Assembly (NCBI GenBank): GCA_024643365.1
Contig: JAHENC010000005.1
Coordinates: forward strand, 62,001 to 126,000
DNA length: 64,000 bases
Direction: 5' to 3'
Origin: Crocinitomicaceae bacterium
Lineage (GTDB): Bacteria > Bacteroidota > Bacteroidia > Flavobacteriales_D > Crocinitomicaceae
The position numbers and the translations under genes were made by a program. The notes beneath the pieces are model-generated. The model worked only from the letters and a program-made list of their open reading frames with translations. It was not told the origin of the DNA and did not search any database. Positions 1 through 64,000 of this stretch are shown here, in pieces (the first letter of the stretch is position 1; every line of letters begins with the position of its first letter).

Positions 1-1917
1 AACAATAAGTGCTGTTTGACGAAGGATCGCACTTTTTCCACTCATGTTTGGACCGGTAATCATAATGATTTGTTGGTCATTGTTATCGAGTAATACGTCG
101 TTAGCGATATAGCTTTCTCCTACAGGAAGTCGACGCTCAATTACCGGATGACGTCCGTTTTTAATGTCTAAAACAAAACTTTCGTTAATTTCTGGACGAA
201 CATAGTTATTTTCATTTGCTGTTTGTGCAAAGGAGAACAAACAATCCAAACGAGCAATCAGCAAGGCATTGTGTTGAATCGGTTGAATGTAATCCGCCAT
301 ACTGAAGACAAGGTCCTGAAACAATTTGGATTCAATGGCATAGATTTTTTCTTCTGCGCCGAGAATTTTTCCTTCGTATTCTTTCAGTTCTTCAGTAATG
401 TATCGTTCCGCATTGACAAGTGTCTGCTTACGAATCCATTCCTCTGGAACTTTGTCTTTGTGCGTATTTCGTACTTCAATGAAATAACCGAACACATTAT
501 TAAAGGCAATTTTTAAACTAGGTATCCCTGTTCGCTTCGATTCACGTTCTTGTATTTGTTCTAGGTAATCTTTTCCATTGAAAGAAATTTCACGAAGTTC
601 ATCTAACTCTGTGTGAAAACCTGAGCGAATAATCATTCCTTTTCCAACTTGTGCAACCGGTTCATCGCACAGTGTTTTGTCGATTAAATCAATTAAACTC
701 TGACAAGCATTCATTTGCTCCGTCAGTTTTTTCAAGGAAACTAACTCCCCATCCTTCAGTAGCTCCTTAATGGGATCAATTTGCATCAATGTTCGACGCA
801 AATGCATGACTTCTTTTGGATTGACTTTACCAACGGCTACTTTGGAAATCAAGCGCTCTAAATCACCTATTTCCTTCAGTCGTTGCCCAATTTCATAGCT
901 TATTTCCGGATGACTCACCAAATATTCTACTATGTCCAAGCGCTCTTCAATGGGTTTTTGGTCCTTCAACGGCAATACAATCCAACGCTTCATTTGACGC
1001 CCACCCATCGGGGTAAGTGTATGATCCAACACATCTGAAAGGGTGACCGCATTTTCGTTGGCTGAATAAATCAATTCGAGGTTACGTACGGTAAATCGAT
1101 CAAGCCAAACGTATTTTTCTTCTTCGATTCTCGAAATCGTTGAAATGTGTCCTAAACGATGGTGCTGGTTTTCGTTCAAATAATGGAATACGGCACCTGC
1201 GGCAACAATGGCTGCAGATAAGCCTTCAATTCCAAATCCCTTTAATGACTTTGTTCCGAAATGTTTTGTGAGCATTTCATTCGCATACTCGTTGGTATAT
1301 ACCCAATCCTCCACCCGAAACGTAAAATGATTTTCGCCAAAATGCTGTTCGAAGTCCGTTCGCTTGTTTTTTTGGTAGATGATTTCTGTCGGTTCGAAGC
1401 CACTTATTAGTTTGTCGATGTACTCTTTATTTCCTTGTGCTACCAAGAATTCTCCAGTAGAAACGTCTAAAAATGCAACGCCAATCGATGCTTTTTCAAA
1501 GTGTATTGCGCAAAGGAAATTATTTCGTGATTGTTCGAGTACCTGATCGTTAAAGGAAACACCTGGAGTTACTAATTCTGTCACGCCTCGTTTGACAATC
1601 GTTTTTGTCATCTTAGGATCTTCTAACTGATCGCAAATCGCCACACGCTGTCCAGCTCGGACAAGTTTCGGTAAATACGTATCAAGGGAATGGTGTGGAA
1701 ACCCGGCTAATTCAATTTCCGTCGCCGAACCACTGCCGCGCTTTGTTAGAATAATACCCAAAATGCGCGATGTTTTTATCGCATCTTCCCCAAACGTTTC
1801 GTAAAAATCTCCCACGCGAAACAACAACAAAGCTTCCGGATGTCGGGCTTTAATTTGATTGTATTGTTTCATCAAAGGCGTTTCTGCGACGACTTTCTCT
1901 GTGTTCGTTTTTGACAA
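1..1917 (-). CDS. mutS: DNA mismatch repair protein MutS (3' end outside window)
   Basis: MutS recognises mismatches as a dimer and signals to MutL through its ATPase. About 639 codons are present of a family length near 870. The N-terminal mismatch-binding domain is visible from the sequence ETPLMKQYNQIKARHP, followed by the conserved FRVGDFYETFGEDA stretch carrying the Phe-x-Glu mismatch wedge. The connector, lever and clamp regions follow, and near the left edge the Walker A motif GPNMSGKS of the C-terminal ATPase appears; the rest is cut off. No ATG precedes the conserved core except at 1872 (MKQY). I prefer the TTG at 1917, which gives an N-terminus MSKTNTEKVV like relatives; the ATG at 1872 is the alternative. 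The gene is divergent from the methyltransferase gene at 2021. Confidence 0.95.
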   Translation of the reverse strand, partial: MSKTNTEKVVAETPLMKQYNQIKARHPEALLLFRVGDFYETFGEDAIKTSRILGIILTKRGSGSATEIELAGFPHHSLDTYLPKLVRAGQRVAICDQLEDPKMTKTIVKRGVTELVTPGVSFNDQVLEQSRNNFLCAIHFEKASIGVAFLDVSTGEFLVAQGNKEYIDKLISGFEPTEIIYQKNKRTDFEQHFGENHFTFRVEDWVYTNEYANEMLTKHFGTKSLKGFGIEGLSAAIVAAGAVFHYLNENQHHRLGHISTISRIEEEKYVWLDRFTVRNLELIYSANENAVTLSDVLDHTLTPMGGRQMKRWIVLPLKDQKPIEERLDIVEYLVSHPEISYEIGQRLKEIGDLERLISKVAVGKVNPKEVMHLRRTLMQIDPIKELLKDGELVSLKKLTEQMNACQSLIDLIDKTLCDEPVAQVGKGMIIRSGFHTELDELREISFNGKDYLEQIQERESKRTGIPSLKIAFNNVFGYFIEVRNTHKDKVPEEWIRKQTLVNAERYITEELKEYEGKILGAEEKIYAIESKLFQDLVFSMADYIQPIQHNALLIARLDCLFSFAQTANENNYVRPEINESFVLDIKNGRHPVIERRLPVGESYIANDVLLDNNDQQIIMITGPNMSGKSAILRQTALIV

Positions 1918-2005
1918 GTTGGGCAATTTAAAATTGGAATTTAAAATTAGGAATTTTTATGTGGTCTTCTACACCTATTTCCAAGAACATTTTAACAATT
2001 ACTCT

Positions 2006-2013
2006 TAACTTTG
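2006..2013 (+). promoter_or_regulatory. -7 box TAACTTTG of the TrmH-family gene
   Basis: Exact match to the Bacteroidota -7 consensus TAnnTTTG. Only seven bases separate it from the ATG at 2021, so the transcript would be leaderless or nearly so. No clear -33 TTTG is visible. Confidence 0.5.
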
Positions 2014-2020
2014 ATTCACG

Positions 2021-2566
2021 ATGAGTACTGATTCAAAAAACAAAAAATTAAAGCTTTGGGAACTGAACCGCGTTTCGGACGAAGCATATAAAGAACAAGC
2101 GAAAAACCCAATTGTTATTGTATTGGATGACATTCGCTCCTTGAATAACATCGGTTCTTTTTTTCGTACCGCTGATGCGTTTAACGTGGATAAGATATAC
2201 CTCTGTGGAATATGTGCGTGTCCACCTCATAGAGATATTCACAAAACGGCACTCGGCGCAACGGAAACAGTTGCTTGGGAATACCGCTCTGATATTCTTG
2301 AGTTAACAGCCGAATTAAAACAACAAGGATTTGCCGTTTGTACTGTTGAACAAACCGAACAAACAACCATGTTACAGGACATTCATGCGTTGCCGGATGA
2401 TAAGTTTGCACTCGTTTTTGGAAATGAAGTAAATGGCGTAAATCAAGCAGTAATTGATGCATCTAACTACGTGATTGAAATCCCCCAATTTGGAACCAAG
2501 CACAGTTTGAACGTCAGTGTGTGCGCAGGTATTGTCATGTGGGAATTTTGCAAACGCTACATTTAA
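2021..2566 (+). CDS. TrmH/SpoU-family RNA 2'-O-methyltransferase
   Basis: Predicted S-adenosylmethionine-dependent 2'-O-ribose methyltransferase of the SPOUT class, acting on tRNA or rRNA. All three SpoU motifs are intact: motif 1 NNIGSFFRTADAF (about residues 42-54) with the catalytic Arg, motif 2 FGNEVNGV (133-140), and motif 3 IPQFGTKHSLNVSV (154-167), which forms the trefoil knot binding SAM. At 181 residues it is a minimal enzyme without the N-terminal L30e-like substrate-binding domain of RlmB, so the target base cannot be read from sequence; TrmH-like tRNA Gm18 modification is only a guess. The secreted-protein gene at 2572 follows after five bases, suggesting cotranscription. Confidence 0.88.
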   Translation: MSTDSKNKKLKLWELNRVSDEAYKEQAKNPIVIVLDDIRSLNNIGSFFRTADAFNVDKIYLCGICACPPHRDIHKTALGATETVAWEYRSDILELTAELKQQGFAVCTVEQTEQTTMLQDIHALPDDKFALVFGNEVNGVNQAVIDASNYVIEIPQFGTKHSLNVSVCAGIVMWEFCKRYI

Positions 2567-2571
2567 GTGAT

Positions 2572-3972
2572 ATGAAACAGTTCGTTTTTATTTCTTGCCT
2601 TTTCCTAATCGGAAGCTTTTCAGCCCAAGAAGTAAAAAATGTTCGTTTGTTAGATCATTGGTATTCAGATACAATCTTGACGAGCTCCAGTCAAGTTCGA
2701 TTCAGTAGTTGTTGGGCATTTGTGCAAAATGGAAAGGAATACGCTGTCATTGGCTCCACGGAAGGAGCGCATATTTTTGAACTGACGGAACAAGATAGTT
2801 TTCGTTTGGTGGACTTTGTTCCTGGACGTTTTCAGTCCGCTCAGGCGATTACGCGCGAGTACAAACACTACCAAAATTACTTGTATGCTGTTTGCGATGA
2901 AGGTCCCAGTAGTCTTCAAATCATGGATTTATCGTACTTGCCTGATTCTGTTCACCTTGTCGCTGACTTTCAAGATCAGTATTTCGGAAAATCACATAAT
3001 GTATTCATCGATTCGGCAAATGCACTACTTTATTTGACATTAGTCAATCCGATTGTGAATGGAAATGAACTTGGCATTATTCCCTTGCGTGTTTATTCTC
3101 TGGCTAATCCAATTCTTCCCGCACTTCTTTGGGAAGGACCAAATGATATTCCGGAGGTACATGATTTATACGTGAAGAACAATCAAGCGATCTTAAATTG
3201 TGGATTTGATGGCTTGCGCACCTATGATTTTACTAATCCAAGCAATCCGGTTTATGTAAATAATTTGACCTTCTATCCACAACAAGGATACAATCACCAA
3301 GGATGGTTGAGTCCGGATGAAAGCACCTATGTTTTTGCCGATGAAACCGCTGGATTACCCATCAAAAAATGCCGTGTTTTAGCAAATGGACAATTACAAG
3401 TCCAGCAATTTTTTGGAACGGAAAACACGCCTTATCCGAAAACACCACACAACATTCAAATAACCAATGAGTTTGCATTTGTTGCGTATTATAACGATGG
3501 ACTTCGGATTTTTGATTTACGGAAGAATCCACCCGTGGAAATAGGAATTTACGATACATATATCGATAATGCTCAAACGAACGGATTTTCCATGTGGGGA
3601 GCATGGGGAGTTCATGCATTGTTACCAAGTGAACGCATTTTGATTTCGGACCGCAACACTGGATTCTTTTTATTCGAATTCGATCGTTCAAAATTCTTGA
3701 CGCCAAGTACCGAACAGGTGCAATTGTATCCGAATCCATCTTCTGTTGGCGAGGACGTATTCGTCAGATTACCGAACGATGAAGTTTCAGAGTTCAAGCT
3801 GAATTTAGTAGATGCCAATGGAAAAATTGCTTCTGAATTGGATGTTCAAAATCAATCGTACGTAACTTTACCCATGGAACTGGCAGCAGGCTGTTACTTT
3901 ATTCGTGTAACATGGAATAACTATCTTGGGGAGAGTCAGACAGAAATCTTAAAGTGGGTCAAATACGATTAA
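2572..3972 (+). CDS. Secreted choice-of-anchor B family protein with T9SS type A sorting domain
   Basis: A 466-residue exported protein of unknown function. I start it at the ATG at 2572 because this gives a clean signal peptide (MKQFVFISCLFLIGSFSAQ); the longer frame from 2521 runs back into the methyltransferase gene. The body is a propeller-like repeat domain with LVIVD-type blades: DEGPSSLQIMDLSYLPDSV near residue 110 is typical of the choice-of-anchor B family. The last ~80 residues, beginning VQLYPNPSS, are a T9SS type A C-terminal sorting domain with a YFIRV strand near the end, so the protein should cross the outer membrane through T9SS and be released or surface-anchored. Its stop codon overlaps that of lysS on the other strand. 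Ligand unknown. Confidence 0.8.
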   Translation: MKQFVFISCLFLIGSFSAQEVKNVRLLDHWYSDTILTSSSQVRFSSCWAFVQNGKEYAVIGSTEGAHIFELTEQDSFRLVDFVPGRFQSAQAITREYKHYQNYLYAVCDEGPSSLQIMDLSYLPDSVHLVADFQDQYFGKSHNVFIDSANALLYLTLVNPIVNGNELGIIPLRVYSLANPILPALLWEGPNDIPEVHDLYVKNNQAILNCGFDGLRTYDFTNPSNPVYVNNLTFYPQQGYNHQGWLSPDESTYVFADETAGLPIKKCRVLANGQLQVQQFFGTENTPYPKTPHNIQITNEFAFVAYYNDGLRIFDLRKNPPVEIGIYDTYIDNAQTNGFSMWGAWGVHALLPSERILISDRNTGFFLFEFDRSKFLTPSTEQVQLYPNPSSVGEDVFVRLPNDEVSEFKLNLVDANGKIASELDVQNQSYVTLPMELAAGCYFIRVTWNNYLGESQTEILKWVKYD

Positions 3973-5675
3973 ACCAATCGAATAAATAGAATGTCATTCT
4001 CTTTACTCACCTTCAATAGGTTGTTTTTCGTCAATGTTTTCACACTGTTGTCCCAAACTTTATTACTCATATCGGCAAATTGAGCTCTCAACTCCGGTAA
4101 AACGGATTCACCTTGTTTTTGCATTGCAGAGTAAATGGCTTGTTCGTTCTCGTTCAGTTCGATTTTCACACTTTTTGTTTCCGGTCGCATTTGAGGGAAG
4201 AACAAAATCTCTTGGATCGATGCGTTGTTCGTTAAATACATGATCAAACGGTCCATACCGATACCAAGTCCACTTGTTGGAGGCATTCCATATTCCAAAG
4301 CGCGTAAGAAATCTTGGTCGATAAACATCGCTTCATCGTCTCCTTTTTCTTGCAAGCGAAGTTGTTCTTCGAAACGTTCGCGTTGATCAATTGGATCATT
4401 TAACTCGGAGTAGGCATTTGCAACTTCTTTTCCGCAAACCATTAATTCAAAACGCTCTGTTAATTCAGGATTATCGCGGTGAACTTTACACAATGGCGAC
4501 ATTTCTTTTGGATAGTCAGTGATGAACGTCGGTTGGATGTAATTACCTTCACATTTACCTCCAAAAATCTCATCGATTAATTTCCCTTTCCCCATTGTTT
4601 CATCAACGGCGATGCCCATTCCTTTTGCCGCAGCAAATAGTTCCTCCTCCGATTTACCATCAATGTCGAATCCAGTGAAATCAATGATTGATTGACGCAT
4701 TGTGACACGCTTGTAAGGAGCACGGAAATCAATGTGGTGCTCACCAAAAGTCGCGTCAGTTTTTCCGTTTACACTCATAGCGCAATGCTCTAACAGACGT
4801 TCAGTAAAGTCCATCATCCAATTGTAGTCCTTGTAGGAGACATAAATTTCCATCGCGGTAAACTCTGGATTATGTGTACGGTCCATTCCTTCATTTCTGA
4901 AGTTTTTAGAGAACTCGTATACGCCATCAAATCCACCGACAATTAAGCGTTTTAAATACAATTCATTGGCAATTCGCATGTACAATGGAATGTCCAAGGC
5001 ATTGTGATGTGTGATGAATGGTCTAGCAGAGGCTCCACCCGGTATTGCTTGAAGTATTGGAGTTTCAACTTCCATATAGCCAGCTTCATTAAAGAAGTGA
5101 CGCATGGCATTAAATAATTTTGTTCGTTTCACGAAAACTTCTTTCACCTGTGGATTCACGACTAAATCAACATAACGTTGACGGTAGCGCAATTCCGGAT
5201 CGGTAAATGCATCGTGTATGTTTCCATCCGTATCTGTTTTTGGCAGTGGAAGTGGACGTAGTGACTTACTCAAAACAGTAATTGAATGAACGTGAACAGA
5301 AATTTCACCCACTTGTGTTTTAAACATGTGTCCTTTCACCCCAATAAAATCGCCTAAATCGAGCAGTTTCTTGAAGACTTCGTTGTAAAGCGTTTTGTCT
5401 TCGTCCGGACAAATTTCGTCGCGGTTAATGTATATTTGAATTCTTCCAGATGCATCCTGCAATTCAGCAAAAGACGCTTTTCCCATGATGCGCTGGGACA
5501 TCATTCTTCCCGCCAAACAAACTTCCTTTCCTTCTTCAAAATCCTGCTTCAGTTGATTTGCATACGCATCTACGGGGTACAAAGCAGCTGGATAGGGGTC
5601 GATGCCCAAATCACGTAATTTTTGAAGGGATTCTCTTCTCAGGATTTCCTGTTCAGAAAGTTCGATATGACTCAT
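3969..5675 (-). CDS. lysS: Lysine--tRNA ligase, class II (LysRS)
   Basis: Charges tRNA-Lys in the cytoplasm. The 568-residue product begins MSHIELSEQEILRRE; an in-frame codon farther upstream (5708) adds an unlikely leader that would overlap the promoter box. An N-terminal OB-fold anticodon-binding domain (residues ~45-150) precedes the class II core, with motif 2 around FRNEGMDRTHNPEF and motif 3 GLGIGMDRLIMYL, followed by EILFFPQMRPE. The C-terminus carries an extra ~70-residue extension after the usual LysRS end (NENEQAIYSAMQKQ onward), of a kind known in Bacteroidota LysRS. The gene converges on the choice-of-anchor gene, with the two stop codons sharing TTAA. Confidence 0.97.
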   Translation of the reverse strand: MSHIELSEQEILRRESLQKLRDLGIDPYPAALYPVDAYANQLKQDFEEGKEVCLAGRMMSQRIMGKASFAELQDASGRIQIYINRDEICPDEDKTLYNEVFKKLLDLGDFIGVKGHMFKTQVGEISVHVHSITVLSKSLRPLPLPKTDTDGNIHDAFTDPELRYRQRYVDLVVNPQVKEVFVKRTKLFNAMRHFFNEAGYMEVETPILQAIPGGASARPFITHHNALDIPLYMRIANELYLKRLIVGGFDGVYEFSKNFRNEGMDRTHNPEFTAMEIYVSYKDYNWMMDFTERLLEHCAMSVNGKTDATFGEHHIDFRAPYKRVTMRQSIIDFTGFDIDGKSEEELFAAAKGMGIAVDETMGKGKLIDEIFGGKCEGNYIQPTFITDYPKEMSPLCKVHRDNPELTERFELMVCGKEVANAYSELNDPIDQRERFEEQLRLQEKGDDEAMFIDQDFLRALEYGMPPTSGLGIGMDRLIMYLTNNASIQEILFFPQMRPETKSVKIELNENEQAIYSAMQKQGESVLPELRAQFADMSNKVWDNSVKTLTKNNLLKVSKENDILFIRLV

Positions 5676-5694
5676 TGGATTTGAATTAAGACTA

Positions 5695-5702
5695 CAAAGA
5701 TA
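5695..5702 (-). promoter_or_regulatory. -7 box TATCTTTG of lysS
   Basis: On the minus strand this reads TATCTTTG, a perfect TAnnTTTG box, 19 bases before the lysS ATG at 5675. This also supports the chosen start, because the longer frame from 5708 would begin upstream of the promoter. Confidence 0.65.
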
Positions 5703-5823
5703 AGTCATCTCATGAAAATTACTAATTCCTGCTCCGGAATTGGCATAAAATTAATGTGACAAACTGACAAATACGCGTTCATAAGTACGCTTCAAAGCAT
5801 TGAATCGAACGCTATTCTAGTCC

Positions 5824-5831
5824 TATCTTCG
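5824..5831 (+). promoter_or_regulatory. -7-like box TATCTTCG of the AsmA-like gene
   Basis: One mismatch from TAnnTTTG, ten bases before the ATG at 5842. The same TTCG variant recurs before the 1150-residue barrel gene and the Wzz-like gene. Confidence 0.35.
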
Positions 5832-5841
5832 TCATACCACT

Positions 5842-8502
5842 ATGAAAACATTCCTCCGTATTTCTGTAAAATGGATCCTCGTTCCTCTATTAAGTATCTT
5901 TTTACTGATATCTGGACTCGTTTTTTTCTTCAAGGATCGGATTTGTGCAATCGTTTTGACCGAAGTGAATACGCATTTAAACGTACCGCTAAAAGTTTCG
6001 GAAATGGACCTCGTTTTCTGGGCCTCTTTCCCCAATTTATCGGTGGATTTTGAACACATGTATATTCAAGAATCGCTGCCTAATGCACAGGCTTCGGATA
6101 CATTGTTTTACACGGAACAATTGCGTTTAACCTTTAATCCGTGGGATATTTATCAAGGAAAATACCATGTAAAAGAGGTGCGAGTGAATCCAGGAAAACT
6201 ATCCATTCGATACGACGCACGCGGAAAGGAAAACTTCGACATCTTTAAACCTAGTCCGGGCGTAACGAAAACGGATTTTCACTTGTCTTTAAAAGAAGTT
6301 AAAATCGATGGACTCCGATTCACTTATAACAACGTTTCTTCTAAACAATACCTTTCCTCAACGTTCGAGGATGCGCGCATCAAAGGTGATTTTTCCTCGG
6401 AAAATTTCGTGGCAAAAGCCATGGGTAAAATGATCCTAGGTCAATTGAAAAGTGGGGATATCACTTTATTGCGCAATAAAAGCACTGCGTTTAATTTCGC
6501 GTTGGCTGTCGATCAAAAAAAGGGATTATTTTCGCTCAAAAACGCTGAATTGAGTGTCGAACACTTGCCTTTCTCCGTGAACGGAATGGTGAGTCCCGAT
6601 AGTCTTAAATTTACGGTTCAATCGAAAAACATTCAACTAACTCAATTAGTGAATGAATTCTCGTTAGATGCAGAGAAGGATTTAAAAGCATTTAAAGGAA
6701 GCGGAAAAGTTGATTTTCACCTGGTTTTGGCTGGTGCATTATCAACAGTAGCTCCCATTGGAGTGAATGCGGATTTTAGTATTCAAAATGGAAAATTAAC
6801 AGAGCCCGAACATGGACTAAACATACAGGACATTCAATTGAGCGGAAAGTATAGTAACACAGGATCAGAAGGAGAATATATTTCGATGAAAAATATGCGC
6901 TTCCAAACAGCTGGCGGTCCATTTTCTGCTGAGCTTGAACTTCGAGAATTTGATCAACCTAAGGTGGAAGGGTCTGCCAAAGGAAATGTAGACCTAGGAT
7001 TGATTCATGCGATTTTTCACTTGCCATCGATCGAGGAGATTCAAGGTAATCTGGGCATTCAAACCAACTTTAAGTTATCAACTAGTTCAGCGGGTGAGTT
7101 AGAAGTCGACCAATGCAGTGGACAACTTGCACTTAAGAATATCTTCCTAAAATTAACCGACGATAAACGTCAGTTTAGTCACGTAAACGGACACTTATTC
7201 CTCCGGGGGAATGAGGCGGGCATCGAAAACACAACACTAAAGTTGGGCGCGAGCGATGTGAAACTCAATGGAATTTTCGGAAATATTTTTCCATACATCA
7301 ATGGAAAGGGCGACTTGAAGACGAGTGTCTTACTCGAAAGCAACTACTTAAACTTGGAGGATCTAGGTTCAACAAGTAAAGAAATGAAAATTGAGTCGGG
7401 ACAAGTATATTCACTGCCCGATAACATTCAAGGTGAAATCAACTTGCAAATTGAAAAACTGAGTTATGGAAAACATACCTTTGACCACCTCATCAGTAAA
7501 ATGAATATTGAACATCGTCGCCTGCATTTCCCACAAATGAGCTTGGTGAATGCAGAAGCATTGCTCAGTGGAGCTCTGATCATCGAAGAAAAAGAACCTG
7601 AAAAATTCATCCTCACCACACAGATAGCTGGTAAAAACCTGAAATTCAAAGACCTTTTTAAAGAATGGGAAAACTTTGATCAAACTGTCATTCGTGAGGA
7701 AAACATATCCGGACGCGCTGAAGCTAATTTGTTCTTTCGGGCCCCGTTTACCTTGGCGAAAGGAATCACTTACGCGGGGATCGAAGCTAAATTGGACTTG
7801 AAAGTTTACAACGGACATTTAAAAAATGTATCCTCATTTAAAGACATCACAGAAAGTCTTAAAACGAAGTCTGGAAAATTGGTTTTAGGAAAAGAAAATA
7901 TTGACTTGCTAGAAGAAAAATTAAAAGACGTGGACTTTCAAACGATGGAAAATAGCATCTACATAAAAAATGGACTAGTAGAAATTCCAAAAATGACGAT
8001 TCGATCAACAGCATTAGACATGGATGTCTCTGGCCGACATTCGTTTAAAGACGAAATTGATTATCGTTTTGCTTTCCGTTTTAGAGACCTTAAAGCAGCA
8101 AAGAATCAAACGGAATTTGGTGAAATCATCGATGATGGTACCGGTGTCCGCTTGTTCTTGCGCATGCATGGCACACTCGAAAAACCCATCTATGAGTGGG
8201 ATTCTGAAGGACGAAAAGTTCAGGCCAAAGAATACCGACAAGAAGAAAAAAGTCAAGCTAAATCCATGTTAAAAGCGGAATTCGGCTTTTTCCAGAAGGA
8301 TTCCACCGTGAAAGCCTTCATACCGAAGGATATTCCCAAAGAAGACCTGAAAATTAAATTTGGTCCAGCGAGCAAACAAGAATTCATGGAAGAAAAAAAG
8401 CAGACAAAAGACTCAAAATTGAAAAAGACCTTGAATTCGTGGAAGGAACAACAAGAAAAGGAACAACAGTCCGGTGTTAAACTTGGGTCTGGAGGTGGGT
8501 AA
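5842..8502 (+). CDS. AsmA-like family inner-membrane/periplasmic protein
   Basis: An 886-residue AsmA-family protein. One N-terminal membrane segment (about residues 10-30, VPLLSIFLLISGLVFFF) anchors it in the inner membrane, followed by the family's hallmark sequence in which a helix leads to FWASFPNLSVDFEHMYI (~55-70). The remainder is a long beta-rich periplasmic body with an AsmA C-terminal region near residues 600-800. The tail (~805-886) is highly charged, rich in Lys, Glu and Gln, and ends in a glycine run (GSGGG). AsmA-like proteins are proposed to bridge the periplasm and move phospholipids toward the outer membrane; applying that here is family inference. The gene stands alone, ending one base before the convergent heptose adenylyltransferase gene. 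Confidence 0.85.
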   Translation: MKTFLRISVKWILVPLLSIFLLISGLVFFFKDRICAIVLTEVNTHLNVPLKVSEMDLVFWASFPNLSVDFEHMYIQESLPNAQASDTLFYTEQLRLTFNPWDIYQGKYHVKEVRVNPGKLSIRYDARGKENFDIFKPSPGVTKTDFHLSLKEVKIDGLRFTYNNVSSKQYLSSTFEDARIKGDFSSENFVAKAMGKMILGQLKSGDITLLRNKSTAFNFALAVDQKKGLFSLKNAELSVEHLPFSVNGMVSPDSLKFTVQSKNIQLTQLVNEFSLDAEKDLKAFKGSGKVDFHLVLAGALSTVAPIGVNADFSIQNGKLTEPEHGLNIQDIQLSGKYSNTGSEGEYISMKNMRFQTAGGPFSAELELREFDQPKVEGSAKGNVDLGLIHAIFHLPSIEEIQGNLGIQTNFKLSTSSAGELEVDQCSGQLALKNIFLKLTDDKRQFSHVNGHLFLRGNEAGIENTTLKLGASDVKLNGIFGNIFPYINGKGDLKTSVLLESNYLNLEDLGSTSKEMKIESGQVYSLPDNIQGEINLQIEKLSYGKHTFDHLISKMNIEHRRLHFPQMSLVNAEALLSGALIIEEKEPEKFILTTQIAGKNLKFKDLFKEWENFDQTVIREENISGRAEANLFFRAPFTLAKGITYAGIEAKLDLKVYNGHLKNVSSFKDITESLKTKSGKLVLGKENIDLLEEKLKDVDFQTMENSIYIKNGLVEIPKMTIRSTALDMDVSGRHSFKDEIDYRFAFRFRDLKAAKNQTEFGEIIDDGTGVRLFLRMHGTLEKPIYEWDSEGRKVQAKEYRQEEKSQAKSMLKAEFGFFQKDSTVKAFIPKDIPKEDLKIKFGPASKQEFMEEKKQTKDSKLKKTLNSWKEQQEKEQQSGVKLGSGGG

Positions 8503-8503
8503 A

Positions 8504-9019
8504 TTAATTGGCACCTTTTTTTAATATCTCAGTAGTCGAATACCCATGAACTAAATCAATGGTTTCAACGATTCCACCATTTTTTCGAACGACATCTGAA
8601 CCAACGATATACGTAGATTTGGATGGATCAGTCTCGTTTTTATCGTAATCACCCCCTTTGACTAATACATCTGGATTTAAAGCGTGAATAACTTCTAATG
8701 GAGTATCGTTATCGAAAAAAACAACTAAATCCACGAATCCCAACGCAGCAATCAATGTTGCACGCGCTTCATTCGGATTAATTGGTCGATTTGCTGCTTT
8801 TCCGAGTCTTCTAACGGAATCATCCGTATTAATGGCTACGATGAGGTGCTTTCCCAAATCAGCCGCCGCTGCTAGATAACGCACGTGTCCAAGGTGTAGT
8901 ACATCGAAACAACCATTCGTAAAAACAAGAGATTCGTTTTTGAGTTTGTATAAGGCAATGCGTTTCTGTGCTTCCTCAATAGAAACAATCTTTTCTTGGA
9001 TATACGCCAATCTTGCCAT
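8504..9019 (-). CDS. rfaE2: D-glycero-beta-D-manno-heptose 1-phosphate adenylyltransferase
   Basis: Transfers AMP to heptose-1-phosphate in ADP-heptose synthesis for LPS inner core. The cytidylyltransferase-like HxGH motif is in CFDVLHLGHVRYL and the nucleotide-binding end contains the GGDYDK and VGSDVV signatures. It matches only the C-terminal half of E. coli HldE; the kinase half is not present in this window, as is normal where the two activities are separate genes. I chose the ATG at 9019 (MARLAYIQEK, 171 residues); a start at 9049 would add ten residues. It lies downstream of panD with about 48 bases between, in the same direction, probably one transcript. Its end is one base from the AsmA-like gene. 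Confidence 0.9.
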   Translation of the reverse strand: MARLAYIQEKIVSIEEAQKRIALYKLKNESLVFTNGCFDVLHLGHVRYLAAAADLGKHLIVAINTDDSVRRLGKAANRPINPNEARATLIAALGFVDLVVFFDNDTPLEVIHALNPDVLVKGGDYDKNETDPSKSTYIVGSDVVRKNGGIVETIDLVHGYSTTEILKKGAN

Positions 9020-9067
9020 GTGATTTTTTTGGAAAGGTAGTGGTTTCAAGAAATGAAACCAAGAAAA

Positions 9068-9418
9068 TTAACCCAACAAATTGGTTGTTTCATTTGGAAA
9101 CACCAGGGATGGTTTGAATGTTTTCGCCTCTTCAAAGTCTAAATATGCATAGCCAATAATGATGATGATGTCGTCAACTGCAACTCTGCGTGCGGCAGGA
9201 CCATTGAGACAAATCATTCCGGATTCACGATCGCCTTTGATCACGTATGTCTCGAAACGCTCACCGTTATTGATGTTGACAATTTGAACGCGCTCACCTT
9301 CAATCAAATTAGCAGCCTCCATTAATGCCTCATCAATGGTAATACTACCGATATAGTTCAAGTCAGCCTGTGTGACACGAACGCGGTGAATTTTAGATTT
9401 AAGAGCTTGAATTAACAT
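9068..9418 (-). CDS. panD: Aspartate 1-decarboxylase PanD
   Basis: Makes beta-alanine from L-aspartate for pantothenate and CoA synthesis. This 116-residue protein is a pyruvoyl enzyme made as a proenzyme that cleaves itself at Gly-Ser; the site is seen in [13 protein letters not shown] near residue 25. Other conserved stretches are [14 protein letters not shown] and [17 protein letters not shown]. It lies 37 bases downstream of panC, the enzyme that uses its product, so the pair supplies and consumes beta-alanine. A separate -7 box sits in front of it. Confidence 0.96.
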
Positions 9419-9432
9419 AATATTTTCCGCGG

Positions 9433-9440
9433 CAAAAATA
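9433..9440 (-). promoter_or_regulatory. -7 box TATTTTTG before panD
   Basis: Exact TAnnTTTG match on the minus strand, 14 bases upstream of the panD ATG and inside the panC-panD gap. It suggests panD can be transcribed independently of panC. Confidence 0.4.
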
Positions 9441-9455
9441 AATCAAATAAACGGA

Positions 9456-10298
9456 TTAGAATAATAAATTGTCAATCAGACGCACACTTCCACAATGAGC
9501 AGCAATGCAGCATATTTGATTTTCTTGCCAATCCGTTAACTCATTAAGTGTTTCAGGATCGACAATGGCAAGATATTCAAGGGATAATGAACCTTGTTGA
9601 AATAAACTTCGAGCAGCGGTTAATGTTTCCTGAATGGAATGTTTACTTTTTGCTGCTTCAACCAAACGCAAGGTTTTAATTATAATTAAGGCATCTTGGC
9701 GCTCTGATTCACTTAAACGCATATTTCGACTACTCATCGCCAATCCGTTGGATTCTCGTACCGTTGGACAACCGATTATGCGTGTTTGAAAACCAAAATG
9801 TTTGGTTAATAGTCTAATAATTGCCAATTGTTGGAAGTCTTTTTGTCCAAAATAGGACTGATTTGCCTCCACCAGACGAAAAAGATTGTGCACAACATGC
9901 ACCACTCCTTCAAAATGTCCGGGACGAAATGCACCTTCCAAAACACGTCCAATTGAACCGAGCTCCATGGCAACAAATCCATCGTTTTCGGGGTACAATT
10001 CTGCTTCATCGGGAGTGAAAACAATACAATTAGTCAAGCCTTCCAACAACGTCAAATCAGCCTCCAGCGTTCTTGGATATTGCTTCAAGTCCTCGCTGTT
10101 GTTGAATTGTTTAGGATTCACAAAAATACTGATGAGAGTATAATCGTTTTCTTCTGTCGACTTTTTAATCAGACTTATATGTCCATCGTGTAGCGCACCC
10201 ATCGTTGGAACAAATCCAAGCGTTTGGGAGTTTTCGTTCATCTTTTGACGAAACTGATGCAGCTCTTTTGCAGTATGAATGACCTTAACTTTAGACAT
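9456..10298 (-). CDS. panC: Pantothenate synthetase PanC
   Basis: ATP-dependent condensation of pantoate with beta-alanine, the last step of pantothenate synthesis. The 280-residue sequence has the nucleotidyl-transferase superfamily motifs: FVPTMGALHDGHISLI with the HxGH signature (residues ~29-44), FGQKDFQQLAIIR (~150), and the KMSKS-like loop MSSRNMRLSE (~188). Length and motif order are typical. It heads a minus-strand group panC-panD-rfaE2 and is divergent from the GT5-like gene at 10384. Confidence 0.96.
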   Translation of the reverse strand: MSKVKVIHTAKELHQFRQKMNENSQTLGFVPTMGALHDGHISLIKKSTEENDYTLISIFVNPKQFNNSEDLKQYPRTLEADLTLLEGLTNCIVFTPDEAELYPENDGFVAMELGSIGRVLEGAFRPGHFEGVVHVVHNLFRLVEANQSYFGQKDFQQLAIIRLLTKHFGFQTRIIGCPTVRESNGLAMSSRNMRLSESERQDALIIIKTLRLVEAAKSKHSIQETLTAARSLFQQGSLSLEYLAIVDPETLNELTDWQENQICCIAAHCGSVRLIDNLLF

Positions 10299-10318
10299 AG
10301 GATTGAGAGAATCGTCGA

Positions 10319-10326
10319 CAAAGCTA
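10319..10326 (-). promoter_or_regulatory. -7 box TAGCTTTG of panC
   Basis: Exact TAnnTTTG match on the minus strand, 20 bases before the panC ATG. It is back to back with the box of the divergent gene at 10358, about 30 bases away. Confidence 0.5.
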
Positions 10327-10357
10327 TTGCTTTTTATGAAAGTTCATTTAAATTTCT

Positions 10358-10365
10358 TAATTTTG
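10358..10365 (+). promoter_or_regulatory. -7 box TAATTTTG of the GT5-like gene
   Basis: Exact TAnnTTTG match on the plus strand, 18 bases before the ATG at 10384. Confidence 0.55.
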
Positions 10366-10383
10366 TACTCCTATCACTACTGA

Positions 10384-11205
10384 ATGGAAAAGAAAAAAAT
10401 CCTTTTTATTTCGCAAGAAATCTTCCCTTTTTTACCGAAATCCGATATTTCATCGACAGCGCGCAGATTACCGCCACTTGTACAAGATCTTGGTAAGGAA
10501 ATTCGTGTATTTACACCTCGTTTTGGTGCAATCAACGAAAGAAGACACCAATTGCATGAAGTTATTCGTCTATCCGGATTGAATATTTGTATTGACGATC
10601 ACGACCACCCACTGATTATCAAAGTGGCTTCTGTTGCGGCGGCAAGAATGCAGGTATATTTCATTGATAACGATGACTATTTCAAACGCAAAACAACCTT
10701 GCAAGACGACAAAGGCAACTGTTTTCCTGATAATGATGAACGTTCGATGTTCTTCTCTCGAGGTGTTCTGGAAACAGTTAAGAAATTAGGTTGGCAACCA
10801 GACGTGATTCATTGTCACGGTTGGATGACTGGTATCATGGCATTGTACATCAAACATGTATACAACAAAGACCCACATTTCAAGGATACGAAAGTGGTGA
10901 TTAGTTTGTACAACGATGACTTTGCTTCTCCATGGGATAAACGTTTTCATGAAAAATTAGCCTTCGAAGGATTCCCTCAAGAAATCAGCAATAAGTTGTT
11001 AGACCCAACACACGAAAATATTATGCGAGTATTTGCTGAAAATGCGGACGGAATTAACATCGCTTGTGAAAATTTAGCGCCGAATTTGAAAGCTATTTTT
11101 GATGAATCGACAAACCTCAAATTAGCGTACGTTGCTGAAGAAAACCAAGGAAAAGAACTTTCTGCTTTCTTCGACAAAGTAATGGAAGAATCTGTTTTAG
11201 CTTAA
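10384..11205 (+). CDS. Glycogen/starch synthase-like protein, GT5 N-terminal domain only
   Basis: A 273-residue protein matching only the N-terminal (GT5) half of glycogen synthase. It begins KKILFISQEIFPFLPKSD and contains DVIHCHGWMTGIMALYI near residue 140, the counterpart of the family's DVVHAHDWQT. Two features argue against normal catalysis. The C-terminal GT-B nucleotide-binding domain is absent (full enzymes are ~470 residues), and the ADP-glucose-binding KTGGL loop that should follow FPxL at residues 15-18 is replaced by PKSDI. It leads a run with the DUF4270 lipoprotein (21-base gap) and glmS (3 bases further). I recall short GT5-like proteins in this position in other Bacteroidota. 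A structural or regulatory role in envelope sugar metabolism is possible; function is unknown. Confidence 0.75.
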   Translation: MEKKKILFISQEIFPFLPKSDISSTARRLPPLVQDLGKEIRVFTPRFGAINERRHQLHEVIRLSGLNICIDDHDHPLIIKVASVAAARMQVYFIDNDDYFKRKTTLQDDKGNCFPDNDERSMFFSRGVLETVKKLGWQPDVIHCHGWMTGIMALYIKHVYNKDPHFKDTKVVISLYNDDFASPWDKRFHEKLAFEGFPQEISNKLLDPTHENIMRVFAENADGINIACENLAPNLKAIFDESTNLKLAYVAEENQGKELSAFFDKVMEESVLA

Positions 11206-11226
11206 TTCATCATACGCGCATTCAAC

Positions 11227-12510
11227 ATGAGAAGACTTTCATCTATTCTATTGGGATTGCTCATTTTCTTCGCTTCTTGTCAAAAGAACAAGCATGAAAT
11301 TGGTAAACCAGCGATTGACCAAGATCAATTGTTAAATGGAATTACAACGGATACATTCGATTTAATCACCTACACTATCAATGAAGATTCTGCCATAACT
11401 GATAATATGGCGAATGTCCTTTTGGGTAGTTACGTGGATCCAAAATTTGGAAAAGTTTCAGCAGAATTCTACACAGAATTCCGCCTAAAATCTTTGAATC
11501 CGGTTTTTGGTGATATTGGAACAATTGTCTATGATTCGTGTGTATTGGCTTTACAATACGTTGGTTACTACGGAGATTTAAGCGCTCAAAACTTTGAGGT
11601 CTATGAGTTAAACGATAGCCTATCAATGGACACCGTCTACTATGATTTTTCAACGAAACCTGTAAAACCTAGTAATCTGGTGGTGAATGGAATGGGGACA
11701 ATTACCCCAAAACCCTTAACGAATGCAGTGGTGAATGGCGATACGCTTGCACCACAGTTACGCATTCCATTGGACACCAATTTTGCGAAGAGCATTTTGG
11801 AAGAATCAACAAGTGGAAACGGAACCTTTGCTTCGAATGTGAATTTTCAAACCTTCTTCAAAGGATTTAAAGTGAAAGTAAACAATCCTTCTCAAGTAAT
11901 TGGAAAAGGTGGAATTTTCTATTTTAACATCAATAATAACGCTGCATCGAAGCTAACTATTTATTATACACAAAATGGCGTGAAGAAAAGCTATGATATC
12001 GTGATGAATAGTCTTGCAGCGGATTTTGTGCACATCGATACAGATCAAACGGGAACTCCTTTGCAGATGGTGCTTCAGGATAGCACGAAAGGACAATCGA
12101 CTTTTTACGCACAAGCATTTCGACAAAGAGCGGTCATTAAAATACCCGGATTAGACAACTTACCTAAGAATGTTGTGGTTCACCGGGCTGACTTAACACT
12201 CCCAGTGCAATTTCAAAATGGCTACCGTTACAAACCAGGTTCAGCTGTTTCTGTCGCGGCACGTCTAAAGGCAAGTGACACGAGACTTTCAAACTTAAAT
12301 GTTGTTGGTGCTTTCGTTGATAGTAAAAAACATTTTGCGATCGATTTAAGAACCTATGCACAAGCGTTAATCGCTGATAATATTGATAATACTGGTGTTG
12401 TTGTTTCTCCCGTTTTCTTTAGAAATTCGGCAGAGCGCATCGTTTTTAATGGTCCTAACACGATCAATAAAATGAAACCTAAATTAATTTTGACTTATAC
12501 AATGTACTGA
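11227..12510 (+). CDS. DUF4270 family lipoprotein
   Basis: A 427-residue predicted lipoprotein. The signal peptide MRRLSSILLGLLIFFASCQ ends in a lipobox with Cys at residue 18, followed by a charged stretch. The body matches my memory of DUF4270, a Bacteroidota family of outer-membrane-associated beta-rich lipoproteins; features include NVLLGSYVDPKFGKVSAEFY (~60-80) and a C-terminal KPKLILTYT strand. No catalytic motif is visible. It is sandwiched between the GT5-like gene and glmS, with three bases separating it from glmS, so it is almost certainly cotranscribed. Role unknown. Confidence 0.78.
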   Translation: MRRLSSILLGLLIFFASCQKNKHEIGKPAIDQDQLLNGITTDTFDLITYTINEDSAITDNMANVLLGSYVDPKFGKVSAEFYTEFRLKSLNPVFGDIGTIVYDSCVLALQYVGYYGDLSAQNFEVYELNDSLSMDTVYYDFSTKPVKPSNLVVNGMGTITPKPLTNAVVNGDTLAPQLRIPLDTNFAKSILEESTSGNGTFASNVNFQTFFKGFKVKVNNPSQVIGKGGIFYFNINNNAASKLTIYYTQNGVKKSYDIVMNSLAADFVHIDTDQTGTPLQMVLQDSTKGQSTFYAQAFRQRAVIKIPGLDNLPKNVVVHRADLTLPVQFQNGYRYKPGSAVSVAARLKASDTRLSNLNVVGAFVDSKKHFAIDLRTYAQALIADNIDNTGVVVSPVFFRNSAERIVFNGPNTINKMKPKLILTYTMY

Positions 12511-12513
12511 TTT

Positions 12514-14358
12514 ATGTGTGGAATTGTAGCATATATTGGCAAAAAGGAGGCATTTCCGATTGTCGTTAAAGGATTAAAAAGATTAGAGTACCGTGGATAT
12601 GATAGTGCAGGAGTAGCTTTGTTACACGATGGCGACTTGAATGTTTATAAGAAAGCCGGAAAAGTAAGCGTGATGGAAGAGTTTGCCCTCGGACAAGACG
12701 TTGCGGGACATGCAGGAATTGGACACACGCGTTGGGCAACGCACGGTGAACCATCTGATGTCAATGCGCATCCACATACCTCAATGGATGGAAAAATTGC
12801 CTTGATCCACAATGGAATTATTGAAAATTACGACGTTCTTAAACGCGAACTTCAAAACCAAGGATACCTTTTTAAAAGTGAAACGGATACAGAAGTAATT
12901 GTACACTTGGTGGATTACATCAGCAAAAAAGAAAATGTATGGTACGGTGAAGCATTGCGCTTGGCCTTATCACAAGTTCATGGTGCATATGCCATCGTTG
13001 CTTTATCAAAAGATTATCCAAATCGATTAGTAGCAGCCAGAAAAAGTAGTCCATTAGTAATTGGAATCGGAGCAGAAGGAGATTTTTATTTAGCCTCTGA
13101 TGCTACGCCAATTGTGGAGTACACAAAGAAGGTTGTTTACTTAGATGACGAAGAAATTGCAGTGATCGACCTTGAAGAAGGATTAAAACTATACAATATT
13201 GCCGATCAAGAACGCACACCTTTTTTCCAGCAATTGGAAATGGAATTGGAAGCGTTAGAGAAGGGTGGCTACGAGCATTTTATGCTTAAAGAAATTCATG
13301 AGCAACCCCGTTCCATTCACGATTGTTTCCGTGGACGTTTGAACGCAGAGGAAGCATGGGTTAACCTTGGTGGATTGCGTGAATATGAGCAAAAAATGAT
13401 TACGGCAAATCGCTTAATCATTGTCGCATGTGGTACATCTTGGCATGCTGGACTAGTAGGTGAATACCTCATCGAAGATTTAGCACGCATCAACGTAGAA
13501 GTGGAATATGCGAGTGAATTCCGCTACCGAAATCCCATTTTGAATGAGAATGATGTAGTAATCGCCATTTCACAATCTGGAGAAACTGCCGATACCTTAG
13601 CGGCCTTAGAATTAGCAAAATCTAAAGGGGCAACTATCCTTGGAATTTGTAATGTTGTAGGTTCATCTATTTCACGTTTGACTGATGGTGGATCTTACAC
13701 CCACGCTGGACCAGAAATCGGTGTAGCGTCGACAAAAGCATTTACAGCACAAGTAACCGTTTTAACCTTAATGGCTCTATCATTAGCGCACAAAAAGGGA
13801 ACGATAAGCGAAACACATTTTAGAACCTTGTTAGCGGAATTAGAAGCAATTCCAGAGAAAGTAAAACAAGTTCTTGAAACGGATTCCTTAATTGAACAAA
13901 TCGCCGCTGAATACAAGGACGCATCTAACGCATTGTACTTAGGTCGTGGAAGTTCTTTCCCGGTTGCTTTAGAAGGCGCATTGAAATTAAAAGAGATTTC
14001 ATATATCCATGCGGAAGGATATCCTGCTGCTGAAATGAAACATGGTCCAATTGCCTTAATCGACGAAAACATGCCGATTTTTGTGATTGCGACACAAGGA
14101 AATTCATACGAGAAAGTTGTTTCGAACATTCAAGAGGTCAAAGCACGAAAAGGAAAAGTCATCGCGGTAGTAACCGAAGGCGACATCCAAGTGCGTGAAA
14201 TGGCTGACCATGTGATCGAAATTCCTGAAACGAATGAGTTCCTAGTTCCATTATTGGCAACGATACCGTTCCAATTACTTTCCTACCATATCGCAGTGAT
14301 GCGTGGATGTAATGTCGACCAACCAAGAAACTTGGCAAAGTCGGTAACAGTGGAATAG
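12514..14358 (+). CDS. glmS: Glutamine--fructose-6-phosphate aminotransferase (isomerizing) GlmS
   Basis: Makes glucosamine-6-phosphate from fructose-6-phosphate and glutamine, committing carbon to peptidoglycan and LPS. The 614-residue product begins MCGIVAYIGKKEAF, so Cys2 is the N-terminal nucleophile of the glutaminase domain (residues ~2-230), with LEYRGYDSAGVALL and HTRWATHGEP visible. Two SIS sugar-isomerase domains follow, including CGTSWHAGLVGEYL, ISQSGETADTLAAL and ALEGALKLKEISYIHAE, and the protein ends DQPRNLAKSVTVE like its homologues. No glmS-riboswitch-like leader is possible, as only three bases separate it from the upstream DUF4270 gene. Confidence 0.98.
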   Translation: MCGIVAYIGKKEAFPIVVKGLKRLEYRGYDSAGVALLHDGDLNVYKKAGKVSVMEEFALGQDVAGHAGIGHTRWATHGEPSDVNAHPHTSMDGKIALIHNGIIENYDVLKRELQNQGYLFKSETDTEVIVHLVDYISKKENVWYGEALRLALSQVHGAYAIVALSKDYPNRLVAARKSSPLVIGIGAEGDFYLASDATPIVEYTKKVVYLDDEEIAVIDLEEGLKLYNIADQERTPFFQQLEMELEALEKGGYEHFMLKEIHEQPRSIHDCFRGRLNAEEAWVNLGGLREYEQKMITANRLIIVACGTSWHAGLVGEYLIEDLARINVEVEYASEFRYRNPILNENDVVIAISQSGETADTLAALELAKSKGATILGICNVVGSSISRLTDGGSYTHAGPEIGVASTKAFTAQVTVLTLMALSLAHKKGTISETHFRTLLAELEAIPEKVKQVLETDSLIEQIAAEYKDASNALYLGRGSSFPVALEGALKLKEISYIHAEGYPAAEMKHGPIALIDENMPIFVIATQGNSYEKVVSNIQEVKARKGKVIAVVTEGDIQVREMADHVIEIPETNEFLVPLLATIPFQLLSYHIAVMRGCNVDQPRNLAKSVTVE

Positions 14359-14645
14359 GTAGAGTACCCGTTACAAACTTAGAACGAGCCGTTTATTACA
14401 ATTGTATCTAACCTTGGAGAGCTTTCTATACTGGTAGGACGTTTTATTTCTTCGTGATTCCTGTTTAGTTAAACAAAACGTGGTTTGAATTATTCAGCGT
14501 TCAACATTGTGCCAGTTCAAATCCGTCAAACAACATTTTCTTATCTGTAAATTATCTACATAAAGTGCACCGATAATAGGTATCAGTAGTTGGGGTATTC
14601 ATGTATTAATCTTAAATTTAATCCGATATTCCAAATAATTTAAGA
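14359..14645. other. Intergenic gap, 287 bases, no gene recognised
   Basis: The longest non-coding stretch in the window. I see no convincing open frame, tRNA fold, terminator or exact -7 box. It separates glmS from an AT-rich membrane-protein gene and could hold that gene's control region or decayed sequence. Confidence 0.6.
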
Positions 14646-16736
14646 ATGGTTCAAACTGTTTTAAAGAAGCAAATAGTACTCTTCATTTTGCCGATTATTT
14701 ATGCGTTCTTCTGTATTCACAATACAAATAAATCCCAGAATGCGTTTATAAAAACGGTTGATCCGGAGTACATCCATTTAATGAGTTCCATTAATCTGGC
14801 AAATGGTCATGTAAACATACAAAGTATCGAAAGTCCGGGTACTCCCTTGTATGTTTTAGGAGCGATCACAACTAAAGTCACCTGTTTTGTTTCATCTAGC
14901 GATTCTTTAAAAGAAGATTTTATCTCAAATCCGGAGAAATACATCTATGTATTAAGATGGGTTTTATTGATATTAACTACACTTTCCCTTTTTATTCTTG
15001 GGTATGTTGTCTACAAAGTTAGCCAATGTCCCTTCACGGCTATTTTGTTTCAATTAGCTCCTTTTCTGTCCCTCGACATCATGTTGACATCTACGCTATT
15101 TACACCAGATCATTTCCTCGTTATTTTGATGTTGTTGTATATGGCTGTACTATTTAACTACATCCATCAGGAAAAAAACACCGATCACATGAAAAGTGCC
15201 CTTTACTTTTCGCTTTTCACAGCAATTGGATGTGCTACAAAAATCACCTTTTTACCGATAGTCATTTTGCCAATTTTCATTTTATCAAATTCAAAACAAA
15301 AGATTGTATACATACTTTCCTCTGGACTACTTATCCCCTTGTTTGCGTTCACAGCGACAGTTCAATATGAAAGATTCATTAGTTGGGTGAAAGGCTTGAT
15401 CTTCCATTCTGGAAATTATGGTACCGGCGAGGAAAAAATTATTTCGAGCTCATCTTTTATAAACAATCTGGGAAAAATAGTCAGAACCGAAATACCATTT
15501 ATGATCATATGTCTTTTATTGCTTATGAGTGTTTTCTTTATAATCATTAGGAAAAAGAAAAACCATCAGAACAGGATTATCATTGGTCTATTATGCACAG
15601 TTATTTTACATATTATTTTAGTGTCAAAACACTTTGCCATTCGCTACTTAACCCCATCCATTCTATTAGGTGTTTTTGGAATTTATCTACTCATCATGGT
15701 TTTTTCACACACGAAGAAAACGCAAAAAATACTCATGATGTGTTTTATTGTCTTGTTTCCTTTATTTGCATTTAAGAAGATATACGCAATAAATGATCAC
15801 CATTTGAATTACACGAATTCTAGAAATAGCGCACACGCTTATTTGGAGAAGAACTTGAAGGGCTTGCCACTTTTGATCGTTCCTAATTATTTCGGGTCAG
15901 CTACAAAAGAATATTCCTTATGGTTTGCTTCTAAATGGGTAGGAAGAAATGCCGGTGAATACATTGATGACATGAATAAAGAATGTCCAGACTCCTATTT
16001 TTTTATTCCTGAACAGAATAAATATTTTAATTGGAGAAATGAAATAAGTTTATTCGATATCCTTAAAAGCCATCCTATTTTAAATGTGTATATATCACTT
16101 GACGCAACGAAACGGAAAGAAGAAGCTTTTGGTAAAGAAATACTAAAAAAGATAAACGCGTATAATAGTCCAAACGATTCTATTATAAAAATCAACTATG
16201 TTTTTCATAAAAAGTATGATATGATATGTCAACTTACCATTGATACTTCAAGACTAATGAAGACCTATCATTTTAATGATGCATTTTGTGATATGGAAAG
16301 AATTACAAAAGATGAAAAGTATTACCTAACGATTGATAATTCATTTTTATTCAAAAACCATCATTTGCGTTCTTCGGAGAAGTCCTTCTCAGGTAAGTTT
16401 TCAGAGAAACTCACAAAAGAAAACATGTACGGTACGGGTTGTACCATTGATGATGTTAAAGTAGGCGACTATTTTGAAGCAACAATTTGGAAACACTCAG
16501 GGGACGATGATTATTTATTACTATGTACTGCAAATAATGCTGATGAATTATATGTAGCGAGCAATACTGTCATTGAAGAAAAAGATGGATGGAAAAAAAT
16601 TAAATTAAGTATTACTGTGGATAAAACAATCGTTGGAAATAAGTTGAATTTTTATTCGTGGTATGCTGGAAATCGCACCTGTTATTGCGATGATTTTAAC
16701 ATAATCATTGGTAGAAATAAAATCAATTCTAAATAA
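14646..16736 (+). CDS. Multi-pass membrane protein, probable GT-C glycosyltransferase (PMT/GT39-like)
   Basis: A 696-residue protein. Residues 1-~380 hold about ten hydrophobic segments, and an acidic motif DPEYIHLMSSINLANG lies in the first outside loop, as in PMT/ArnT-type GT-C transferases that use lipid-linked sugar donors. GT-C membership is inferred from topology and this loop. After a soluble region, the last ~140 residues resemble a carbohydrate-binding beta-sandwich (VGDYFEATIWKHSGDDDYLL, then NKLNFYSWYAGNRTCYCDDF), similar to the jelly-roll in CBM4/9-type modules. The gene is visibly more AT-rich than its neighbours, has many AAA/ATA/TTA codons, stands alone, and is preceded by the longest gap in the window. 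Recent transfer is plausible. Substrate unknown. Confidence 0.6.
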   Translation: MVQTVLKKQIVLFILPIIYAFFCIHNTNKSQNAFIKTVDPEYIHLMSSINLANGHVNIQSIESPGTPLYVLGAITTKVTCFVSSSDSLKEDFISNPEKYIYVLRWVLLILTTLSLFILGYVVYKVSQCPFTAILFQLAPFLSLDIMLTSTLFTPDHFLVILMLLYMAVLFNYIHQEKNTDHMKSALYFSLFTAIGCATKITFLPIVILPIFILSNSKQKIVYILSSGLLIPLFAFTATVQYERFISWVKGLIFHSGNYGTGEEKIISSSSFINNLGKIVRTEIPFMIICLLLLMSVFFIIIRKKKNHQNRIIIGLLCTVILHIILVSKHFAIRYLTPSILLGVFGIYLLIMVFSHTKKTQKILMMCFIVLFPLFAFKKIYAINDHHLNYTNSRNSAHAYLEKNLKGLPLLIVPNYFGSATKEYSLWFASKWVGRNAGEYIDDMNKECPDSYFFIPEQNKYFNWRNEISLFDILKSHPILNVYISLDATKRKEEAFGKEILKKINAYNSPNDSIIKINYVFHKKYDMICQLTIDTSRLMKTYHFNDAFCDMERITKDEKYYLTIDNSFLFKNHHLRSSEKSFSGKFSEKLTKENMYGTGCTIDDVKVGDYFEATIWKHSGDDDYLLLCTANNADELYVASNTVIEEKDGWKKIKLSITVDKTIVGNKLNFYSWYAGNRTCYCDDFNIIIGRNKINSK

Positions 16737-16808
16737 CAACTGAATCTTTTTCGTTAACCGACGTGGCGCCAACTCGATCAATCTCAAATTTGTTGGATTG
16801 GTAGCCGC

Positions 16809-17063
16809 CTATAACGATGATCCGTTCAATTCTATGGCATCTAATGCTTCTGAGAGCGCTCTATCCTTGTTGGTGATGGTATTTCCTACATCATGTGTTG
16901 TTAAACTCACATGTACCTTGTTGTATTCATTGGTCCACTTAGGATGGTGGTTTTGTTTCTCTATTTCAACGCTCGCCTTCACCATCCAATCCATGGCATC
17001 TTTAAAAGAAGAAAAAACAAAGGTTTTTTTGAGTTCATTATTCGTTTCGGTCCAGTTGTTCAT
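16809..17063 (-). CDS. 4a-hydroxytetrahydrobiopterin dehydratase (PCD/DCoH family)
   Basis: Small 84-residue dehydratase that recycles 4a-carbinolamine pterins. The active-site signature is complete: QNHHPKW with the two catalytic His at 39 and 40, then His51 (NKVHVSL) and Asp67 (TNKD). No phenylalanine hydroxylase lies nearby, so the partner is unknown; many bacteria with lone PCD genes are thought to use it in other pterin or molybdopterin-related roles. It is divergent from the XRE-pentapeptide gene and shares a 155-base control region with it. Confidence 0.9.
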   Translation of the reverse strand: MNNWTETNNELKKTFVFSSFKDAMDWMVKASVEIEKQNHHPKWTNEYNKVHVSLTTHDVGNTITNKDRALSEALDAIELNGSSL

Positions 17064-17107
17064 GGTGTAAATGTAAGTTGTTTATCAAAAGGTTCAACAA
17101 AACGTCA

Positions 17108-17162
17108 AAAACAATTGGAATATATATTAAAACAACTAAAAGTAGTGTAAAAACAACTAAAA
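17108..17162 (+). repeat. Direct repeats AAAACAACTAAAA at 21-base spacing (iteron-like operator candidate)
   Basis: Two perfect 13-base copies of AAAACAACTAAAA lie at 17129-17141 and 17150-17162. A third, degenerate copy (AAAACAAttggaa) starts at 17108. All three begin exactly 21 bases apart, two turns of the helix, so proteins bound to them would sit on the same face. The last copy ends 26 bases before the -7 box of the XRE-pentapeptide gene, where a repressor would block the -33 region. Confidence 0.6.
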
Positions 17163-17188
17163 AATAAATTTAAATACATTATAAGTCT

Positions 17189-17196
17189 TAATTTTG
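17189..17196 (+). promoter_or_regulatory. -7 box TAATTTTG of the XRE-pentapeptide gene
   Basis: Exact TAnnTTTG match 22 bases before the ATG at 17219 and just downstream of the direct repeats. Confidence 0.55.
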
Positions 17197-17218
17197 TGGA
17201 ATAATCCATTAAATAAGA

Positions 17219-18121
17219 ATGATGATCACTCCCAAATCCATTGGAATTAAGTTAACGAAAGCTCGTAAAGGAAAGAATTTCTCTCAAGCTACGCTAGCGC
17301 AGGAAATAGCTGTAAGTCCACAAGCGGTTGGAAAATGGGAACGAGGAGAATCGCTTCCGGATATCATTTTACTCAGTCGTATCGCTGAATTGTTGGCTGT
17401 TGATTTGAATTATTTTTCAGAACGAGGGATATCAAATGTCGTGAATGACGATAAGGCGCTTCCACAAGAAAATTATTCGTCCGAACTGGATTCCATTGAT
17501 AAAAAGAAAAAGCACAACTGGAACATGTCCGAAAGCAACTGGGTAAACGTGGATTTCTCGGGAATTAAAAATATTCAAGAAAGGTTTCATGCTGCCAATG
17601 TCAAAAAGTGCCAGTTTATTGGTGCCGATTTATCCAACGTTCAAATGAAATCCAACAACGTAGACCAATGCGACTTTAGCCAGGCGAAGTTGACGAATAT
17701 GCTGATTCAAAAGTCGAATTTTACACAGTGTTCCTTGAAAAGTGCGAACCTAAAGGAAACAGAATTCCTCAGTTCTTACCTTTCATTTTGCGATCTTACA
17801 AAGTCCGATTTGACCAAAGTACTTTTTTCCTATGCAGGTCTCGACAAACTGAATTTTGATCAAGTAGAATGGAGCCGAACAGCTTTTGTGAATACACGCT
17901 TATCGAATGTGCAGTTCAGTGGCACGATGGACCGCTGTTCCTTCGAGAAATGTTCCTTCAGCAAGGTAACGTTTCACAAAGTGAAATTCCTTCAGACCTT
18001 TTTTAAGTACAATGATTTGAAACGAGTGAAATTCATCGACTGTGAAGCGGACCGACTCACCTATGAGTTATTGAAACATGGCAAAGCGGATTTGGCTGGT
18101 GTAAAAGTTAGTAATCTCTAA
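17219..18121 (+). CDS. XRE-family HTH protein fused to pentapeptide repeats
   Basis: A 300-residue fusion. Residues ~7-65 are an XRE (Cro/C1-type) helix-turn-helix: GIKLTKARKGKNFSQATLAQ, then the recognition helix around VSPQAVGKWERGESLPD. A charged, Lys-rich linker follows (~80-105). Residues ~110-278 are pentapeptide-repeat sequence with Phe or Leu every fifth position (CQFIGADLSN, CDFSQAKLTN, CSLKSANLKE), many repeats starting with Cys, predicting a right-handed quadrilateral beta-helix. It probably binds DNA through the HTH, with the direct repeats in front of it as likely autoregulatory sites; the helix could mediate dimerisation or mimic nucleic acid. Related fusions occur in Firmicutes and Bacteroidota as far as I recall, without an agreed function. 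The ATG at 17222 is an equal alternative start. Confidence 0.8.
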   Translation: MMITPKSIGIKLTKARKGKNFSQATLAQEIAVSPQAVGKWERGESLPDIILLSRIAELLAVDLNYFSERGISNVVNDDKALPQENYSSELDSIDKKKKHNWNMSESNWVNVDFSGIKNIQERFHAANVKKCQFIGADLSNVQMKSNNVDQCDFSQAKLTNMLIQKSNFTQCSLKSANLKETEFLSSYLSFCDLTKSDLTKVLFSYAGLDKLNFDQVEWSRTAFVNTRLSNVQFSGTMDRCSFEKCSFSKVTFHKVKFLQTFFKYNDLKRVKFIDCEADRLTYELLKHGKADLAGVKVSNL

Positions 18122-18128
18122 AATAGCT

Positions 18129-18662
18129 CTAGTTTTTTGAATAAAGGATTCCCCAAACACCATCGTACATTTCTTTTTCAAAAAGCTCTCCTTTTTGATA
18201 CTCTCTATATACTTCAAGGCGGATTTTGTTTTTAGTTTTGGGATTTATGATGTCAATGTAATGCCTGAGTCTTCCGTGTCTCGTGGTATACGGCTCGTAG
18301 TTCAAAACAACTTCGCGAATTTTTATTCTAGAACTGTGAAAACTATTCGTTGTCACAATGAGGGAAAAGAAAATCCCCAGAGTGATACCAACTCCACAAA
18401 GAATCATCATGATAATGGAGTAGATTTCCCTTAGCTTTCCCTTCATTTTTGATTTGGCTTGATAACGGTCCAATGGTTTAACTTTTTTAAAGTAAAATCG
18501 CGGAACTAATAGAAGATATAGCACTAAAATGGGTGCTAAGAAATAAGTCGTGACCATTTTTCGCGGCACTTCTATTTCAAAATAGCTAATCGTAAAAAAT
18601 GGATAAGCGATTATTATGGCAGAGATGAACAGGACAATCTTCACCTTATTTTTCCAATGCAT
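18129..18662 (-). CDS. Unrecognised membrane protein, about three TM segments
   Basis: I do not recognise this 177-residue protein. Three hydrophobic segments are visible: residues ~8-28 (VKIVLFISAIIIAYPFFTIS), ~37-55 (YFLAPILVLYLLLVPRF) and ~84-107 (IIMMILCGVGITLGIFFSLI). The C-terminal ~65 residues are polar with alternating strands (REVVLNYEPYTTRHGRLRHY, then NKIRLEVYREYQKGE), so a small beta-rich domain lies on one side of the membrane. The gene ends seven bases from the convergent XRE-pentapeptide gene and lies downstream of the unknown exported-protein gene at 18739, separated by 76 bases. The two may be cotranscribed. Confidence 0.6.
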   Translation of the reverse strand: MHWKNKVKIVLFISAIIIAYPFFTISYFEIEVPRKMVTTYFLAPILVLYLLLVPRFYFKKVKPLDRYQAKSKMKGKLREIYSIIMMILCGVGITLGIFFSLIVTTNSFHSSRIKIREVVLNYEPYTTRHGRLRHYIDIINPKTKNKIRLEVYREYQKGELFEKEMYDGVWGILYSKN

Positions 18663-18738
18663 AATGCGTGTTTTAGCTGAAGAATTTCACGAATTTGTTG
18701 CAGTTTGTCGAAGCATTGTTACGTTTAAACGGAATAAA

Positions 18739-20262
18739 CTATTTTCCCATCCCGATTTTATTCACGTAAATCACCGTTCTTCTTCTTTTCACACTTTTAT
18801 CTTTCGTGTTTTTGATGCGTTGTGCTCCATAAGAAATAAAATGTTGATCAAACCAATAGTCGATGTCAGCGTAACTGAGTTTTACTTGGTCATCGGCTAA
18901 TAATCCGTCAATTTTTCCTACTACTTGATTAGACAGAATCTCTCCGTTAAAGTCAATTTTGAGTTCGTATATTTTCTCAACATCCGCGTAAAATAAGTGA
19001 ACAAACTCCTCGTTTTGTTCAAGGATGTTCAAAAATTGTTTCTTATAATAAGGTTTGGTTTCGGGATTCATTTCAATACATTGACTCCAAATCATCTCTC
19101 CTTGCTTGGTGATTTTAGCCACAAGTGCATGCGTGTATTGGTTCCCTTTAAATACGCGTCTAATGGTCGTTTCCCGTTTTCCTTTTTCAACGCGAACAGT
19201 CGCAGCCATTCCATATGTGGGAACGAAAAATTCTGTGATGTAAATGTAATTATCCCCACATGGAATGATTTGTGGTTCGGTCATCTGATAATAATAGGTC
19301 ACGTCATGTCCGAATTTACTAAAGATCCATTGGATAAATGTGACCCTACGCTTGGTGCCTCCGGGTCTGTTATCATAGAAATTAGGCAAATCAGCATAAT
19401 TATAATACTGCGTATTTTGCACGGTTTCATCCACGGTTGTCGTGATGTACATAGCCGTTGAACCAAATCGGGCGTCCCTGCCTGTAATCCCGCTCATGAG
19501 GATGTCTTTGTTTGGAAGCGGTGAGACCGTTGTATTAAAGTAACGTTTAGTTACTTTTTTATCTAACGGAGTTGTCGTTAACAATTCTCCTTTCACATCA
19601 AATTCAATCAAGTAAGATGTGGGTTTTTTTCTAGGTTTGTAATGTATGAGCGGGACATACAACATCGAGGTATCCAAGGTAGGGGATTCAATGACTAGCT
19701 TCTTTGTTTTCACTCCTTTTACGGCGATTCGACTTGATTTAACCGTTTTCGTCTTTAAATCAAAAGTAAACAAGTATTTTCGTCGCCATGCGTTTAGAAT
19801 AAAATACGCGTAGTCTTTCGTTGTGGCAAAGTAGCTGATGGCATTTAATCCTAAAGGACCGGATAATTTTTTATCTGCTTTCCCTGAAATCCGTACTAAT
19901 TTTCTGCTTTTTGTATCGTAATTCAAAATGAAGAATTGTCCTTTCACCGAACTGTACAATTGACTATAACTGGTGCCTTTTCTAAATTCCGCGTTTTGGA
20001 TATACCCTTTTGGAATGTCAAAATGTTGTTCATCCAGCAATTCAAGGTCAATTGAATAATATTGAAAGCGTAGGGTATTTGTCGTTTTATTTGGTTTGCC
20101 TTCCGCACTCGTGATTAAAAATCCAGCGGAATCCAGTTCATGAATTTTCTCGTTGAAATAACCGTCTTTTAAATCAATTTCAATGCGTTTTTCGGAAGTG
20201 TTGATTTGTGCTTGGGAAAAAACCGAACTCAATAATAACAGAGTGATAAAAGGAAACTTCAT
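18739..20262 (-). CDS. Unrecognised exported protein, 507 residues
   Basis: The start at 20262 gives a clear signal peptide (MKFPFITLLLLSSVFSQAQ); a frame from 20316 would add an implausible leader. The mature part is rich in beta-strand-like sequence with a repeated style (YAYFILNAWRRKYLFTFDLK, then SYLIEFDVKGELLTTTPLD), which may be a beta-propeller read-out, although I cannot name a family. There is no lipobox, membrane segment after the signal, catalytic motif or T9SS sorting domain, so a periplasmic location is likely. It resembles the many proteins of unknown function encoded as singletons in Bacteroidota. It precedes the small membrane-protein gene on the same strand. Confidence 0.6.
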   Translation of the reverse strand: MKFPFITLLLLSSVFSQAQINTSEKRIEIDLKDGYFNEKIHELDSAGFLITSAEGKPNKTTNTLRFQYYSIDLELLDEQHFDIPKGYIQNAEFRKGTSYSQLYSSVKGQFFILNYDTKSRKLVRISGKADKKLSGPLGLNAISYFATTKDYAYFILNAWRRKYLFTFDLKTKTVKSSRIAVKGVKTKKLVIESPTLDTSMLYVPLIHYKPRKKPTSYLIEFDVKGELLTTTPLDKKVTKRYFNTTVSPLPNKDILMSGITGRDARFGSTAMYITTTVDETVQNTQYYNYADLPNFYDNRPGGTKRRVTFIQWIFSKFGHDVTYYYQMTEPQIIPCGDNYIYITEFFVPTYGMAATVRVEKGKRETTIRRVFKGNQYTHALVAKITKQGEMIWSQCIEMNPETKPYYKKQFLNILEQNEEFVHLFYADVEKIYELKIDFNGEILSNQVVGKIDGLLADDQVKLSYADIDYWFDQHFISYGAQRIKNTKDKSVKRRRTVIYVNKIGMGK

Positions 20263-20480
20263 GAGAAATAAATAAATTAAACAAGAAAGTAATTCATATT
20301 TATTGTACGAAACCAAGTTTTGTGAAAAGAGTTTTCTCTTTACAGTTAATTGGCATTAGTATAAAATTATTTAATTTATTTTAATTTATAACACTTTGAC
20401 TTAAATCTATTTCCTTGTATAAATGTCTTTATAGACTGACCCAGCGAACTTCTTCCCCTTGAAAATGTTATTTTTGTTCA

Positions 20481-21647
20481 ATGAATTCGAAAAAAGGCAT
20501 CGCCATCTTAGGATCCACAGGATCTATCGGAACCCAAGCGCTTGAAGTACTGGAAACGTATCCGGAATATTTTGACTTGCAAGTGTTAACAGCTGGTAAA
20601 AATGCTGACTTGTTAATCGAACAAGCGCTCAAATACCACCCGAATTCTGTTGTGATTAGCGATGAATCACTCTATCAAAAGGTAAAGGATGCGCTTTGGG
20701 GTGAGGACATTCATGTCTATGCTGGAGAACAGGCACTTTGTCAAGTGGTGGAATCGAATGAAGTACACACCGTTTTGACCGCTCTTGTCGGTTACGCCGG
20801 ACTCAAGCCAACGATTCATGCAATTGAAGCTGGAAAAACGATTGCCCTAGCAAACAAAGAAACGTTAGTCGTTGCTGGTGAACTCATCACGAAATTAGCT
20901 CGTGAAAAGGGAGTGAATATCTATCCGGTAGATTCCGAACACTCTGCGATTTTTCAATGTTTAGTTGGTGAATTTCAGAATCCAATTGAAAAAATATATT
21001 TAACCGCTTCTGGCGGACCTTTCCGCGGATTCTCATATGAGCAATTGCAAACGGTAAGTTTAGCGCAAGCTTTAAAACATCCAAACTGGTCTATGGGAGC
21101 GAAAATCACCATCGACTCGGCGAGTTTGATGAACAAAGGATTGGAAGTCATTGAAGCGAAATGGTTATTTGGATTACAGACGGATCAAATTGATGTCATT
21201 GTGCATCCACAGTCCATCGTGCACAGTTTGGTGCAGTTTGAAGATGGAAGTATGAAGGCTCAAATGGGACTTCCAGATATGAAGCTTCCGATACAATATG
21301 CACTCACTTTCCCGCAGCGACTCCCGACTAATTTCCCGCGTTTCAATTTCATGGATTACCCACAATTAACGTTTGAAGCTCCGGATAGAAAGGTGTTTAA
21401 AAACCTCGACCTTGCTTTTAAAGTTATGGACATGCAAGGAACAGCAGCTTGTTCTTTAAATGCCGCAAATGAAATCGCAGTGGATGCTTTCTTAAATGAA
21501 AAAATTAGTTTTCTTGAAATTGCAGAAATCAATCAAGCGGTGGTCGAATCTGCAAGTAACGTCTTGACTCCAAGTTACGAACAATACGTTCAAGCGGATG
21601 AAGTAGCGCGTGAAGCAGCACGTGAATTCATATGTAAAATGTCCTAA
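20481..21647 (+). CDS. dxr: 1-deoxy-D-xylulose-5-phosphate reductoisomerase Dxr
   Basis: Second enzyme of the non-mevalonate isoprenoid pathway, converting DXP to MEP with NADPH and a divalent metal. The 388-residue product begins with the NADPH-binding loop ILGSTGSIGTQALEV (residues 9-23). The metal and substrate residues are in PVDSEHSAIFQCL and ASGGPFRGF, and HPNWSMGAKITIDSASLMNK is the family's most conserved stretch. In many Bacteroidota dxr is followed by the site-2 protease rseP; here it instead converges on the large barrel gene, the stop codons sharing CTAA. A TATTTTTG box lies at 20469-20476, only four bases before the ATG, so its use for this start is doubtful. Confidence 0.97.
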   Translation: MNSKKGIAILGSTGSIGTQALEVLETYPEYFDLQVLTAGKNADLLIEQALKYHPNSVVISDESLYQKVKDALWGEDIHVYAGEQALCQVVESNEVHTVLTALVGYAGLKPTIHAIEAGKTIALANKETLVVAGELITKLAREKGVNIYPVDSEHSAIFQCLVGEFQNPIEKIYLTASGGPFRGFSYEQLQTVSLAQALKHPNWSMGAKITIDSASLMNKGLEVIEAKWLFGLQTDQIDVIVHPQSIVHSLVQFEDGSMKAQMGLPDMKLPIQYALTFPQRLPTNFPRFNFMDYPQLTFEAPDRKVFKNLDLAFKVMDMQGTAACSLNAANEIAVDAFLNEKISFLEIAEINQAVVESASNVLTPSYEQYVQADEVAREAAREFICKMS

Positions 21648-24600
21648 AAGAAGGCCCGTAATTCCATCGATCCGTTGTGAATGGTTCTAGATGTTCCCGT
21701 GTCTCTTCCGCTGTATTGAAGCGTCATTTGTATGTTTTTGGACAAAGTGCGCTGGTAGCCAATGGTCCACGTATAGTTCGTCCCAGGCTTGAGTGATTCC
21801 AATAATTCATAACCGATTGCAGATTGCACAGAACCGGTGTAATCCAATTGAATCCATTTAAATTCTCCCTGAAATCCGCCTTTTTCCGTTTGATTTTGCT
21901 TCCAAGTAAGTCCGAGTTCTTTAAGCATACATGTTTCTCCACCGAAAATTGCTTCATTTTGTTTGTTGGAAATCCTTCCTGTTAATGCGTAGCGCGAATT
22001 CGTTGATCCTTGGTAAATCAAACTTTGCTGAACTTGTCGGTAGTCATAAACGTAGTTTCTACCACTGGTGTAATCTGCTAAACTTGACTTTGTGCCTGTT
22101 TTCGCACTCGATTCAATGGAAAATGTTGGATGAACATTCCAACGAAGGAGGATTTCCTGACTTTTTTGACTGCGAGCGTCCTGTCCATTGGCCAATAAAT
22201 TCTTGGTATCGTTTTGTTGCACTTGGTATTCTGCTGTAAAGATTTTCCCCATCCGATTGAAGAAAAGGGAATTGTTCAAGGTAATGGAAGAACTGACTAA
22301 ACTGGTGTTTGCGATGTTGTTGAAAAATGGATTAAACGCACTTTCCAAATTGAATTCATTGATTTTCCGCTGCATGCGAAGTCGCGCTTGGTCGGAGAAT
22401 TTCCCTAGGACTTTTTTCCACGTGTTTTTATCGTTCCAAATACGCTCTGGTCGCCAAAAAACACTTTGATTGTATTCATTTGAAAAAGTGTTGGCATATT
22501 CATTACTCGGAATAAACACACGGATATAACTTGCTTGGTCAATGTACTGAGCGATTTCAAATTCATTTAAATCTTTTATTCCGTCGTTGTTGTAGTCAAT
22601 CCAAGTGTAAAGTCCTTGTCCATCATTAACTTTCAAATATTGAAATTGTCTTTTCTGTTCCAATCCGGAACCAACTTCATAGAACGTATTGATGGTTAAG
22701 GCGTTTTTGAAAAATCGTCCTTCGTAATCGATGCGTCCGACCAAGGAATTCTCTGGTGTTTGCGGAAGTAAAACGCTATCGATTATTTGCAATGAACGGT
22801 ACGCACTTAGGATGGTCAAACGTTGATTTTTAAGTTGATTCCAACTTAGTTCTGCTCCAGCGGTTCTTGCTTTTGCGGCCTTTCTCAACTGAATGGAATC
22901 ACTGCGCTGGTCGATGCGTTCGCGGTAATACAGTTTATATTGATAGGAACTAGTGTCCGCATTAGACAAGTAAAATTGGTAATCGAAAAACTGATAACTA
23001 CTTGTATTCATTAACGATTTATCCCGATAGACATTTCGCTCATGATCATCTTTATATCCGAACTTTAGTTTGCCGAAATTCCTACTGAGGTCAACACGAT
23101 GTCGTATAAATGAATTGGTATCTTCATTCAGCGCAGTTACGGCATTCAGTGCACTGGCATCCCAAGTGGCTTGCCAATTACGTTCTTTCCATTTTCCTTC
23201 TGTGAACATCCGTGAACCAGTAAAATCTTTTCCAATCGCGTAGTTTTGTGCGGCTAAGGACATGGCTCCTTTCTTTTTATCTGCTAGGTTGACTCCGGCA
23301 TTCACGCTCCGTTGAAATCCACTCAATTGCTTGTTTCGGGTATTCCAATCTCGGTCGAATTCCACTTTTCGGTATTGTTCAATGGGACTGAAATGATTGC
23401 TTAAATACTCAAATTCTAAATAGGTTTCCACGGATACATCTTGCCATTCGTCTTTTTTCATGGGAATTTTTTGCACCAACTTGGAGTGATTCGAGAATCC
23501 TTGGTCATCTTGTGACCCAATCCGTGAAAAGGTATTTAGGTCATTGGTAGTCAAGGCCAACTCTGACTCGATGCGCATCGTTGATTTAACATTGAGTGAA
23601 AATCCACTCGAAATCATTTGTTTTCGTTTCGGAGTGATCACACTTCGATTGGGAGAAAAGTCACCTTGTGGGATTCCTGAAACGGGCGCGACCCATTTGT
23701 ACACTTTCCCAAGTGCGTTATACGAATCAAGTACGTAATCTCCTTTGTTTTGTCCAACATATTGAAAGGACGCTCGGTAATGTGCAAGCGCGGGATCAAC
23801 GCTAAAAACCAGGACCGAGTCAAAGGTGAGTGAATCAACCAATTGATACAACAATTGATTCTCACTGAAGCCAACTGAATCGATGCTATTTACAATAGCT
23901 TGGGATAAATCATCACCAATTTGTGACAGGCTGTACTTTTGTGAACTGCTTAAGTCCTGCTGTAAGGACTGATTTTTTGCATCTTGCTCACGGTAGGCAT
24001 TGAACCAAATTTGACCTTTTTTAAGTTCAAGTCGCGTTCCGCTTTGGAGCAAGGAACGCGCATAATTTTGATCGGAATACTGAAATTCGGCTACAATACG
24101 CGAATCTTTGGTAATCAAATGACGAGATGTGAAAATGAGTTCTGAAGTGTTGTAATCTATGGTGTAGTCGAATTCTTGTCCGCGCATCAGCAATTTCCCA
24201 TCGATGTAAATGCGTTCAGTTCCCGAGAGAATGGTAATAAACGGTTCGTTTTCTGCTCCTCTCAAGCGATATGGACCTTGATTGGCTTCAATCCCCTGAA
24301 TGATTTGTCGGTTGAATTTTCCTTTGGAAAGCGCAACGCTATTTTGGGTGAACCAACGGTCTCCTTTCATCGTTTTCCCTTGGAATTCTGAGCTGATTCC
24401 TTGTCCACGTTTTTTGTAGTTCATAAAATATCCGGTCGGCTTCGACAACCAAAAATCACCCGTAATTAACTTGAACTGATCGTTCGACAATTGAATGTAC
24501 ACTTTATCGAATTCTTGAAGTTTGTTGGTGTTCCCATCTGCCTGAATAGGAATGTTCGCATCTGAAATGGAGGCGCTTAACTTCAAGTTATCGCTGATCA

Positions 24601-25096
24601 TTCCATTAAGTTCTAAGTTTAATGCGGAGTTGATTCCTAAACTTTGCTTGTTACCAAAGCTCAATCCTCTAGAAATACTACCGTTTTTTGCGATTTCATT
24701 TCCTCCGAAGAGTGTTGGCGGGGTGGAATTAGCTTCGATTTTGAATAGGTCACGCTCACTTTGTGGTCTTCCTTGAAAGATGACACTCGTATCGCGTTTC
24801 ATATACTGTTTGGTGAAATCATAGGGCCAAACTTGGTAACGAAGAATCAAGCTGTCTGTTGATTCATGGATTAATCGAAATTTTGCCGAAAGAAAATCGA
24901 TTTGGTACTCACTCGGTTTTAAAGTGTCCTTTCCCTTCATTACGATAAATGAACTTGGATATATACTGAGGGTGTCAATGCGATTCCAATCCGTGTTAAA
25001 TTTTTGATGAATTGTACGGTGATTCCCATGTTGGGCTTGTGCTCCAATGGAAATAAAACAAAACAGGAAGAAAGTCCAAAAATAGTTCGGCATCAT
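21644..25096 (-). CDS. Large outer-membrane beta-barrel protein, function unknown
   Basis: A 1150-residue exported protein that I cannot assign to a named function. A signal peptide (YFWTFFLFCFISIGAQAQ) is followed by ~100 residues of globular domain. The characteristic stretch near residues 120-200 contains PPTLFGGNEIAKNGSISRG, LSASISDANIPIQADG and VYIQLSNDQFKLITGDF. The remaining ~800 residues alternate short hydrophobic and polar stretches as in a many-stranded barrel, and the protein ends in aromatic residues (ELRAFF) like outer-membrane proteins. An EF-hand-like loop, DYNNDGIKDLNEFE, lies near residue 835. I recall this loop and the SISDANIP style in Bacteroidota barrels, including parts of SprA, but it is only half the length of SprA. 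Possibly a porin-like or secretion-related protein. A TATCTTCG box lies seven bases upstream. Confidence 0.65.
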   Translation of the reverse strand: MMPNYFWTFFLFCFISIGAQAQHGNHRTIHQKFNTDWNRIDTLSIYPSSFIVMKGKDTLKPSEYQIDFLSAKFRLIHESTDSLILRYQVWPYDFTKQYMKRDTSVIFQGRPQSERDLFKIEANSTPPTLFGGNEIAKNGSISRGLSFGNKQSLGINSALNLELNGMISDNLKLSASISDANIPIQADGNTNKLQEFDKVYIQLSNDQFKLITGDFWLSKPTGYFMNYKKRGQGISSEFQGKTMKGDRWFTQNSVALSKGKFNRQIIQGIEANQGPYRLRGAENEPFITILSGTERIYIDGKLLMRGQEFDYTIDYNTSELIFTSRHLITKDSRIVAEFQYSDQNYARSLLQSGTRLELKKGQIWFNAYREQDAKNQSLQQDLSSSQKYSLSQIGDDLSQAIVNSIDSVGFSENQLLYQLVDSLTFDSVLVFSVDPALAHYRASFQYVGQNKGDYVLDSYNALGKVYKWVAPVSGIPQGDFSPNRSVITPKRKQMISSGFSLNVKSTMRIESELALTTNDLNTFSRIGSQDDQGFSNHSKLVQKIPMKKDEWQDVSVETYLEFEYLSNHFSPIEQYRKVEFDRDWNTRNKQLSGFQRSVNAGVNLADKKKGAMSLAAQNYAIGKDFTGSRMFTEGKWKERNWQATWDASALNAVTALNEDTNSFIRHRVDLSRNFGKLKFGYKDDHERNVYRDKSLMNTSSYQFFDYQFYLSNADTSSYQYKLYYRERIDQRSDSIQLRKAAKARTAGAELSWNQLKNQRLTILSAYRSLQIIDSVLLPQTPENSLVGRIDYEGRFFKNALTINTFYEVGSGLEQKRQFQYLKVNDGQGLYTWIDYNNDGIKDLNEFEIAQYIDQASYIRVFIPSNEYANTFSNEYNQSVFWRPERIWNDKNTWKKVLGKFSDQARLRMQRKINEFNLESAFNPFFNNIANTSLVSSSITLNNSLFFNRMGKIFTAEYQVQQNDTKNLLANGQDARSQKSQEILLRWNVHPTFSIESSAKTGTKSSLADYTSGRNYVYDYRQVQQSLIYQGSTNSRYALTGRISNKQNEAIFGGETCMLKELGLTWKQNQTEKGGFQGEFKWIQLDYTGSVQSAIGYELLESLKPGTNYTWTIGYQRTLSKNIQMTLQYSGRDTGTSRTIHNGSMELRAFF

Positions 25097-25102
25097 GCCT
25101 TA

Positions 25103-25110
25103 CGAAGATA
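25103..25110 (-). promoter_or_regulatory. -7-like box TATCTTCG before the 1150-residue barrel gene
   Basis: One mismatch from TAnnTTTG on the minus strand, six bases from the first ATG at 25096, the same variant as before the AsmA-like gene. Confidence 0.3.
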
Positions 25111-25163
25111 AGGTTGTTGGCTTGATTAACGTTCGAAATTCCAATAGATTGTTTAAGAAACGA

Positions 25164-25577
25164 TTATTTTGTTCGTCCATCAACGATTTGATCATATACT
25201 TCGTCATTGGGCTCCCAAAGTTCAATTTTATTCCCTTCTGGATCTAAAATGTGAATGAATTTACCATACTCTTCTAGTTGGATTTCATCTAGAATTTGTA
25301 CGCCTTCTTGTATCAAAATGGGTATGAGCGCGGATAAATTTTCCACTCGGTAATTCATCATGAACGATTGATTCGATGGCTTGAGGTAAGCGGTATCTTT
25401 AGGCATCGGACTCCATTGGGTAAATCCTTTTTGACTTGGATTTTCTGCATTCCGCCATTCAAAATTGGTTCCGTATGCATCGGTTTGCAATCCGAGGTGT
25501 TTTTGATACCACGATTTCATTTCCTCCGGGTTCTCACATTCGAAGAGAATTCCACCGATACCTGTAACCCGTTTCAT
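25164..25577 (-). CDS. VOC-family (glyoxalase/bleomycin-resistance-like) protein
   Basis: A 137-residue vicinal-oxygen-chelate fold protein. The two beta-alpha-beta-beta-beta modules are visible: MKRVTGIGGILFECENPEEM at the N-terminus and, near the C-terminus, KFIHILDPEGNKIELWEPND, which carries the usual metal-binding Glu. The enzyme class within the superfamily cannot be deduced; metabolism of a small electrophile or a dioxygenase-like role are possible. I use the ATG at 25577; the TTG one codon earlier is less likely. It starts three bases after the serS stop codon, so it is cotranscribed with serS. Confidence 0.8.
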   Translation of the reverse strand: MKRVTGIGGILFECENPEEMKSWYQKHLGLQTDAYGTNFEWRNAENPSQKGFTQWSPMPKDTAYLKPSNQSFMMNYRVENLSALIPILIQEGVQILDEIQLEEYGKFIHILDPEGNKIELWEPNDEVYDQIVDGRTK

Positions 25578-25580
25578 CAA

Positions 25581-26852
25581 TTAATCGATGCGATCAAATC
25601 CGGTATACGGGCGAAGTGCTTCTGGTATGACGATGCCATTTTCATCTTGGTGGTTCTCCAATAAGGCAGCAACGATTCTTGGTAATGCAAGCGCAGATCC
25701 GTTCAAGGTGTGACAAAGTTGAGATTTTTTGTCTGCATCTTTAAAACGCAACTTCAAACGGTTTGCTTGGAACGTGTCGAAGCGAGAAACGGAACTTACT
25801 TCCAACCATTTTTCTTGTGCAGCGGAGTACACTTCAAAATCGTAAGTCATGGCAGAGGCAAAGCCCATATCTCCGCCACATAAGCGCAAAATACGGAACT
25901 GAAGCCCAAGTTTGTCTAGAAGTCCTTTCACGTGTTCCATCATATCTTCCAATGCTTGTGCAGTGTTTGAGGGATGTTCAACGCGGACAATTTCTACCTT
26001 ATCAAACTGATGTAGGCGGTTTAATCCGCGAACATCTTTCCCGTAAGATCCGGCTTCTCTTCTAAAACATGGCGTGTAACCGCACATTTTTATTGAGAAA
26101 TCAGGGCCAGGTAAAATGACATCTCTGTAAATATTTGTCAAAGGAACCTCCGCTGTTGGAATCATGTAAAAGTCATCTTCTTTCATGTAGTACATTTGTC
26201 CTTCCTTGTCTGGAAGTTGTCCTGTTCCAATCCCACTTGCTTCGTTCACCATTAACGGTGCTTGTATTTCTTCGTAACCAGCCTTACTCGCTTCTTCTAA
26301 AAAGAAATGAATCAACGCACGTTGTAATTTCGCTCCTTTTCCTCGATAAAACGGAAATCCAGCACCAGTCACTTTCACCCCTAACTCAAAATCGATGAGG
26401 TTGTGTTTCTTCGCTAAATCCCAATGTGGCAAAGCATCAAAACCAAAATTTGGTATCGCTCCTTGCTCGTAAACGGTTTCGTTATCGTTCGCATCACGTC
26501 CACGTGGAACAAGTTCGTTTGGAACGTTTGGCAAGGTGTATAACAATTTAGTGATTTCATCTTCTAATTTGTCTACGGTTGATTTCAACGCAGCTTCTTT
26601 CACTTTGAGTCCGGCTGTACGCTCTTTCAATGAAGCTGCCTCTGCTTGTTTTCCTGTCTTGAATAAATCACCAATGGAACGCGCCAATTGGTTCATTTCC
26701 GCAGCGATGTTATCCATGTCGGTCTTCGCAGCACGCCATTCGACATCTTTAGCTAGAATCTCATCCAAGGTGGATTCTGCTTGAATATTGCGTTTTAACA
26801 ATCCTTCGACTAAAGCGTCTTTTTCTGCACGAATGCGTTGAATTTCTAACAT
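25581..26852 (-). CDS. serS: Serine--tRNA ligase SerRS
   Basis: Charges tRNA-Ser (and tRNA-Sec where present). The 423-residue product has the N-terminal antiparallel coiled-coil arm (residues ~1-110, MLEIQRIRAEKDALVEGLLK onward) that grips the long variable arm of tRNA-Ser. The class II core follows with motif 2 FRREAGSYGKDVRGLNR, the GGDMGFASAMTYDFE stretch and motif 3 NGSALALPRIVAALLENHQ. Length is normal. It is followed at three bases by the VOC-family gene. Confidence 0.98.
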   Translation of the reverse strand: MLEIQRIRAEKDALVEGLLKRNIQAESTLDEILAKDVEWRAAKTDMDNIAAEMNQLARSIGDLFKTGKQAEAASLKERTAGLKVKEAALKSTVDKLEDEITKLLYTLPNVPNELVPRGRDANDNETVYEQGAIPNFGFDALPHWDLAKKHNLIDFELGVKVTGAGFPFYRGKGAKLQRALIHFFLEEASKAGYEEIQAPLMVNEASGIGTGQLPDKEGQMYYMKEDDFYMIPTAEVPLTNIYRDVILPGPDFSIKMCGYTPCFRREAGSYGKDVRGLNRLHQFDKVEIVRVEHPSNTAQALEDMMEHVKGLLDKLGLQFRILRLCGGDMGFASAMTYDFEVYSAAQEKWLEVSSVSRFDTFQANRLKLRFKDADKKSQLCHTLNGSALALPRIVAALLENHQDENGIVIPEALRPYTGFDRID

Positions 26853-26871
26853 AACAATTTATTTGCGAAAA

Positions 26872-26879
26872 CAAAAGTA
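26872..26879 (-). promoter_or_regulatory. -7 box TACTTTTG of serS
   Basis: Exact TAnnTTTG match on the minus strand, 19 bases before the serS ATG at 26852. Confidence 0.55.
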
Positions 26880-27001
26880 ATGAATTGAGGCGAAAATTCC
26901 GCTCAAATCCAAATGGGATAAAGAAAATAAGTCTGTAGGTTGTTAATAGTACCTTGTTGATTTCTCCTAATTCAAAGCCGTTTTCAGGACTTGTATTTTA
27001 C

Positions 27002-27009
27002 TAATTTTG
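27002..27009 (+). promoter_or_regulatory. -7 box TAATTTTG of the dut transcript
   Basis: Exact TAnnTTTG match 16 bases before the dut ATG at 27026. It probably drives the run of five overlapping or closely spaced genes to 32308. Confidence 0.55.
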
Positions 27010-27025
27010 ACTACAATTAGATAAA

Positions 27026-27460
27026 ATGCAGGTAAAAATCACCAATAAGTCAAAACACGACTTGCCAAAATACGAAACAACTGGTTCATCCGGGATGGAT
27101 ATTCGTGCGAATATTGATGCGGTCGTTTCATTAAAACCTTTGCAACGTGCGTTAATCAAGACTGGATTATTTTTAGAAATGGATCCATCTATCGAGTGTC
27201 AAATTCGTCCACGTAGTGGTTTGGCACTGAAAAAAGGATTAACCGTTTTGAATACACCCGGCACTGTAGATGCAGATTACCGTGGAGAAGTCGGTGTGAT
27301 TTTAATCAATTTATCTGAGGAAGAAGTTGTCATTGAAGACGGAGAACGCATTGCTCAGATGGTATTTTGTCCGATTCAAAAAGTAACATTAACAGAAGTC
27401 ACGGAACTCACTGACTCAGCGCGTGGAGCGGGAGGATTTGGTAGTACGGGAGTAAAATAA
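27026..27460 (+). CDS. dut: Deoxyuridine 5'-triphosphate nucleotidohydrolase Dut
   Basis: Hydrolyses dUTP to dUMP, keeping uracil out of DNA and supplying thymidylate synthesis. The 144-residue trimeric dUTPase has all five motifs: motif 1 GSSGMDIRA, motif 2 [11 protein letters not shown], motif 3 [13 protein letters not shown] with the catalytic Asp, motif 4 GERIAQMVF and motif 5 [10 protein letters not shown] at the C-terminus. Six bases separate it from the sugar nucleotidyltransferase gene. Position alone does not link its function to that of the envelope genes downstream. Confidence 0.97.
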
Positions 27461-27466
27461 GAAAAG

Positions 27467-28477
27467 ATGAATGTAATTGTGCCAATGGCTGGAAGAGGCA
27501 GCCGACTTAGACCACACACCTTAACCGTACCAAAACCACTTGTTCCGGTAGGAGGAAAACCAATTGTTCACCGACTCGTTGAGGACATCGCACGCGTTTG
27601 TGCAGAGAAAATTGATGAAATCGCTTTTGTCGTTGGAGAGTTTGGCACTGAGGTGGAACAAGAATTATTAGCTGTTGCGGAGAAATTGGGAGCTAAAGGA
27701 TCGATTCATTACCAACACCAACCATTAGGAACTGCTCACGCGGTGTTGTGTGCGGCAGAGAAATTAACAGGGCCCGTTGTCGTAGCTTTTGCAGATACTT
27801 TATTCAAAGCCGATTTTAAAATCAGCTCGGAAGATGAAGGAATTCTTTGGGTGAAGCAAATTGAGGATCCAAGTGCTTTTGGCGTGATCAAAATGAATGA
27901 GCGTGGAGAAATCATCGATTTCGTCGAAAAACCGAAAGAATTTGTTTCGGATTTAGCGATGATCGGGATTTATTATTTCCGTGATGGCGAACGATTACAC
28001 AAGGAATTACAATACTTAATTGATAACGCTGTGATTAAAAGCGGGGAATACCAATTACCTGATGCTCTTCGTCGTTTAACTGAATCTGGAGTTATTTTTA
28101 AACCAGGAACAGTTTCAGAATGGCTTGACTGTGGGAATAAAGAAGTGACCGTTCATACCAATCAACGAGTATTAGAATTTGATCATGCCGCAGGTCTACC
28201 CATGCAAGATGAAAGTGCGGTATGTGTTAATTCGGTTATTATTCAACCGTGTTTCATCGGTAAAAATGTGAAGATTCATGCATCTGTTATTGGACCTCAT
28301 GTTTCTATTGGGGCGAATTCTGTCGTAGAGAATTCCATCATACGCAATACAAATATCCAACAAAGCACACGCATTTCGAATGCCGTCTTGGCTGATTCCA
28401 TGCTTGGCTCGAATGTTGTTTATAACGGACGATCAAAAGACCTAAGTTTGGGTGATTTTAGTACGACACATGAATAA
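27467..28477 (+). CDS. Sugar-1-phosphate nucleotidyltransferase with left-handed beta-helix tail
   Basis: Forms an NDP-sugar from NTP and a sugar-1-phosphate. The 336-residue protein begins with the pyrophosphorylase signature PMAGRGSRLRPHTLTVPKPL (residues 6-25), followed by VGGKPIVHRLV. YQHQPLGTAHAVLCAAEKL lies in the nucleotide pocket and FVEKPKEFVSDLAMIGIYYF in the sugar pocket. After residue ~255, hexapeptide-type repeats (FIGKNVKIHASVIGPHVSIG) form a left-handed beta-helix as in RmlA/GlmU-type enzymes. The sugar is not identifiable from sequence; glucose-1-phosphate thymidylyl- or mannose-1-phosphate guanylyltransferase activity are candidates. Its last eight bases (ATGAATAA) contain the start of the next gene. 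Confidence 0.85.
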   Translation: MNVIVPMAGRGSRLRPHTLTVPKPLVPVGGKPIVHRLVEDIARVCAEKIDEIAFVVGEFGTEVEQELLAVAEKLGAKGSIHYQHQPLGTAHAVLCAAEKLTGPVVVAFADTLFKADFKISSEDEGILWVKQIEDPSAFGVIKMNERGEIIDFVEKPKEFVSDLAMIGIYYFRDGERLHKELQYLIDNAVIKSGEYQLPDALRRLTESGVIFKPGTVSEWLDCGNKEVTVHTNQRVLEFDHAAGLPMQDESAVCVNSVIIQPCFIGKNVKIHASVIGPHVSIGANSVVENSIIRNTNIQQSTRISNAVLADSMLGSNVVYNGRSKDLSLGDFSTTHE

Positions 28478-30167
28478 ATTCCTTTTTCTTATTTGTTGGA
28501 CACTTGTTTTTACTTCCTGTGCGAATTTGAAGAAAAAGAAGCCAGTGGAGCATGATGCGGCATACATCCATACGTTTCACGAAGGGGTGCGATTCAAACT
28601 CAATGGACAAAATCAAGAAGCGATCGATAAGTTCAATGCTTGCCTCGTGATGGATGAAATGGACGATGCAGCACATTTTGCCTTAGCTCAGATTTATTTG
28701 AACCAGGAGAACTTAGATCAAGCTGCCTTTCATACTTTGAAAGCTTCGGACATTGATCCAAAAAATGAACATTACCAAAGTGAGTTGGCATTCATGTATG
28801 TTGAGTCGAAAAAATTCCAAGAGGCAATCTCGGTATTCGAGAAGTTACTCAAGAAAACACCGAATAATCCTACGTACTATGCAGGCGCAGCAGAGTGTTA
28901 TGCGCAAATCGGAGACGTAAAAAAAGGCTTGGATTTACTGAATCGAATGGAAAATAACCTTGGAGCAAATCCAGGAATTGCCATCGAGAAATTTAAACTC
29001 CTTGTTTCTGCTAAACGAGATGAAGAGGCGATTACCGTGCTCAAGAATGCAAAAAAGAAATTTTCGGGAGAACCTATGATCATTGCGAATTTAGTGGATT
29101 ACTATTTGCAACATAAACGTTTTCAAGAAGGGTTTGATTTATTAAAAGAATTGGTTGCCTTGGATCCAAACAATGGAATGGCTTTATTGATGCTTGGAGA
29201 CATGCAAATGCAATCGGGTGATATCAAAAACGGACTACAAAATTTAAAAGCGGCGATAAAGTCTGATGGACCAAGTATAGACCAGAAAATGAATATTTTA
29301 ATCGCTCTTCAAGGTCAAGCGGTCATGGATCCAGATATGGAATCGTTGGTTCTGTATATGTGCAAGAAATATCCGAAGGAGGCAAAAGCACATTCTATTT
29401 CAGGGGACTATTATTTCAAGGTGAATCAATTCGTTCAGGCGATTGAGTCGTATAAAGCAGCCGTAACTTGCGATCCGAATGTTTATCCTATTTGGAATCA
29501 AATTTTATTATTGGAATACCAATTTCAGCAGTTTGATAGTTTGCTTGTTGATGCAGAGAAATGCATCGGTTTTTTTCCAACTCAAGCACTCCCTTATTTT
29601 GTATTCGGAACAGCATTGAATCAACAACGTAATTTTCAACAGTCCCTAACCACTTTACAAACGGGAATTGAGTATGTGTTAAAAGATGCAGATTTAAAAG
29701 CAGAATTTTACGGACAAATCGGCGAAGCGGAATTTGGGTTGCATCGCATAAAAGAAGCCATTTCTTCCTATGAAAAGGCGCGCAGTTTATCTGTGAAGAA
29801 CACCTTTGTGCGAAATCAATATGCCTACCAGTTAGCCTTGAATGAAGTAGAATTGGAGAAAGCTAATGAAATCATCGATGAGGTATTGGCACAATTTCCT
29901 GATGAACCACGTTACCTCGATACAAAAGGATTGATTCTTTTCCAACAAGGAAAATACCCAGAAGCCAAAACCTACTTCGAACGGGCTTGTGGAGATACAG
30001 AAGCTACAGACAAATTATGCGCTGAACATTTGGGCGATGTATTATTTATGTTAGGAAAAAAGGACGAAGCAATGTCCTATTGGCTTAGAGCAAAAGAACT
30101 TGGTTCGGCCAATAAAGTGCTGAATGAAAAAATTACACAAAAGAAGTATGCAAAACCTGTTTTTTAA
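28470..30167 (+). CDS. TPR-repeat lipoprotein
   Basis: A 565-residue predicted lipoprotein. The signal MNKFLFLICWTLVFTSCANL has a lipobox Cys at residue 17. The rest is largely tetratricopeptide repeats (for example AAHFALAQIYLNQENLDQAA and AIESYKAAVTCDPNVYPIW), more than ten helical hairpins by eye, ending in ARACGD-type pairs and a basic tail. It likely scaffolds other envelope proteins at the inner face of the outer membrane. I start it at 28470, not the earlier frame start at 28452, because this gives the lipoprotein signal. It overlaps the nucleotidyltransferase gene by eight bases and the DUF4292 gene by 20, so these are translationally coupled. No enzyme motif. Confidence 0.8.
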   Translation: MNKFLFLICWTLVFTSCANLKKKKPVEHDAAYIHTFHEGVRFKLNGQNQEAIDKFNACLVMDEMDDAAHFALAQIYLNQENLDQAAFHTLKASDIDPKNEHYQSELAFMYVESKKFQEAISVFEKLLKKTPNNPTYYAGAAECYAQIGDVKKGLDLLNRMENNLGANPGIAIEKFKLLVSAKRDEEAITVLKNAKKKFSGEPMIIANLVDYYLQHKRFQEGFDLLKELVALDPNNGMALLMLGDMQMQSGDIKNGLQNLKAAIKSDGPSIDQKMNILIALQGQAVMDPDMESLVLYMCKKYPKEAKAHSISGDYYFKVNQFVQAIESYKAAVTCDPNVYPIWNQILLLEYQFQQFDSLLVDAEKCIGFFPTQALPYFVFGTALNQQRNFQQSLTTLQTGIEYVLKDADLKAEFYGQIGEAEFGLHRIKEAISSYEKARSLSVKNTFVRNQYAYQLALNEVELEKANEIIDEVLAQFPDEPRYLDTKGLILFQQGKYPEAKTYFERACGDTEATDKLCAEHLGDVLFMLGKKDEAMSYWLRAKELGSANKVLNEKITQKKYAKPVF

Positions 30168-30966
30168 AATAACTGTCGGACTTAGTTTTATCTGGACTTT
30201 GTTTGCTTGTTCTCCTAAAGTAGGGAACGAATTAATGAACGGGGATAAACTGCCTAAAATAAAGGATAAAGAGTTGGTCGATCGATTAGATAGTTTATCG
30301 AAAATCGAACCGAAAACGTTTTATTCTAAGTTGGACATCAACTATAAAGATTCCACTACGGATATTTCGTTTAAAACGTCACTGAAGATTGTTGCCGACA
30401 GTGCTGTTAGTGCGATTATTACCTATGCACGCATTCCAATAGTAACAGCAATGGTAACCAAAGACACCATTACCGTTGTAAATAAACGCGAAAAGTGTTA
30501 CACCGTCCAATCCTTGGATTATTTAAAAACAACGTTTGGCGTTGATTTTACTTATGAAAACATGGAAGAGTTGTTTTTGGGTAAACCCTTGGATTACAAC
30601 ATTGAACAGAAATATTTTGTGGACCATGATCCGTATCGTTACAGTATTTCGACCCATAAAAAACGCGATAAAAAACGAATGGACCGACGTCCAAAAGAGG
30701 ACATCGTTTTGAATTATATCTTAAGTAATGATGGTAAATCACTTCAGCAAACAACGATAAAAAGTCCAAGTGACTCAACGGAAATCACAGTCATTTATGA
30801 GCAGCGTCAGGAAGTAAATGGAATGAATGTCCCGAAGGTTGTGCATATGCACATCAAAGCGAAAGAAAAAGGGATTTACATCAAAATGGATTATGAAAAA
30901 GTGGAAATTAATGAACCACAAGAATTAATAATTGTCATACCAGAGAAATATGAAAAATGTAAGTAG
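30148..30966 (+). CDS. DUF4292 family lipoprotein
   Basis: A 272-residue lipoprotein. The signal MQNLFFKITVGLSFIWTLFA ends before a lipobox Cys at residue 21 (sequence FACSPKVGNE). The mature part resembles DUF4292, a Bacteroidota family with a predicted LolA/LolB-like half-barrel (ISFKTSLKIVADSAVSAIIT in the first half, MHIKAKEKGIYIKMDYEKVE near the end), suggesting a role in envelope lipoprotein or lipid handling. That is inference from fold. It overlaps the TPR gene by 20 bases and the EnvC-like gene by 17, in the order TPR-DUF4292-EnvC that I recall from other Bacteroidota. Confidence 0.78.
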   Translation: MQNLFFKITVGLSFIWTLFACSPKVGNELMNGDKLPKIKDKELVDRLDSLSKIEPKTFYSKLDINYKDSTTDISFKTSLKIVADSAVSAIITYARIPIVTAMVTKDTITVVNKREKCYTVQSLDYLKTTFGVDFTYENMEELFLGKPLDYNIEQKYFVDHDPYRYSISTHKKRDKKRMDRRPKEDIVLNYILSNDGKSLQQTTIKSPSDSTEITVIYEQRQEVNGMNVPKVVHMHIKAKEKGIYIKMDYEKVEINEPQELIIVIPEKYEKCK

Positions 30967-32308
30967 TTTATTGTTCTTTTTATTCCTTACGAACCTGTCT
31001 TTTGGACAGTCAAGTCAAGAAAAGCTGAAAAAAGAACAACAAAAATTAGAAAAACGTATTTCTAATACAAGAGCACTTTTATCAAAGGTAAAGTCAAACT
31101 CTCAAGCCTCTTTGAATGAAATTCGATTAATCGAAAATCAAATCAAAAGCAGAGAAGCGTTGGTGCGAATTTTTGATAATCAAGTCCGCATGGCAGAGAT
31201 CAAAATGGTCGAGAAAAAACAGGAAGTGAAACGCCTCAAAAAAAGACTAAGTGACCTGAAACGTCAATATAAAAAGATGGTGTTGTACGCTTATAAGCAC
31301 CGTAGCAGTTATGGAAGAGTAATGTATTTATTGTCAGCGGACAATTACAACGAAGCCATGAAGCGAAACCGTTACTTGAAAAAAGTAGCCGGGGTTCAAC
31401 AAAAACAAGCAGCACTAATTAAACAACATCAAGCTTTAATTGCAGAGGAAATTACCAATATTTCTCAAGAAAAGGATTCAAAATTACTTGCGCTCGAAGA
31501 AAAGAAGCAAGAAAGAGAACTAATTACGAAGGATAAAACGAAGAAAGAAAAGTCCTACGAAAAGTTTAAAAAAGAGGAGCAAAATTTACTCACTCAGTTG
31601 AAAGCAGACGAACGTAAAAAGGCAGAAATAAAACAACGTATTGATGCGGAACTCCGTCAGGAAATTGCACGCGAACAAGCACGCCAACGCGAACGTGAAA
31701 AGGCGAGAAAAGAAGAAGAAAAACGCCAGGCAAATTTAGCTGCTGCGACGCCGAAAGCAACAACAAGTGGTGGAACATCAGGAAAGACGCAAGAAACGCC
31801 TAAAACAACGCCAAAAGCGACTCCTTCAGAGCCCACAAAACCAAAACAAGTAACCTATACAGAATCAACAGAAGGATCGGCAGTAGGTAAAAGTTTTGAG
31901 GTTAATCGTGGTAGATTACCATGGCCCGTGGAAAAAGGGAGCATTACAGAGCGTTACGGAACGAATCCGCATCCAACATTGGCGGGTGTGGTTACCAATA
32001 ATAATGGTATTGATATTACCTGTCCCAAATATGCTCGTGTTCGATCCGTTTTTGAGGGAGAAGTAACAAGTGTATTCTCGATTAATGGAGCGGGTAAGTT
32101 TGTGGTTATAAAACACGGGGCGTACCGCACGGTTTATGGAAATATGCAAGAAACGTATGTAAGTGTTGGTTCAAAAGTGTCATCAAAACAAGCGATTGGT
32201 AGTTTATTAGCTGATGACAGTGGGGTATCTACCTGCCATTTCGAAATTCACTCTGTTGCTGGTGGAATGACGAAAAGCTTGAATCCGTCACTTTGGATCG
32301 GACGCTAA
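30950..32308 (+). CDS. EnvC-like murein hydrolase activator (M23 domain, catalytically degenerate)
   Basis: A 452-residue exported coiled-coil protein. Signal peptide MKNVSSLLFFLFLTNLSFGQ, then long coiled coils rich in Lys/Glu/Gln (~residues 22-260), a low-complexity Thr/Lys/Pro linker (~265-315) and a C-terminal LytM/M23 domain (~322-452). The zinc site is damaged: the usual HxxxD is NNNGIDI, and the usual HxH is STCHFEI, so both an Asn and a Thr stand where His ligands belong. This is the pattern of EnvC-type activators, which switch on amidases in cell division and do not cut peptidoglycan themselves. The gene end overlaps the convergent O-antigen-ligase-like gene by 21 bases. Confidence 0.8.
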   Translation: MKNVSSLLFFLFLTNLSFGQSSQEKLKKEQQKLEKRISNTRALLSKVKSNSQASLNEIRLIENQIKSREALVRIFDNQVRMAEIKMVEKKQEVKRLKKRLSDLKRQYKKMVLYAYKHRSSYGRVMYLLSADNYNEAMKRNRYLKKVAGVQQKQAALIKQHQALIAEEITNISQEKDSKLLALEEKKQERELITKDKTKKEKSYEKFKKEEQNLLTQLKADERKKAEIKQRIDAELRQEIAREQARQREREKARKEEEKRQANLAAATPKATTSGGTSGKTQETPKTTPKATPSEPTKPKQVTYTESTEGSAVGKSFEVNRGRLPWPVEKGSITERYGTNPHPTLAGVVTNNNGIDITCPKYARVRSVFEGEVTSVFSINGAGKFVVIKHGAYRTVYGNMQETYVSVGSKVSSKQAIGSLLADDSGVSTCHFEIHSVAGGMTKSLNPSLWIGR

Positions 32309-33718
32309 TTTCTGTTGTTGAAGCCCTAGTGCAATAATCATTGCACACATGCCAAAAATCGGAACTGCAGCTTTGTCCGTATCTAGGAAATTATTCAAGA
32401 AGGCATGGATAAAGTAGGTTGACAAGGCCATGATCATACTCAAAATCAGAATTCTCGTTCCGTTATCTGATAAAGGAATCCGATTGTAAACCATGATACT
32501 TGTGTAAAAAATAGTCGCTACGATTCCTAAGAAGGAAAGTAATCCGATGATGCCCATTTCCGCTAAAGCACCAAGGTATTCGCTATGGGCATTTCCCATA
32601 TCTCCGAAATTGGTGGAAATGATTGTGAGATTCTCAGGTTCTTGAAAAGGAGCATATTCAAAGGCATATGTTCCGGGACCATAACCGAAAACAGGTCTTT
32701 TTTCAAACATGGCTAAGGCACAACTCCAACGATTAATGCGTTCTAAGTTAGATGCATCCGTAGAAATGTTTGTCGCACTTTGCAGGCGTTCATCAAATGA
32801 CTCGGTCGTGTGATCCTGTTTGTTTCGTGCTAGCTCCATTTGAATGGAATCCCATTTGAATAAAACGACGAGTAATACAATAGCAGCAATTCCTGCAAGA
32901 GGTTTCCAATTGACTTTGTAATAAATGAGTCCACCAATGAATATACAGCCAAAAACACTTAACCATGCAGCTCGAGTATAGGAGAAATAGAGTCCGGCAA
33001 GAATAAGTACAATCATCGCAATGATTACAGCTTGAATGAGCGGGGCATGTTTTTTGTACAAATACAATCCAAAAACGAGCGGGACATTAAGGGCGATGAT
33101 GGCACCATAAATCGTGTGATCTTTGAAAAAAGGAGACATCACCCAATGGCTTTCTTTTTCTCCAAATGCAAACATGGCGTGATGCGTAATTGTGTAAATC
33201 ACCACAACACAGGAAGAGATAATAAACAACCAAATGAAGGTAATTCTATTTTTTTCCTTTTGAAAGAAATGGATTCCAAAAAACAATACAGGTACAATAA
33301 ACCAAAGTTTTGCCAATAGAAATTTAAAGGAAACAATCGGATGAGAACTTGTAATGGAGCTAATGAAAATCCAGGTAATAAATATTCCGACAGAAAATAG
33401 GACGGGCTGGCGCCATAGGTTTTTCGGCATAAAGGGACGATATAGCTGTAGTGCAGATAGCCATAACATCAAACCAAAAAGTAATGGCTCACTGGGTAAA
33501 AATAGTCCGAAGCTTGAATTGAACTCTTCAATATTAATTGAAAGCGGAGTAAAGAAGGCAATCGAAATAAAGAGTTTTTCCGTTTGAAAAATGGCAAAAT
33601 AGATAGCTAAAAGTCCAGCAGGGAAAAGACTCAAGTATTCTTGGTCGTTCCAAATCAATAAGGCAAAAATGATGGATAATAGTAATCCAACTACGCTATA
33701 AATGACCGTTTTCTTCAA
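32288..33718 (-). CDS. O-antigen ligase/polymerase-like membrane protein (Wzy_C)
   Basis: A 476-residue polytopic protein with about 12 hydrophobic segments. The large periplasmic loop (~residues 280-380) carries the Wzy_C signature: RINRWSCALAMFEKRPVFG, YGPGTYAFEY and, after it, NAHSEYLGALAEMGIIGLL, matching the conserved G-x-G and His-x-x-Tyr/Leu pattern of O-antigen ligases and polymerases. It could join O-antigen to LPS core (WaaL) or polymerise a surface polysaccharide (Wzy); sequence does not separate these. It is the first cytoplasmic-membrane gene in the minus-strand set Wzx-Wzz-ligase and starts five bases after the Wzz-like gene ends. Confidence 0.82.
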   Translation of the reverse strand: MKKTVIYSVVGLLLSIIFALLIWNDQEYLSLFPAGLLAIYFAIFQTEKLFISIAFFTPLSINIEEFNSSFGLFLPSEPLLFGLMLWLSALQLYRPFMPKNLWRQPVLFSVGIFITWIFISSITSSHPIVSFKFLLAKLWFIVPVLFFGIHFFQKEKNRITFIWLFIISSCVVVIYTITHHAMFAFGEKESHWVMSPFFKDHTIYGAIIALNVPLVFGLYLYKKHAPLIQAVIIAMIVLILAGLYFSYTRAAWLSVFGCIFIGGLIYYKVNWKPLAGIAAIVLLVVLFKWDSIQMELARNKQDHTTESFDERLQSATNISTDASNLERINRWSCALAMFEKRPVFGYGPGTYAFEYAPFQEPENLTIISTNFGDMGNAHSEYLGALAEMGIIGLLSFLGIVATIFYTSIMVYNRIPLSDNGTRILILSMIMALSTYFIHAFLNNFLDTDKAAVPIFGMCAMIIALGLQQQKLASDPK

Positions 33719-33722
33719 GATC

Positions 33723-34715
33723 TTAAACTTCGTTCAATTTTAGCTCTTTGATGCGTTGTTGAATAAGCAAAAAGAAAAGACCAAAAATAAATCCACCAAT
33801 TGTCGAAACAAGCACAATAATCATGCGTTTTGGTTTTTCCTTTCTGTCTGCGACAACTGCCTTTTCCACGACAAATTTATGGTTGAATTTCGCGTTTGCA
33901 TCTGACTCTGCTTGCTCGTATGATACACGGAAGTCTTCAATTTTAACGATTTTCTCATTACGTTGGTACTCAAGTCCGTCGTATACAGAACCATATTTCG
34001 TATTAATATCGATTTTTCGTTGAATTTCAGTCTTTTCAGCAGAATTTTTCGAATCTACAAGGGCTTGGTATAAGGTTGCGCGAACATCGTTTGGCAGAAC
34101 CCCCATTTGTGCTAATTCTTCTAAACGTGTCAGTAAGGAGTCACGTTCATGTTCCATTTGCTTTTTCTTACGTAAATTGATTTCAAAAGCAGGCATGGTA
34201 CGCTCGCGAATCATTTCATTCTTTACCGTATCGATTAAATCAACAATGTCATTTGCCATTGCCGCTGCTTTCTTGGGGTCTTTGTTTAATACATCAATTT
34301 GAATGGACCCAAAACGCGTACGGTTAAACGTGAAGTCACCGTAATAAGCTTTGTTCAATTTGTAGTATTTATTCGGGTCATTTTCCGAAATCTCGTAATC
34401 AGCCAACAAATTGTATTTATTAACGATTCGGTCTTTAATGCGGGAAGACTGTAGGATTTGCACCAATTGTTCTGCTTGTTCTTCTTCTCCGAAGTCCATT
34501 GCAGCTGCTTTTGCATTACGCTGATCCGAGAAGGAAACGTTGCTTGTTGCTGCTGGGAATACAATAGCCGATGACAAGTATAGTGGTGTAATGAGAAAAG
34601 ATACAACGATGGAAGCAATGGCTGCAATCGATGTAATGATTAAGATCGGCTTTTTACTTTTCCAAATGAATTGGATTAAGCCCATGCGTTCTTCTTGTAA
34701 GTTTATCTGTGTCAT
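33723..34715 (-). CDS. Wzz-like chain-length determinant family protein
   Basis: A 330-residue polysaccharide co-polymerase. An N-terminal membrane helix (~residues 18-45, ILIITSIAAIASIVVSFLIT) and a C-terminal one (~295-318, IVLVSTIGGFIFGLFFLLIQ) flank a periplasmic helical region, the standard Wzz arrangement. There is no cytoplasmic tyrosine-kinase domain, so this is a class 1-like rather than Wzc type protein. It probably sets the length of the chain made by the neighbouring Wzy-like protein and exported by the Wzx-like protein. A TAACTTCG box lies 15 bases before its ATG. Confidence 0.85.
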   Translation of the reverse strand: MTQINLQEERMGLIQFIWKSKKPILIITSIAAIASIVVSFLITPLYLSSAIVFPAATSNVSFSDQRNAKAAAMDFGEEEQAEQLVQILQSSRIKDRIVNKYNLLADYEISENDPNKYYKLNKAYYGDFTFNRTRFGSIQIDVLNKDPKKAAAMANDIVDLIDTVKNEMIRERTMPAFEINLRKKKQMEHERDSLLTRLEELAQMGVLPNDVRATLYQALVDSKNSAEKTEIQRKIDINTKYGSVYDGLEYQRNEKIVKIEDFRVSYEQAESDANAKFNHKFVVEKAVVADRKEKPKRMIIVLVSTIGGFIFGLFFLLIQQRIKELKLNEV

Positions 34716-34730
34716 ATCAATTTATCCCCG

Positions 34731-34738
34731 CGAAGTTA
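34731..34738 (-). promoter_or_regulatory. -7-like box TAACTTCG before the Wzz-like gene
   Basis: One mismatch from TAnnTTTG on the minus strand, 15 bases from the ATG at 34715. It shares the TTCG variant with the AsmA-like and 1150-residue barrel genes. Confidence 0.3.
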
Positions 34739-34791
34739 TGATTTTTGCCGCAAGCTATGACAATAACTCCGAAATTCAAAAAATATTTGAT

Positions 34792-36270
34792 TTAGGACTT
34801 GATTAAAAAAAGATTTTTCAAAGGTTTGAGTTCGATGAATTTGAAAACGAACATGAGAATCAATCCTAGCAATAATTCGATACTGAAAATCAGTCCAAAT
34901 AACATGGGTGAATCATTTAGTAAATTTTGATCCTCTAAATTCATGAGGGTAAAATGGAAAAGTAAAATGGCACTTATGAAACTCATGGTAAAGAGTAACC
35001 ATTTCCCAATGTTTACTATTCCAATCTTGAAGTGAAAAAACCTTGCGCATAAAATGAATTGAGTGATGGCCATGGCAATCTGTGTAATAAATGCTGTAAA
35101 TCCTGCTCCAGCGGCTCCATATTTAGGAATCAGAAGGATATTTAGACTGATATTGATGACTACTCCGATGGCAGAAATGATGTTTAATTCTTTTAAATTG
35201 CCATTCGCAGTTAGAAGTGTCCCAAAGACAAAATTCATGGCGATTCCAATGAAACTTAACATTAACCAACAAAAAGGAGTGATGGCTCCGGCATCTGAGG
35301 TGTAGATAAATTGAAGGATATTTTCGGAATGAAAAATCAAAATGAAAACAACCACAATAACCCCACTCATGAGGAAATTCGCAGAAATCAGAACTAATTC
35401 CCGAACTTTTTTTACTGATTCATGTAATACATTCGAAAACATGGGGAACAATAATCCTGCGAAGATCATTCCAAACATATATAGCGCATCTAGTAGTCGA
35501 AATCCTTTGGCATATATTCCAGCCTCTTTATCACCATTCGACCCTAACTCGTGTAATAGTATTCCATCAATCCGTGTGTAAATGGACATAAGAATAATCA
35601 GTAAAGCAAACGGTAAACTTTGTTTTAGTACGGATTTAAAATGGAGCAAATCAATTTGCCAGTGAATTGTTCCAACGATTCGTTTAAAGAAAATAAAGGC
35701 CAAAATAAAAGTGAGGAAATACCCGAATGACTGTAATTGAATGTATAATGGGATGTCCATTTGAAAACCCATATTGATCAATAATACCGATCCTGCGGTG
35801 ATGATCAAAATAATCCGATCAAAAACAGAGAAAAATGAATCAAGTTTGTAGTGTTGCAAACCGGAGAAAAACCCCCTGAAGTACGCAATGAAAACAATGA
35901 ATAATTGATTTAAACCCAAAAAGAACAGCAGTTTCATTGCTGTTGAATCGTAACCTAATAAAAACGCGGATGTAAAGAGAATCCCGATGTAAAATAGAAA
36001 TAGTACAAGTCGAAGTAAAAGAATACTACTGATTTGAGATTTAGCTTCTTCTTGGTTATTGGCGACTGTTTTAATTACGTAATTATTAATTCCTAAATCC
36101 ATGAGGATATTTAGAATTAACGATAAACTCAACAATGAAAAATATAAACCGTATTGATCGAGACCAACAACATTTTGTACTTGAGCATCTATGCCAAATA
36201 TGGCTAGTGGCTTAATCAATAAATTCAGCAGAAGTGAAAACAGTAAGTTTGAAAAAAAAATACGATGCAT
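34792..36270 (-). CDS. Polysaccharide flippase, Wzx/MATE-like
   Basis: A 492-residue membrane protein with about 14 hydrophobic segments. The N-terminus (FSNLLFSLLLNLLIKPLAIF) and the DGILLHELGSNGDKEAGIYA stretch (~250) match polysaccharide biosynthesis proteins of the MOP superfamily, which flip lipid-linked repeat units across the inner membrane. It is the most upstream of the three polysaccharide-export genes, 76 bases before the Wzz-like gene. No glycosyltransferases or repeat-unit synthesis genes are present in this window, so the polymer must be built from elsewhere in the genome. Function by family. Confidence 0.83.
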   Translation of the reverse strand: MHRIFFSNLLFSLLLNLLIKPLAIFGIDAQVQNVVGLDQYGLYFSLLSLSLILNILMDLGINNYVIKTVANNQEEAKSQISSILLLRLVLFLFYIGILFTSAFLLGYDSTAMKLLFFLGLNQLFIVFIAYFRGFFSGLQHYKLDSFFSVFDRIILIITAGSVLLINMGFQMDIPLYIQLQSFGYFLTFILAFIFFKRIVGTIHWQIDLLHFKSVLKQSLPFALLIILMSIYTRIDGILLHELGSNGDKEAGIYAKGFRLLDALYMFGMIFAGLLFPMFSNVLHESVKKVRELVLISANFLMSGVIVVVFILIFHSENILQFIYTSDAGAITPFCWLMLSFIGIAMNFVFGTLLTANGNLKELNIISAIGVVINISLNILLIPKYGAAGAGFTAFITQIAMAITQFILCARFFHFKIGIVNIGKWLLFTMSFISAILLFHFTLMNLEDQNLLNDSPMLFGLIFSIELLLGLILMFVFKFIELKPLKNLFLIKS

Positions 36271-36302
36271 ATCGTTGCTCCTGTTTTACTAAAGACAGCC
36301 TC

Positions 36303-38999
36303 TTATCTAATTAAGTTGACTGTACCCGTAACCACAACTCGCTCATCCAAATCTGGATTCTTGAAAATGATTCGGTAGGTATAAACTCCTTCTTGCGCAT
36401 CTAAACCTTCTTCGCCTACTGATCCATCCCAACCAAAGAAAACGTTTCGCGTTTCAAATAGCACCTCACCCCAGCGATTATAAATCTGCATTTCAAAGTT
36501 TAACGGATCATATCCTGAATAGAATATTGGTAAAAATACCTGATTGTTTTGGTCTCCATCTGGTGTAAAGCTATTTGGAATATAGTACAGTTCGTTGTAT
36601 TGGTATCCAATGGAAACGGACATACTATCCAAACAGTTCAGGTCTGTTAAAGCGATTAAGTTGATGGTATACCCATTCATTGTACTTTGGAAAATATGTG
36701 ATGGTTCAACTTCGGTGGACATTTGACCATCTCCGAAATTCCACACATAATTTGTCGCTCCAGTAGAAAAATTACTGAACTGAACATATTGTGCTTCGTT
36801 CGTGAAAATACTAATAGGAGACTCGAAATCCGCAATCGGTAAATTTTCAACATAGATGTAATTAGCCATTGAATTGGATGCAAAACAACCATTTACAGTT
36901 GTTGCCGCTAAGGTAACATCGTATGTTCCCCCTGTTGGAAAAACGATTGTAGTAGACGAACTAGTTCCGGTTAATGCATTGCTTGTCGTCCAATTATAAC
37001 TTGCATTGGTTTGATCGGTCGCTGTGAATGTCACTCCAAGTGGCGCACATCCTTCCACAATGTTTGAACTAAATGACACGATTGGTAACGGATTCACTGT
37101 TACCGATCCACTAGCCGGCAAACTCGGACAATTCAACAAAGTGTAAATAACTGTTAACGTTGTATCCACTGACGGACTCAATGTTTGGCTTGCTCCTCCT
37201 GGAGTATTTAAAGCTCCCCAAGTGTAACTTCCACCTGTTAAGTTTGGTGTAGCGGTCAGTGTTACGTTATCTCCATCGCAAATAGTAGCACTGGACAATG
37301 TAACGACAGGAATTGGATTCACGGTTACAATGGCATTCGCACTCGGACTTGTACAATTGTTCAACGTATACGTTACAGAATATGTTGTCGTTGTTCCTGG
37401 ACTCACTTGAATGGAGTTTGTCGTTTCATTCGATGACCATAAATAGGTGCCATTTGGCAAATTCGCACTGGCATTTAAGGTCGCTACATCGCCAAAACAA
37501 ATTGTCGTATTTGAAGTAGAAGCAACTGGAATTGGATTCACTAAAACCGTCGCACTAGCTGTATCCGCACATCCTTGTAGGTTGTATATTACTGTATATG
37601 TTGACGTGCTATTTGGTGTAACGGTGATGGAGTTGCTTATGGATGGAAGTGGTGACCATGTAAAATTTCCACCTGTTAAATCTACTGTACTAGAAATTGT
37701 TGTACTTGAACCTAAGCAAATAGTGTCATTGACTACACTTACAATTGGATTGGGTTTAACTATGATATCAGCAGTTACACTGGGAGCAACACATCCATTG
37801 GAACTTGTAAATACTACGGAATACGTGGTGTTCGTTGTCGGAGCAGCACTTAAAGAAGCAGTAGTAGCTCCTGTAGACCATAAGTATGTTCCACCAACAG
37901 AAACATTGGAAACAAATAAGGTTCCTGATTGTCCAAGACAAATACTGTCATTTACAATTTGTGGTTGAGGGGTTGGTTCAACCGTGACTAAAACGTTACT
38001 GGTGCTTGTACATCCATTTGCACTATACTCCACGGTGTAGGAGGTACTAGTTGTTGGATTGACCGTTAAGGTTGCCCCATTTCCTAAAATATTTCCATTT
38101 AAAGACCATGTCCATGTTCCACCTGCGGTTGAAGAACTTGCAGTTAACGTTCCAGAGCCACCTTGGCAAATGGTAATCGGCGCCGCCGTAATAGTAGGCC
38201 CAGGATTGACCACAACCGCTGTCGTTCCATTCGCTGTTCCACAGTTTGGTACAGTCACTACAACGGTGTAGTTACCGGCAGCAGCTACAGTAGGTGAGGC
38301 AATTGTAGGATTTTGTATTGTAGACGTAAATCCGTTCGGCCCTGTCCAAGCATATGTATATGTTCCTGCTGGATTTGCGGTGGTTGATAAATTCAACGGT
38401 TGTCCGGAACAAATAGGACTATTAGAACTTGCGGTAATAGTAGGAGTTTGACAGCAGTTAATGTACATCGTTATTCTTCCAATGTTGTAATTAACTTCCG
38501 ACCATATGTTAGCCATAGCCGCACCAGTACCCGCCGGGCATGATTGCATCCCGCTACGTTGTAAGGTCGTGTTAAATCCATTTATGCTTGTCACAAAATT
38601 AGCAGGACCATAACTATTTACACAGTTAGCACCGCGAGCACCGTAAACTCCAATAATATCACCGGTTGCAACTGGGATATTACATGGAACAACTCCGGTT
38701 GCTGGAGCATTCGTAATCGTAAATAACTGAACAAAACTATTTGTTGTTCCTGCAAATGCAGGTGGTGGACCAGCGGTAAATCTAACCACACGAATTGTTT
38801 GTGTTCCCGCGGCATTTGCATCGGGTGGAACATTTAACCCACAAATTGTGAAGTTTGTTGGAGCGGTAAAATGATATCCTCTAATCATACTACTAAATGT
38901 GGTAACTTGAGTTCCAACACTAATAGGTGTTCCTTGAGAAAAAACAAGAGTTAGATTCCAAAGAAGGGTGCTTAGTAATAAGATTTGTTTTATTTTCAC
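36303..38999 (-). CDS. Surface protein with Ig-like repeats, PKD domain and T9SS type B (CHU_C) sorting domain
   Basis: An 898-residue secreted protein. Signal peptide MKIKQILLLSTLLWNLTLVF; then a ~165-residue N-terminal module; then Ig-like repeats of ~75 residues with the pattern N-T-I-C-x-G ... YTV-x-x (for example DTICLGSSTTISS and SNTTICFGDVATLNASA), each holding two Cys. A PKD domain (NYVWNFGDGQMSTEVEPSH) and a gliding-motility-associated C-terminal domain follow (YYIPNSFTPDGDQNNQVFLP, IYNRWGEVLFE, VYTYRI). It should pass through T9SS and attach to the surface. The next gene upstream is its longer paralogue, two bases away; the C-terminal ~290 residues of the two are similar. Likely an adhesin; ligand unknown. 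Confidence 0.82.
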   Translation of the reverse strand: MKIKQILLLSTLLWNLTLVFSQGTPISVGTQVTTFSSMIRGYHFTAPTNFTICGLNVPPDANAAGTQTIRVVRFTAGPPPAFAGTTNSFVQLFTITNAPATGVVPCNIPVATGDIIGVYGARGANCVNSYGPANFVTSINGFNTTLQRSGMQSCPAGTGAAMANIWSEVNYNIGRITMYINCCQTPTITASSNSPICSGQPLNLSTTANPAGTYTYAWTGPNGFTSTIQNPTIASPTVAAAGNYTVVVTVPNCGTANGTTAVVVNPGPTITAAPITICQGGSGTLTASSSTAGGTWTWSLNGNILGNGATLTVNPTTSTSYTVEYSANGCTSTSNVLVTVEPTPQPQIVNDSICLGQSGTLFVSNVSVGGTYLWSTGATTASLSAAPTTNTTYSVVFTSSNGCVAPSVTADIIVKPNPIVSVVNDTICLGSSTTISSTVDLTGGNFTWSPLPSISNSITVTPNSTSTYTVIYNLQGCADTASATVLVNPIPVASTSNTTICFGDVATLNASANLPNGTYLWSSNETTNSIQVSPGTTTTYSVTYTLNNCTSPSANAIVTVNPIPVVTLSSATICDGDNVTLTATPNLTGGSYTWGALNTPGGASQTLSPSVDTTLTVIYTLLNCPSLPASGSVTVNPLPIVSFSSNIVEGCAPLGVTFTATDQTNASYNWTTSNALTGTSSSTTIVFPTGGTYDVTLAATTVNGCFASNSMANYIYVENLPIADFESPISIFTNEAQYVQFSNFSTGATNYVWNFGDGQMSTEVEPSHIFQSTMNGYTINLIALTDLNCLDSMSVSIGYQYNELYYIPNSFTPDGDQNNQVFLPIFYSGYDPLNFEMQIYNRWGEVLFETRNVFFGWDGSVGEEGLDAQEGVYTYRIIFKNPDLDERVVVTGTVNLIR

Positions 39000-39001
39000 T
39001 T

Positions 39002-42000
39002 TTATCTAATTAAATTAATATGACCGAGAATCATTTTTCGCTCGTCAAAAGTAGGTATTTTAATGAAAAGCTGATAGGTATATACTCCCACTTCGGCATC
39101 TTTCCCTTCAACTCCGTATGAACCATCCCACCCAATTTTTGGGTCATTGCTTTCAAAAATAATTTCACCCCAGCGATTGTAAATGTACATGGTGTAATGG
39201 TAGATATCAATTCCACTCGTGAATACAGGAATAAAAACTTGATTATTCATGTCCCCATCTGGTGTAAATGAATTAGGGATGTAATATACTAACCCCGGAT
39301 CGTAACCAATGAAGTATTGAGCGGTGTCAATACATCCTAAATTTGAAATAGCGGTTAAAACAATTGTGAATCCAAGTTCGTTACCGGCAAATGTATGATT
39401 TGGCCCTTCCTCTGAAGAGGTTCCTCCATCCCCAAATTCCCATGCATACGTTGAAGCTCCTAAACTATTGTTCATGAAATTCAATGTTTGATTTGGTTCG
39501 CTGAACATGGTTGAAGAAGGTTCAAATGCAGCAATGGGATAATTATCCACTTGTATGTAATTTGCAAGAGTTTCGGTAACCGTGCATCCATTTAGCGTCG
39601 TTGTTAAAGCTACGTCGAAACCACCATTCATTTGGAATTGTAAATTTGTTTGTATACCAGCACCAGTTAATGAGTTACTTGTGGTCCAACTATAAGTCGC
39701 ATTACTAACATCGTCTGCTGTCAGTGTTACTAATAATGGCGCACATCCTTGTGTAACAGAAGCGCTAAATGTGGCAATCGGAAGTGGATTCACGATTATT
39801 GAACTCGTTGCCACAGGACTTGTACAGCCATTTAAAGTGTAATAAACGGAAAGTGTAGTATCGTTCAATGGCGAAATCGTTTGACTAGCTGCACCGATTA
39901 CACTTGGAGTTCCCCAATAGTATGTACCACCCAATAAATTGGGAATGGCAGTGATCGTTGCATTATCCCCTGCACAAATGGTACTGTTATTTACTCCTAA
40001 TGTTGGAACGGGATTAACAGTAACAATTGAATTTACTAACGAGCTAAGACATCCATTTAAATTATATGAAACTGAATAAGTTGTCGTTGCGGACGGGCTC
40101 ACTTGAATGGTATCATTTGGCACACCGTTTGACCAATTGAAAGTTCCTCCTGGAAGTGGAGTTGTTGCAATCAATTCGGCTGTTTGACCATTACAAATTG
40201 TTTGATTTGAGGTAACAGGGGTAGAAACTGGCTTCACGTAAACTTCAACTGAGCTTGCAGTTGCGCAACCATTTAATGAATAGATTAATTGATAATTCGT
40301 TGTCGTGAGTGGGGATACAGAAATACTCGATGTGTTTGCATTTGTTGGGAACCATAAATAGGTTCCACCGGCAAGATTAACTGTTGAATTTAATGTGGTA
40401 CTCTGTCCTATACAAATCGTATCATTCTGTATAGTAACAACTGGATACGGATGAACAGTTATTGTCATACTTGTCGTATTTGCACACAATCCAACATTAG
40501 GTTGGAAGGTGTAAGTCGTAGTTACGGTATAATTCGGAGCTGGACTCCATGTTCCTGTCACATTGTTTGAAGAGGTACTCGGTAAAGTGAATGAACCATT
40601 TGTACAAATGGCAGCGATTTGTGCGAAGCTTGGATTCGTATTGGGAGTAAATGTGATCGTAATTATTTCCGTATCAAAACAACCGTTTGCATTTGTACCT
40701 GTATATGTATAAGTGCCAGCTGTTGTGACGATTAAATTTGCAACGCTTGAAACTACTGATGTCCCGTTACTCCATGAAGCACTAGTTCCACCAACTCCTG
40801 TTAAGGAAATCTGTGTTGTATTACAATCAAGAACCGTTGCATTCGTATTATTGGTAATCGAAGCTATTGGAGTGGCAATGTCTTGAGTGATTACTTGGTT
40901 AGCTGTTGCCGTACAACCATTTTGCGCTGTGACGGTTACCGTGTAAGTGCCTGGAGTCGTTACAGGAAGTGTAGCTGCTGATCCAACAATCGTAGTTCCA
41001 TTTGACCATGAGTAAGTCCCACCACCAGCAGCGGTTAAAGAAATACTTGGTGTTGTACAAGTTAATATTGTCGTTGATGGTATGTTAATACCCGCCGAAG
41101 GTACAACAGTATTTTGTGTAATCGTAGTTGAGGAAGTTGCTGTACATCCATTTGTTCCAGTTACCGTCACAGTATATGTTCCCGGTGTTGTAACGGCAAG
41201 TGTTGCATTTGTCCCAACTATAGTTGTTCCGTTCGACCACGAATATGTTCCTCCTCCAGTTGCAGTGAGTGTAATACTCGTAGTTGAGCAAGTTAATACT
41301 GTAGTTGATGGAGCAGTAATAGCAGCCGCAGGTGCAGTGGTATTTTGTGTAATTGTTTGACTAATACTAGCCGTACATCCATTTGCTGCAGTTAATGTTA
41401 CGGTGTAAACACCAGGTGTTGTTACTGTAATAGAAGGATTCACACTAATTATTGATGGATTTGTCCAAGAGATGGTTCCAACTCCATTCGCGGTTAAAGA
41501 AATACTTGTTGTCGTACAAGTGAGCACTGTTGAAATTGGCGGTGTTATTGTCAATGCCGGAGCTGTATTATTTTGTGTGATTGTTTGAGAAGCTGTTGAA
41601 GTACATCCATTTGCAGAAGTAACAGTTACAGTGTAGGTTCCAGATGTGGTCACATTCAATGAAGCACTTGTCCCAACTACGGCTGTTCCATTGGACCAAG
41701 AATAAGTACCACCACCTGTTGCGGTCAGGGAAATGGAAGGTGTGGTGCAGGTTAATACTGTTGTGGTAAGTGAATTAATTCCTGCAACAGGTGCTGTAAT
41801 GTTTTGTGTGATTGTCTGATTCGCTGTTGCAGTACATCCATTTGCGCCAGTGACAGTGACGGTATAGGTTCCGGGTGATGAAACCGATAGTATGGCAGAA
41901 GTTCCAACTACAGTTGTCCCGTTTGACCATGAATACGATCCTCCGGAAGCGATTAAATTAATATTTGTCGTCGTACATGTAAGTATGCTAGTTGCTGGTG

Positions 42001-45000
42001 GTGTTATTGTAACATTTGGAGCACTTAAATTTTGAGTAATGTTTTGAATAGCTGAAGCAGTACAACCATTTGCACCTGTTACCGTCACTGTGTAAATCCC
42101 AGGAGTATTCACCGTTATCGAGGAAGTTGTTCCTATGATTGCTGTTCCGTTAGACCACGAATATGAGCCCCCACCTGTTGCTGTCAAACTTATCGATGTC
42201 GTGGTACAAGTTAATACTGTGGTCGTAGGAGGTGTGATAACCACAACTGGTAAACTGATATTTTGTGTGATTACTTGTGATGCCGTGGCAGTACATCCAC
42301 TTGAAGAAGTTACAGTTACAGTATAGGTTCCTGGGCTTGTGACATTGATTGTAGAAGTGGTTCCAACGATTGCTGTACCATTCGACCATGAGTAAGTCCC
42401 ACCTCCAGTTGCGGTTAATGTTATCGACGGAGTCGCACATGTTAAAACAGTAGTCGTGGGAGCAGTAATTGCTACAATCGGTAAAGGATTGATCGTAATT
42501 GTAAGTGCTGTAGTTGTAACACACCATCCTGTTCCCGGTGTAAATGTATACGTTGTCGTTGTTTGATTGTTCAAAGCAGGTGACCAGCTACCAGATATTG
42601 AATTTAAAGATGTGGTTGGCAAGGCATTTAATGTGCCGCCTGCACAAATGGCTGTTATTGGATTAAACGTTGGAACTACATTTGGATTAACAATCAATGT
42701 TCCATTCACAATTGTCGTTCCATTCCAGAATCCACCACCTGAAACACTGAAGCCTCCGTATGAAGTACAACCGTTCATGGTGTAACTGAATGCGTAATAA
42801 TATGTGCCTGGACTCAAAGCAGGAATTACCCCCATGTATTGATCGTTGTTTAAGCCAGTTCCGGCTGCATTAAAGCTAGCCGCTGTCCAACTTGTAGTGG
42901 GCCATGTTGCCGGATTCGTATTACTCGTATTATATGCATATTGAACGGTAATTCCAGCTCCTTGTCCGGGCAGAGGTGTTACTCCCGCCTCGAAAACTTG
43001 ACCGTAAATTGTCAAAGTTTGCCCTTGACAAATTGTTGTACCCCCTGGTGTTTGAATATTTGCCCAATCAACTGCATTCGAAACGGTAACTGTCCCATTT
43101 GCTGTTGAAGAACTACATCCGTTTAAGTTATATGAAACAGAATAAGTTGTGGTAGTGGCTGGAGAAACACTAATTGTTTGGGTAGTTTCGCCATTGGGTG
43201 ACCAAAGGTACGTTCCACCGCTTGGACTTGCCGTTGCTGTTAATGTTGCTGAAGCTCCTGGACAAATCGTGCTCGAGTTTACGCTTAACGTTGGAGAAGC
43301 AGAAACTGTCACGACACCTGTTGCTGGTGCACTAGAACAATTTCCATTCGAATAAGTTACAGTATATGTTGTTGTAATTGTAGGACTAACATCGATAGTT
43401 TGTGTTGTCGCGCCTCCAGGAGACCACAAATAGGCTCCACCGGTAGCAGTTGTTGTTGCTATAAGTGTTGCCGTTTGTCCACCACAAATTGTAGCATTGT
43501 TCACAGTTACTGTCGGACCAGGAACCACATTGACGGTTACATCGTCGTTGGAGGTGCATCCATTAGCAGTTGCAGTAAGGGTGTAAGTTGTAGTAGTAGT
43601 TGGACTTGCGATTGGATTAGCCAGGGTAGAACTACTTAATGTAGTACTTGGTGACCAAGAGTATGTTATTGGAATTGAACCTGGACATCCCGATATTGGT
43701 ATAGCGATTGTTTGTCCACCAGTAAGAATTGCCAATCCCCCGCTGATAGATGTCCCACCACATAAAACATTATATCCGGCTACATTTGAATTAAACGTTC
43801 CTTGCGTTTCTAAATTGAATGTAAAAGGCGGATTACTTGGTGCGTTGATGGTAATTGTTTGATTCGACCCTGATGTATAAGGTCCGCCTGAAGCAATAAT
43901 TGCTCCCAAAGAATTTGTGATATTCCAAGTTGTTTCGTCCAAATTACTACCTGAGAAAATGTTGACATCAATTGGACCACCGAATCCACCAACCGCACTT
44001 GCGGATCCATTTAATGTCGTTGTTTGTCCCGAGCAAATGGTAACGTCAGGACCAGCATTAATTGTCGGTGCGGGACTTACAAAAACAGTCACATCATCTG
44101 TGGAAGTACAGGTGCCCGATGTTGCAGTTAAAGTGTATGTAGTTGTAACATTTGGCGTTGCTATAGGGTTTAGAATAGAAGTAGAACTTAATGTCGCACC
44201 AGGCGACCAGACATATGTAATAGGCAATGTTCCTCCCCCAGATGTTCCACCACAACCTGTTACACTTGCTGTGGTTGTTTGTCCACCAGTAATTGATCCG
44301 GTATTTACAGTACTTCCATTACAGGAAATTGTGTAAGTTGCGTTATTATCATTAAAGGTCCCTTGTGTTTCTAGAGAAAAACTATAAGGACCAGTTCCAA
44401 CATTGGTTAATGTGACTGTGTTAGTAGAAGCGGTTGTATATGGCCCCCCGGATCCAACTGACGTGCCCGATGCATTAGTTAAATTCCATGAAGTCTCATC
44501 TAGAAAACTTGTTCCAGTAATGGAAATCGTGATACTTGAAGCACTTCCTCCGGCACCTGTACCAGCTGTTACAGTTCCATTTAAAGTTGTTGTTTGTCCA
44601 GCACAAATCACGACATCAGGTCCAGCGTTGACAACAGGATTATTACATGGTGGAGTGGGGCATGAAACTACATAACTCATCGTAGTCGCAGCAGTTAACG
44701 GTGTACATACGAATTTTGATAAATGCACGTAGTATTGTCCTGAAGTAGGGCAAGTCCAAGAAAAATTTGATTGCAAGCCACATTGGTCATCCCATTGACC
44801 AAGAATGGTATATGCAGAATTATGTAATCGCAAATAGGTATCGATACTACTTTGACCGCAAGTTGAGAATGTATATGTGCACCCTGAAGTAGCTGTAAAT
44901 GGAAATAAAATAACTCCGGATGAATACGAAGGTGTATATTGAAGAGTAGAAGTAGGTGTGATGGGAAATGTAACCGTTTGAGGAGTACATAACTGGGCAT

Positions 45001-45052
45001 TCAATCCCACTGTAAAAAACAGCGAAATAACAATAAGGGCAAGAAACCTCAT
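39002..45052 (-). CDS. Giant repeat-rich surface adhesin (2016 residues), T9SS type B sorting domain
   Basis: Signal peptide MRFLALIVISLFFTVGLNAQ, then a Cys-rich N-terminal module (~20-140). Two ~185-residue tandem modules follow, each beginning NAGPDV-x-IC-x-GQTTTLNG and containing LDET-x-WN and LETQGTFN (~135-505). Next are Ig-like repeats, an 8x tandem array (~858-1470), more Ig-like repeats, a PKD domain (AWEFGDGGTSSEE) and a CHU_C sorting domain (YYIPNSFTPDGDMNNQVFIP, IYNRWGEIIFES). Composition is dominated by Thr, Ser, Gly, Asn and Val. Secretion by T9SS and surface anchoring follow from the C-terminus. It begins 133 bases after accC on the same strand and is followed two bases later by its shorter paralogue. 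Function as adhesin or biofilm/gliding factor is inferred. Confidence 0.83.
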   Translation of the reverse strand: MRFLALIVISLFFTVGLNAQLCTPQTVTFPITPTSTLQYTPSYSSGVILFPFTATSGCTYTFSTCGQSSIDTYLRLHNSAYTILGQWDDQCGLQSNFSWTCPTSGQYYVHLSKFVCTPLTAATTMSYVVSCPTPPCNNPVVNAGPDVVICAGQTTTLNGTVTAGTGAGGSASSITISITGTSFLDETSWNLTNASGTSVGSGGPYTTASTNTVTLTNVGTGPYSFSLETQGTFNDNNATYTISCNGSTVNTGSITGGQTTTASVTGCGGTSGGGTLPITYVWSPGATLSSTSILNPIATPNVTTTYTLTATSGTCTSTDDVTVFVSPAPTINAGPDVTICSGQTTTLNGSASAVGGFGGPIDVNIFSGSNLDETTWNITNSLGAIIASGGPYTSGSNQTITINAPSNPPFTFNLETQGTFNSNVAGYNVLCGGTSISGGLAILTGGQTIAIPISGCPGSIPITYSWSPSTTLSSSTLANPIASPTTTTTYTLTATANGCTSNDDVTVNVVPGPTVTVNNATICGGQTATLIATTTATGGAYLWSPGGATTQTIDVSPTITTTYTVTYSNGNCSSAPATGVVTVSASPTLSVNSSTICPGASATLTATASPSGGTYLWSPNGETTQTISVSPATTTTYSVSYNLNGCSSSTANGTVTVSNAVDWANIQTPGGTTICQGQTLTIYGQVFEAGVTPLPGQGAGITVQYAYNTSNTNPATWPTTSWTAASFNAAGTGLNNDQYMGVIPALSPGTYYYAFSYTMNGCTSYGGFSVSGGGFWNGTTIVNGTLIVNPNVVPTFNPITAICAGGTLNALPTTSLNSISGSWSPALNNQTTTTYTFTPGTGWCVTTTALTITINPLPIVAITAPTTTVLTCATPSITLTATGGGTYSWSNGTAIVGTTSTINVTSPGTYTVTVTSSSGCTATASQVITQNISLPVVVITPPTTTVLTCTTTSISLTATGGGSYSWSNGTAIIGTTSSITVNTPGIYTVTVTGANGCTASAIQNITQNLSAPNVTITPPATSILTCTTTNINLIASGGSYSWSNGTTVVGTSAILSVSSPGTYTVTVTGANGCTATANQTITQNITAPVAGINSLTTTVLTCTTPSISLTATGGGTYSWSNGTAVVGTSASLNVTTSGTYTVTVTSANGCTSTASQTITQNNTAPALTITPPISTVLTCTTTSISLTANGVGTISWTNPSIISVNPSITVTTPGVYTVTLTAANGCTASISQTITQNTTAPAAAITAPSTTVLTCSTTSITLTATGGGTYSWSNGTTIVGTNATLAVTTPGTYTVTVTGTNGCTATSSTTITQNTVVPSAGINIPSTTILTCTTPSISLTAAGGGTYSWSNGTTIVGSAATLPVTTPGTYTVTVTAQNGCTATANQVITQDIATPIASITNNTNATVLDCNTTQISLTGVGGTSASWSNGTSVVSSVANLIVTTAGTYTYTGTNANGCFDTEIITITFTPNTNPSFAQIAAICTNGSFTLPSTSSNNVTGTWSPAPNYTVTTTYTFQPNVGLCANTTSMTITVHPYPVVTIQNDTICIGQSTTLNSTVNLAGGTYLWFPTNANTSSISVSPLTTTNYQLIYSLNGCATASSVEVYVKPVSTPVTSNQTICNGQTAELIATTPLPGGTFNWSNGVPNDTIQVSPSATTTYSVSYNLNGCLSSLVNSIVTVNPVPTLGVNNSTICAGDNATITAIPNLLGGTYYWGTPSVIGAASQTISPLNDTTLSVYYTLNGCTSPVATSSIIVNPLPIATFSASVTQGCAPLLVTLTADDVSNATYSWTTSNSLTGAGIQTNLQFQMNGGFDVALTTTLNGCTVTETLANYIQVDNYPIAAFEPSSTMFSEPNQTLNFMNNSLGASTYAWEFGDGGTSSEEGPNHTFAGNELGFTIVLTAISNLGCIDTAQYFIGYDPGLVYYIPNSFTPDGDMNNQVFIPVFTSGIDIYHYTMYIYNRWGEIIFESNDPKIGWDGSYGVEGKDAEVGVYTYQLFIKIPTFDERKMILGHINLIR
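40640..42481 (-). repeat. Eight tandem ~231-base coding repeats in the giant adhesin
   Basis: Eight in-frame units of about 77 residues with a common core: TTTVLTC at the start, SISLTATGGGTYSWSNGT in the middle, then PGTYTVTVT, NGCTATA and ITQN at the end. Each has two Cys (LTC and GCT), probably disulfide-bonded. Units differ by scattered substitutions; the fifth (ISWTNPS) and the last (SASWSNGTSVV) are the most diverged. End points are estimates from the protein. Confidence 0.85.
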
Positions 45053-45185
45053 TTAGTTGTAATTGTGTTTCGTTATAATTCGTTTTAGCAGGCTAAATTT
45101 AGCAAATAATAAACGAAGTAACAATAAAACAGTTGCCTAATGAGTTCAAGAATGAGCAAAAAATAAATAAATAAATTAGTGTTTA

Positions 45186-46520
45186 CTAAAATTCGAAGCT
45201 CTCCATAAATTTAGTCGTGAAATTTCCTTTACAGAAATCTTCATTTTGCATCAATTTTTGATGAAAAGGAATGGTTGTTTTCACACCGCCGATAACATAT
45301 TCTCCAAGTGCGCGTTTCATTTTAGCAATCGCTTCTTCACGTGTTTGTGCAACAACGATTAATTTGGAGATCATTGAGTCGTAATTTGGTGGAATCGTGT
45401 ATCCCGCATATACGTGTGCATCAATTCGAATTCCATGTCCACCCGGACAGTGGTAATCGGTAATTTTCCCCGGACAAGGTCTAAAGTCCTTGTATGGATC
45501 TTCTGCATTGATACGACATTGAATCGCATGCATTTGTGGATAATAATTTTTACCAGAAATTTTATGTCCAGCGGCAATTAAAATCTGCTCTTTAATCAAG
45601 TCAAAATTAATTACCTCTTCGGTGATCGTATGCTCAACTTGAATACGTGTGTTCATTTCCATAAAGTAGAAATCACGGTTTTTATCAACTAAAAACTCAA
45701 CCGTTCCCACACCTTCGTATTTCACTGCTTTAGCTGCCTTAATGGCTGCTTCACCCATACGCTCACGAAGTTCATCTGTCATAAACGGCGAAGGTGTTTC
45801 CTCCACTAATTTCTGATGACGACGTTGAATAGAACAATCTCTTTCAGATAAGTGACATGCATTTCCGAATTGATCGCCGGCAATTTGAATTTCAATATGA
45901 CGTGGTTCTTCGATGTACTTTTCCATGTAGATTCCATCGTTTCCAAATGCAGCGCCTGCTTCTTGACGTGCGGAATCCCATGCTCCTTGAAGTTCACTTT
46001 CCTCCCAAACGATGCGCATTCCTTTACCCCCACCTCCAGCTGTTGCTTTCAAGATGACAGGATATTTAATCGCTTTGGCTTCCACCATCGCTTGCGCAAC
46101 ATCTTTTAATAATCCAACGGATCCAGGAATACATGGTACACCAGCAGCAATCATGGTTGCTTTTGCCGTTGCTTTATCTCCCATCCCTGCAATTTGTTCT
46201 GGAAGAGCACCAATAAATTTAATTCCATGTTCTTGACAAACACGGGAAAATTTCTCGTTTTCAGACAAGAATCCGTATCCTGGGTGAATGGCATCTGCAT
46301 TCGTAATTTCTGCAGCTGCGATAATATTAGGTATGGACAAGTATGATTTCGCCGATACTGGTGGACCGATACATACTGCTTCGTCAGCAAAGCGAACTGG
46401 TAAACTATCCTTATCAGCAGTAGAGTAAACAGCGACTGTTTTAATACCCATTTCTTTACAGGTACGAATCACACGCAAAGCGATTTCACCGCGATTGGCG
46501 ATTAGAATTTTCTTAAACAT
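45186..46520 (-). CDS. accC: Acetyl-CoA carboxylase biotin carboxylase subunit AccC
   Basis: Carboxylates biotin on the carrier AccB with ATP and bicarbonate, the first half of malonyl-CoA synthesis. The 444-residue protein begins [20 protein letters not shown] and has the ATP-grasp glycine-rich loop [12 protein letters not shown] (~159-170), [12 protein letters not shown] and [11 protein letters not shown] (~285). It starts 22 bases after accB ends and is therefore the terminal gene of the pepA-to-accC run. The carboxyltransferase genes accA and accD are not in this window, as is common in Bacteroidota. Confidence 0.97.
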
Positions 46521-46542
46521 AAAGGAAGATTTTTTGCAGCAA

Positions 46543-47016
46543 TTAAGCTGGATCTACTAAAAATAGTGGCTGATCGTAATCTACAGGACTTGCATTGTCT
46601 ACAAGAACTTTAACAATTTTACCAGAAATTTCTGATTCAATTTCGTTAAATGTTTTCATTGCTTCAATGATGCAAAGTTTATCTCCTGGTTGAATAGTGC
46701 TTCCAACGTTTACAAAAGCATCTTTGTCTGGTCCAGGAGTACGGTAAAATGTTCCAATCATTGGAGATTTCACCGTAATGTAACGTGATTCATCCGTGTT
46801 TTCTGCAGCAGCAACAGGAGTTGCAGCAACCGGTGCTGGAGCAGCAGCTTGTGGAGCCATTGCTACTGGAGCAGCAGCTTGCACATAAACTGGTTGTTCA
46901 CTGAAAGACGTTCCATTTTCAATGGCAATTTTAAATCCTTCGTTTTCAATTTCAATTTTACCAATTCCTGACTTAGAAACAAGTTTAATTAGGTCTTTGA
47001 TTTCTTCTAAATTCAT
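46543..47016 (-). CDS. accB: Acetyl-CoA carboxylase biotin carboxyl carrier protein AccB
   Basis: Biotin carrier of acetyl-CoA carboxylase. In the 157-residue protein an N-terminal domain (1-~45) leads into an Ala/Pro-rich hinge (~45-72, with repeats of AAAP and VAA), then the biotinyl domain. The modified Lys is residue 121 in [14 protein letters not shown]; the usual EAMKLMNEI has Thr-Phe here in place of Leu-Met. It is immediately upstream of accC, so carrier and carboxylase are made together. A -7 box lies in the 31-base gap after fabH. Confidence 0.97.
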
Positions 47017-47033
47017 AACAATGATTTGTTTTG

Positions 47034-47041
47034 CAAAATTA
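47034..47041 (-). promoter_or_regulatory. -7 box TAATTTTG between fabH and accB
   Basis: Exact TAnnTTTG match on the minus strand, 17 bases before the accB ATG, just downstream of the fabH stop codon. It could allow accB-accC expression apart from plsX-fabH. Confidence 0.5.
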
Positions 47042-47047
47042 CTAATA

Positions 47048-48037
47048 TTATGAGTTATAAGCCCATTTCAAATAAATAGCTCCCCATGTAAATCCACCAC
47101 CAAAAGCGGATAAAATAAGTGTATCTCCTTTTTTCAATTGTTTTTCATAGTCCCACAAACATAATGGCAATGTACCCGCAGTTGTGTTTCCGTATTTTTC
47201 GATGTTGATCATCACTTTTTCTTTGGATAGCCCCATTCGATTTGCCGTTGCATCAATGATGCGCAAGTTTGCTTGATGTGGTACTAACCATTGAACATCA
47301 TCGGATGTCAAACTATTTTTTTCCATGATTTTAGCTGAAACATCTGCCATATTTGTTACGGCAAATTTGAAGACGCTTTGTCCTTCTTGTTTCACATAAT
47401 GCATTCTGTTTTCAACTGTTTCAATACTTGCAGGATGTAAAGATCCTCCGGCTGGTTGAACTAAGAATTCGCGACCAGATCCATCTGAATGCAAAATAAA
47501 GTCTTGTAATCCAAGACCTTCTGTATTTGGCTCAAGTAAAACTGCACCTGCTCCATCACCAAAAATCACACATGTCGTACGATCTTGATAATCCACAATA
47601 GAAGTCATCTTATCGACACCAACTACAATTACTTTTTTGTATTTTCCTGTTTCAATGAATTGAGATCCTGTTGCAAGTGCAAAAAGAAAACCTGAACAAG
47701 CAGCATTAACATCAAAAGACCACGCGTTTTTCATTCCTGTTTTGTCACTCAAGATATTCGCTGTACTCGGGAAAGGGTGATCAGGTGTAACCGTTCCACA
47801 AATAACTAAATCGATTTCCATTGGATCGATTCCTTTTTTTTCTAAAAGTTGCTTAACGGCCGCCGCCGCCATATCAGATGAGGCTCCGTTACGCATGATG
47901 CGACGTTCTTTGATTCCCGTTCGTGAAGTAATCCACTCATCAGAAGTATCCACAAATTTGGATAAATCCTCGTTACTTAAAATGTCCTCTGGAACGTATC
48001 CTTGTACTGCCGTAATTGCTGCTGTAAGTTTATTCAT
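47048..48037 (-). CDS. fabH: Beta-ketoacyl-ACP synthase III FabH
   Basis: Starts fatty-acid synthesis by condensing an acyl-CoA primer with malonyl-ACP. The catalytic triad is intact: Cys114 ([10 protein letters not shown]), His254 (VPHQANLRI) and Asn284 ([10 protein letters not shown]). The 329-residue length is normal. It starts three bases after plsX ends on the same strand and is followed by accB and accC, joining primer use, phospholipid entry and malonyl-CoA supply in one transcript. The primer preference (acetyl or branched-chain) is not readable here. Confidence 0.97.
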
Positions 48038-48040
48038 CTC

Positions 48041-48979
48041 TTAGTTAAATGCATCGTTTATTTTCGTTGCTAATCCTGAAGCGGCCACTTCGTAGGAATG
48101 TAACAACATATTTTTGATGGCAATATCATTGGAAATACCATGACCAATAACGGCATTTCCTTTCACACCTAAAATCGGTGTCCCGCCGTAATTTTCGTAA
48201 TTAAAACGATCAAAATATTCATCGCGTATTCCGCGTTTGCGCATGAGCGTATAAATTCCCTCTGCCTCTTTCAAAACAATATTACCCGTAAATCCGTCAC
48301 AAACGATCACATCTGCAACACCAGTAAACAAATCTCTACCTTCAATATTTCCGGTAAAGTTGAGTTCATCTGATTCTGAAAGTAATTTGTAAGCAGCAAT
48401 GGTTAAAAGATTTCCTTTCGAGTCTTCTTCGCCAATGTTTAACAATGCTACTCTTGGGTTTTCAACTCCGTGAACGTGTTGAGAATACAGTGCCCCCAAT
48501 ACCGCAAATTGATACAGAACATCAGCTTTACAATCCGCATTTGATCCAACATCTAGTAAAATGGCTTGAGACCCATCTAAACATGGAAGTGTTGAAGTAA
48601 TGCATGGACGTATGATTCCTGGAACTGTGTTCAATTTATACATGGCTCCAACCAACATTGCGCCGGTGTTACCTGTACTAGCAAAAACATCTAAATTCGA
48701 TTTAGCGAGTAAATCGAAACCTATTGCAATAGAACTATTCGGTTTTTTTGGAATCGCCCGAGTTGGGTGATCGTGATAAGTAATTACCTCGGGTGCGTGC
48801 ACCACTTCAAAACCGTTAAAGTCTTTTCCGCGGTTAGCAAACTCACTTCGAATAATTTCTTCATCACCAAGCAAAACAATGGTTACATCATTGGACAGAA
48901 CTTCTCTCGCCAATAATGCACCATCAATAGTTGCTTTGGGAGCGAAATCGCCCCCTGAGATATCTAGACCAATCCTCAT
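48041..48979 (-). CDS. plsX: Phosphate acyltransferase PlsX
   Basis: Converts acyl-ACP to acyl-phosphate for the PlsY acyltransferase of phospholipid synthesis. The 312-residue protein begins MRIGLDISGGDFAPKATIDG (canonical members start with a similar xDxxGGD-x-AP motif) and contains STGNTGAMLVGAM (~110) and VCDGFTGNIVLKEAEG near the C-terminal third. It sits between rpmF and fabH, the arrangement conserved across many bacteria. Three bases separate it from fabH and 20 from rpmF. Confidence 0.97.
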   Translation of the reverse strand: MRIGLDISGGDFAPKATIDGALLAREVLSNDVTIVLLGDEEIIRSEFANRGKDFNGFEVVHAPEVITYHDHPTRAIPKKPNSSIAIGFDLLAKSNLDVFASTGNTGAMLVGAMYKLNTVPGIIRPCITSTLPCLDGSQAILLDVGSNADCKADVLYQFAVLGALYSQHVHGVENPRVALLNIGEEDSKGNLLTIAAYKLLSESDELNFTGNIEGRDLFTGVADVIVCDGFTGNIVLKEAEGIYTLMRKRGIRDEYFDRFNYENYGGTPILGVKGNAVIGHGISNDIAIKNMLLHSYEVAASGLATKINDAFN

Positions 48980-48999
48980 TTAGAAAACGAGATGGTTCC

Positions 49000-49194
49000 T
49001 TACTCTACTGTTGATTCTTTTTCTGCAACTACTTTACCTCTGTAGTATAATTTCCCTTCATGCCAGTGTGCATGGTGAAATAAATGAGGCTGACCTGTTG
49101 TAGGGCATGTTGCCACTTGATGAGCAGTCGCTTTTTTGTGCGTTCTACGTTTGTCACGTCTTGTTGTGGAAATTCTGCGTTTAGGATGCGCCAT
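49000..49194 (-). CDS. rpmF: 50S ribosomal protein bL32
   Basis: A 64-residue large-subunit protein. It begins [20 protein letters not shown], the strongly basic N-terminal tail that lies at the peptidyl-transferase end of the subunit. Only one Cys ([19 protein letters not shown]) is present, so this is the form without the four-Cys zinc ribbon. It follows the DUF177 gene by 15 bases, the usual YceD-rpmF-plsX-fabH order, which couples ribosome and membrane synthesis. Confidence 0.97.
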
Positions 49195-49209
49195 AACTAT
49201 GTATTTATA

Positions 49210-49719
49210 TCAATTTAAATTCTTTAATGCTGCCCATCGTGGGTCAATATTGTCTTTATCATCTTTGGTATCAGGTTTCGACATGTATTGTTCAATTAGT
49301 CTAACCATTTCCTCGTTGCATTCATTTTTTTTGTGAGCCGATCGTGCTGGCAATGCCAACATAATCATTTCATATATCGATTGTTGAACTTCGATTTCAT
49401 AGCTTTCTTTTGGAATAACAATCAAATTTTCATCCTCAGATTCCTCGTCACCAAACAAGTAGTAAACAGTCAAATCACCTTTGATTTTTTGACTCATTTC
49501 CTCATTACATCTAGCACAAGCAACTGAAACAACTCCTTTGACTTCGAAACTAGCTACAAGCATTGTTTCTTTTTTCTCCAAGTTTAATTTCACTACTAAT
49601 TTCCCGTCATCAACCAATGAATACGGCAAAGATTCAAAGAACGTTTTGTCTAAAGCAAAATCGAAAAGATGTTGTCCTAGCTTTAATCCAACAAATGGTA
49701 TCGTGTAAGGACTTATCAT
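49210..49719 (-). CDS. DUF177 (YceD-like) protein
   Basis: A 169-residue protein of the DUF177/YceD family found upstream of rpmF in most bacteria. The family signature is in VSVACARCNEEMSQKIKGDL (~82-101), with a Cys-x-x-Cys pair, and a second Cys lies near KKNECNEEM (~134-142). In other bacteria this family is linked to 23S rRNA processing or ribosome assembly; the exact role here is inferred only from position. It starts 63 bases after pdxA ends. Confidence 0.85.
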   Translation of the reverse strand: MISPYTIPFVGLKLGQHLFDFALDKTFFESLPYSLVDDGKLVVKLNLEKKETMLVASFEVKGVVSVACARCNEEMSQKIKGDLTVYYLFGDEESEDENLIVIPKESYEIEVQQSIYEMIMLALPARSAHKKNECNEEMVRLIEQYMSKPDTKDDKDNIDPRWAALKNLN

Positions 49720-49782
49720 ATCGTTTTTACAATGAACAAAAATGAATCCGCGAAATTATAAAATTTATTTCGAATTTTAAAA

Positions 49783-50895
49783 TTATATCGGACGATCAGA
49801 CTCTTTTTTCCCGCGTTCTTCCTTTGAGAAGGGTAGAGGATTTGAATGAATCTGCTTATTAAACTTTCTATTTTTAAAAATCTCAACGGCTAAATACATG
49901 GCACTTCGCATGGATAATTCATTCGCTAAATTTTTACCGGCGATGTCAAATGCTGTCCCGTGATCTGGTGATGTTCGAACAATTGGGAGGTCAGCAGTGA
50001 AGTTCACTCCGTCATCAAATGCCAATGCTTTAAATGCCGTAAGTCCTTGATCGTGATACATCGCAAGGATTCCATCGAACTGATTTTTTAAATCTGAACC
50101 AAAGAATCCATCAGCAGGAAACGGTCCAAATGCCAAAACCCCTTTGTTTTTTGCTTGCTGTATTGCAGGGGAAATAATCTCTTGTTCCTCAGCTCCTAAT
50201 TTGCCATTTTCTCCGGCATGTGGGTTTAATCCAAACACGGCAATTCTAGGCTTAACAATTCCGAAATCTTTTTTCAAGGATTGTTCGAATTTCTCAATTT
50301 TAGAGAGAATTCCTTCTTTATTAAGGGCCGAACTAACGTCTTTAATGGGAATATGTGTTGTTACCAAGGCAACTTTGAGTCTTTCTGAAACTAAAATCAT
50401 CAATGCTTCTGGAACGCCCGACATATCCGCCAGGTATTCTGTGTGTCCAGGGAATTGGAATCCAGCTTTTTGAATGGCATCTTTACTAAATGGACTTGTT
50501 ACCAATACATCAATTTTCCCTTCGGATAAATCTTGAGTGGCAGCTTCCAAAGATTTGAACGCATATGAACCTCCCGTTGCAGTAGCTTCTCCAACTTGTA
50601 ATTCTACATCTTCATTCCAAATGTTGATGACATTGATTTTTTTAGCTTGGATTTCACTCGCATCCTTACAGGAAGTATATTGAAAATCTTGAAGCTCTAG
50701 CAACTTTTTGTAGTGTGAAATGATCTTGGTTGACCCGTAAATCACAGGAGTAAAATCACCCAAGATACGATTGTCCTTCAATGCTTTCAAAGTGACTTCT
50801 GGACCAATTCCATTCAAGTCACCGAGTGTGATGCCGACTTTGTACAATTCCTTAGTTGAAACTGGCTCTTTCGTTGTTCCTTGTTCTTTATCCAT
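49783..50895 (-). CDS. pdxA: 4-hydroxythreonine-4-phosphate dehydrogenase PdxA
   Basis: NAD-dependent step of the DXP-dependent vitamin B6 pathway. The 370-residue protein contains KVGITLGDLNGIGPEVTLKA (~18-38). The metal-binding His residues are in FPGHTEYLADMSG (~160), GLNPHAGENG (~218) and MYHDQGLTAFKAL (~280). The N-terminal ~17 residues (MDKEQGTTKEPVSTK) and the basic C-terminal tail are poorly conserved extras. Its ATG overlaps the pepA stop codon in TAATG, so it is translationally coupled to pepA. It shares the precursor DXP pathway with dxr elsewhere in the window. Confidence 0.96.
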   Translation of the reverse strand: MDKEQGTTKEPVSTKELYKVGITLGDLNGIGPEVTLKALKDNRILGDFTPVIYGSTKIISHYKKLLELQDFQYTSCKDASEIQAKKINVINIWNEDVELQVGEATATGGSYAFKSLEAATQDLSEGKIDVLVTSPFSKDAIQKAGFQFPGHTEYLADMSGVPEALMILVSERLKVALVTTHIPIKDVSSALNKEGILSKIEKFEQSLKKDFGIVKPRIAVFGLNPHAGENGKLGAEEQEIISPAIQQAKNKGVLAFGPFPADGFFGSDLKNQFDGILAMYHDQGLTAFKALAFDDGVNFTADLPIVRTSPDHGTAFDIAGKNLANELSMRSAMYLAVEIFKNRKFNKQIHSNPLPFSKEERGKKESDRPI

Positions 50896-52283
50896 TATTT
50901 ATAACGATTTTTCAAGAATTGGTACAGCAAACGAACGCCCGCTCCTGTTCCTCCATCTCCTTTATAATTTTCTTTTGAATCCAACCAAGCTGGACCCGCA
51001 ATATCCATGTGAATATAGGGAGCTTTCACAAAATGCTCTAAAAATTTTCCCGCAGAGATCATTCCAGCATTTGGACCTCCAATATTTTTCATGTCTGCGA
51101 TTTTTGATTTCATGTGTGCCTTGTAATCGTCCCAGAATGGAAAACGAACAACGCGCTCATGAACGTCAAATCCAATTTTTTCTAAATCATGAAAGTACGT
51201 ATCATCTGCATTTCCCATGATAATTGTTGCTTCCGTGCCAATTGCTCTCAAGGCTGCTCCTGTTAATGTCGCGGCGTCAATAACAATTTCTGGATCATAT
51301 TTGGCAGAGTAGGCTAACGCATCTGCTAAGATCATTCTTCCTTCTGCATCGGTATTTAGCACCTCGATTGTTGTTCCATCAAACATAGTGATAACATCAC
51401 CGGGTGTGTAGGCATTTCCACCAGGACGATTATCAGTTGCTGGGATGAGTCCAACGATATGAACAGGGAGTTTTTGCAGAGCAGCGTAGTAAATCACTGC
51501 GGCCATTGTTGCTCCACCGGCCATGTCACCTTTCATCGTATCCATAGAACCAGCAGTTGGTTTTAAACTGAGTCCACCAGTGTCGTAAACGACTCCTTTC
51601 CCAACTAAAACGACTGGTTTTTGATTCACCGCGTTGTCCGGTTTGTATTCGGCAATGGTAAACGTTGGTGGATCAATTGAACCTTTATTTACTGCAAGGA
51701 GACCACCCATTTTCAGGGATTCTATTTGCGTTTTCCCAAGTACATTCACTTGAAATCCAGCCTCTTCACCGAGTTTTGAAATCGATTCAGCTAATTGTTC
51801 TGCGTTCAAATGTGAAACAGGTGTATTGACCATATCACGTGTCCAGAAAACTGCTTTAGACATCGACATCAATTCGGAAACTTGCTCACTAGTTAAAGAG
51901 GCATCTACGAAAATTTGTTTGAATTTGTAGTCTTTTGGTTTTGAGAAGTGTTGCGTAAATCGGTAGCTCGATAAAAGAAGTCCTTCGCACAAAGCGTATA
52001 AGGCAGCATTATTTGACCCGAAGAGTTTTATTCCTTCTTCTGTATCGCAAATCAATCCTTCTATCGTATTTCCCAAAACGCGAATTTCTTCTGCTTTTTG
52101 ATCTGTTTTTACTAAAAAAGTAAAGCCTTCTGAGCTTTTGAAATAGTCAAATTTCTTATCGCTTGATTGAAAACCTGAAATGCTTTCCGTGGTTAATCCT
52201 GAGATTTGCGTTGCGCTTGTTTCAAGTAAATAGATTTTTGAAGCACAATAGTTGGCTTCAGTGGAATGTATCAGTTGAATCAT
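50895..52283 (-). CDS. pepA: Leucyl aminopeptidase, M17 family
   Basis: Two-metal cytosolic aminopeptidase that removes N-terminal residues from peptides. The 462-residue protein has a divergent N-terminal domain and a catalytic domain beginning near residue 150. Metal ligands and the catalytic Lys/Arg are in VVLVGKGVVYDTGGLSLKP (~228-246), MKGDMAGGATMAAVIYYAA and the family signature NTDAEGRMILADAL (~315-328). It heads the run to accC; its stop codon overlaps the pdxA start. The symbol follows the M17 family and does not imply the DNA-binding role of E. coli PepA. Confidence 0.9.
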   Translation of the reverse strand: MIQLIHSTEANYCASKIYLLETSATQISGLTTESISGFQSSDKKFDYFKSSEGFTFLVKTDQKAEEIRVLGNTIEGLICDTEEGIKLFGSNNAALYALCEGLLLSSYRFTQHFSKPKDYKFKQIFVDASLTSEQVSELMSMSKAVFWTRDMVNTPVSHLNAEQLAESISKLGEEAGFQVNVLGKTQIESLKMGGLLAVNKGSIDPPTFTIAEYKPDNAVNQKPVVLVGKGVVYDTGGLSLKPTAGSMDTMKGDMAGGATMAAVIYYAALQKLPVHIVGLIPATDNRPGGNAYTPGDVITMFDGTTIEVLNTDAEGRMILADALAYSAKYDPEIVIDAATLTGAALRAIGTEATIIMGNADDTYFHDLEKIGFDVHERVVRFPFWDDYKAHMKSKIADMKNIGGPNAGMISAGKFLEHFVKAPYIHMDIAGPAWLDSKENYKGDGGTGAGVRLLYQFLKNRYK

Positions 52284-52297
52284 GATTCGAATTTTTA

Positions 52298-52305
52298 CAA
52301 AGGTA
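52298..52305 (-). promoter_or_regulatory. -7 box TACCTTTG of the pepA-accC run
   Basis: Exact TAnnTTTG match on the minus strand, 14 bases before the pepA ATG at 52283, inside the 27-base gap after mutY. Confidence 0.55.
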
Positions 52306-52310
52306 GTAAG

Positions 52311-53345
52311 TTATCTTGCTTGGGAATGAAAAATATCAAGTCCATAATCTTCTAAAAAACGGTCGATTGCTCTGGGGATTGGATATTGGTGTAAATCCTC
52401 TATTCGTACAAGCTCTCCGTCCTCTTGTTTATTCGCGGCTCGAACAACAAAATGACAAAATAAATGTTGATGCGAAAGTACATGACGGTATTCTTTCGAC
52501 TGAAAGTTTGATGATATGGATACCAAGTACTGCTCTTTTTCTGCTGAACTTTGAAATTCTTTCAGCGGAAATTGATATAAATGCTGCCAAATATCCTTTT
52601 CATTTCTTTTTTGAAGGAACATCCATCCTTTTTTTGGTTGCATCAACTCAAAGACGAAAAATCGTTGTCTTACCGACTGTTTTTTCAACTTGACAGGAAG
52701 ATGTCCAATCGTCTTGTGAGCATATCCCAGACAGTAAACGGTAAGTGGACATTCGCCACATAATGGTTGGGTAGGCTTACAATGCAAAGCGCCAAATTCC
52801 ATCATGGCTTGGTTGAACATGCCGGGATTTTTTTGGTCCAAAAGCTCGTTCGCGAATTTCTCGAAATCTTTTTTTCCTTGAGTGGAGTTTATAGGAGTAT
52901 CCCAATTGTGTAAGCGGCTCAATACACGAAAAACGTTTCCATCCAATACGGCATGCGGCAAGTCATATGAAAAAGAGGCAATCGCTGCCGCTGTGTATGG
53001 ACCAACGCCTTTCAATTTTAGCAAGCCCTCGTAACTATTTGGAAAAGTACCATCACATTCTTCCACAATCTGTTTTGCAGTGCGGTGCAAATTCCGAGCT
53101 CGACTGTAATACCCGAGTCCTTGCCATAAATTCAACACCACTTGTTCATCTGCTTTTGCGAGATCAAACACGGTGGGAAAAGTGTTTATGAATTTAAAAT
53201 AATACGCCATTCCTTGCTCTACACGTGTTTGTTGAAGGATGATTTCACTGAGCCAAATGAAATACGGATTCGTTGTTTCGCGCCAAGGAAGTGGTCGCTT
53301 GTGGATGCGATACCAGTTGCTTAACTCACGTTGAATTTGCTCCAT
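52311..53345 (-). CDS. mutY: A/G-specific adenine glycosylase MutY
   Basis: Removes adenine mispaired with 8-oxoguanine. The 344-residue product starts MEQIQRELSNWYRIHKRPLP; a frame from 53417 would put the signal-less tail across the HU promoter. The helix-hairpin-helix motif LKGVGPYTAAAIASF (111-125) is followed by the catalytic Asp135 in AVLDGNVFR, with Glu34 in SEIILQQT. Four Cys at 189, 196, 199 and 205 (C-x6-C-x2-C-x5-C) form the [4Fe-4S] cluster. A C-terminal NUDIX-like domain follows from ~residue 220. The gene is divergent from the HU-family gene. Confidence 0.96.
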   Translation of the reverse strand: MEQIQRELSNWYRIHKRPLPWRETTNPYFIWLSEIILQQTRVEQGMAYYFKFINTFPTVFDLAKADEQVVLNLWQGLGYYSRARNLHRTAKQIVEECDGTFPNSYEGLLKLKGVGPYTAAAIASFSYDLPHAVLDGNVFRVLSRLHNWDTPINSTQGKKDFEKFANELLDQKNPGMFNQAMMEFGALHCKPTQPLCGECPLTVYCLGYAHKTIGHLPVKLKKQSVRQRFFVFELMQPKKGWMFLQKRNEKDIWQHLYQFPLKEFQSSAEKEQYLVSISSNFQSKEYRHVLSHQHLFCHFVVRAANKQEDGELVRIEDLHQYPIPRAIDRFLEDYGLDIFHSQAR

Positions 53346-53401
53346 TTGAAAATTTTTGAGAAAAAAAACAGGAAAATTAACAATATAAAGTTTCTGTGAT
53401 A

Positions 53402-53409
53402 TACTTTTG
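53402..53409 (+). promoter_or_regulatory. -7 box TACTTTTG of the HU-family gene
   Basis: Exact TAnnTTTG match followed by CACC, as in the small-protein promoter at 53760. It lies 34 bases before the ATG at 53444. Confidence 0.55.
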
Positions 53410-53443
53410 CACCGCATTAAAAATCAATTAACATCAAGAAAAT

Positions 53444-53734
53444 ATGACTAAAGCGGATATCGTAGCAGACATTGCAGAAGAAACAGGATTAGAAAGAAAC
53501 GAAGCTCTTAGAGCAGTTGAGGCATTTATGAACTCAATCAAAGCATCGTTAGCGAAAGGGAATAATGTCTATTTAAGAGGGTTTGGTAGTTTCATCGTGA
53601 AAGAACGCGCACAGAAAACTGGCCGTAACATCTCGAAAAATACGACAATCATCATCCCCGCTCACAACATTCCGTCTTTCAAACCATCAAAAGTATTTAT
53701 TGATGAAGTAAAGAATAAGGTAAGCGTGAAATAA
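53444..53734 (+). CDS. HU/IHF-family DNA-binding protein
   Basis: A 96-residue nucleoid protein. The dimerisation helices (MTKADIVADIAEETGLERNE) are followed by the conserved LRGFGSFIVKERAQKTGRNI, which leads into the DNA-binding beta-arm around residues 60-78, here KNTTIIIPAHNIPSFKPSK with the Pro that intercalates between base pairs. It resembles the small HU subfamily of Bacteroidota. Single gene with its own promoter and terminator, divergent from mutY. Whether it binds specific sites cannot be told. Confidence 0.93.
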   Translation: MTKADIVADIAEETGLERNEALRAVEAFMNSIKASLAKGNNVYLRGFGSFIVKERAQKTGRNISKNTTIIIPAHNIPSFKPSKVFIDEVKNKVSVK

Positions 53735-53759
53735 GATTTCGATATTTCAAAATTTTATT

Positions 53760-53767
53760 TATCTTTG
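53760..53767 (+). promoter_or_regulatory. -7 box TATCTTTG, abutting the HU terminator hairpin
   Basis: Exact TAnnTTTG match with a TTTC 19 bases upstream at 53737-53740, one base off the -33 TTTG. Its last base is the first base of the hairpin at 53767, so a transcript starting about five to ten bases downstream would begin inside the left arm of that hairpin. Likely promoter of the 30-residue basic protein and rng. Confidence 0.6.
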
Positions 53768-53799
53768 CACTCCCTTTTCTGAGGGGGTGCATTTTTTTT
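53767..53799 (+). terminator. Rho-independent terminator after the HU-family gene
   Basis: GCACTCCC (53767-53774) pairs with GGGGGTGC (53783-53790), eight pairs including one G-T, with a short loop, followed by eight T residues at 53792-53799. Confidence 0.75.
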
Positions 53800-53827
53800 A
53801 GATTCAAGTAACACTAAAATATATATT

Positions 53828-53920
53828 ATGCCAAGCGGTAAAAAAAGAAAAAGACATAAAATGGCTACGCACAAGCGTAAAAAACGTCTTAGAAAAAATC
53901 GTCACAAGAAGAAGAAGTAA
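53828..53920 (+). CDS. 30-residue highly basic protein, possible ribosomal protein
   Basis: A tiny ORF, missed by ordinary length cutoffs, encoding 30 residues of which 18 are Lys or Arg and four are His, with no acidic residue. It begins MPSGKKRKRHKMATHKRKKR and ends in four Lys. The sequence resembles a small conserved protein I remember from Bacteroidota genomes at a similar place; I believe a comparable protein was found on a Flavobacterium ribosome (bL38), but that recall needs checking. Its own promoter, a terminator-like hairpin after it and its position in front of rng, an RNA-processing enzyme, all support it as real. Role inferred: ribosomal-subunit or RNA-binding protein. Confidence 0.7.
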   Translation: MPSGKKRKRHKMATHKRKKRLRKNRHKKKK

Positions 53921-53948
53921 GAACTTCTTAATTTGAGAAGAAAAGGAG

Positions 53949-53971
53949 GCTCATTGATTCTTTCAGTGAGC
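53949..53971 (+). terminator. Hairpin between the small basic gene and rng
   Basis: GCTCATTGA (53949-53957) pairs with TCAGTGAGC (53963-53971), nine pairs with one wobble and a five-base loop, followed by TTTCATTGTTT. It could be a weak terminator or an attenuator that reduces rng expression. Confidence 0.45.
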
Positions 53972-54002
53972 TTTCATTGTTTCATCCTGTAAACTTCTAA
54001 TT

Positions 54003-55550
54003 GTGAACCTAGAACTCGTTGTCGATACCAGGTCAAATGGAATTTGGATCGCTTTGTTGCGGGACGGCAAATTAATTGAATTACATGAGGATCGTGGTAA
54101 TTCAGATTTTGCTGTTGGCGACATCTATTTAGGAAGAGTACGTCGTGTGGTTCCTAGTTTGAACGCTGCATTTGTTGATGTTGGGTACGAAAAAGATGCT
54201 TTCTTGCATTATTTGGACCTTGGTCCACAGTACCATTCGCTTGCGCGATTTGTTAAAGAATCGATGCAAGGGAAACAAAATGTCGCAGATTTGCAATATT
54301 TCAAATTAGAGAAAGACATTCAAAAAGACGGTAAAATTAGCAATGTACTCTCTTCGTCACAGCCCATTTTGGTGCAGGTGGCAAAAGAGCCTATATCCAT
54401 GAAAGGACCTCGTTTGAGTTCTGAAGTGACGCTAGCCGGACGCTACCTAGTACTTGTACCTTTTTCAGATAAGATATCTGTTAGTCAAAAAATCAAAGAT
54501 TCGAACGAAAAGGACCGTTTAAAGGACCTTATGAATCGAATCAAACCAAAAAACTTTGGTGTCATTATTCGAACAGTGGCTGAAAATAAGTCGACTACCG
54601 ACTTGGAAACAGACCTTGAAAATTTGTTGGAAAAATGGCGCGGAATGCATGCGAATTTAAAGGGAATTCAACCTCCTCGTCGTGTGTTAGGTGAATTAAA
54701 TACGACCACTTCTATTCTTCGTGATTTGTTGAATGGAAACTTTACAAATATACATGTCAACGATCCAGCTTTAGCCTTGGAGATGAAGGAATATGTTTCA
54801 TCTATCGCTCCAGGAAGAGAGAAAATCGTTAAAAATTACGAAGGTAAAATTGACATTTTTGAACGTTTTGCCATCAATAAGCAGATAAAAGCGTTGTTCG
54901 GTAAGAAAGTTCCTTTACCTAGTGGAGGTTACTTAATCATTGAGCATACGGAAGCGATGCACGTAATTGATGTCAATAGTGGAAACCGTAAAGGTGCCGA
55001 CGGACAAGAATCGAATGCATTAGCAACAAACGTTGAAGCAGCGGAAGAAATTGCGCGTGTTTTACAATTGCGCGACATGGGTGGAATTGTTTGTGTTGAT
55101 TTTATCGACATGCACGAAAAAGAAAACAACAAAATTCTCTTCGAAAAAATGAAGGAATTTATGAAGTCTGACCGTGCAAAACACAACATGATTCCTCCGT
55201 CTAAGTTCGGTATTATTGAAATCACACGTCAACGTGTGCGACCAGAAACAGACATCGAAACTTCGGAAACGTGTCCAACATGTAACGGAAGTGGAGAAGT
55301 AACAGCCAGCATTCTTTTCTCGGAAGAAATCGAAAATAACTTGAGTTATTTATTGAACGACCGAAAAGAAAAAGGAGTTACCTTGTTGGTTCACCCGTAC
55401 TTGGAAGCATTCTTCAAAAAAGGCATCATCAGCAAACAGTTGCGTTGGTTCTTGAAATACAAACAATGGATTCCGGTTCGTGGTTTGACCGCTCATCATT
55501 TATTACAATATTCCTTCGTGAATAAATCAAACGAGGAAATTACCTTGTAA
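54003..55550 (+). CDS. rng: Ribonuclease G/E family endoribonuclease
   Basis: Single-strand-specific endoribonuclease acting in 16S rRNA maturation and mRNA turnover. The 515-residue protein starts at GTG (54003; sequence NLELVVDTRSNGIWIALL). An S1 domain is visible around DIYLGRVRRVVPSLNAAFVD (~40-60). The DNase I-like catalytic core includes HVIDVNSGNRKG and VCVDFIDMHEKEN with the metal-binding Asp residues. The zinc-link CPTCNGSGEV (~425) joins protomers. It lacks the long C-terminal degradosome scaffold of RNase E, so RNase G is the better name. Its stop overlaps the recX start in TAATG. Confidence 0.93.
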   Translation: MNLELVVDTRSNGIWIALLRDGKLIELHEDRGNSDFAVGDIYLGRVRRVVPSLNAAFVDVGYEKDAFLHYLDLGPQYHSLARFVKESMQGKQNVADLQYFKLEKDIQKDGKISNVLSSSQPILVQVAKEPISMKGPRLSSEVTLAGRYLVLVPFSDKISVSQKIKDSNEKDRLKDLMNRIKPKNFGVIIRTVAENKSTTDLETDLENLLEKWRGMHANLKGIQPPRRVLGELNTTTSILRDLLNGNFTNIHVNDPALALEMKEYVSSIAPGREKIVKNYEGKIDIFERFAINKQIKALFGKKVPLPSGGYLIIEHTEAMHVIDVNSGNRKGADGQESNALATNVEAAEEIARVLQLRDMGGIVCVDFIDMHEKENNKILFEKMKEFMKSDRAKHNMIPPSKFGIIEITRQRVRPETDIETSETCPTCNGSGEVTASILFSEEIENNLSYLLNDRKEKGVTLLVHPYLEAFFKKGIISKQLRWFLKYKQWIPVRGLTAHHLLQYSFVNKSNEEITL

Positions 55551-56017
55551 TGAATCCACCTGCTTTTTCAAAAGAGCAAATCATCTTTAAATTAGAAGCC
55601 TTTTGTGCTTATCAGGAACGCTGCGTCTCAGAGGTTCGAACGAAAGTTGAACGTTTGGGCGCAGATGAATCCTTGTCCCTCGAAATCATTAAACACCTTA
55701 AGGAAAATCGTTTTCTAGACGAAAAACGCTTCGTTGAAGCATACGTTCAGGGAAAACTACGCATCAAAAAATGGGGTAGACAGAAAATCAAAGCGGCACT
55801 TTTTCAAAAACGCATCGACGCTAAATTGATTCAAGAAGGCATTTATGCATTTATCTCAGATGAAGAATATCAAGAGGTGATGGAGTCCTTAATTGAACGA
55901 AAAAACCGTGAACTTTCCTCAGAAAAAAACCTACAAATAAAAAAGCAGAAACTGATGAGGTTCCTGCTTTCAAGAGGTTTTCAATACGACGAATTTTCGT
56001 CGCTGAATTTGGATTAG
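55550..56017 (+). CDS. recX: Regulatory protein RecX
   Basis: Binds RecA filaments and limits recombination activity. The 155-residue protein has the three-helix repeats of RecX: ERCVSEVRTKVERLG in repeat 1, IIKHLKENRFLDEKRFVEAY in repeat 2 and KKWGRQKIKAALFQK (~82-96) as the most conserved stretch. It is coupled to rng through TAATG and its last bases (TTAG) are shared with the convergent thioredoxin-like gene. recA is not in this window. The 3' end contains a terminator for the opposite-strand gene. Confidence 0.87.
   Translation: MNPPAFSKEQIIFKLEAFCAYQERCVSEVRTKVERLGADESLSLEIIKHLKENRFLDEKRFVEAYVQGKLRIKKWGRQKIKAALFQKRIDAKLIQEGIYAFISDEEYQEVMESLIERKNRELSSEKNLQIKKQKLMRFLLSRGFQYDEFSSLNLD
55935..55970 (-). 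terminator. Terminator of the thioredoxin-like gene, inside recX
   Basis: On the minus strand AAAGCAG-G-AAC pairs with GTT-T-CTGCTTT, with one internal mismatch, followed by a TTTTT-A-TTTG tract at 55944-55935. It lies about 44 bases past the stop codon of the thioredoxin-like gene, entirely within recX coding sequence. Confidence 0.6.
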
Positions 56018-56496
56018 TTCGGTTTGATAAGCGTGGTAGCGCTGTTGATCCAGTTTACCGGACCTCCCGCGATATATCCTTGTTGACCAAATTGTGTAAA
56101 GTTTATTTTTCCATCTTTTAATTTGTCTGCTTTAACGAAAAAACATGTAGGATAACCACGTACAGCAAATTGCTGCTGCAACATGCGGTTTTGTACTTTT
56201 AATTCTTCCGCTTGTTGAACGCTTGGACTAGGAAAATCGACTTCCACTAAAATCACGTTGTCTTGAGCCCACTTTTTAAACTCAGTTTGCGTAAACACTT
56301 CTTTTTGAAGTTTTTTACACCATCCACACCAGTCTGAACCAGTGAAAAACAACATCATCGGCTTGTTTTCTTTTTTGGATAATTCCATAGCCTTGTTTAA
56401 ATCTGTGTGCCATACTACATCTTCTTTTGCAGTTTTTTGGGCAAACAATTGTAGACTCGTTAAAAATATGATCGATAATAATGCAATGGTTTTCAT
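56014..56496 (-). CDS. Exported thioredoxin-fold protein
   Basis: A 160-residue protein: signal peptide MKTIALLSIIFLTSLQLFAQ, then a thioredoxin domain with the active site DWCGWCKK (Cys57, Cys60), preceded by MMLFFTG and with a cis-Pro in GYPTCFFVK (~120). The WCxWC site and the WHTDLNKAMELSKKENKPM start resemble the thioredoxin_7/DsbD-gamma-like family, which acts as a periplasmic reductase. I use the ATG at 56496 as the start; a frame from 56550 has a poor leader. Partner unknown. It is convergent with recX. Confidence 0.85.
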   Translation of the reverse strand: MKTIALLSIIFLTSLQLFAQKTAKEDVVWHTDLNKAMELSKKENKPMMLFFTGSDWCGWCKKLQKEVFTQTEFKKWAQDNVILVEVDFPSPSVQQAEELKVQNRMLQQQFAVRGYPTCFFVKADKLKDGKINFTQFGQQGYIAGGPVNWINSATTLIKPN

Positions 56497-56621
56497 ATAA
56501 TTTTTTTTTAAAATTAACAATAATTGCCTCGCTATCCAAAAACCGTGCAAAAGTTTCCAAGGAATTATTTTGATGCTATTTTCAATAAAAACAATATATT
56601 CGTTCCCTAAAACCTAAGCTT

Positions 56622-59063
56622 ATGAGATTAATTATTCTACTACTTTGTTTTATTCCTAACCTGCGATTTTACGCGCAAACCCCAACGCAAACTGTGAGAG
56701 GTAAAGTTTTCGATAGTGAAACGAATTTCCCTCTAAATGCTGTAAAAATTTCCATCGATGCGAATGATGGTAAATTGTATCGTGCGCTTTCCACAACCGA
56801 TGGAACGTGGGAAATTACAAAAGTTCCAGTCGGAAAACACGAATTAAGTGCGAATTATTCGTTCTATGATAGTAAGTCCATGACCATCGAAGTGAGTTCA
56901 GGACGCGAATTAATCCTTCAAATCCCTCTACAAGAGAAAATCTCAGAGCAAAATGAAGTGAGAGTACTAACAAAGAAACACGGTGAGGTCATCAATGAAA
57001 TGGCATTACTTTCAGCGCAACAATTTAGTGTTGAAGAAACAAACCGTTATCCAGGTTCCCGAATGGACCCCGCTCGTATGGCTTCAAATTTTGCAGGAGT
57101 AAATGGAGCAGATGACTCACGCAATGATATCGTAGTTCGTGGAAATTCTCCGCTTGGAGTGATTTACCGTGTGGAAGGAATCGATATTCCAAATCCAAAT
57201 CACTTTGCAATTGCTGGAAGCTCAGGTGGTCCTGTTTCCATCATTAATAATAAAATGCTTGGCAACTCTGATTTCTTTATGAGTGCCTTTCCAGCGGAGT
57301 ATGGAAATAGTACCTCAGGAGTTTTTGACTTAAAATTACGCAACGGAAACAATAAACAACATGAGTTTACTGGACAGTTCGGATTTCTTGGAACGGAATT
57401 CTTAGCGGAAGGACCACTTTCGAAAAACGGAAAATCTTCTTTTTTAGCAATGGGACGCTATTCAACGCTGTCTATGTTTCAATCCTTGGGAATTCAAATT
57501 GGAACATCTGCGATTCCAATTTATGGTGACGGAGCGTTCAAATTTAACTGGCAATTGAAAAATGGTGGCCAACTTTCCTTTTTTGGATTAGGTGGAGCGA
57601 GTGATATTTCCATCATGATTTCCGATAAAAAAGAATACTCCCAAGAATTTTATGGAGAAGGAGACCGCGACCAGTATTTTGGGACATCTATGTACACAAC
57701 TGGTTTCAATTACAAGAAAACTTTGAGTGAGAAAACATACATTTCTTCTACCTTGGCTTTCTCGCAAGAAGAACAACATACGAATCATGATTATTTAAAA
57801 GGACGTCAAGTGGATACATTGACACAAACCATTCAATTCGATTCGCTTTACGCAATGATGGCTTACAAATACACGATCCGTAAATTGTCAAGTTATACGG
57901 CAGTTAATCACAAAATCAATAAACAACACCTTTTGAAGGCGGGAATCATCCTGGACGTCATGAATATGAATTTCTTGGATTCTTGTTTGAGTGATTTGGA
58001 TGATCAAAACACATGGAAAGTTCGTTGGGATTATCAAGGAACTGCCGCTTTAGTTCAACCATTCGTTCAGTGGAAATGGCGCATTAATGAAAACATGGAC
58101 TTCTCTGCCGGACTTCATGCGCAGTATTTTACACTGTCTAATAGCGTTAGTCCATTAGAACCTCGCATCGGATGGAAATATCGTATGAAAGGCAATCAGT
58201 CCATCTTCGCGGGTGGAGGCTTACACAGTCAGACACAACCCTATTATACGTATGCGTACAAAGTCTTACCAAATCAAGCAAGCAATCCAGCAAGTAACAT
58301 GAATGTCGGATTCACCAAAAGCATCCATTCTGGAATTGGCTATGAAAAATCCTTTACGAAAGGATTCAACATCAAAACAGAGGCGTATTACCAACATTTG
58401 TACGATGTGCCTGTATCTATTACACCGTCTTCCTTCTCGATGATCAACGTTGGATCCGGATTCTCGCGTTTGTTCCAAGATTCCTTACAAAATACAGGAA
58501 CTGGATACAACTACGGATTGGAATTAACGGTTCAGAAATACTTCGACAAAACCTTCTTCTTCTTGTTCACAGGATCGATTTTCGATTCCAAATACAAAGG
58601 AAGCGATGGCATTCTTCGCAATACTTCGTACAACGGAAATTACGTAGTGAATTTATTGGCTGGAAAAGAATTTAACATCAATGCGAAAAACACCATTGGA
58701 ATTGGATTCAAGGTGACAAGAGCTGGTGGAAAACGCTATGGCCTTGTGGATGTAGCGGCATCGAATGCGGCTAAAGAAATTTTGTTCTTGGATAGCGCGT
58801 TCAACGATTACAAATTCCAAGATTACTTCCGTTTGGACTTAAAAATCAGTTGGAGAAAAAATGCGGATAAAGTAACGCATGAGATTGGTTTGGACTTAGT
58901 GAACTTATTAAATACGAAAAACTTATTGAGTTTAACCTACAATCCTGCGATTTTACCACAAGACATCGCTAATCCGAATTACCAACCATATAGCCAAAAT
59001 ACCCAACTTGGTTTCTTGCCTATTTTCTACTACAAAATTGATTTTAAAGTGGCTAGAAGATAG
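56622..59063 (+). CDS. TonB-dependent outer-membrane receptor with carboxypeptidase-regulatory-like domain
   Basis: An 813-residue receptor. Signal peptide MRLIILLLCFIPNLRFYAQ; a CarboxypepD_reg-like beta-sandwich (~25-105, VRGKVFDSETNFPLNAVKI); a plug domain (~120-240) with NDIVVRGNSPLGVIYRVEGI and the ANYSFYD-like region before it; then a beta-barrel to the C-terminal aromatic-basic end (FKVARR). The TonB box is not obvious. The transported substrate is unknown, since no SusD-like partner lies nearby; uptake of a small ligand such as a siderophore, vitamin or peptide is possible. Followed by recO at a TAGTG junction. Confidence 0.88.
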   Translation: MRLIILLLCFIPNLRFYAQTPTQTVRGKVFDSETNFPLNAVKISIDANDGKLYRALSTTDGTWEITKVPVGKHELSANYSFYDSKSMTIEVSSGRELILQIPLQEKISEQNEVRVLTKKHGEVINEMALLSAQQFSVEETNRYPGSRMDPARMASNFAGVNGADDSRNDIVVRGNSPLGVIYRVEGIDIPNPNHFAIAGSSGGPVSIINNKMLGNSDFFMSAFPAEYGNSTSGVFDLKLRNGNNKQHEFTGQFGFLGTEFLAEGPLSKNGKSSFLAMGRYSTLSMFQSLGIQIGTSAIPIYGDGAFKFNWQLKNGGQLSFFGLGGASDISIMISDKKEYSQEFYGEGDRDQYFGTSMYTTGFNYKKTLSEKTYISSTLAFSQEEQHTNHDYLKGRQVDTLTQTIQFDSLYAMMAYKYTIRKLSSYTAVNHKINKQHLLKAGIILDVMNMNFLDSCLSDLDDQNTWKVRWDYQGTAALVQPFVQWKWRINENMDFSAGLHAQYFTLSNSVSPLEPRIGWKYRMKGNQSIFAGGGLHSQTQPYYTYAYKVLPNQASNPASNMNVGFTKSIHSGIGYEKSFTKGFNIKTEAYYQHLYDVPVSITPSSFSMINVGSGFSRLFQDSLQNTGTGYNYGLELTVQKYFDKTFFFLFTGSIFDSKYKGSDGILRNTSYNGNYVVNLLAGKEFNINAKNTIGIGFKVTRAGGKRYGLVDVAASNAAKEILFLDSAFNDYKFQDYFRLDLKISWRKNADKVTHEIGLDLVNLLNTKNLLSLTYNPAILPQDIANPNYQPYSQNTQLGFLPIFYYKIDFKVARR

Positions 59064-59758
59064 TGAAATCGAAGGAACTTGGTATTTTAATTGACAAACA
59101 CCATTATTCAGAAAGCAGTAGCATCCTGAATTTTTACACTCTTGAAAAGGGTTACGCTAGTTTCATTTTCAAAGGAGTCAAAAAGAAAGGCAAGTCCTTG
59201 AATCAATTGGGCTTATATGAAATAAGCTATTTTAAAAGACCGGAAAGTGAGCTAGGCATCATCCAAACCATGGATTATGCCTGGACTCCTTCCAACCTCT
59301 ATACGCAACCACAGAAAGTCATGTTGGTGTTTTTCATGGCGGATGTACTCAAGCAAACCATCAAGCAACAAGGCCCAGATCCACAGTTGTTCGAATACGT
59401 TCAAGCGCAACTCATCGACTTAGAAACACGCACGGATGACTTTATTTTTCCTACGCAATTCTTGGCTCAATACATGCAATTTTTGGGTTATGCACCACTT
59501 TTTGATGAAGAAGAAGCAAGTGCTTTTGATATCGAGCGTGGCATGTTTACAAATACACCTAGTGGAAGTAAATACGTTCAGGATCCAGCGGTATTGTCCT
59601 TCTTGAAGGCTCAGTTTTTAAAAGAAACGACGGAAAACTATCCGAAGGATGTCGTTCGAAAAAGCCTAGAAGTTTTGGTCAATTATGCCGAACTTCACCT
59701 GCCAAATTTTAGTTTGAAAGTAACCATGGAGGTTATTCGAGATACGCTTTATGCGTGA
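59063..59758 (+). CDS. recO: DNA repair protein RecO
   Basis: RecFOR pathway protein that helps load RecA onto SSB-coated DNA. The 231-residue protein starts at GTG (59063) one base before the end of the TonB receptor frame, in the overlap TAGTG. The OB-fold N-terminus is ILIDKHHYSESSSILNFYTL, followed by the helical domain (FIFPTQFLAQYMQFLGYAPL). The zinc-finger Cys of E. coli-type RecO are not seen, as in other Bacteroidota as far as I recall. It is convergent with tadA with no base between stop codons. Confidence 0.88.
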   Translation: MKSKELGILIDKHHYSESSSILNFYTLEKGYASFIFKGVKKKGKSLNQLGLYEISYFKRPESELGIIQTMDYAWTPSNLYTQPQKVMLVFFMADVLKQTIKQQGPDPQLFEYVQAQLIDLETRTDDFIFPTQFLAQYMQFLGYAPLFDEEEASAFDIERGMFTNTPSGSKYVQDPAVLSFLKAQFLKETTENYPKDVVRKSLEVLVNYAELHLPNFSLKVTMEVIRDTLYA

Positions 59759-60202
59759 TTAACGCTTACGTGCGAAGAAATCTTTCAACAATTGTTGACA
59801 TTCCACTTCCATAATGCCATTCGTTACCAAAGTGGTAGGATGATACAAGGATTTTTCTTGTAGTCCTGCACCACGACGATCATCTCTTGCACCAAAAACT
59901 ACTTTGTCTATTTGAGACCAATACAAGGCCCCAGCACACATGCAGCAAGGTTCTAAAGTGACAAACAAGGTACATTCCTTCAAGTACTTTGCACCTAAAT
60001 ATTGCGAAGCGGCAGTAATCGCTTGAATTTCCGCATGTGCCGTAACATCTGTTAACTTCTCCGTTAGGTTGTGACCACGTGCAATGATTTGATTTTTGCA
60101 AACAATGACTGCTCCCACGGGAACTTCGTCTTGATCGAAGGCTTTTTGAGCTTCCAAATAAGCCTGCTTCATGAAATATTGGTCGTTGAATGGATCTAGC
60201 AT
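59759..60202 (-). CDS. tadA: tRNA-specific adenosine deaminase TadA
   Basis: Deaminates A34 to inosine in the tRNA-Arg(ACG) anticodon. The 147-residue zinc deaminase has the catalytic His56 and Glu58 (TAHAEIQAI) and the zinc Cys86 and Cys89 (EPCCMCAGAL). Size and the DPFNDQYFMKQAYLEAQKAF start fit TadA better than free-nucleoside deaminases. It has no close co-directional partner. Confidence 0.93.
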   Translation of the reverse strand: MLDPFNDQYFMKQAYLEAQKAFDQDEVPVGAVIVCKNQIIARGHNLTEKLTDVTAHAEIQAITAASQYLGAKYLKECTLFVTLEPCCMCAGALYWSQIDKVVFGARDDRRGAGLQEKSLYHPTTLVTNGIMEVECQQLLKDFFARKR

Positions 60203-60301
60203 AGCACAAGATTAGTAACAATCTCTTTAACCCACAAGCGAATGTTTAGAAGAATTTTAGGCTTTCTGTTGTTTCAAGCGCCCTTCTTTTTACATTCGGA
60301 G

Positions 60302-60838
60302 ATGAAAATGTTGGACCTCATTATTTTACTTCCACTCATCTACGGCGCATACAAAGGCTACAAGCGTGGATTCATCATGTCTCTGTTTATGTTGTTGGCA
60401 GTTATTGTCGGTTTATATGCAGCTTTTCATTTTACTGATGTCATTGTTGGCTATGGAAAAGAACACTTTTCTTGGACCAGCAGCTACATTGCTCCTGTGA
60501 CATTTTTGAGTTTGTTTTTAGTAGTAGGAGCAGGGGTGTATTTTGGGGGAAAAGTATTGGAAAGTGTCATTAAGTTAGCAAAATTGTCTGTGTTGAATAG
60601 TTTGGCTGGGGCATTGTTGGGCTTACTACAATGGACTTACTTTGTCGGAAGTTTATTGTTGATGCTCATTTCTTTCGATCAAAAGGAAACAATCATTTCC
60701 AAGGAGACGAAACAGCATTCCATCATCTTACCGCTTATAACAACCGTTCTCCACGGATCCATTCCAGGGGTAAGTTCCAGTGCTCTTTTTGAATATTACG
60801 AAACTCAAATCAATCCTCCGAAACATGAAAAACATTAA
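60302..60838 (+). CDS. CvpA-family membrane protein
   Basis: A 178-residue, four-helix inner-membrane protein of the CvpA family, named for E. coli colicin V production, with an uncertain general role in the envelope. The start MLDLIILLPLIYGAYKGYKR is the family signature, and the helices around IMSLFMLLAVIVGLYAAFHF (~25-45), YIAPVTFLSLFLVVGAGVYF (~65-85) and ALLGLLQWTYFVGSLLLML (~105-125) follow. The ATG at 60242 would add a 20-residue hydrophobic leader (MFRRILGFLLFQAPFFLHSE); I prefer 60302. The gene overlaps the next by 14 bases. Confidence 0.8.
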   Translation: MKMLDLIILLPLIYGAYKGYKRGFIMSLFMLLAVIVGLYAAFHFTDVIVGYGKEHFSWTSSYIAPVTFLSLFLVVGAGVYFGGKVLESVIKLAKLSVLNSLAGALLGLLQWTYFVGSLLLMLISFDQKETIISKETKQHSIILPLITTVLHGSIPGVSSSALFEYYETQINPPKHEKH

Positions 60839-61337
60839 GTTCATTCTTTTTCTATTTTTCGTGCATCAGTTGAGTGCACAAGGTATTTTAGACCGAAAAG
60901 AACCGAAGAAAGTAATGAAATCTGGACCCTACATAGGCATTCAAAGTGGGCGATTTTATGCTGGAGAAATTGGTTTAGAAAAACAATGGAAACGTTCGGA
61001 TAAGTTCCTTGAATCAACGACCAATGCTCTGCATATGGGAGTGAATTATTCTTATGACTTCACTCACTTCAATCCAGTTTTAGGCTACGACCTTGGCTTC
61101 TGGCATAAGGAAAACACCGTCGGACTAACCTACGGAATGAACGTCTGTATGCGTACAAATTTTGAGCAGTACCGTGTGGGGATTTGTCCAACAATCGGCA
61201 TCAAAATCCTCCAATTCCACATTCAAACTGGCTACCATTTACTATACCCTTTCAACCGAAATTATACTTCGTTCGATACGAACACCATTTTCTTGAGTGC
61301 ACGGTTTTTAATCGTGAATGAGCGAGAGAGGAAATAA
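60825..61337 (+). CDS. Small exported beta-rich protein, unknown
   Basis: I do not recognise this 170-residue protein. Signal peptide MKNIKFILFLFFVHQLSAQ; the mature part alternates polar and aromatic residues in strands (GPYIGIQSGRFYAGEIGLEK, ALHMGVNYSYDFTHFNPVLG, TNTIFLSARFLIVNERERK), typical of a small outer-membrane barrel of about eight strands, though its C-terminus is basic rather than aromatic. It starts within the last codons of the cvpA gene (14-base overlap) and is followed by a strong terminator, so the two form a bicistronic unit. Confidence 0.65.
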   Translation: MKNIKFILFLFFVHQLSAQGILDRKEPKKVMKSGPYIGIQSGRFYAGEIGLEKQWKRSDKFLESTTNALHMGVNYSYDFTHFNPVLGYDLGFWHKENTVGLTYGMNVCMRTNFEQYRVGICPTIGIKILQFHIQTGYHLLYPFNRNYTSFDTNTIFLSARFLIVNERERK

Positions 61338-61345
61338 TTGACAAC

Positions 61346-61378
61346 AAAAAGCCCCAACGTTTCCGTCAGGGCTTTTTT
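61346..61378. terminator. Bidirectional terminator between the small exported-protein gene and the ALDH gene
   Basis: AAAAAGCCC (61346-61354) pairs with GGGCTTTTTT (61369-61378) around a small inner ACG/CGT stem. A T-run follows on the plus strand and the A-run gives a T-run on the minus strand, so it can serve both convergent genes. Confidence 0.8.
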
Positions 61379-61398
61379 ATTTCTAGAAGCTAAACTTC

Positions 61399-62952
61399 TT
61401 ACAAATCAAACTTGATTCCTTGTGCTAAAGGCAAACTATCTGAATAGTTGATGGTGTTTGTCTGACGACGCATGTATACTTTCCATGCATCAGATCCAGA
61501 CTCGCGTCCACCACCTGTTTCTTTCTCTCCACCGAAAGCTCCACCAATCTCCGCACCTGATGTTCCGATGTTGACATTCGCGATTCCACAGTCAGATCCA
61601 GCTGCTGCTAAGAATGCTTCAGATTCTTTCAACTCATTCGTCATGATCGCAGATGAAAGTCCTTGAGGAACGCCATTTTGTAAAGCAATTGCTTCGTAAA
61701 CGTCTCCGCTGTATTTCATTACGTAAAGAATTGGTGCGAATGTTTCGTGTTGTACGATTGCAAAGTGATTCTCAGCTTCGATGATGCATGGTTTCACGTA
61801 ACATCCAGACTCATAGCCTGGACCGCTCAACACGCCACCTTCAACCAATACTTTTCCACCTTCTTTTTGTGCTGCTTCAATTGCATGCAAGTAATTGTTC
61901 ACCGCGTCTTGGTCAATTAATGGTCCAACGTGGTTATTTTGATCCAATGGATTTCCAATGCTCAATTGCTTGTATGCCGATGTCAATGCTTCCGTTACTT
62001 TATCATAGATAGATGCATGAACAATCAAACGACGTGTAGATGTACAACGTTGTCCTGCTGTTCCAACGGCTCCAAATACGGCTCCTGGAACAACCATTTT
62101 CAAATCTGCACTTGGCGTGATGATAATCGCATTGTTTCCTCCTAACTCTAATAAAGAACGACCTAAACGCTCTCCAACTGCTGCTCCAACAGATTTACCC
62201 ATGCGTGTAGATCCAGTTGCAGAGATTAACGGCACACGTCCGTCATTCGCCATTAATTTTCCGATTTCGGCGTCGCCGATGATCACGTTTGATACTCCTT
62301 CTGGAACACCATTCGCTTCGAATACTTCTTGTGTGATGCGTTGACATGCAATGGCTGTTAAAGGTGTTTTTTCGGATGGTTTCCAAATACACACGTCTCC
62401 ACATACCCAAGCCAATGCTGTATTCCAATTCCAAACGGCAACTGGGAAGTTAAACGCTGAAATGATTCCAACGATTCCAAGTGGATGGTATTGTTCGTAC
62501 ATGCGGTGTCCTGGACGCTCAGAATGCATGGTTAATCCATATAACTGACGTGAAAGTCCAACAGCGAAGTCACAGATGTCAATCATCTCTTGTACTTCAC
62601 CTAGTCCTTCTTGAAGTGATTTCCCCATCTCGTAAGAAACCAATTTCCCAAGTGGCTCTTTGTAAAAACGAATGCGCTCTGCTAATTGACGCACAACTTC
62701 TCCACGTTTCGGAGCTGGAATTTTACGCCATTCAACGAATGCTCCTTGTGCTTTTTCAATTAACGCATTGTAATCTGCTGCTGTAGCAGACTTAACCGAA
62801 GCAATTAATTTTCCATCTACAGGTGAGATGGAGTCAATAGTTGCTCCTGTTGTATTCATCCAGTTACTTCCTGTGGAAGCACCTGAATTTGTAGATTGAA
62901 TTCCTAGTTGCGCTAGAATTCCTTTCATTTCTTCAGATCCGATTGTTGACAT
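61399..62952 (-). CDS. NAD-dependent aldehyde dehydrogenase, ALDH7/AmaB-like
   Basis: A 517-residue aldehyde dehydrogenase. The catalytic Cys is in GQRCTSTRR and the general-base Glu in LLELGGNN, with the NAD loop ATGSTRMGKSV between. The sequence NFPVAVWNWNTALAWVCGD and the GGAFGGEKETGGGRESGSD end are typical of ALDH7 (antiquitin/AmaB), which oxidises alpha-aminoadipic semialdehyde in lysine breakdown. No other lysine-degradation gene is nearby, so this role is by family. It is the only gene on its transcript, ended by the bidirectional terminator. Confidence 0.88.
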   Translation of the reverse strand: MSTIGSEEMKGILAQLGIQSTNSGASTGSNWMNTTGATIDSISPVDGKLIASVKSATAADYNALIEKAQGAFVEWRKIPAPKRGEVVRQLAERIRFYKEPLGKLVSYEMGKSLQEGLGEVQEMIDICDFAVGLSRQLYGLTMHSERPGHRMYEQYHPLGIVGIISAFNFPVAVWNWNTALAWVCGDVCIWKPSEKTPLTAIACQRITQEVFEANGVPEGVSNVIIGDAEIGKLMANDGRVPLISATGSTRMGKSVGAAVGERLGRSLLELGGNNAIIITPSADLKMVVPGAVFGAVGTAGQRCTSTRRLIVHASIYDKVTEALTSAYKQLSIGNPLDQNNHVGPLIDQDAVNNYLHAIEAAQKEGGKVLVEGGVLSGPGYESGCYVKPCIIEAENHFAIVQHETFAPILYVMKYSGDVYEAIALQNGVPQGLSSAIMTNELKESEAFLAAAGSDCGIANVNIGTSGAEIGGAFGGEKETGGGRESGSDAWKVYMRRQTNTINYSDSLPLAQGIKFDL

Positions 62953-62971
62953 AGTTGATTGTTTTGTAGGA

Positions 62972-62979
62972 CAAATTTA
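62972..62979 (-). promoter_or_regulatory. -7 box TAAATTTG of the ALDH gene
   Basis: Exact TAnnTTTG match on the minus strand, 19 bases before the ATG at 62952. Confidence 0.5.
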
Positions 62980-63084
62980 CACATTTCTCCTGCTTTGAAC
63001 GGTAACTTAAGTAGAAGTACGATAGAAATTCCATTCGTCACTCGCTTTCTGTCCGCCTGTCCTTCCATTTAGGGATATCTTTTG

Positions 63085-63092
63085 TATTTTTG
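63085..63092 (+). promoter_or_regulatory. -7 box TATTTTTG of aspS
   Basis: Exact TAnnTTTG match 18 bases before the aspS ATG at 63111. A second, one-mismatch box (TATCTTTT) starts at 63076. Confidence 0.5.
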
Positions 63093-63110
63093 CCATTCAA
63101 AATCAATGTT

Positions 63111-64000
63111 ATGTATCGCTCGCACACTTGTGGTGAATTAAGAATGGAAAATGTGGGGAACACCGTAACCTTAGCAGGTTGGGTACAACGTTCTCGGGAT
63201 TTAGGTGGAATGACGTTTGTGGATTTACGCGATCGTTATGGAATCACTCAGTTGGCATTCAATATGGAAGTAAACGCTGAATTGTGTGAACAAGCGCGTA
63301 AACTGGGACGTGAATTCGTGATTCAAGTGACTGGTTCAGTGATTGAACGCAGCAGTAAAAACCGCAACATGCCTACCGGAGAGATTGAAATCAACGTAAA
63401 CGAAATCAAGATCTTAAACGCAGCTAAACTTCCACCATTTACCATTGAAGACGATACGGATGGAGGAGATGAAATCCGCATGCAATACCGTTACTTAGAC
63501 TTGAGAAGAAATCCAGTGTTAGAGAAATTGCGCTTGCGTAATCGTGTCGCATTGGAAACAAGAAAATACTTAGACTCCAAAGATTTCTTAGATGTCGAAA
63601 CGCCTGTTCTAATTAAATCGACACCAGAAGGTGCACGTGACTTTGTCGTGCCGAGTCGCATGAACGAAGGACAATTCTACGCTTTACCACAATCACCGCA
63701 AACCTTCAAACAATTATTGATGGTAAGTGGATTCGACCGTTACTACCAGATCGTGAAATGTTTCCGTGATGAGGACTTACGTGCGGACCGTCAACCTGAG
63801 TTTACACAAATCGACTGTGAAATGGCATTTGTGGAACAAAATGACATCCTAGACATGTTCGAAGGATTGATTAAACATTTGTTCGCAGAAGTACGTGGGG
63901 TGAACTTCGAAGGAGCTTTCCCACGAATGAGTTATGCAGAAGCGATGGAACGCTATGGTTCCGATAAACCAGACATCCGTTTTGGAATGGAATTCGTTGA
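63111..64000 (+). CDS. aspS: Aspartate--tRNA ligase AspRS (3' end outside window)
   Basis: Charges tRNA-Asp. About 296 residues are present. The N-terminal OB-fold ([40 protein letters not shown]) is followed by the class II core with [13 protein letters not shown], the [13 protein letters not shown] stretch and motif 2 in [18 protein letters not shown]. This is the bacterial type; motif 3 and the large GAD insertion are beyond or at the edge, so discriminating versus non-discriminating behaviour cannot be judged. Confidence 0.96.

Follow-up and report, generated by a model that had tools for sequence, protein, structure and literature searches.

Repressors of the phage CI/C2 type bind tandem operators at their own promoters and typically carry a C-terminal LexA/S24-like domain. 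Autorepression is common among XRE proteins, and many small XRE repressors act in this manner. The λ operators are 23-24 bp apart, with OR2 centred at -42. Bound to OR1 and OR2, λ CI activates its own promoter, PRM (PMC3708714). A further activating member of the XRE group is NceR of Neisseria; it switches on ompA and has three footprinted sites, located within the -35 region and upstream from it (PMC10470515). Among pentapeptide-repeat proteins the closest described systems are Qnr, MfpA, AlbG and HetL, and a term search of a review of such proteins (PMC8145042) returned neither "helix-turn-helix" nor "HTH".

The locus described here lies in a 64-kb window, by which we mean the whole stretch of DNA analysed (64,000 nucleotides), and consists of a gene for an XRE-pentapeptide protein preceded by a repeat array. 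It shares the HTH_3 domain with λ CI and P22 c2, and tandem sites at its own promoter with the CI/C2-type repressors. In contrast to the λ and P22 systems, its sites are 20-21 bp apart, no operator of the register lies over the -7 box, the C-terminal part is a pentapeptide β-helix, and no full-length relative is found in the phage collection. This C-terminal part resembles Qnr, MfpA, AlbG and HetL in that a predicted β-helix is followed by a short helix, whereas the N-terminal HTH and an operator of its own set it apart from them. NceR is similar in being an activating XRE protein, the sign favoured below, but it has 99 amino acid residues and its target is another gene; the term "direct repeat" is absent from PMC10470515. 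Among the records listed, literature searches yielded no title or abstract opening on an XRE-pentapeptide regulator or its operator, and within those searches the family seems to be undescribed. An XRE protein with a tandem self-operator is of a known kind; the fusion to a pentapeptide β-helix, the operator code, the one-target pattern and the two classes of promoter distance look new.

The repeat array in the window

The array and its -7 box lie in a 155-bp gap flanked by pcd (minus strand) and the XRE-pentapeptide gene (plus strand). The features are as follows:

16809-17063, minus strand: pterin-4a-carbinolamine dehydratase gene (pcd; PF01329), divergent neighbour, not a conserved target of the array
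17108-17120, plus strand: degenerate distal repeat AAAACAATTGGAA, 3 mismatches, 21 bp upstream of the first good repeat
17132-17146, plus strand: putative operator site 1, ACAACTAAAAGTAGT, fits ACAAC-N5-GTWGT without mismatch
17153-17167, plus strand: putative operator site 2, ACAACTAAAAAATAA, left half-site intact, right half-site degenerate
17189-17196, plus strand: -7 box TAATTTTG (TAnnTTTG type) of the XRE-pentapeptide gene, 26 bp after the array
17219-18121, plus strand: XRE (HTH_3) and pentapeptide-repeat gene, 300 aa, product the likely ligand, with a single target found

The 13-mer AAAACAACTAAAA is present exactly at 17129-17141 and 17150-17162, the two starts being 21 bp apart. The initial annotation had reported two perfect copies and a degenerate third at this spacing; copies and spacing stand, but the degenerate copy, at 17108, comes first and not third. 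It has no good counterpart in the genus relatives and is probably either a decayed third operator or due to chance; many relatives outside the window's genus possess a good site one register upstream. The perfect -7 box described as following the array is indeed found at 17189-17196; the TAnnTTTG consensus is taken from PMC9723704.

Taken from the window alone the array is only moderately improbable, and suggestive. When the 155-bp gap was subjected to 5000 dinucleotide shuffles, 26 of them gave an exact direct repeat of at least 13 bases at a spacing of 10-60, and the window holds two exact direct repeats of that length and spacing in total, one of which is the array. With up to 2 mismatches the single 13-mer occurs at chance frequency in the window (10 found, 10.53 expected). 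The two-site pattern without mismatch is found once in the whole genome, with two more matches at 3 mismatches, one being the overlapping degenerate copy. A two-site match with 3 mismatches is located on the minus strand (L002; G000:C12:16891-16924) before an ORF which we take to be YifB/ComM-like. A reading of the repeats as a minus-strand promoter (TTG-N19-TGTTTTTG, by eye) was rejected: it is not kept in G015, and that strand is also without a TAnnTTTG box.

Each unit of about 21 bp is read as a 15-bp imperfect palindrome, ACAAC-N5-GTWGY, with half-site centres 10 bp apart; the 13-mer of the annotation is the left half-site with its A-rich flanks. At least one site fitting ACAAC-N5-GTWGT without mismatch is present in 19 of the first 23 loci, and in 11 of the 23 this is true of the distal unit (e.g., ACAACCATTAGTTGT). 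Less in keeping with so simple a palindrome, ranking of dyads across these 23 loci places the centres between units at the top (columns 22 and 44) and those within units lower (12.0 seventh, 32.0 ninth), site 3 scoring best as an 18-bp form (centre 54.5); because the centres between units rank first, the half-sites alternate in direction along the array. One palindromic unit would fit one HTH dimer, and on tandem units two turns apart two or three dimers could sit next to each other along the same DNA face. Relatives outside the window's genus usually have three units, with starts that lie most commonly 89-90, 69 and 48 bp before the -7 box; at some loci units are weak or no more than two are clear. 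Within the genus there are two, starting 57-58 and 36-37 bp upstream; those of the window start at 57 bp (site 1, centre near -62) and 36 bp (site 2, centre near -41).

Conservation and search for further targets

Orthologs were drawn from 240 family genomes, named species genomes, 399 order genomes and 395 phylum genomes, samples which overlap. After loci L064-L068, which repeat others, had been dropped, 34 loci were counted, the window and 33 relatives from several Bacteroidota families. G111, in which the gene lies in two frames, is within the 34 loci and outside the 33-protein tree; remnant genes at contig ends (G261) and pentapeptide-only matches (L073-L075) were kept outside the loci examined. 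The records behind L064 and L072 are titled Chryseobacterium gleum and Polynucleobacter meluiroseus, respectively; their loci match window-genus genomes and the titles look mislabelled.

ACAAC-type sites about 21 bp apart are present upstream of the -7 box at all 34 XRE-pentapeptide loci: in the 23 upstream regions of the first set, in 4 further loci (two from other families of the order), and in 7 more from other families of the class and phylum. This bears out the description of an operator-like array, and the spacing, whose conservation in relatives the annotation had proposed as a check, is kept throughout (34/34). The TAnnTTTG box is perfect in 33 of the 34, the exception being L149 (TAATTTAG). 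In G015, the closest intact relative in the first search (XRE-pentapeptide protein 87% identical to the window's), both repeats are retained nearly letter for letter while the flanks have changed and the degenerate first copy is absent. The repeats are real and, with conservation as the decisive evidence, maintained by selection.

An array model built from sequence only, using 23 arrays (R1), was run over the 240 family genomes, 22 of which possess the XRE-pentapeptide gene (in G111 split by a frameshift). Twenty of the 22 contributed to the training set, and G111 and G120 did not. Directly upstream of the gene R1 matched 21 of the 22, with E-values of 3e-12 to 1.8e-4, including the untrained G111 (6.6e-9) and G120 (1.3e-7); in G163 the matches are in place and weak (1.6e-3 and 5.4e-3). 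At E ≤ 1.8e-4 matches across the 240 genomes occur at the XRE-pentapeptide gene only. The next best away from the own promoter in a gene-bearing genome is G239:C279 (1.2e-3), and in the other 218 genomes, a few of which contain remnants or just the HTH, the best value is 6.8e-4. At a permissive E ≤ 1 some match is found in 237 of the 240 genomes, so that the strong end alone is informative. The E-values are rough. Weaker second arrays could be missed, since weak matches fall to the strict filters and each genome gave hundreds to thousands of first-look candidates, of which 25 were scored. Applied to loci in hand, R1 recovered 11 of 11 out-of-sample XRE-pentapeptide loci (E 1.2e-11 to 0.024), some of which fit only weakly, and none of 23 controls at E < 0.1 (8 other HTH matches, 6 pentapeptide matches and 9 pcd loci), the best control being L038 at 0.14.

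The annotation had suggested that other copies might define a regulon. In the R1 scan of the 240 family genomes no second array as strong as that at the gene was found, and with 1 mismatch allowed the single-site pattern was, among the matches listed, more frequent than its reversed control in none of 31 genomes (in G000, 7 against 19, the reversed pattern being an imperfect control for composition). Exact single sites outside the own promoter are few among the matches listed (e.g., G112, G116, G117, G120 and G132).

In the 33-protein tree L146 (G541, f14), from another family, pairs with L090 (G107, g27) with strong support, and L147 (G524, f36) joins these two with weaker support; the grouping suggests transfer of gene and operator together between families. 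A similar ORF of about 120 aa (SVYPHY/SVYPLY ... MEKILR type) is located near the XRE-pentapeptide gene, before or after it, at seven loci of g27 and g34 (L080, L081, L087, L088, L091, L092 and L093).

The protein and its probable operator

The XRE-pentapeptide protein passes the gathering score for HTH_3 (PF01381; 46.5 bits, cut-off 23) and those of two pentapeptide families (PF00805, 64.2 bits, cut-off 20.2; PF13599, 72.7 bits, cut-off 38). AlphaFold2, run with 9 sequences (mean pLDDT 83.5, pTM 0.66), models an HTH at residues 5-59, a loose linker that is weakest at 65-88, a β-helix at approximately 107-277 and a helix at 279-287. Structure matches include designed solenoids, QnrB1, HetL, AlbG, EfsQnr and MfpA, with E-values down to 5.8e-8 and TM-scores that are low, about 0.2-0.5 by query length. 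The curated NCBIfam cut-offs are not reached for Qnr (34 of 240 bits), MfpA (31.7 of 360) or HetL (45 of 260), and the names Qnr and MfpA are therefore not earned. A LexA/S24-like repressor C-terminal domain is absent, the C-terminal part matching pentapeptide families and the SV2 luminal domain only. The best match of the HTH among solved chains is P22 c2 (E 4.7e-7); the RstR family lies below its cut-off (49.4 of 80 bits). Three other assignments were considered and set aside. For a defence role, the PADLOC matches (the best to RmrA, at 1e-10) map to the N-terminal HTH region, with one of them extending as far as residue 115; for a phage origin, none of 50,697 phage records covers 80% of the protein, with 6 partial matches; and for a plasmid origin, 1 of 35 matching plasmid records covers at least 80%, at 25% identity.

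The HTH is at least 58% identical to that of the window in the 32 other proteins compared, and QAVGKWE is present in 33 of 33. In G664 and G629 the pentapeptide part is 28% identical to the window's and the HTH 65 and 62%, respectively; as both retain the array, the array tracks the HTH. This type of HTH is found (E ≤ 1e-9) once per genome in 20 of 20 genomes scanned. From these three properties, namely an array that tracks the HTH, an invariant QAVGKWE and a single HTH of the type per genome, we infer that the XRE-pentapeptide protein is almost certainly the ligand, a view also favoured because the array stays with the gene while the neighbouring ORFs change. The annotation had proposed this ligand and thought autoregulation likely, which agrees with the presence of the array with the gene in 34 of 34 loci and with the lack of an equal match elsewhere in the 240 genomes. 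We consider it very probable that the array is the dedicated operator of the XRE-pentapeptide gene, at which the gene's own product would bind and act on its own promoter, with either sign.

The distance from the proximal site to the -7 box is 36-38 bp in 9 of the 34 loci and 46-48 bp in 25, no other distance being found; by contrast, anything from 20 to 53 bp separates the -7 box from the point where the protein match starts, and the sequence between array and box is diverged. With the -7 box occupying positions -12 to -5, as it does in a mapped flavobacterium (PMC9723704), the proximal centre falls near -42 in the shorter class and near -53 in the longer. The spacing class needs 4 changes over the tree, and well-supported branches force at least 3 of these. 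Three of the changes, however, each depend on one row (L147, L148 or L149). The -7 box of L149 is imperfect, and L148 carries a further ACAAC 17 bp from its box and sits on a long branch whose placement is unsure. Positive autoregulation is favoured over repression, and is judged slightly better than an even prospect, because the sites are found upstream of the core promoter at two distances that differ by one helical turn. The one-turn shift by itself suggests a face-of-helix contact with polymerase and not occlusion: a dimer at the proximal site would touch RNA polymerase and so activate its own promoter, for which λ CI at PRM offers the nearest model.

Negative autoregulation, in which the same ligand on the same array keeps the promoter low by way of dimers on the tandem sites, is the strongest competitor, with something like one chance in three. 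Repression is common for XRE proteins, and the HTH region resembles the phage repressors P22 c2 and, below the cut-off, RstR. A TTG at the -33 position is part of the Bacteroidota sigma-A promoter; the proximal site in the window's genus (centre near -41) reaches this region, and a TTG at -33-like spacing (spacer 16-23) occurs in 10 of the 34 loci, the window not among them. However, in 25 of the 34 the proximal site stops well short of -33 on the upstream side, the -7 box is left free by every site of the register, and simple occlusion has no need of spacing classes one turn apart.

A bolder form of positive autoregulation, which we regard as rather unlikely as a whole, is that of a self-contained positive-feedback element whose sole target is its own promoter. 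Its helically phased tandem sites would give switch-like expression of a DNA-shaped pentapeptide β-helix, the true partner of which would be a protein such as gyrase and not other genes. The β-helix might vie with the operator for the HTH or signal the state of that partner, and gene and operator would spread together between Bacteroidota families. That the partner is gyrase-like is a guess from the fold.

It is improbable that a different regulator binds the array and that the XRE-pentapeptide gene is just its target. The identity of the ligand is drawn from co-occurrence only, which leaves some room for such a protein, but the 240 genomes hold no equally strong match where the XRE-pentapeptide gene is lacking, and even in distant families, or where the pentapeptide part has diverged, the array persists next to a gene whose recognition region is invariant.

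Less probable again, and by a good deal, is control of the divergent pcd, alone or jointly with the XRE-pentapeptide gene, which the annotation had considered possible. In the window, as in genus relatives L005, L076, L077 and L078, the two divergent genes do flank the array. However, other loci have different ORFs adjoining the array (by eye), pcd in L069 and L070 is upstream with the same orientation, the array is found at E < 0.1 in 0 of the 9 pcd loci that lack an intact XRE-pentapeptide gene, and a TAnnTTTG box towards pcd is absent from the window gap and from the stretches in four relatives (less about 27 bases next to pcd). G032 (L006/L036) and G036 (L007/L037) retain C-terminal remnants of the XRE-pentapeptide gene beside pcd and no array, which points to repeated gene loss within the genus. 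G002 (L038) has pcd and no XRE-pentapeptide match at 1e-8, and its gap contains a decayed relic of the array, one good and one broken site about 21 bp apart. In these three genus relatives, then, loss or reduction of the XRE-pentapeptide gene goes with absence or decay of the array; by these comparisons it follows the XRE-pentapeptide gene and not pcd, and control of pcd as a conserved function was rejected.

Random 21-base periodicity in an AT-rich gap, the alternative named by the annotation, is ruled out for practical purposes by conservation (34/34 loci, 11/11 out of sample, 0/23 controls), in spite of the 26 shuffles in 5000 with a repeat of equal length and the chance frequency of the single 13-mer.

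Significance for the XRE-pentapeptide family

For this apparently uncharacterized family, present in several families of the Bacteroidota, the analysis provides a putative DNA-binding code, ACAAC-N5-GTWGY in tandem at about 21 bp, and one target found per genome. One protein and one 155-bp promoter suffice for a direct test of ligand, sign and phasing, and the system may serve as a clean natural example in which to study the geometry of activation at TAnnTTTG promoters. In the predicted protein a fold of the DNA-mimic type and a DNA-binding head would be joined in one chain.
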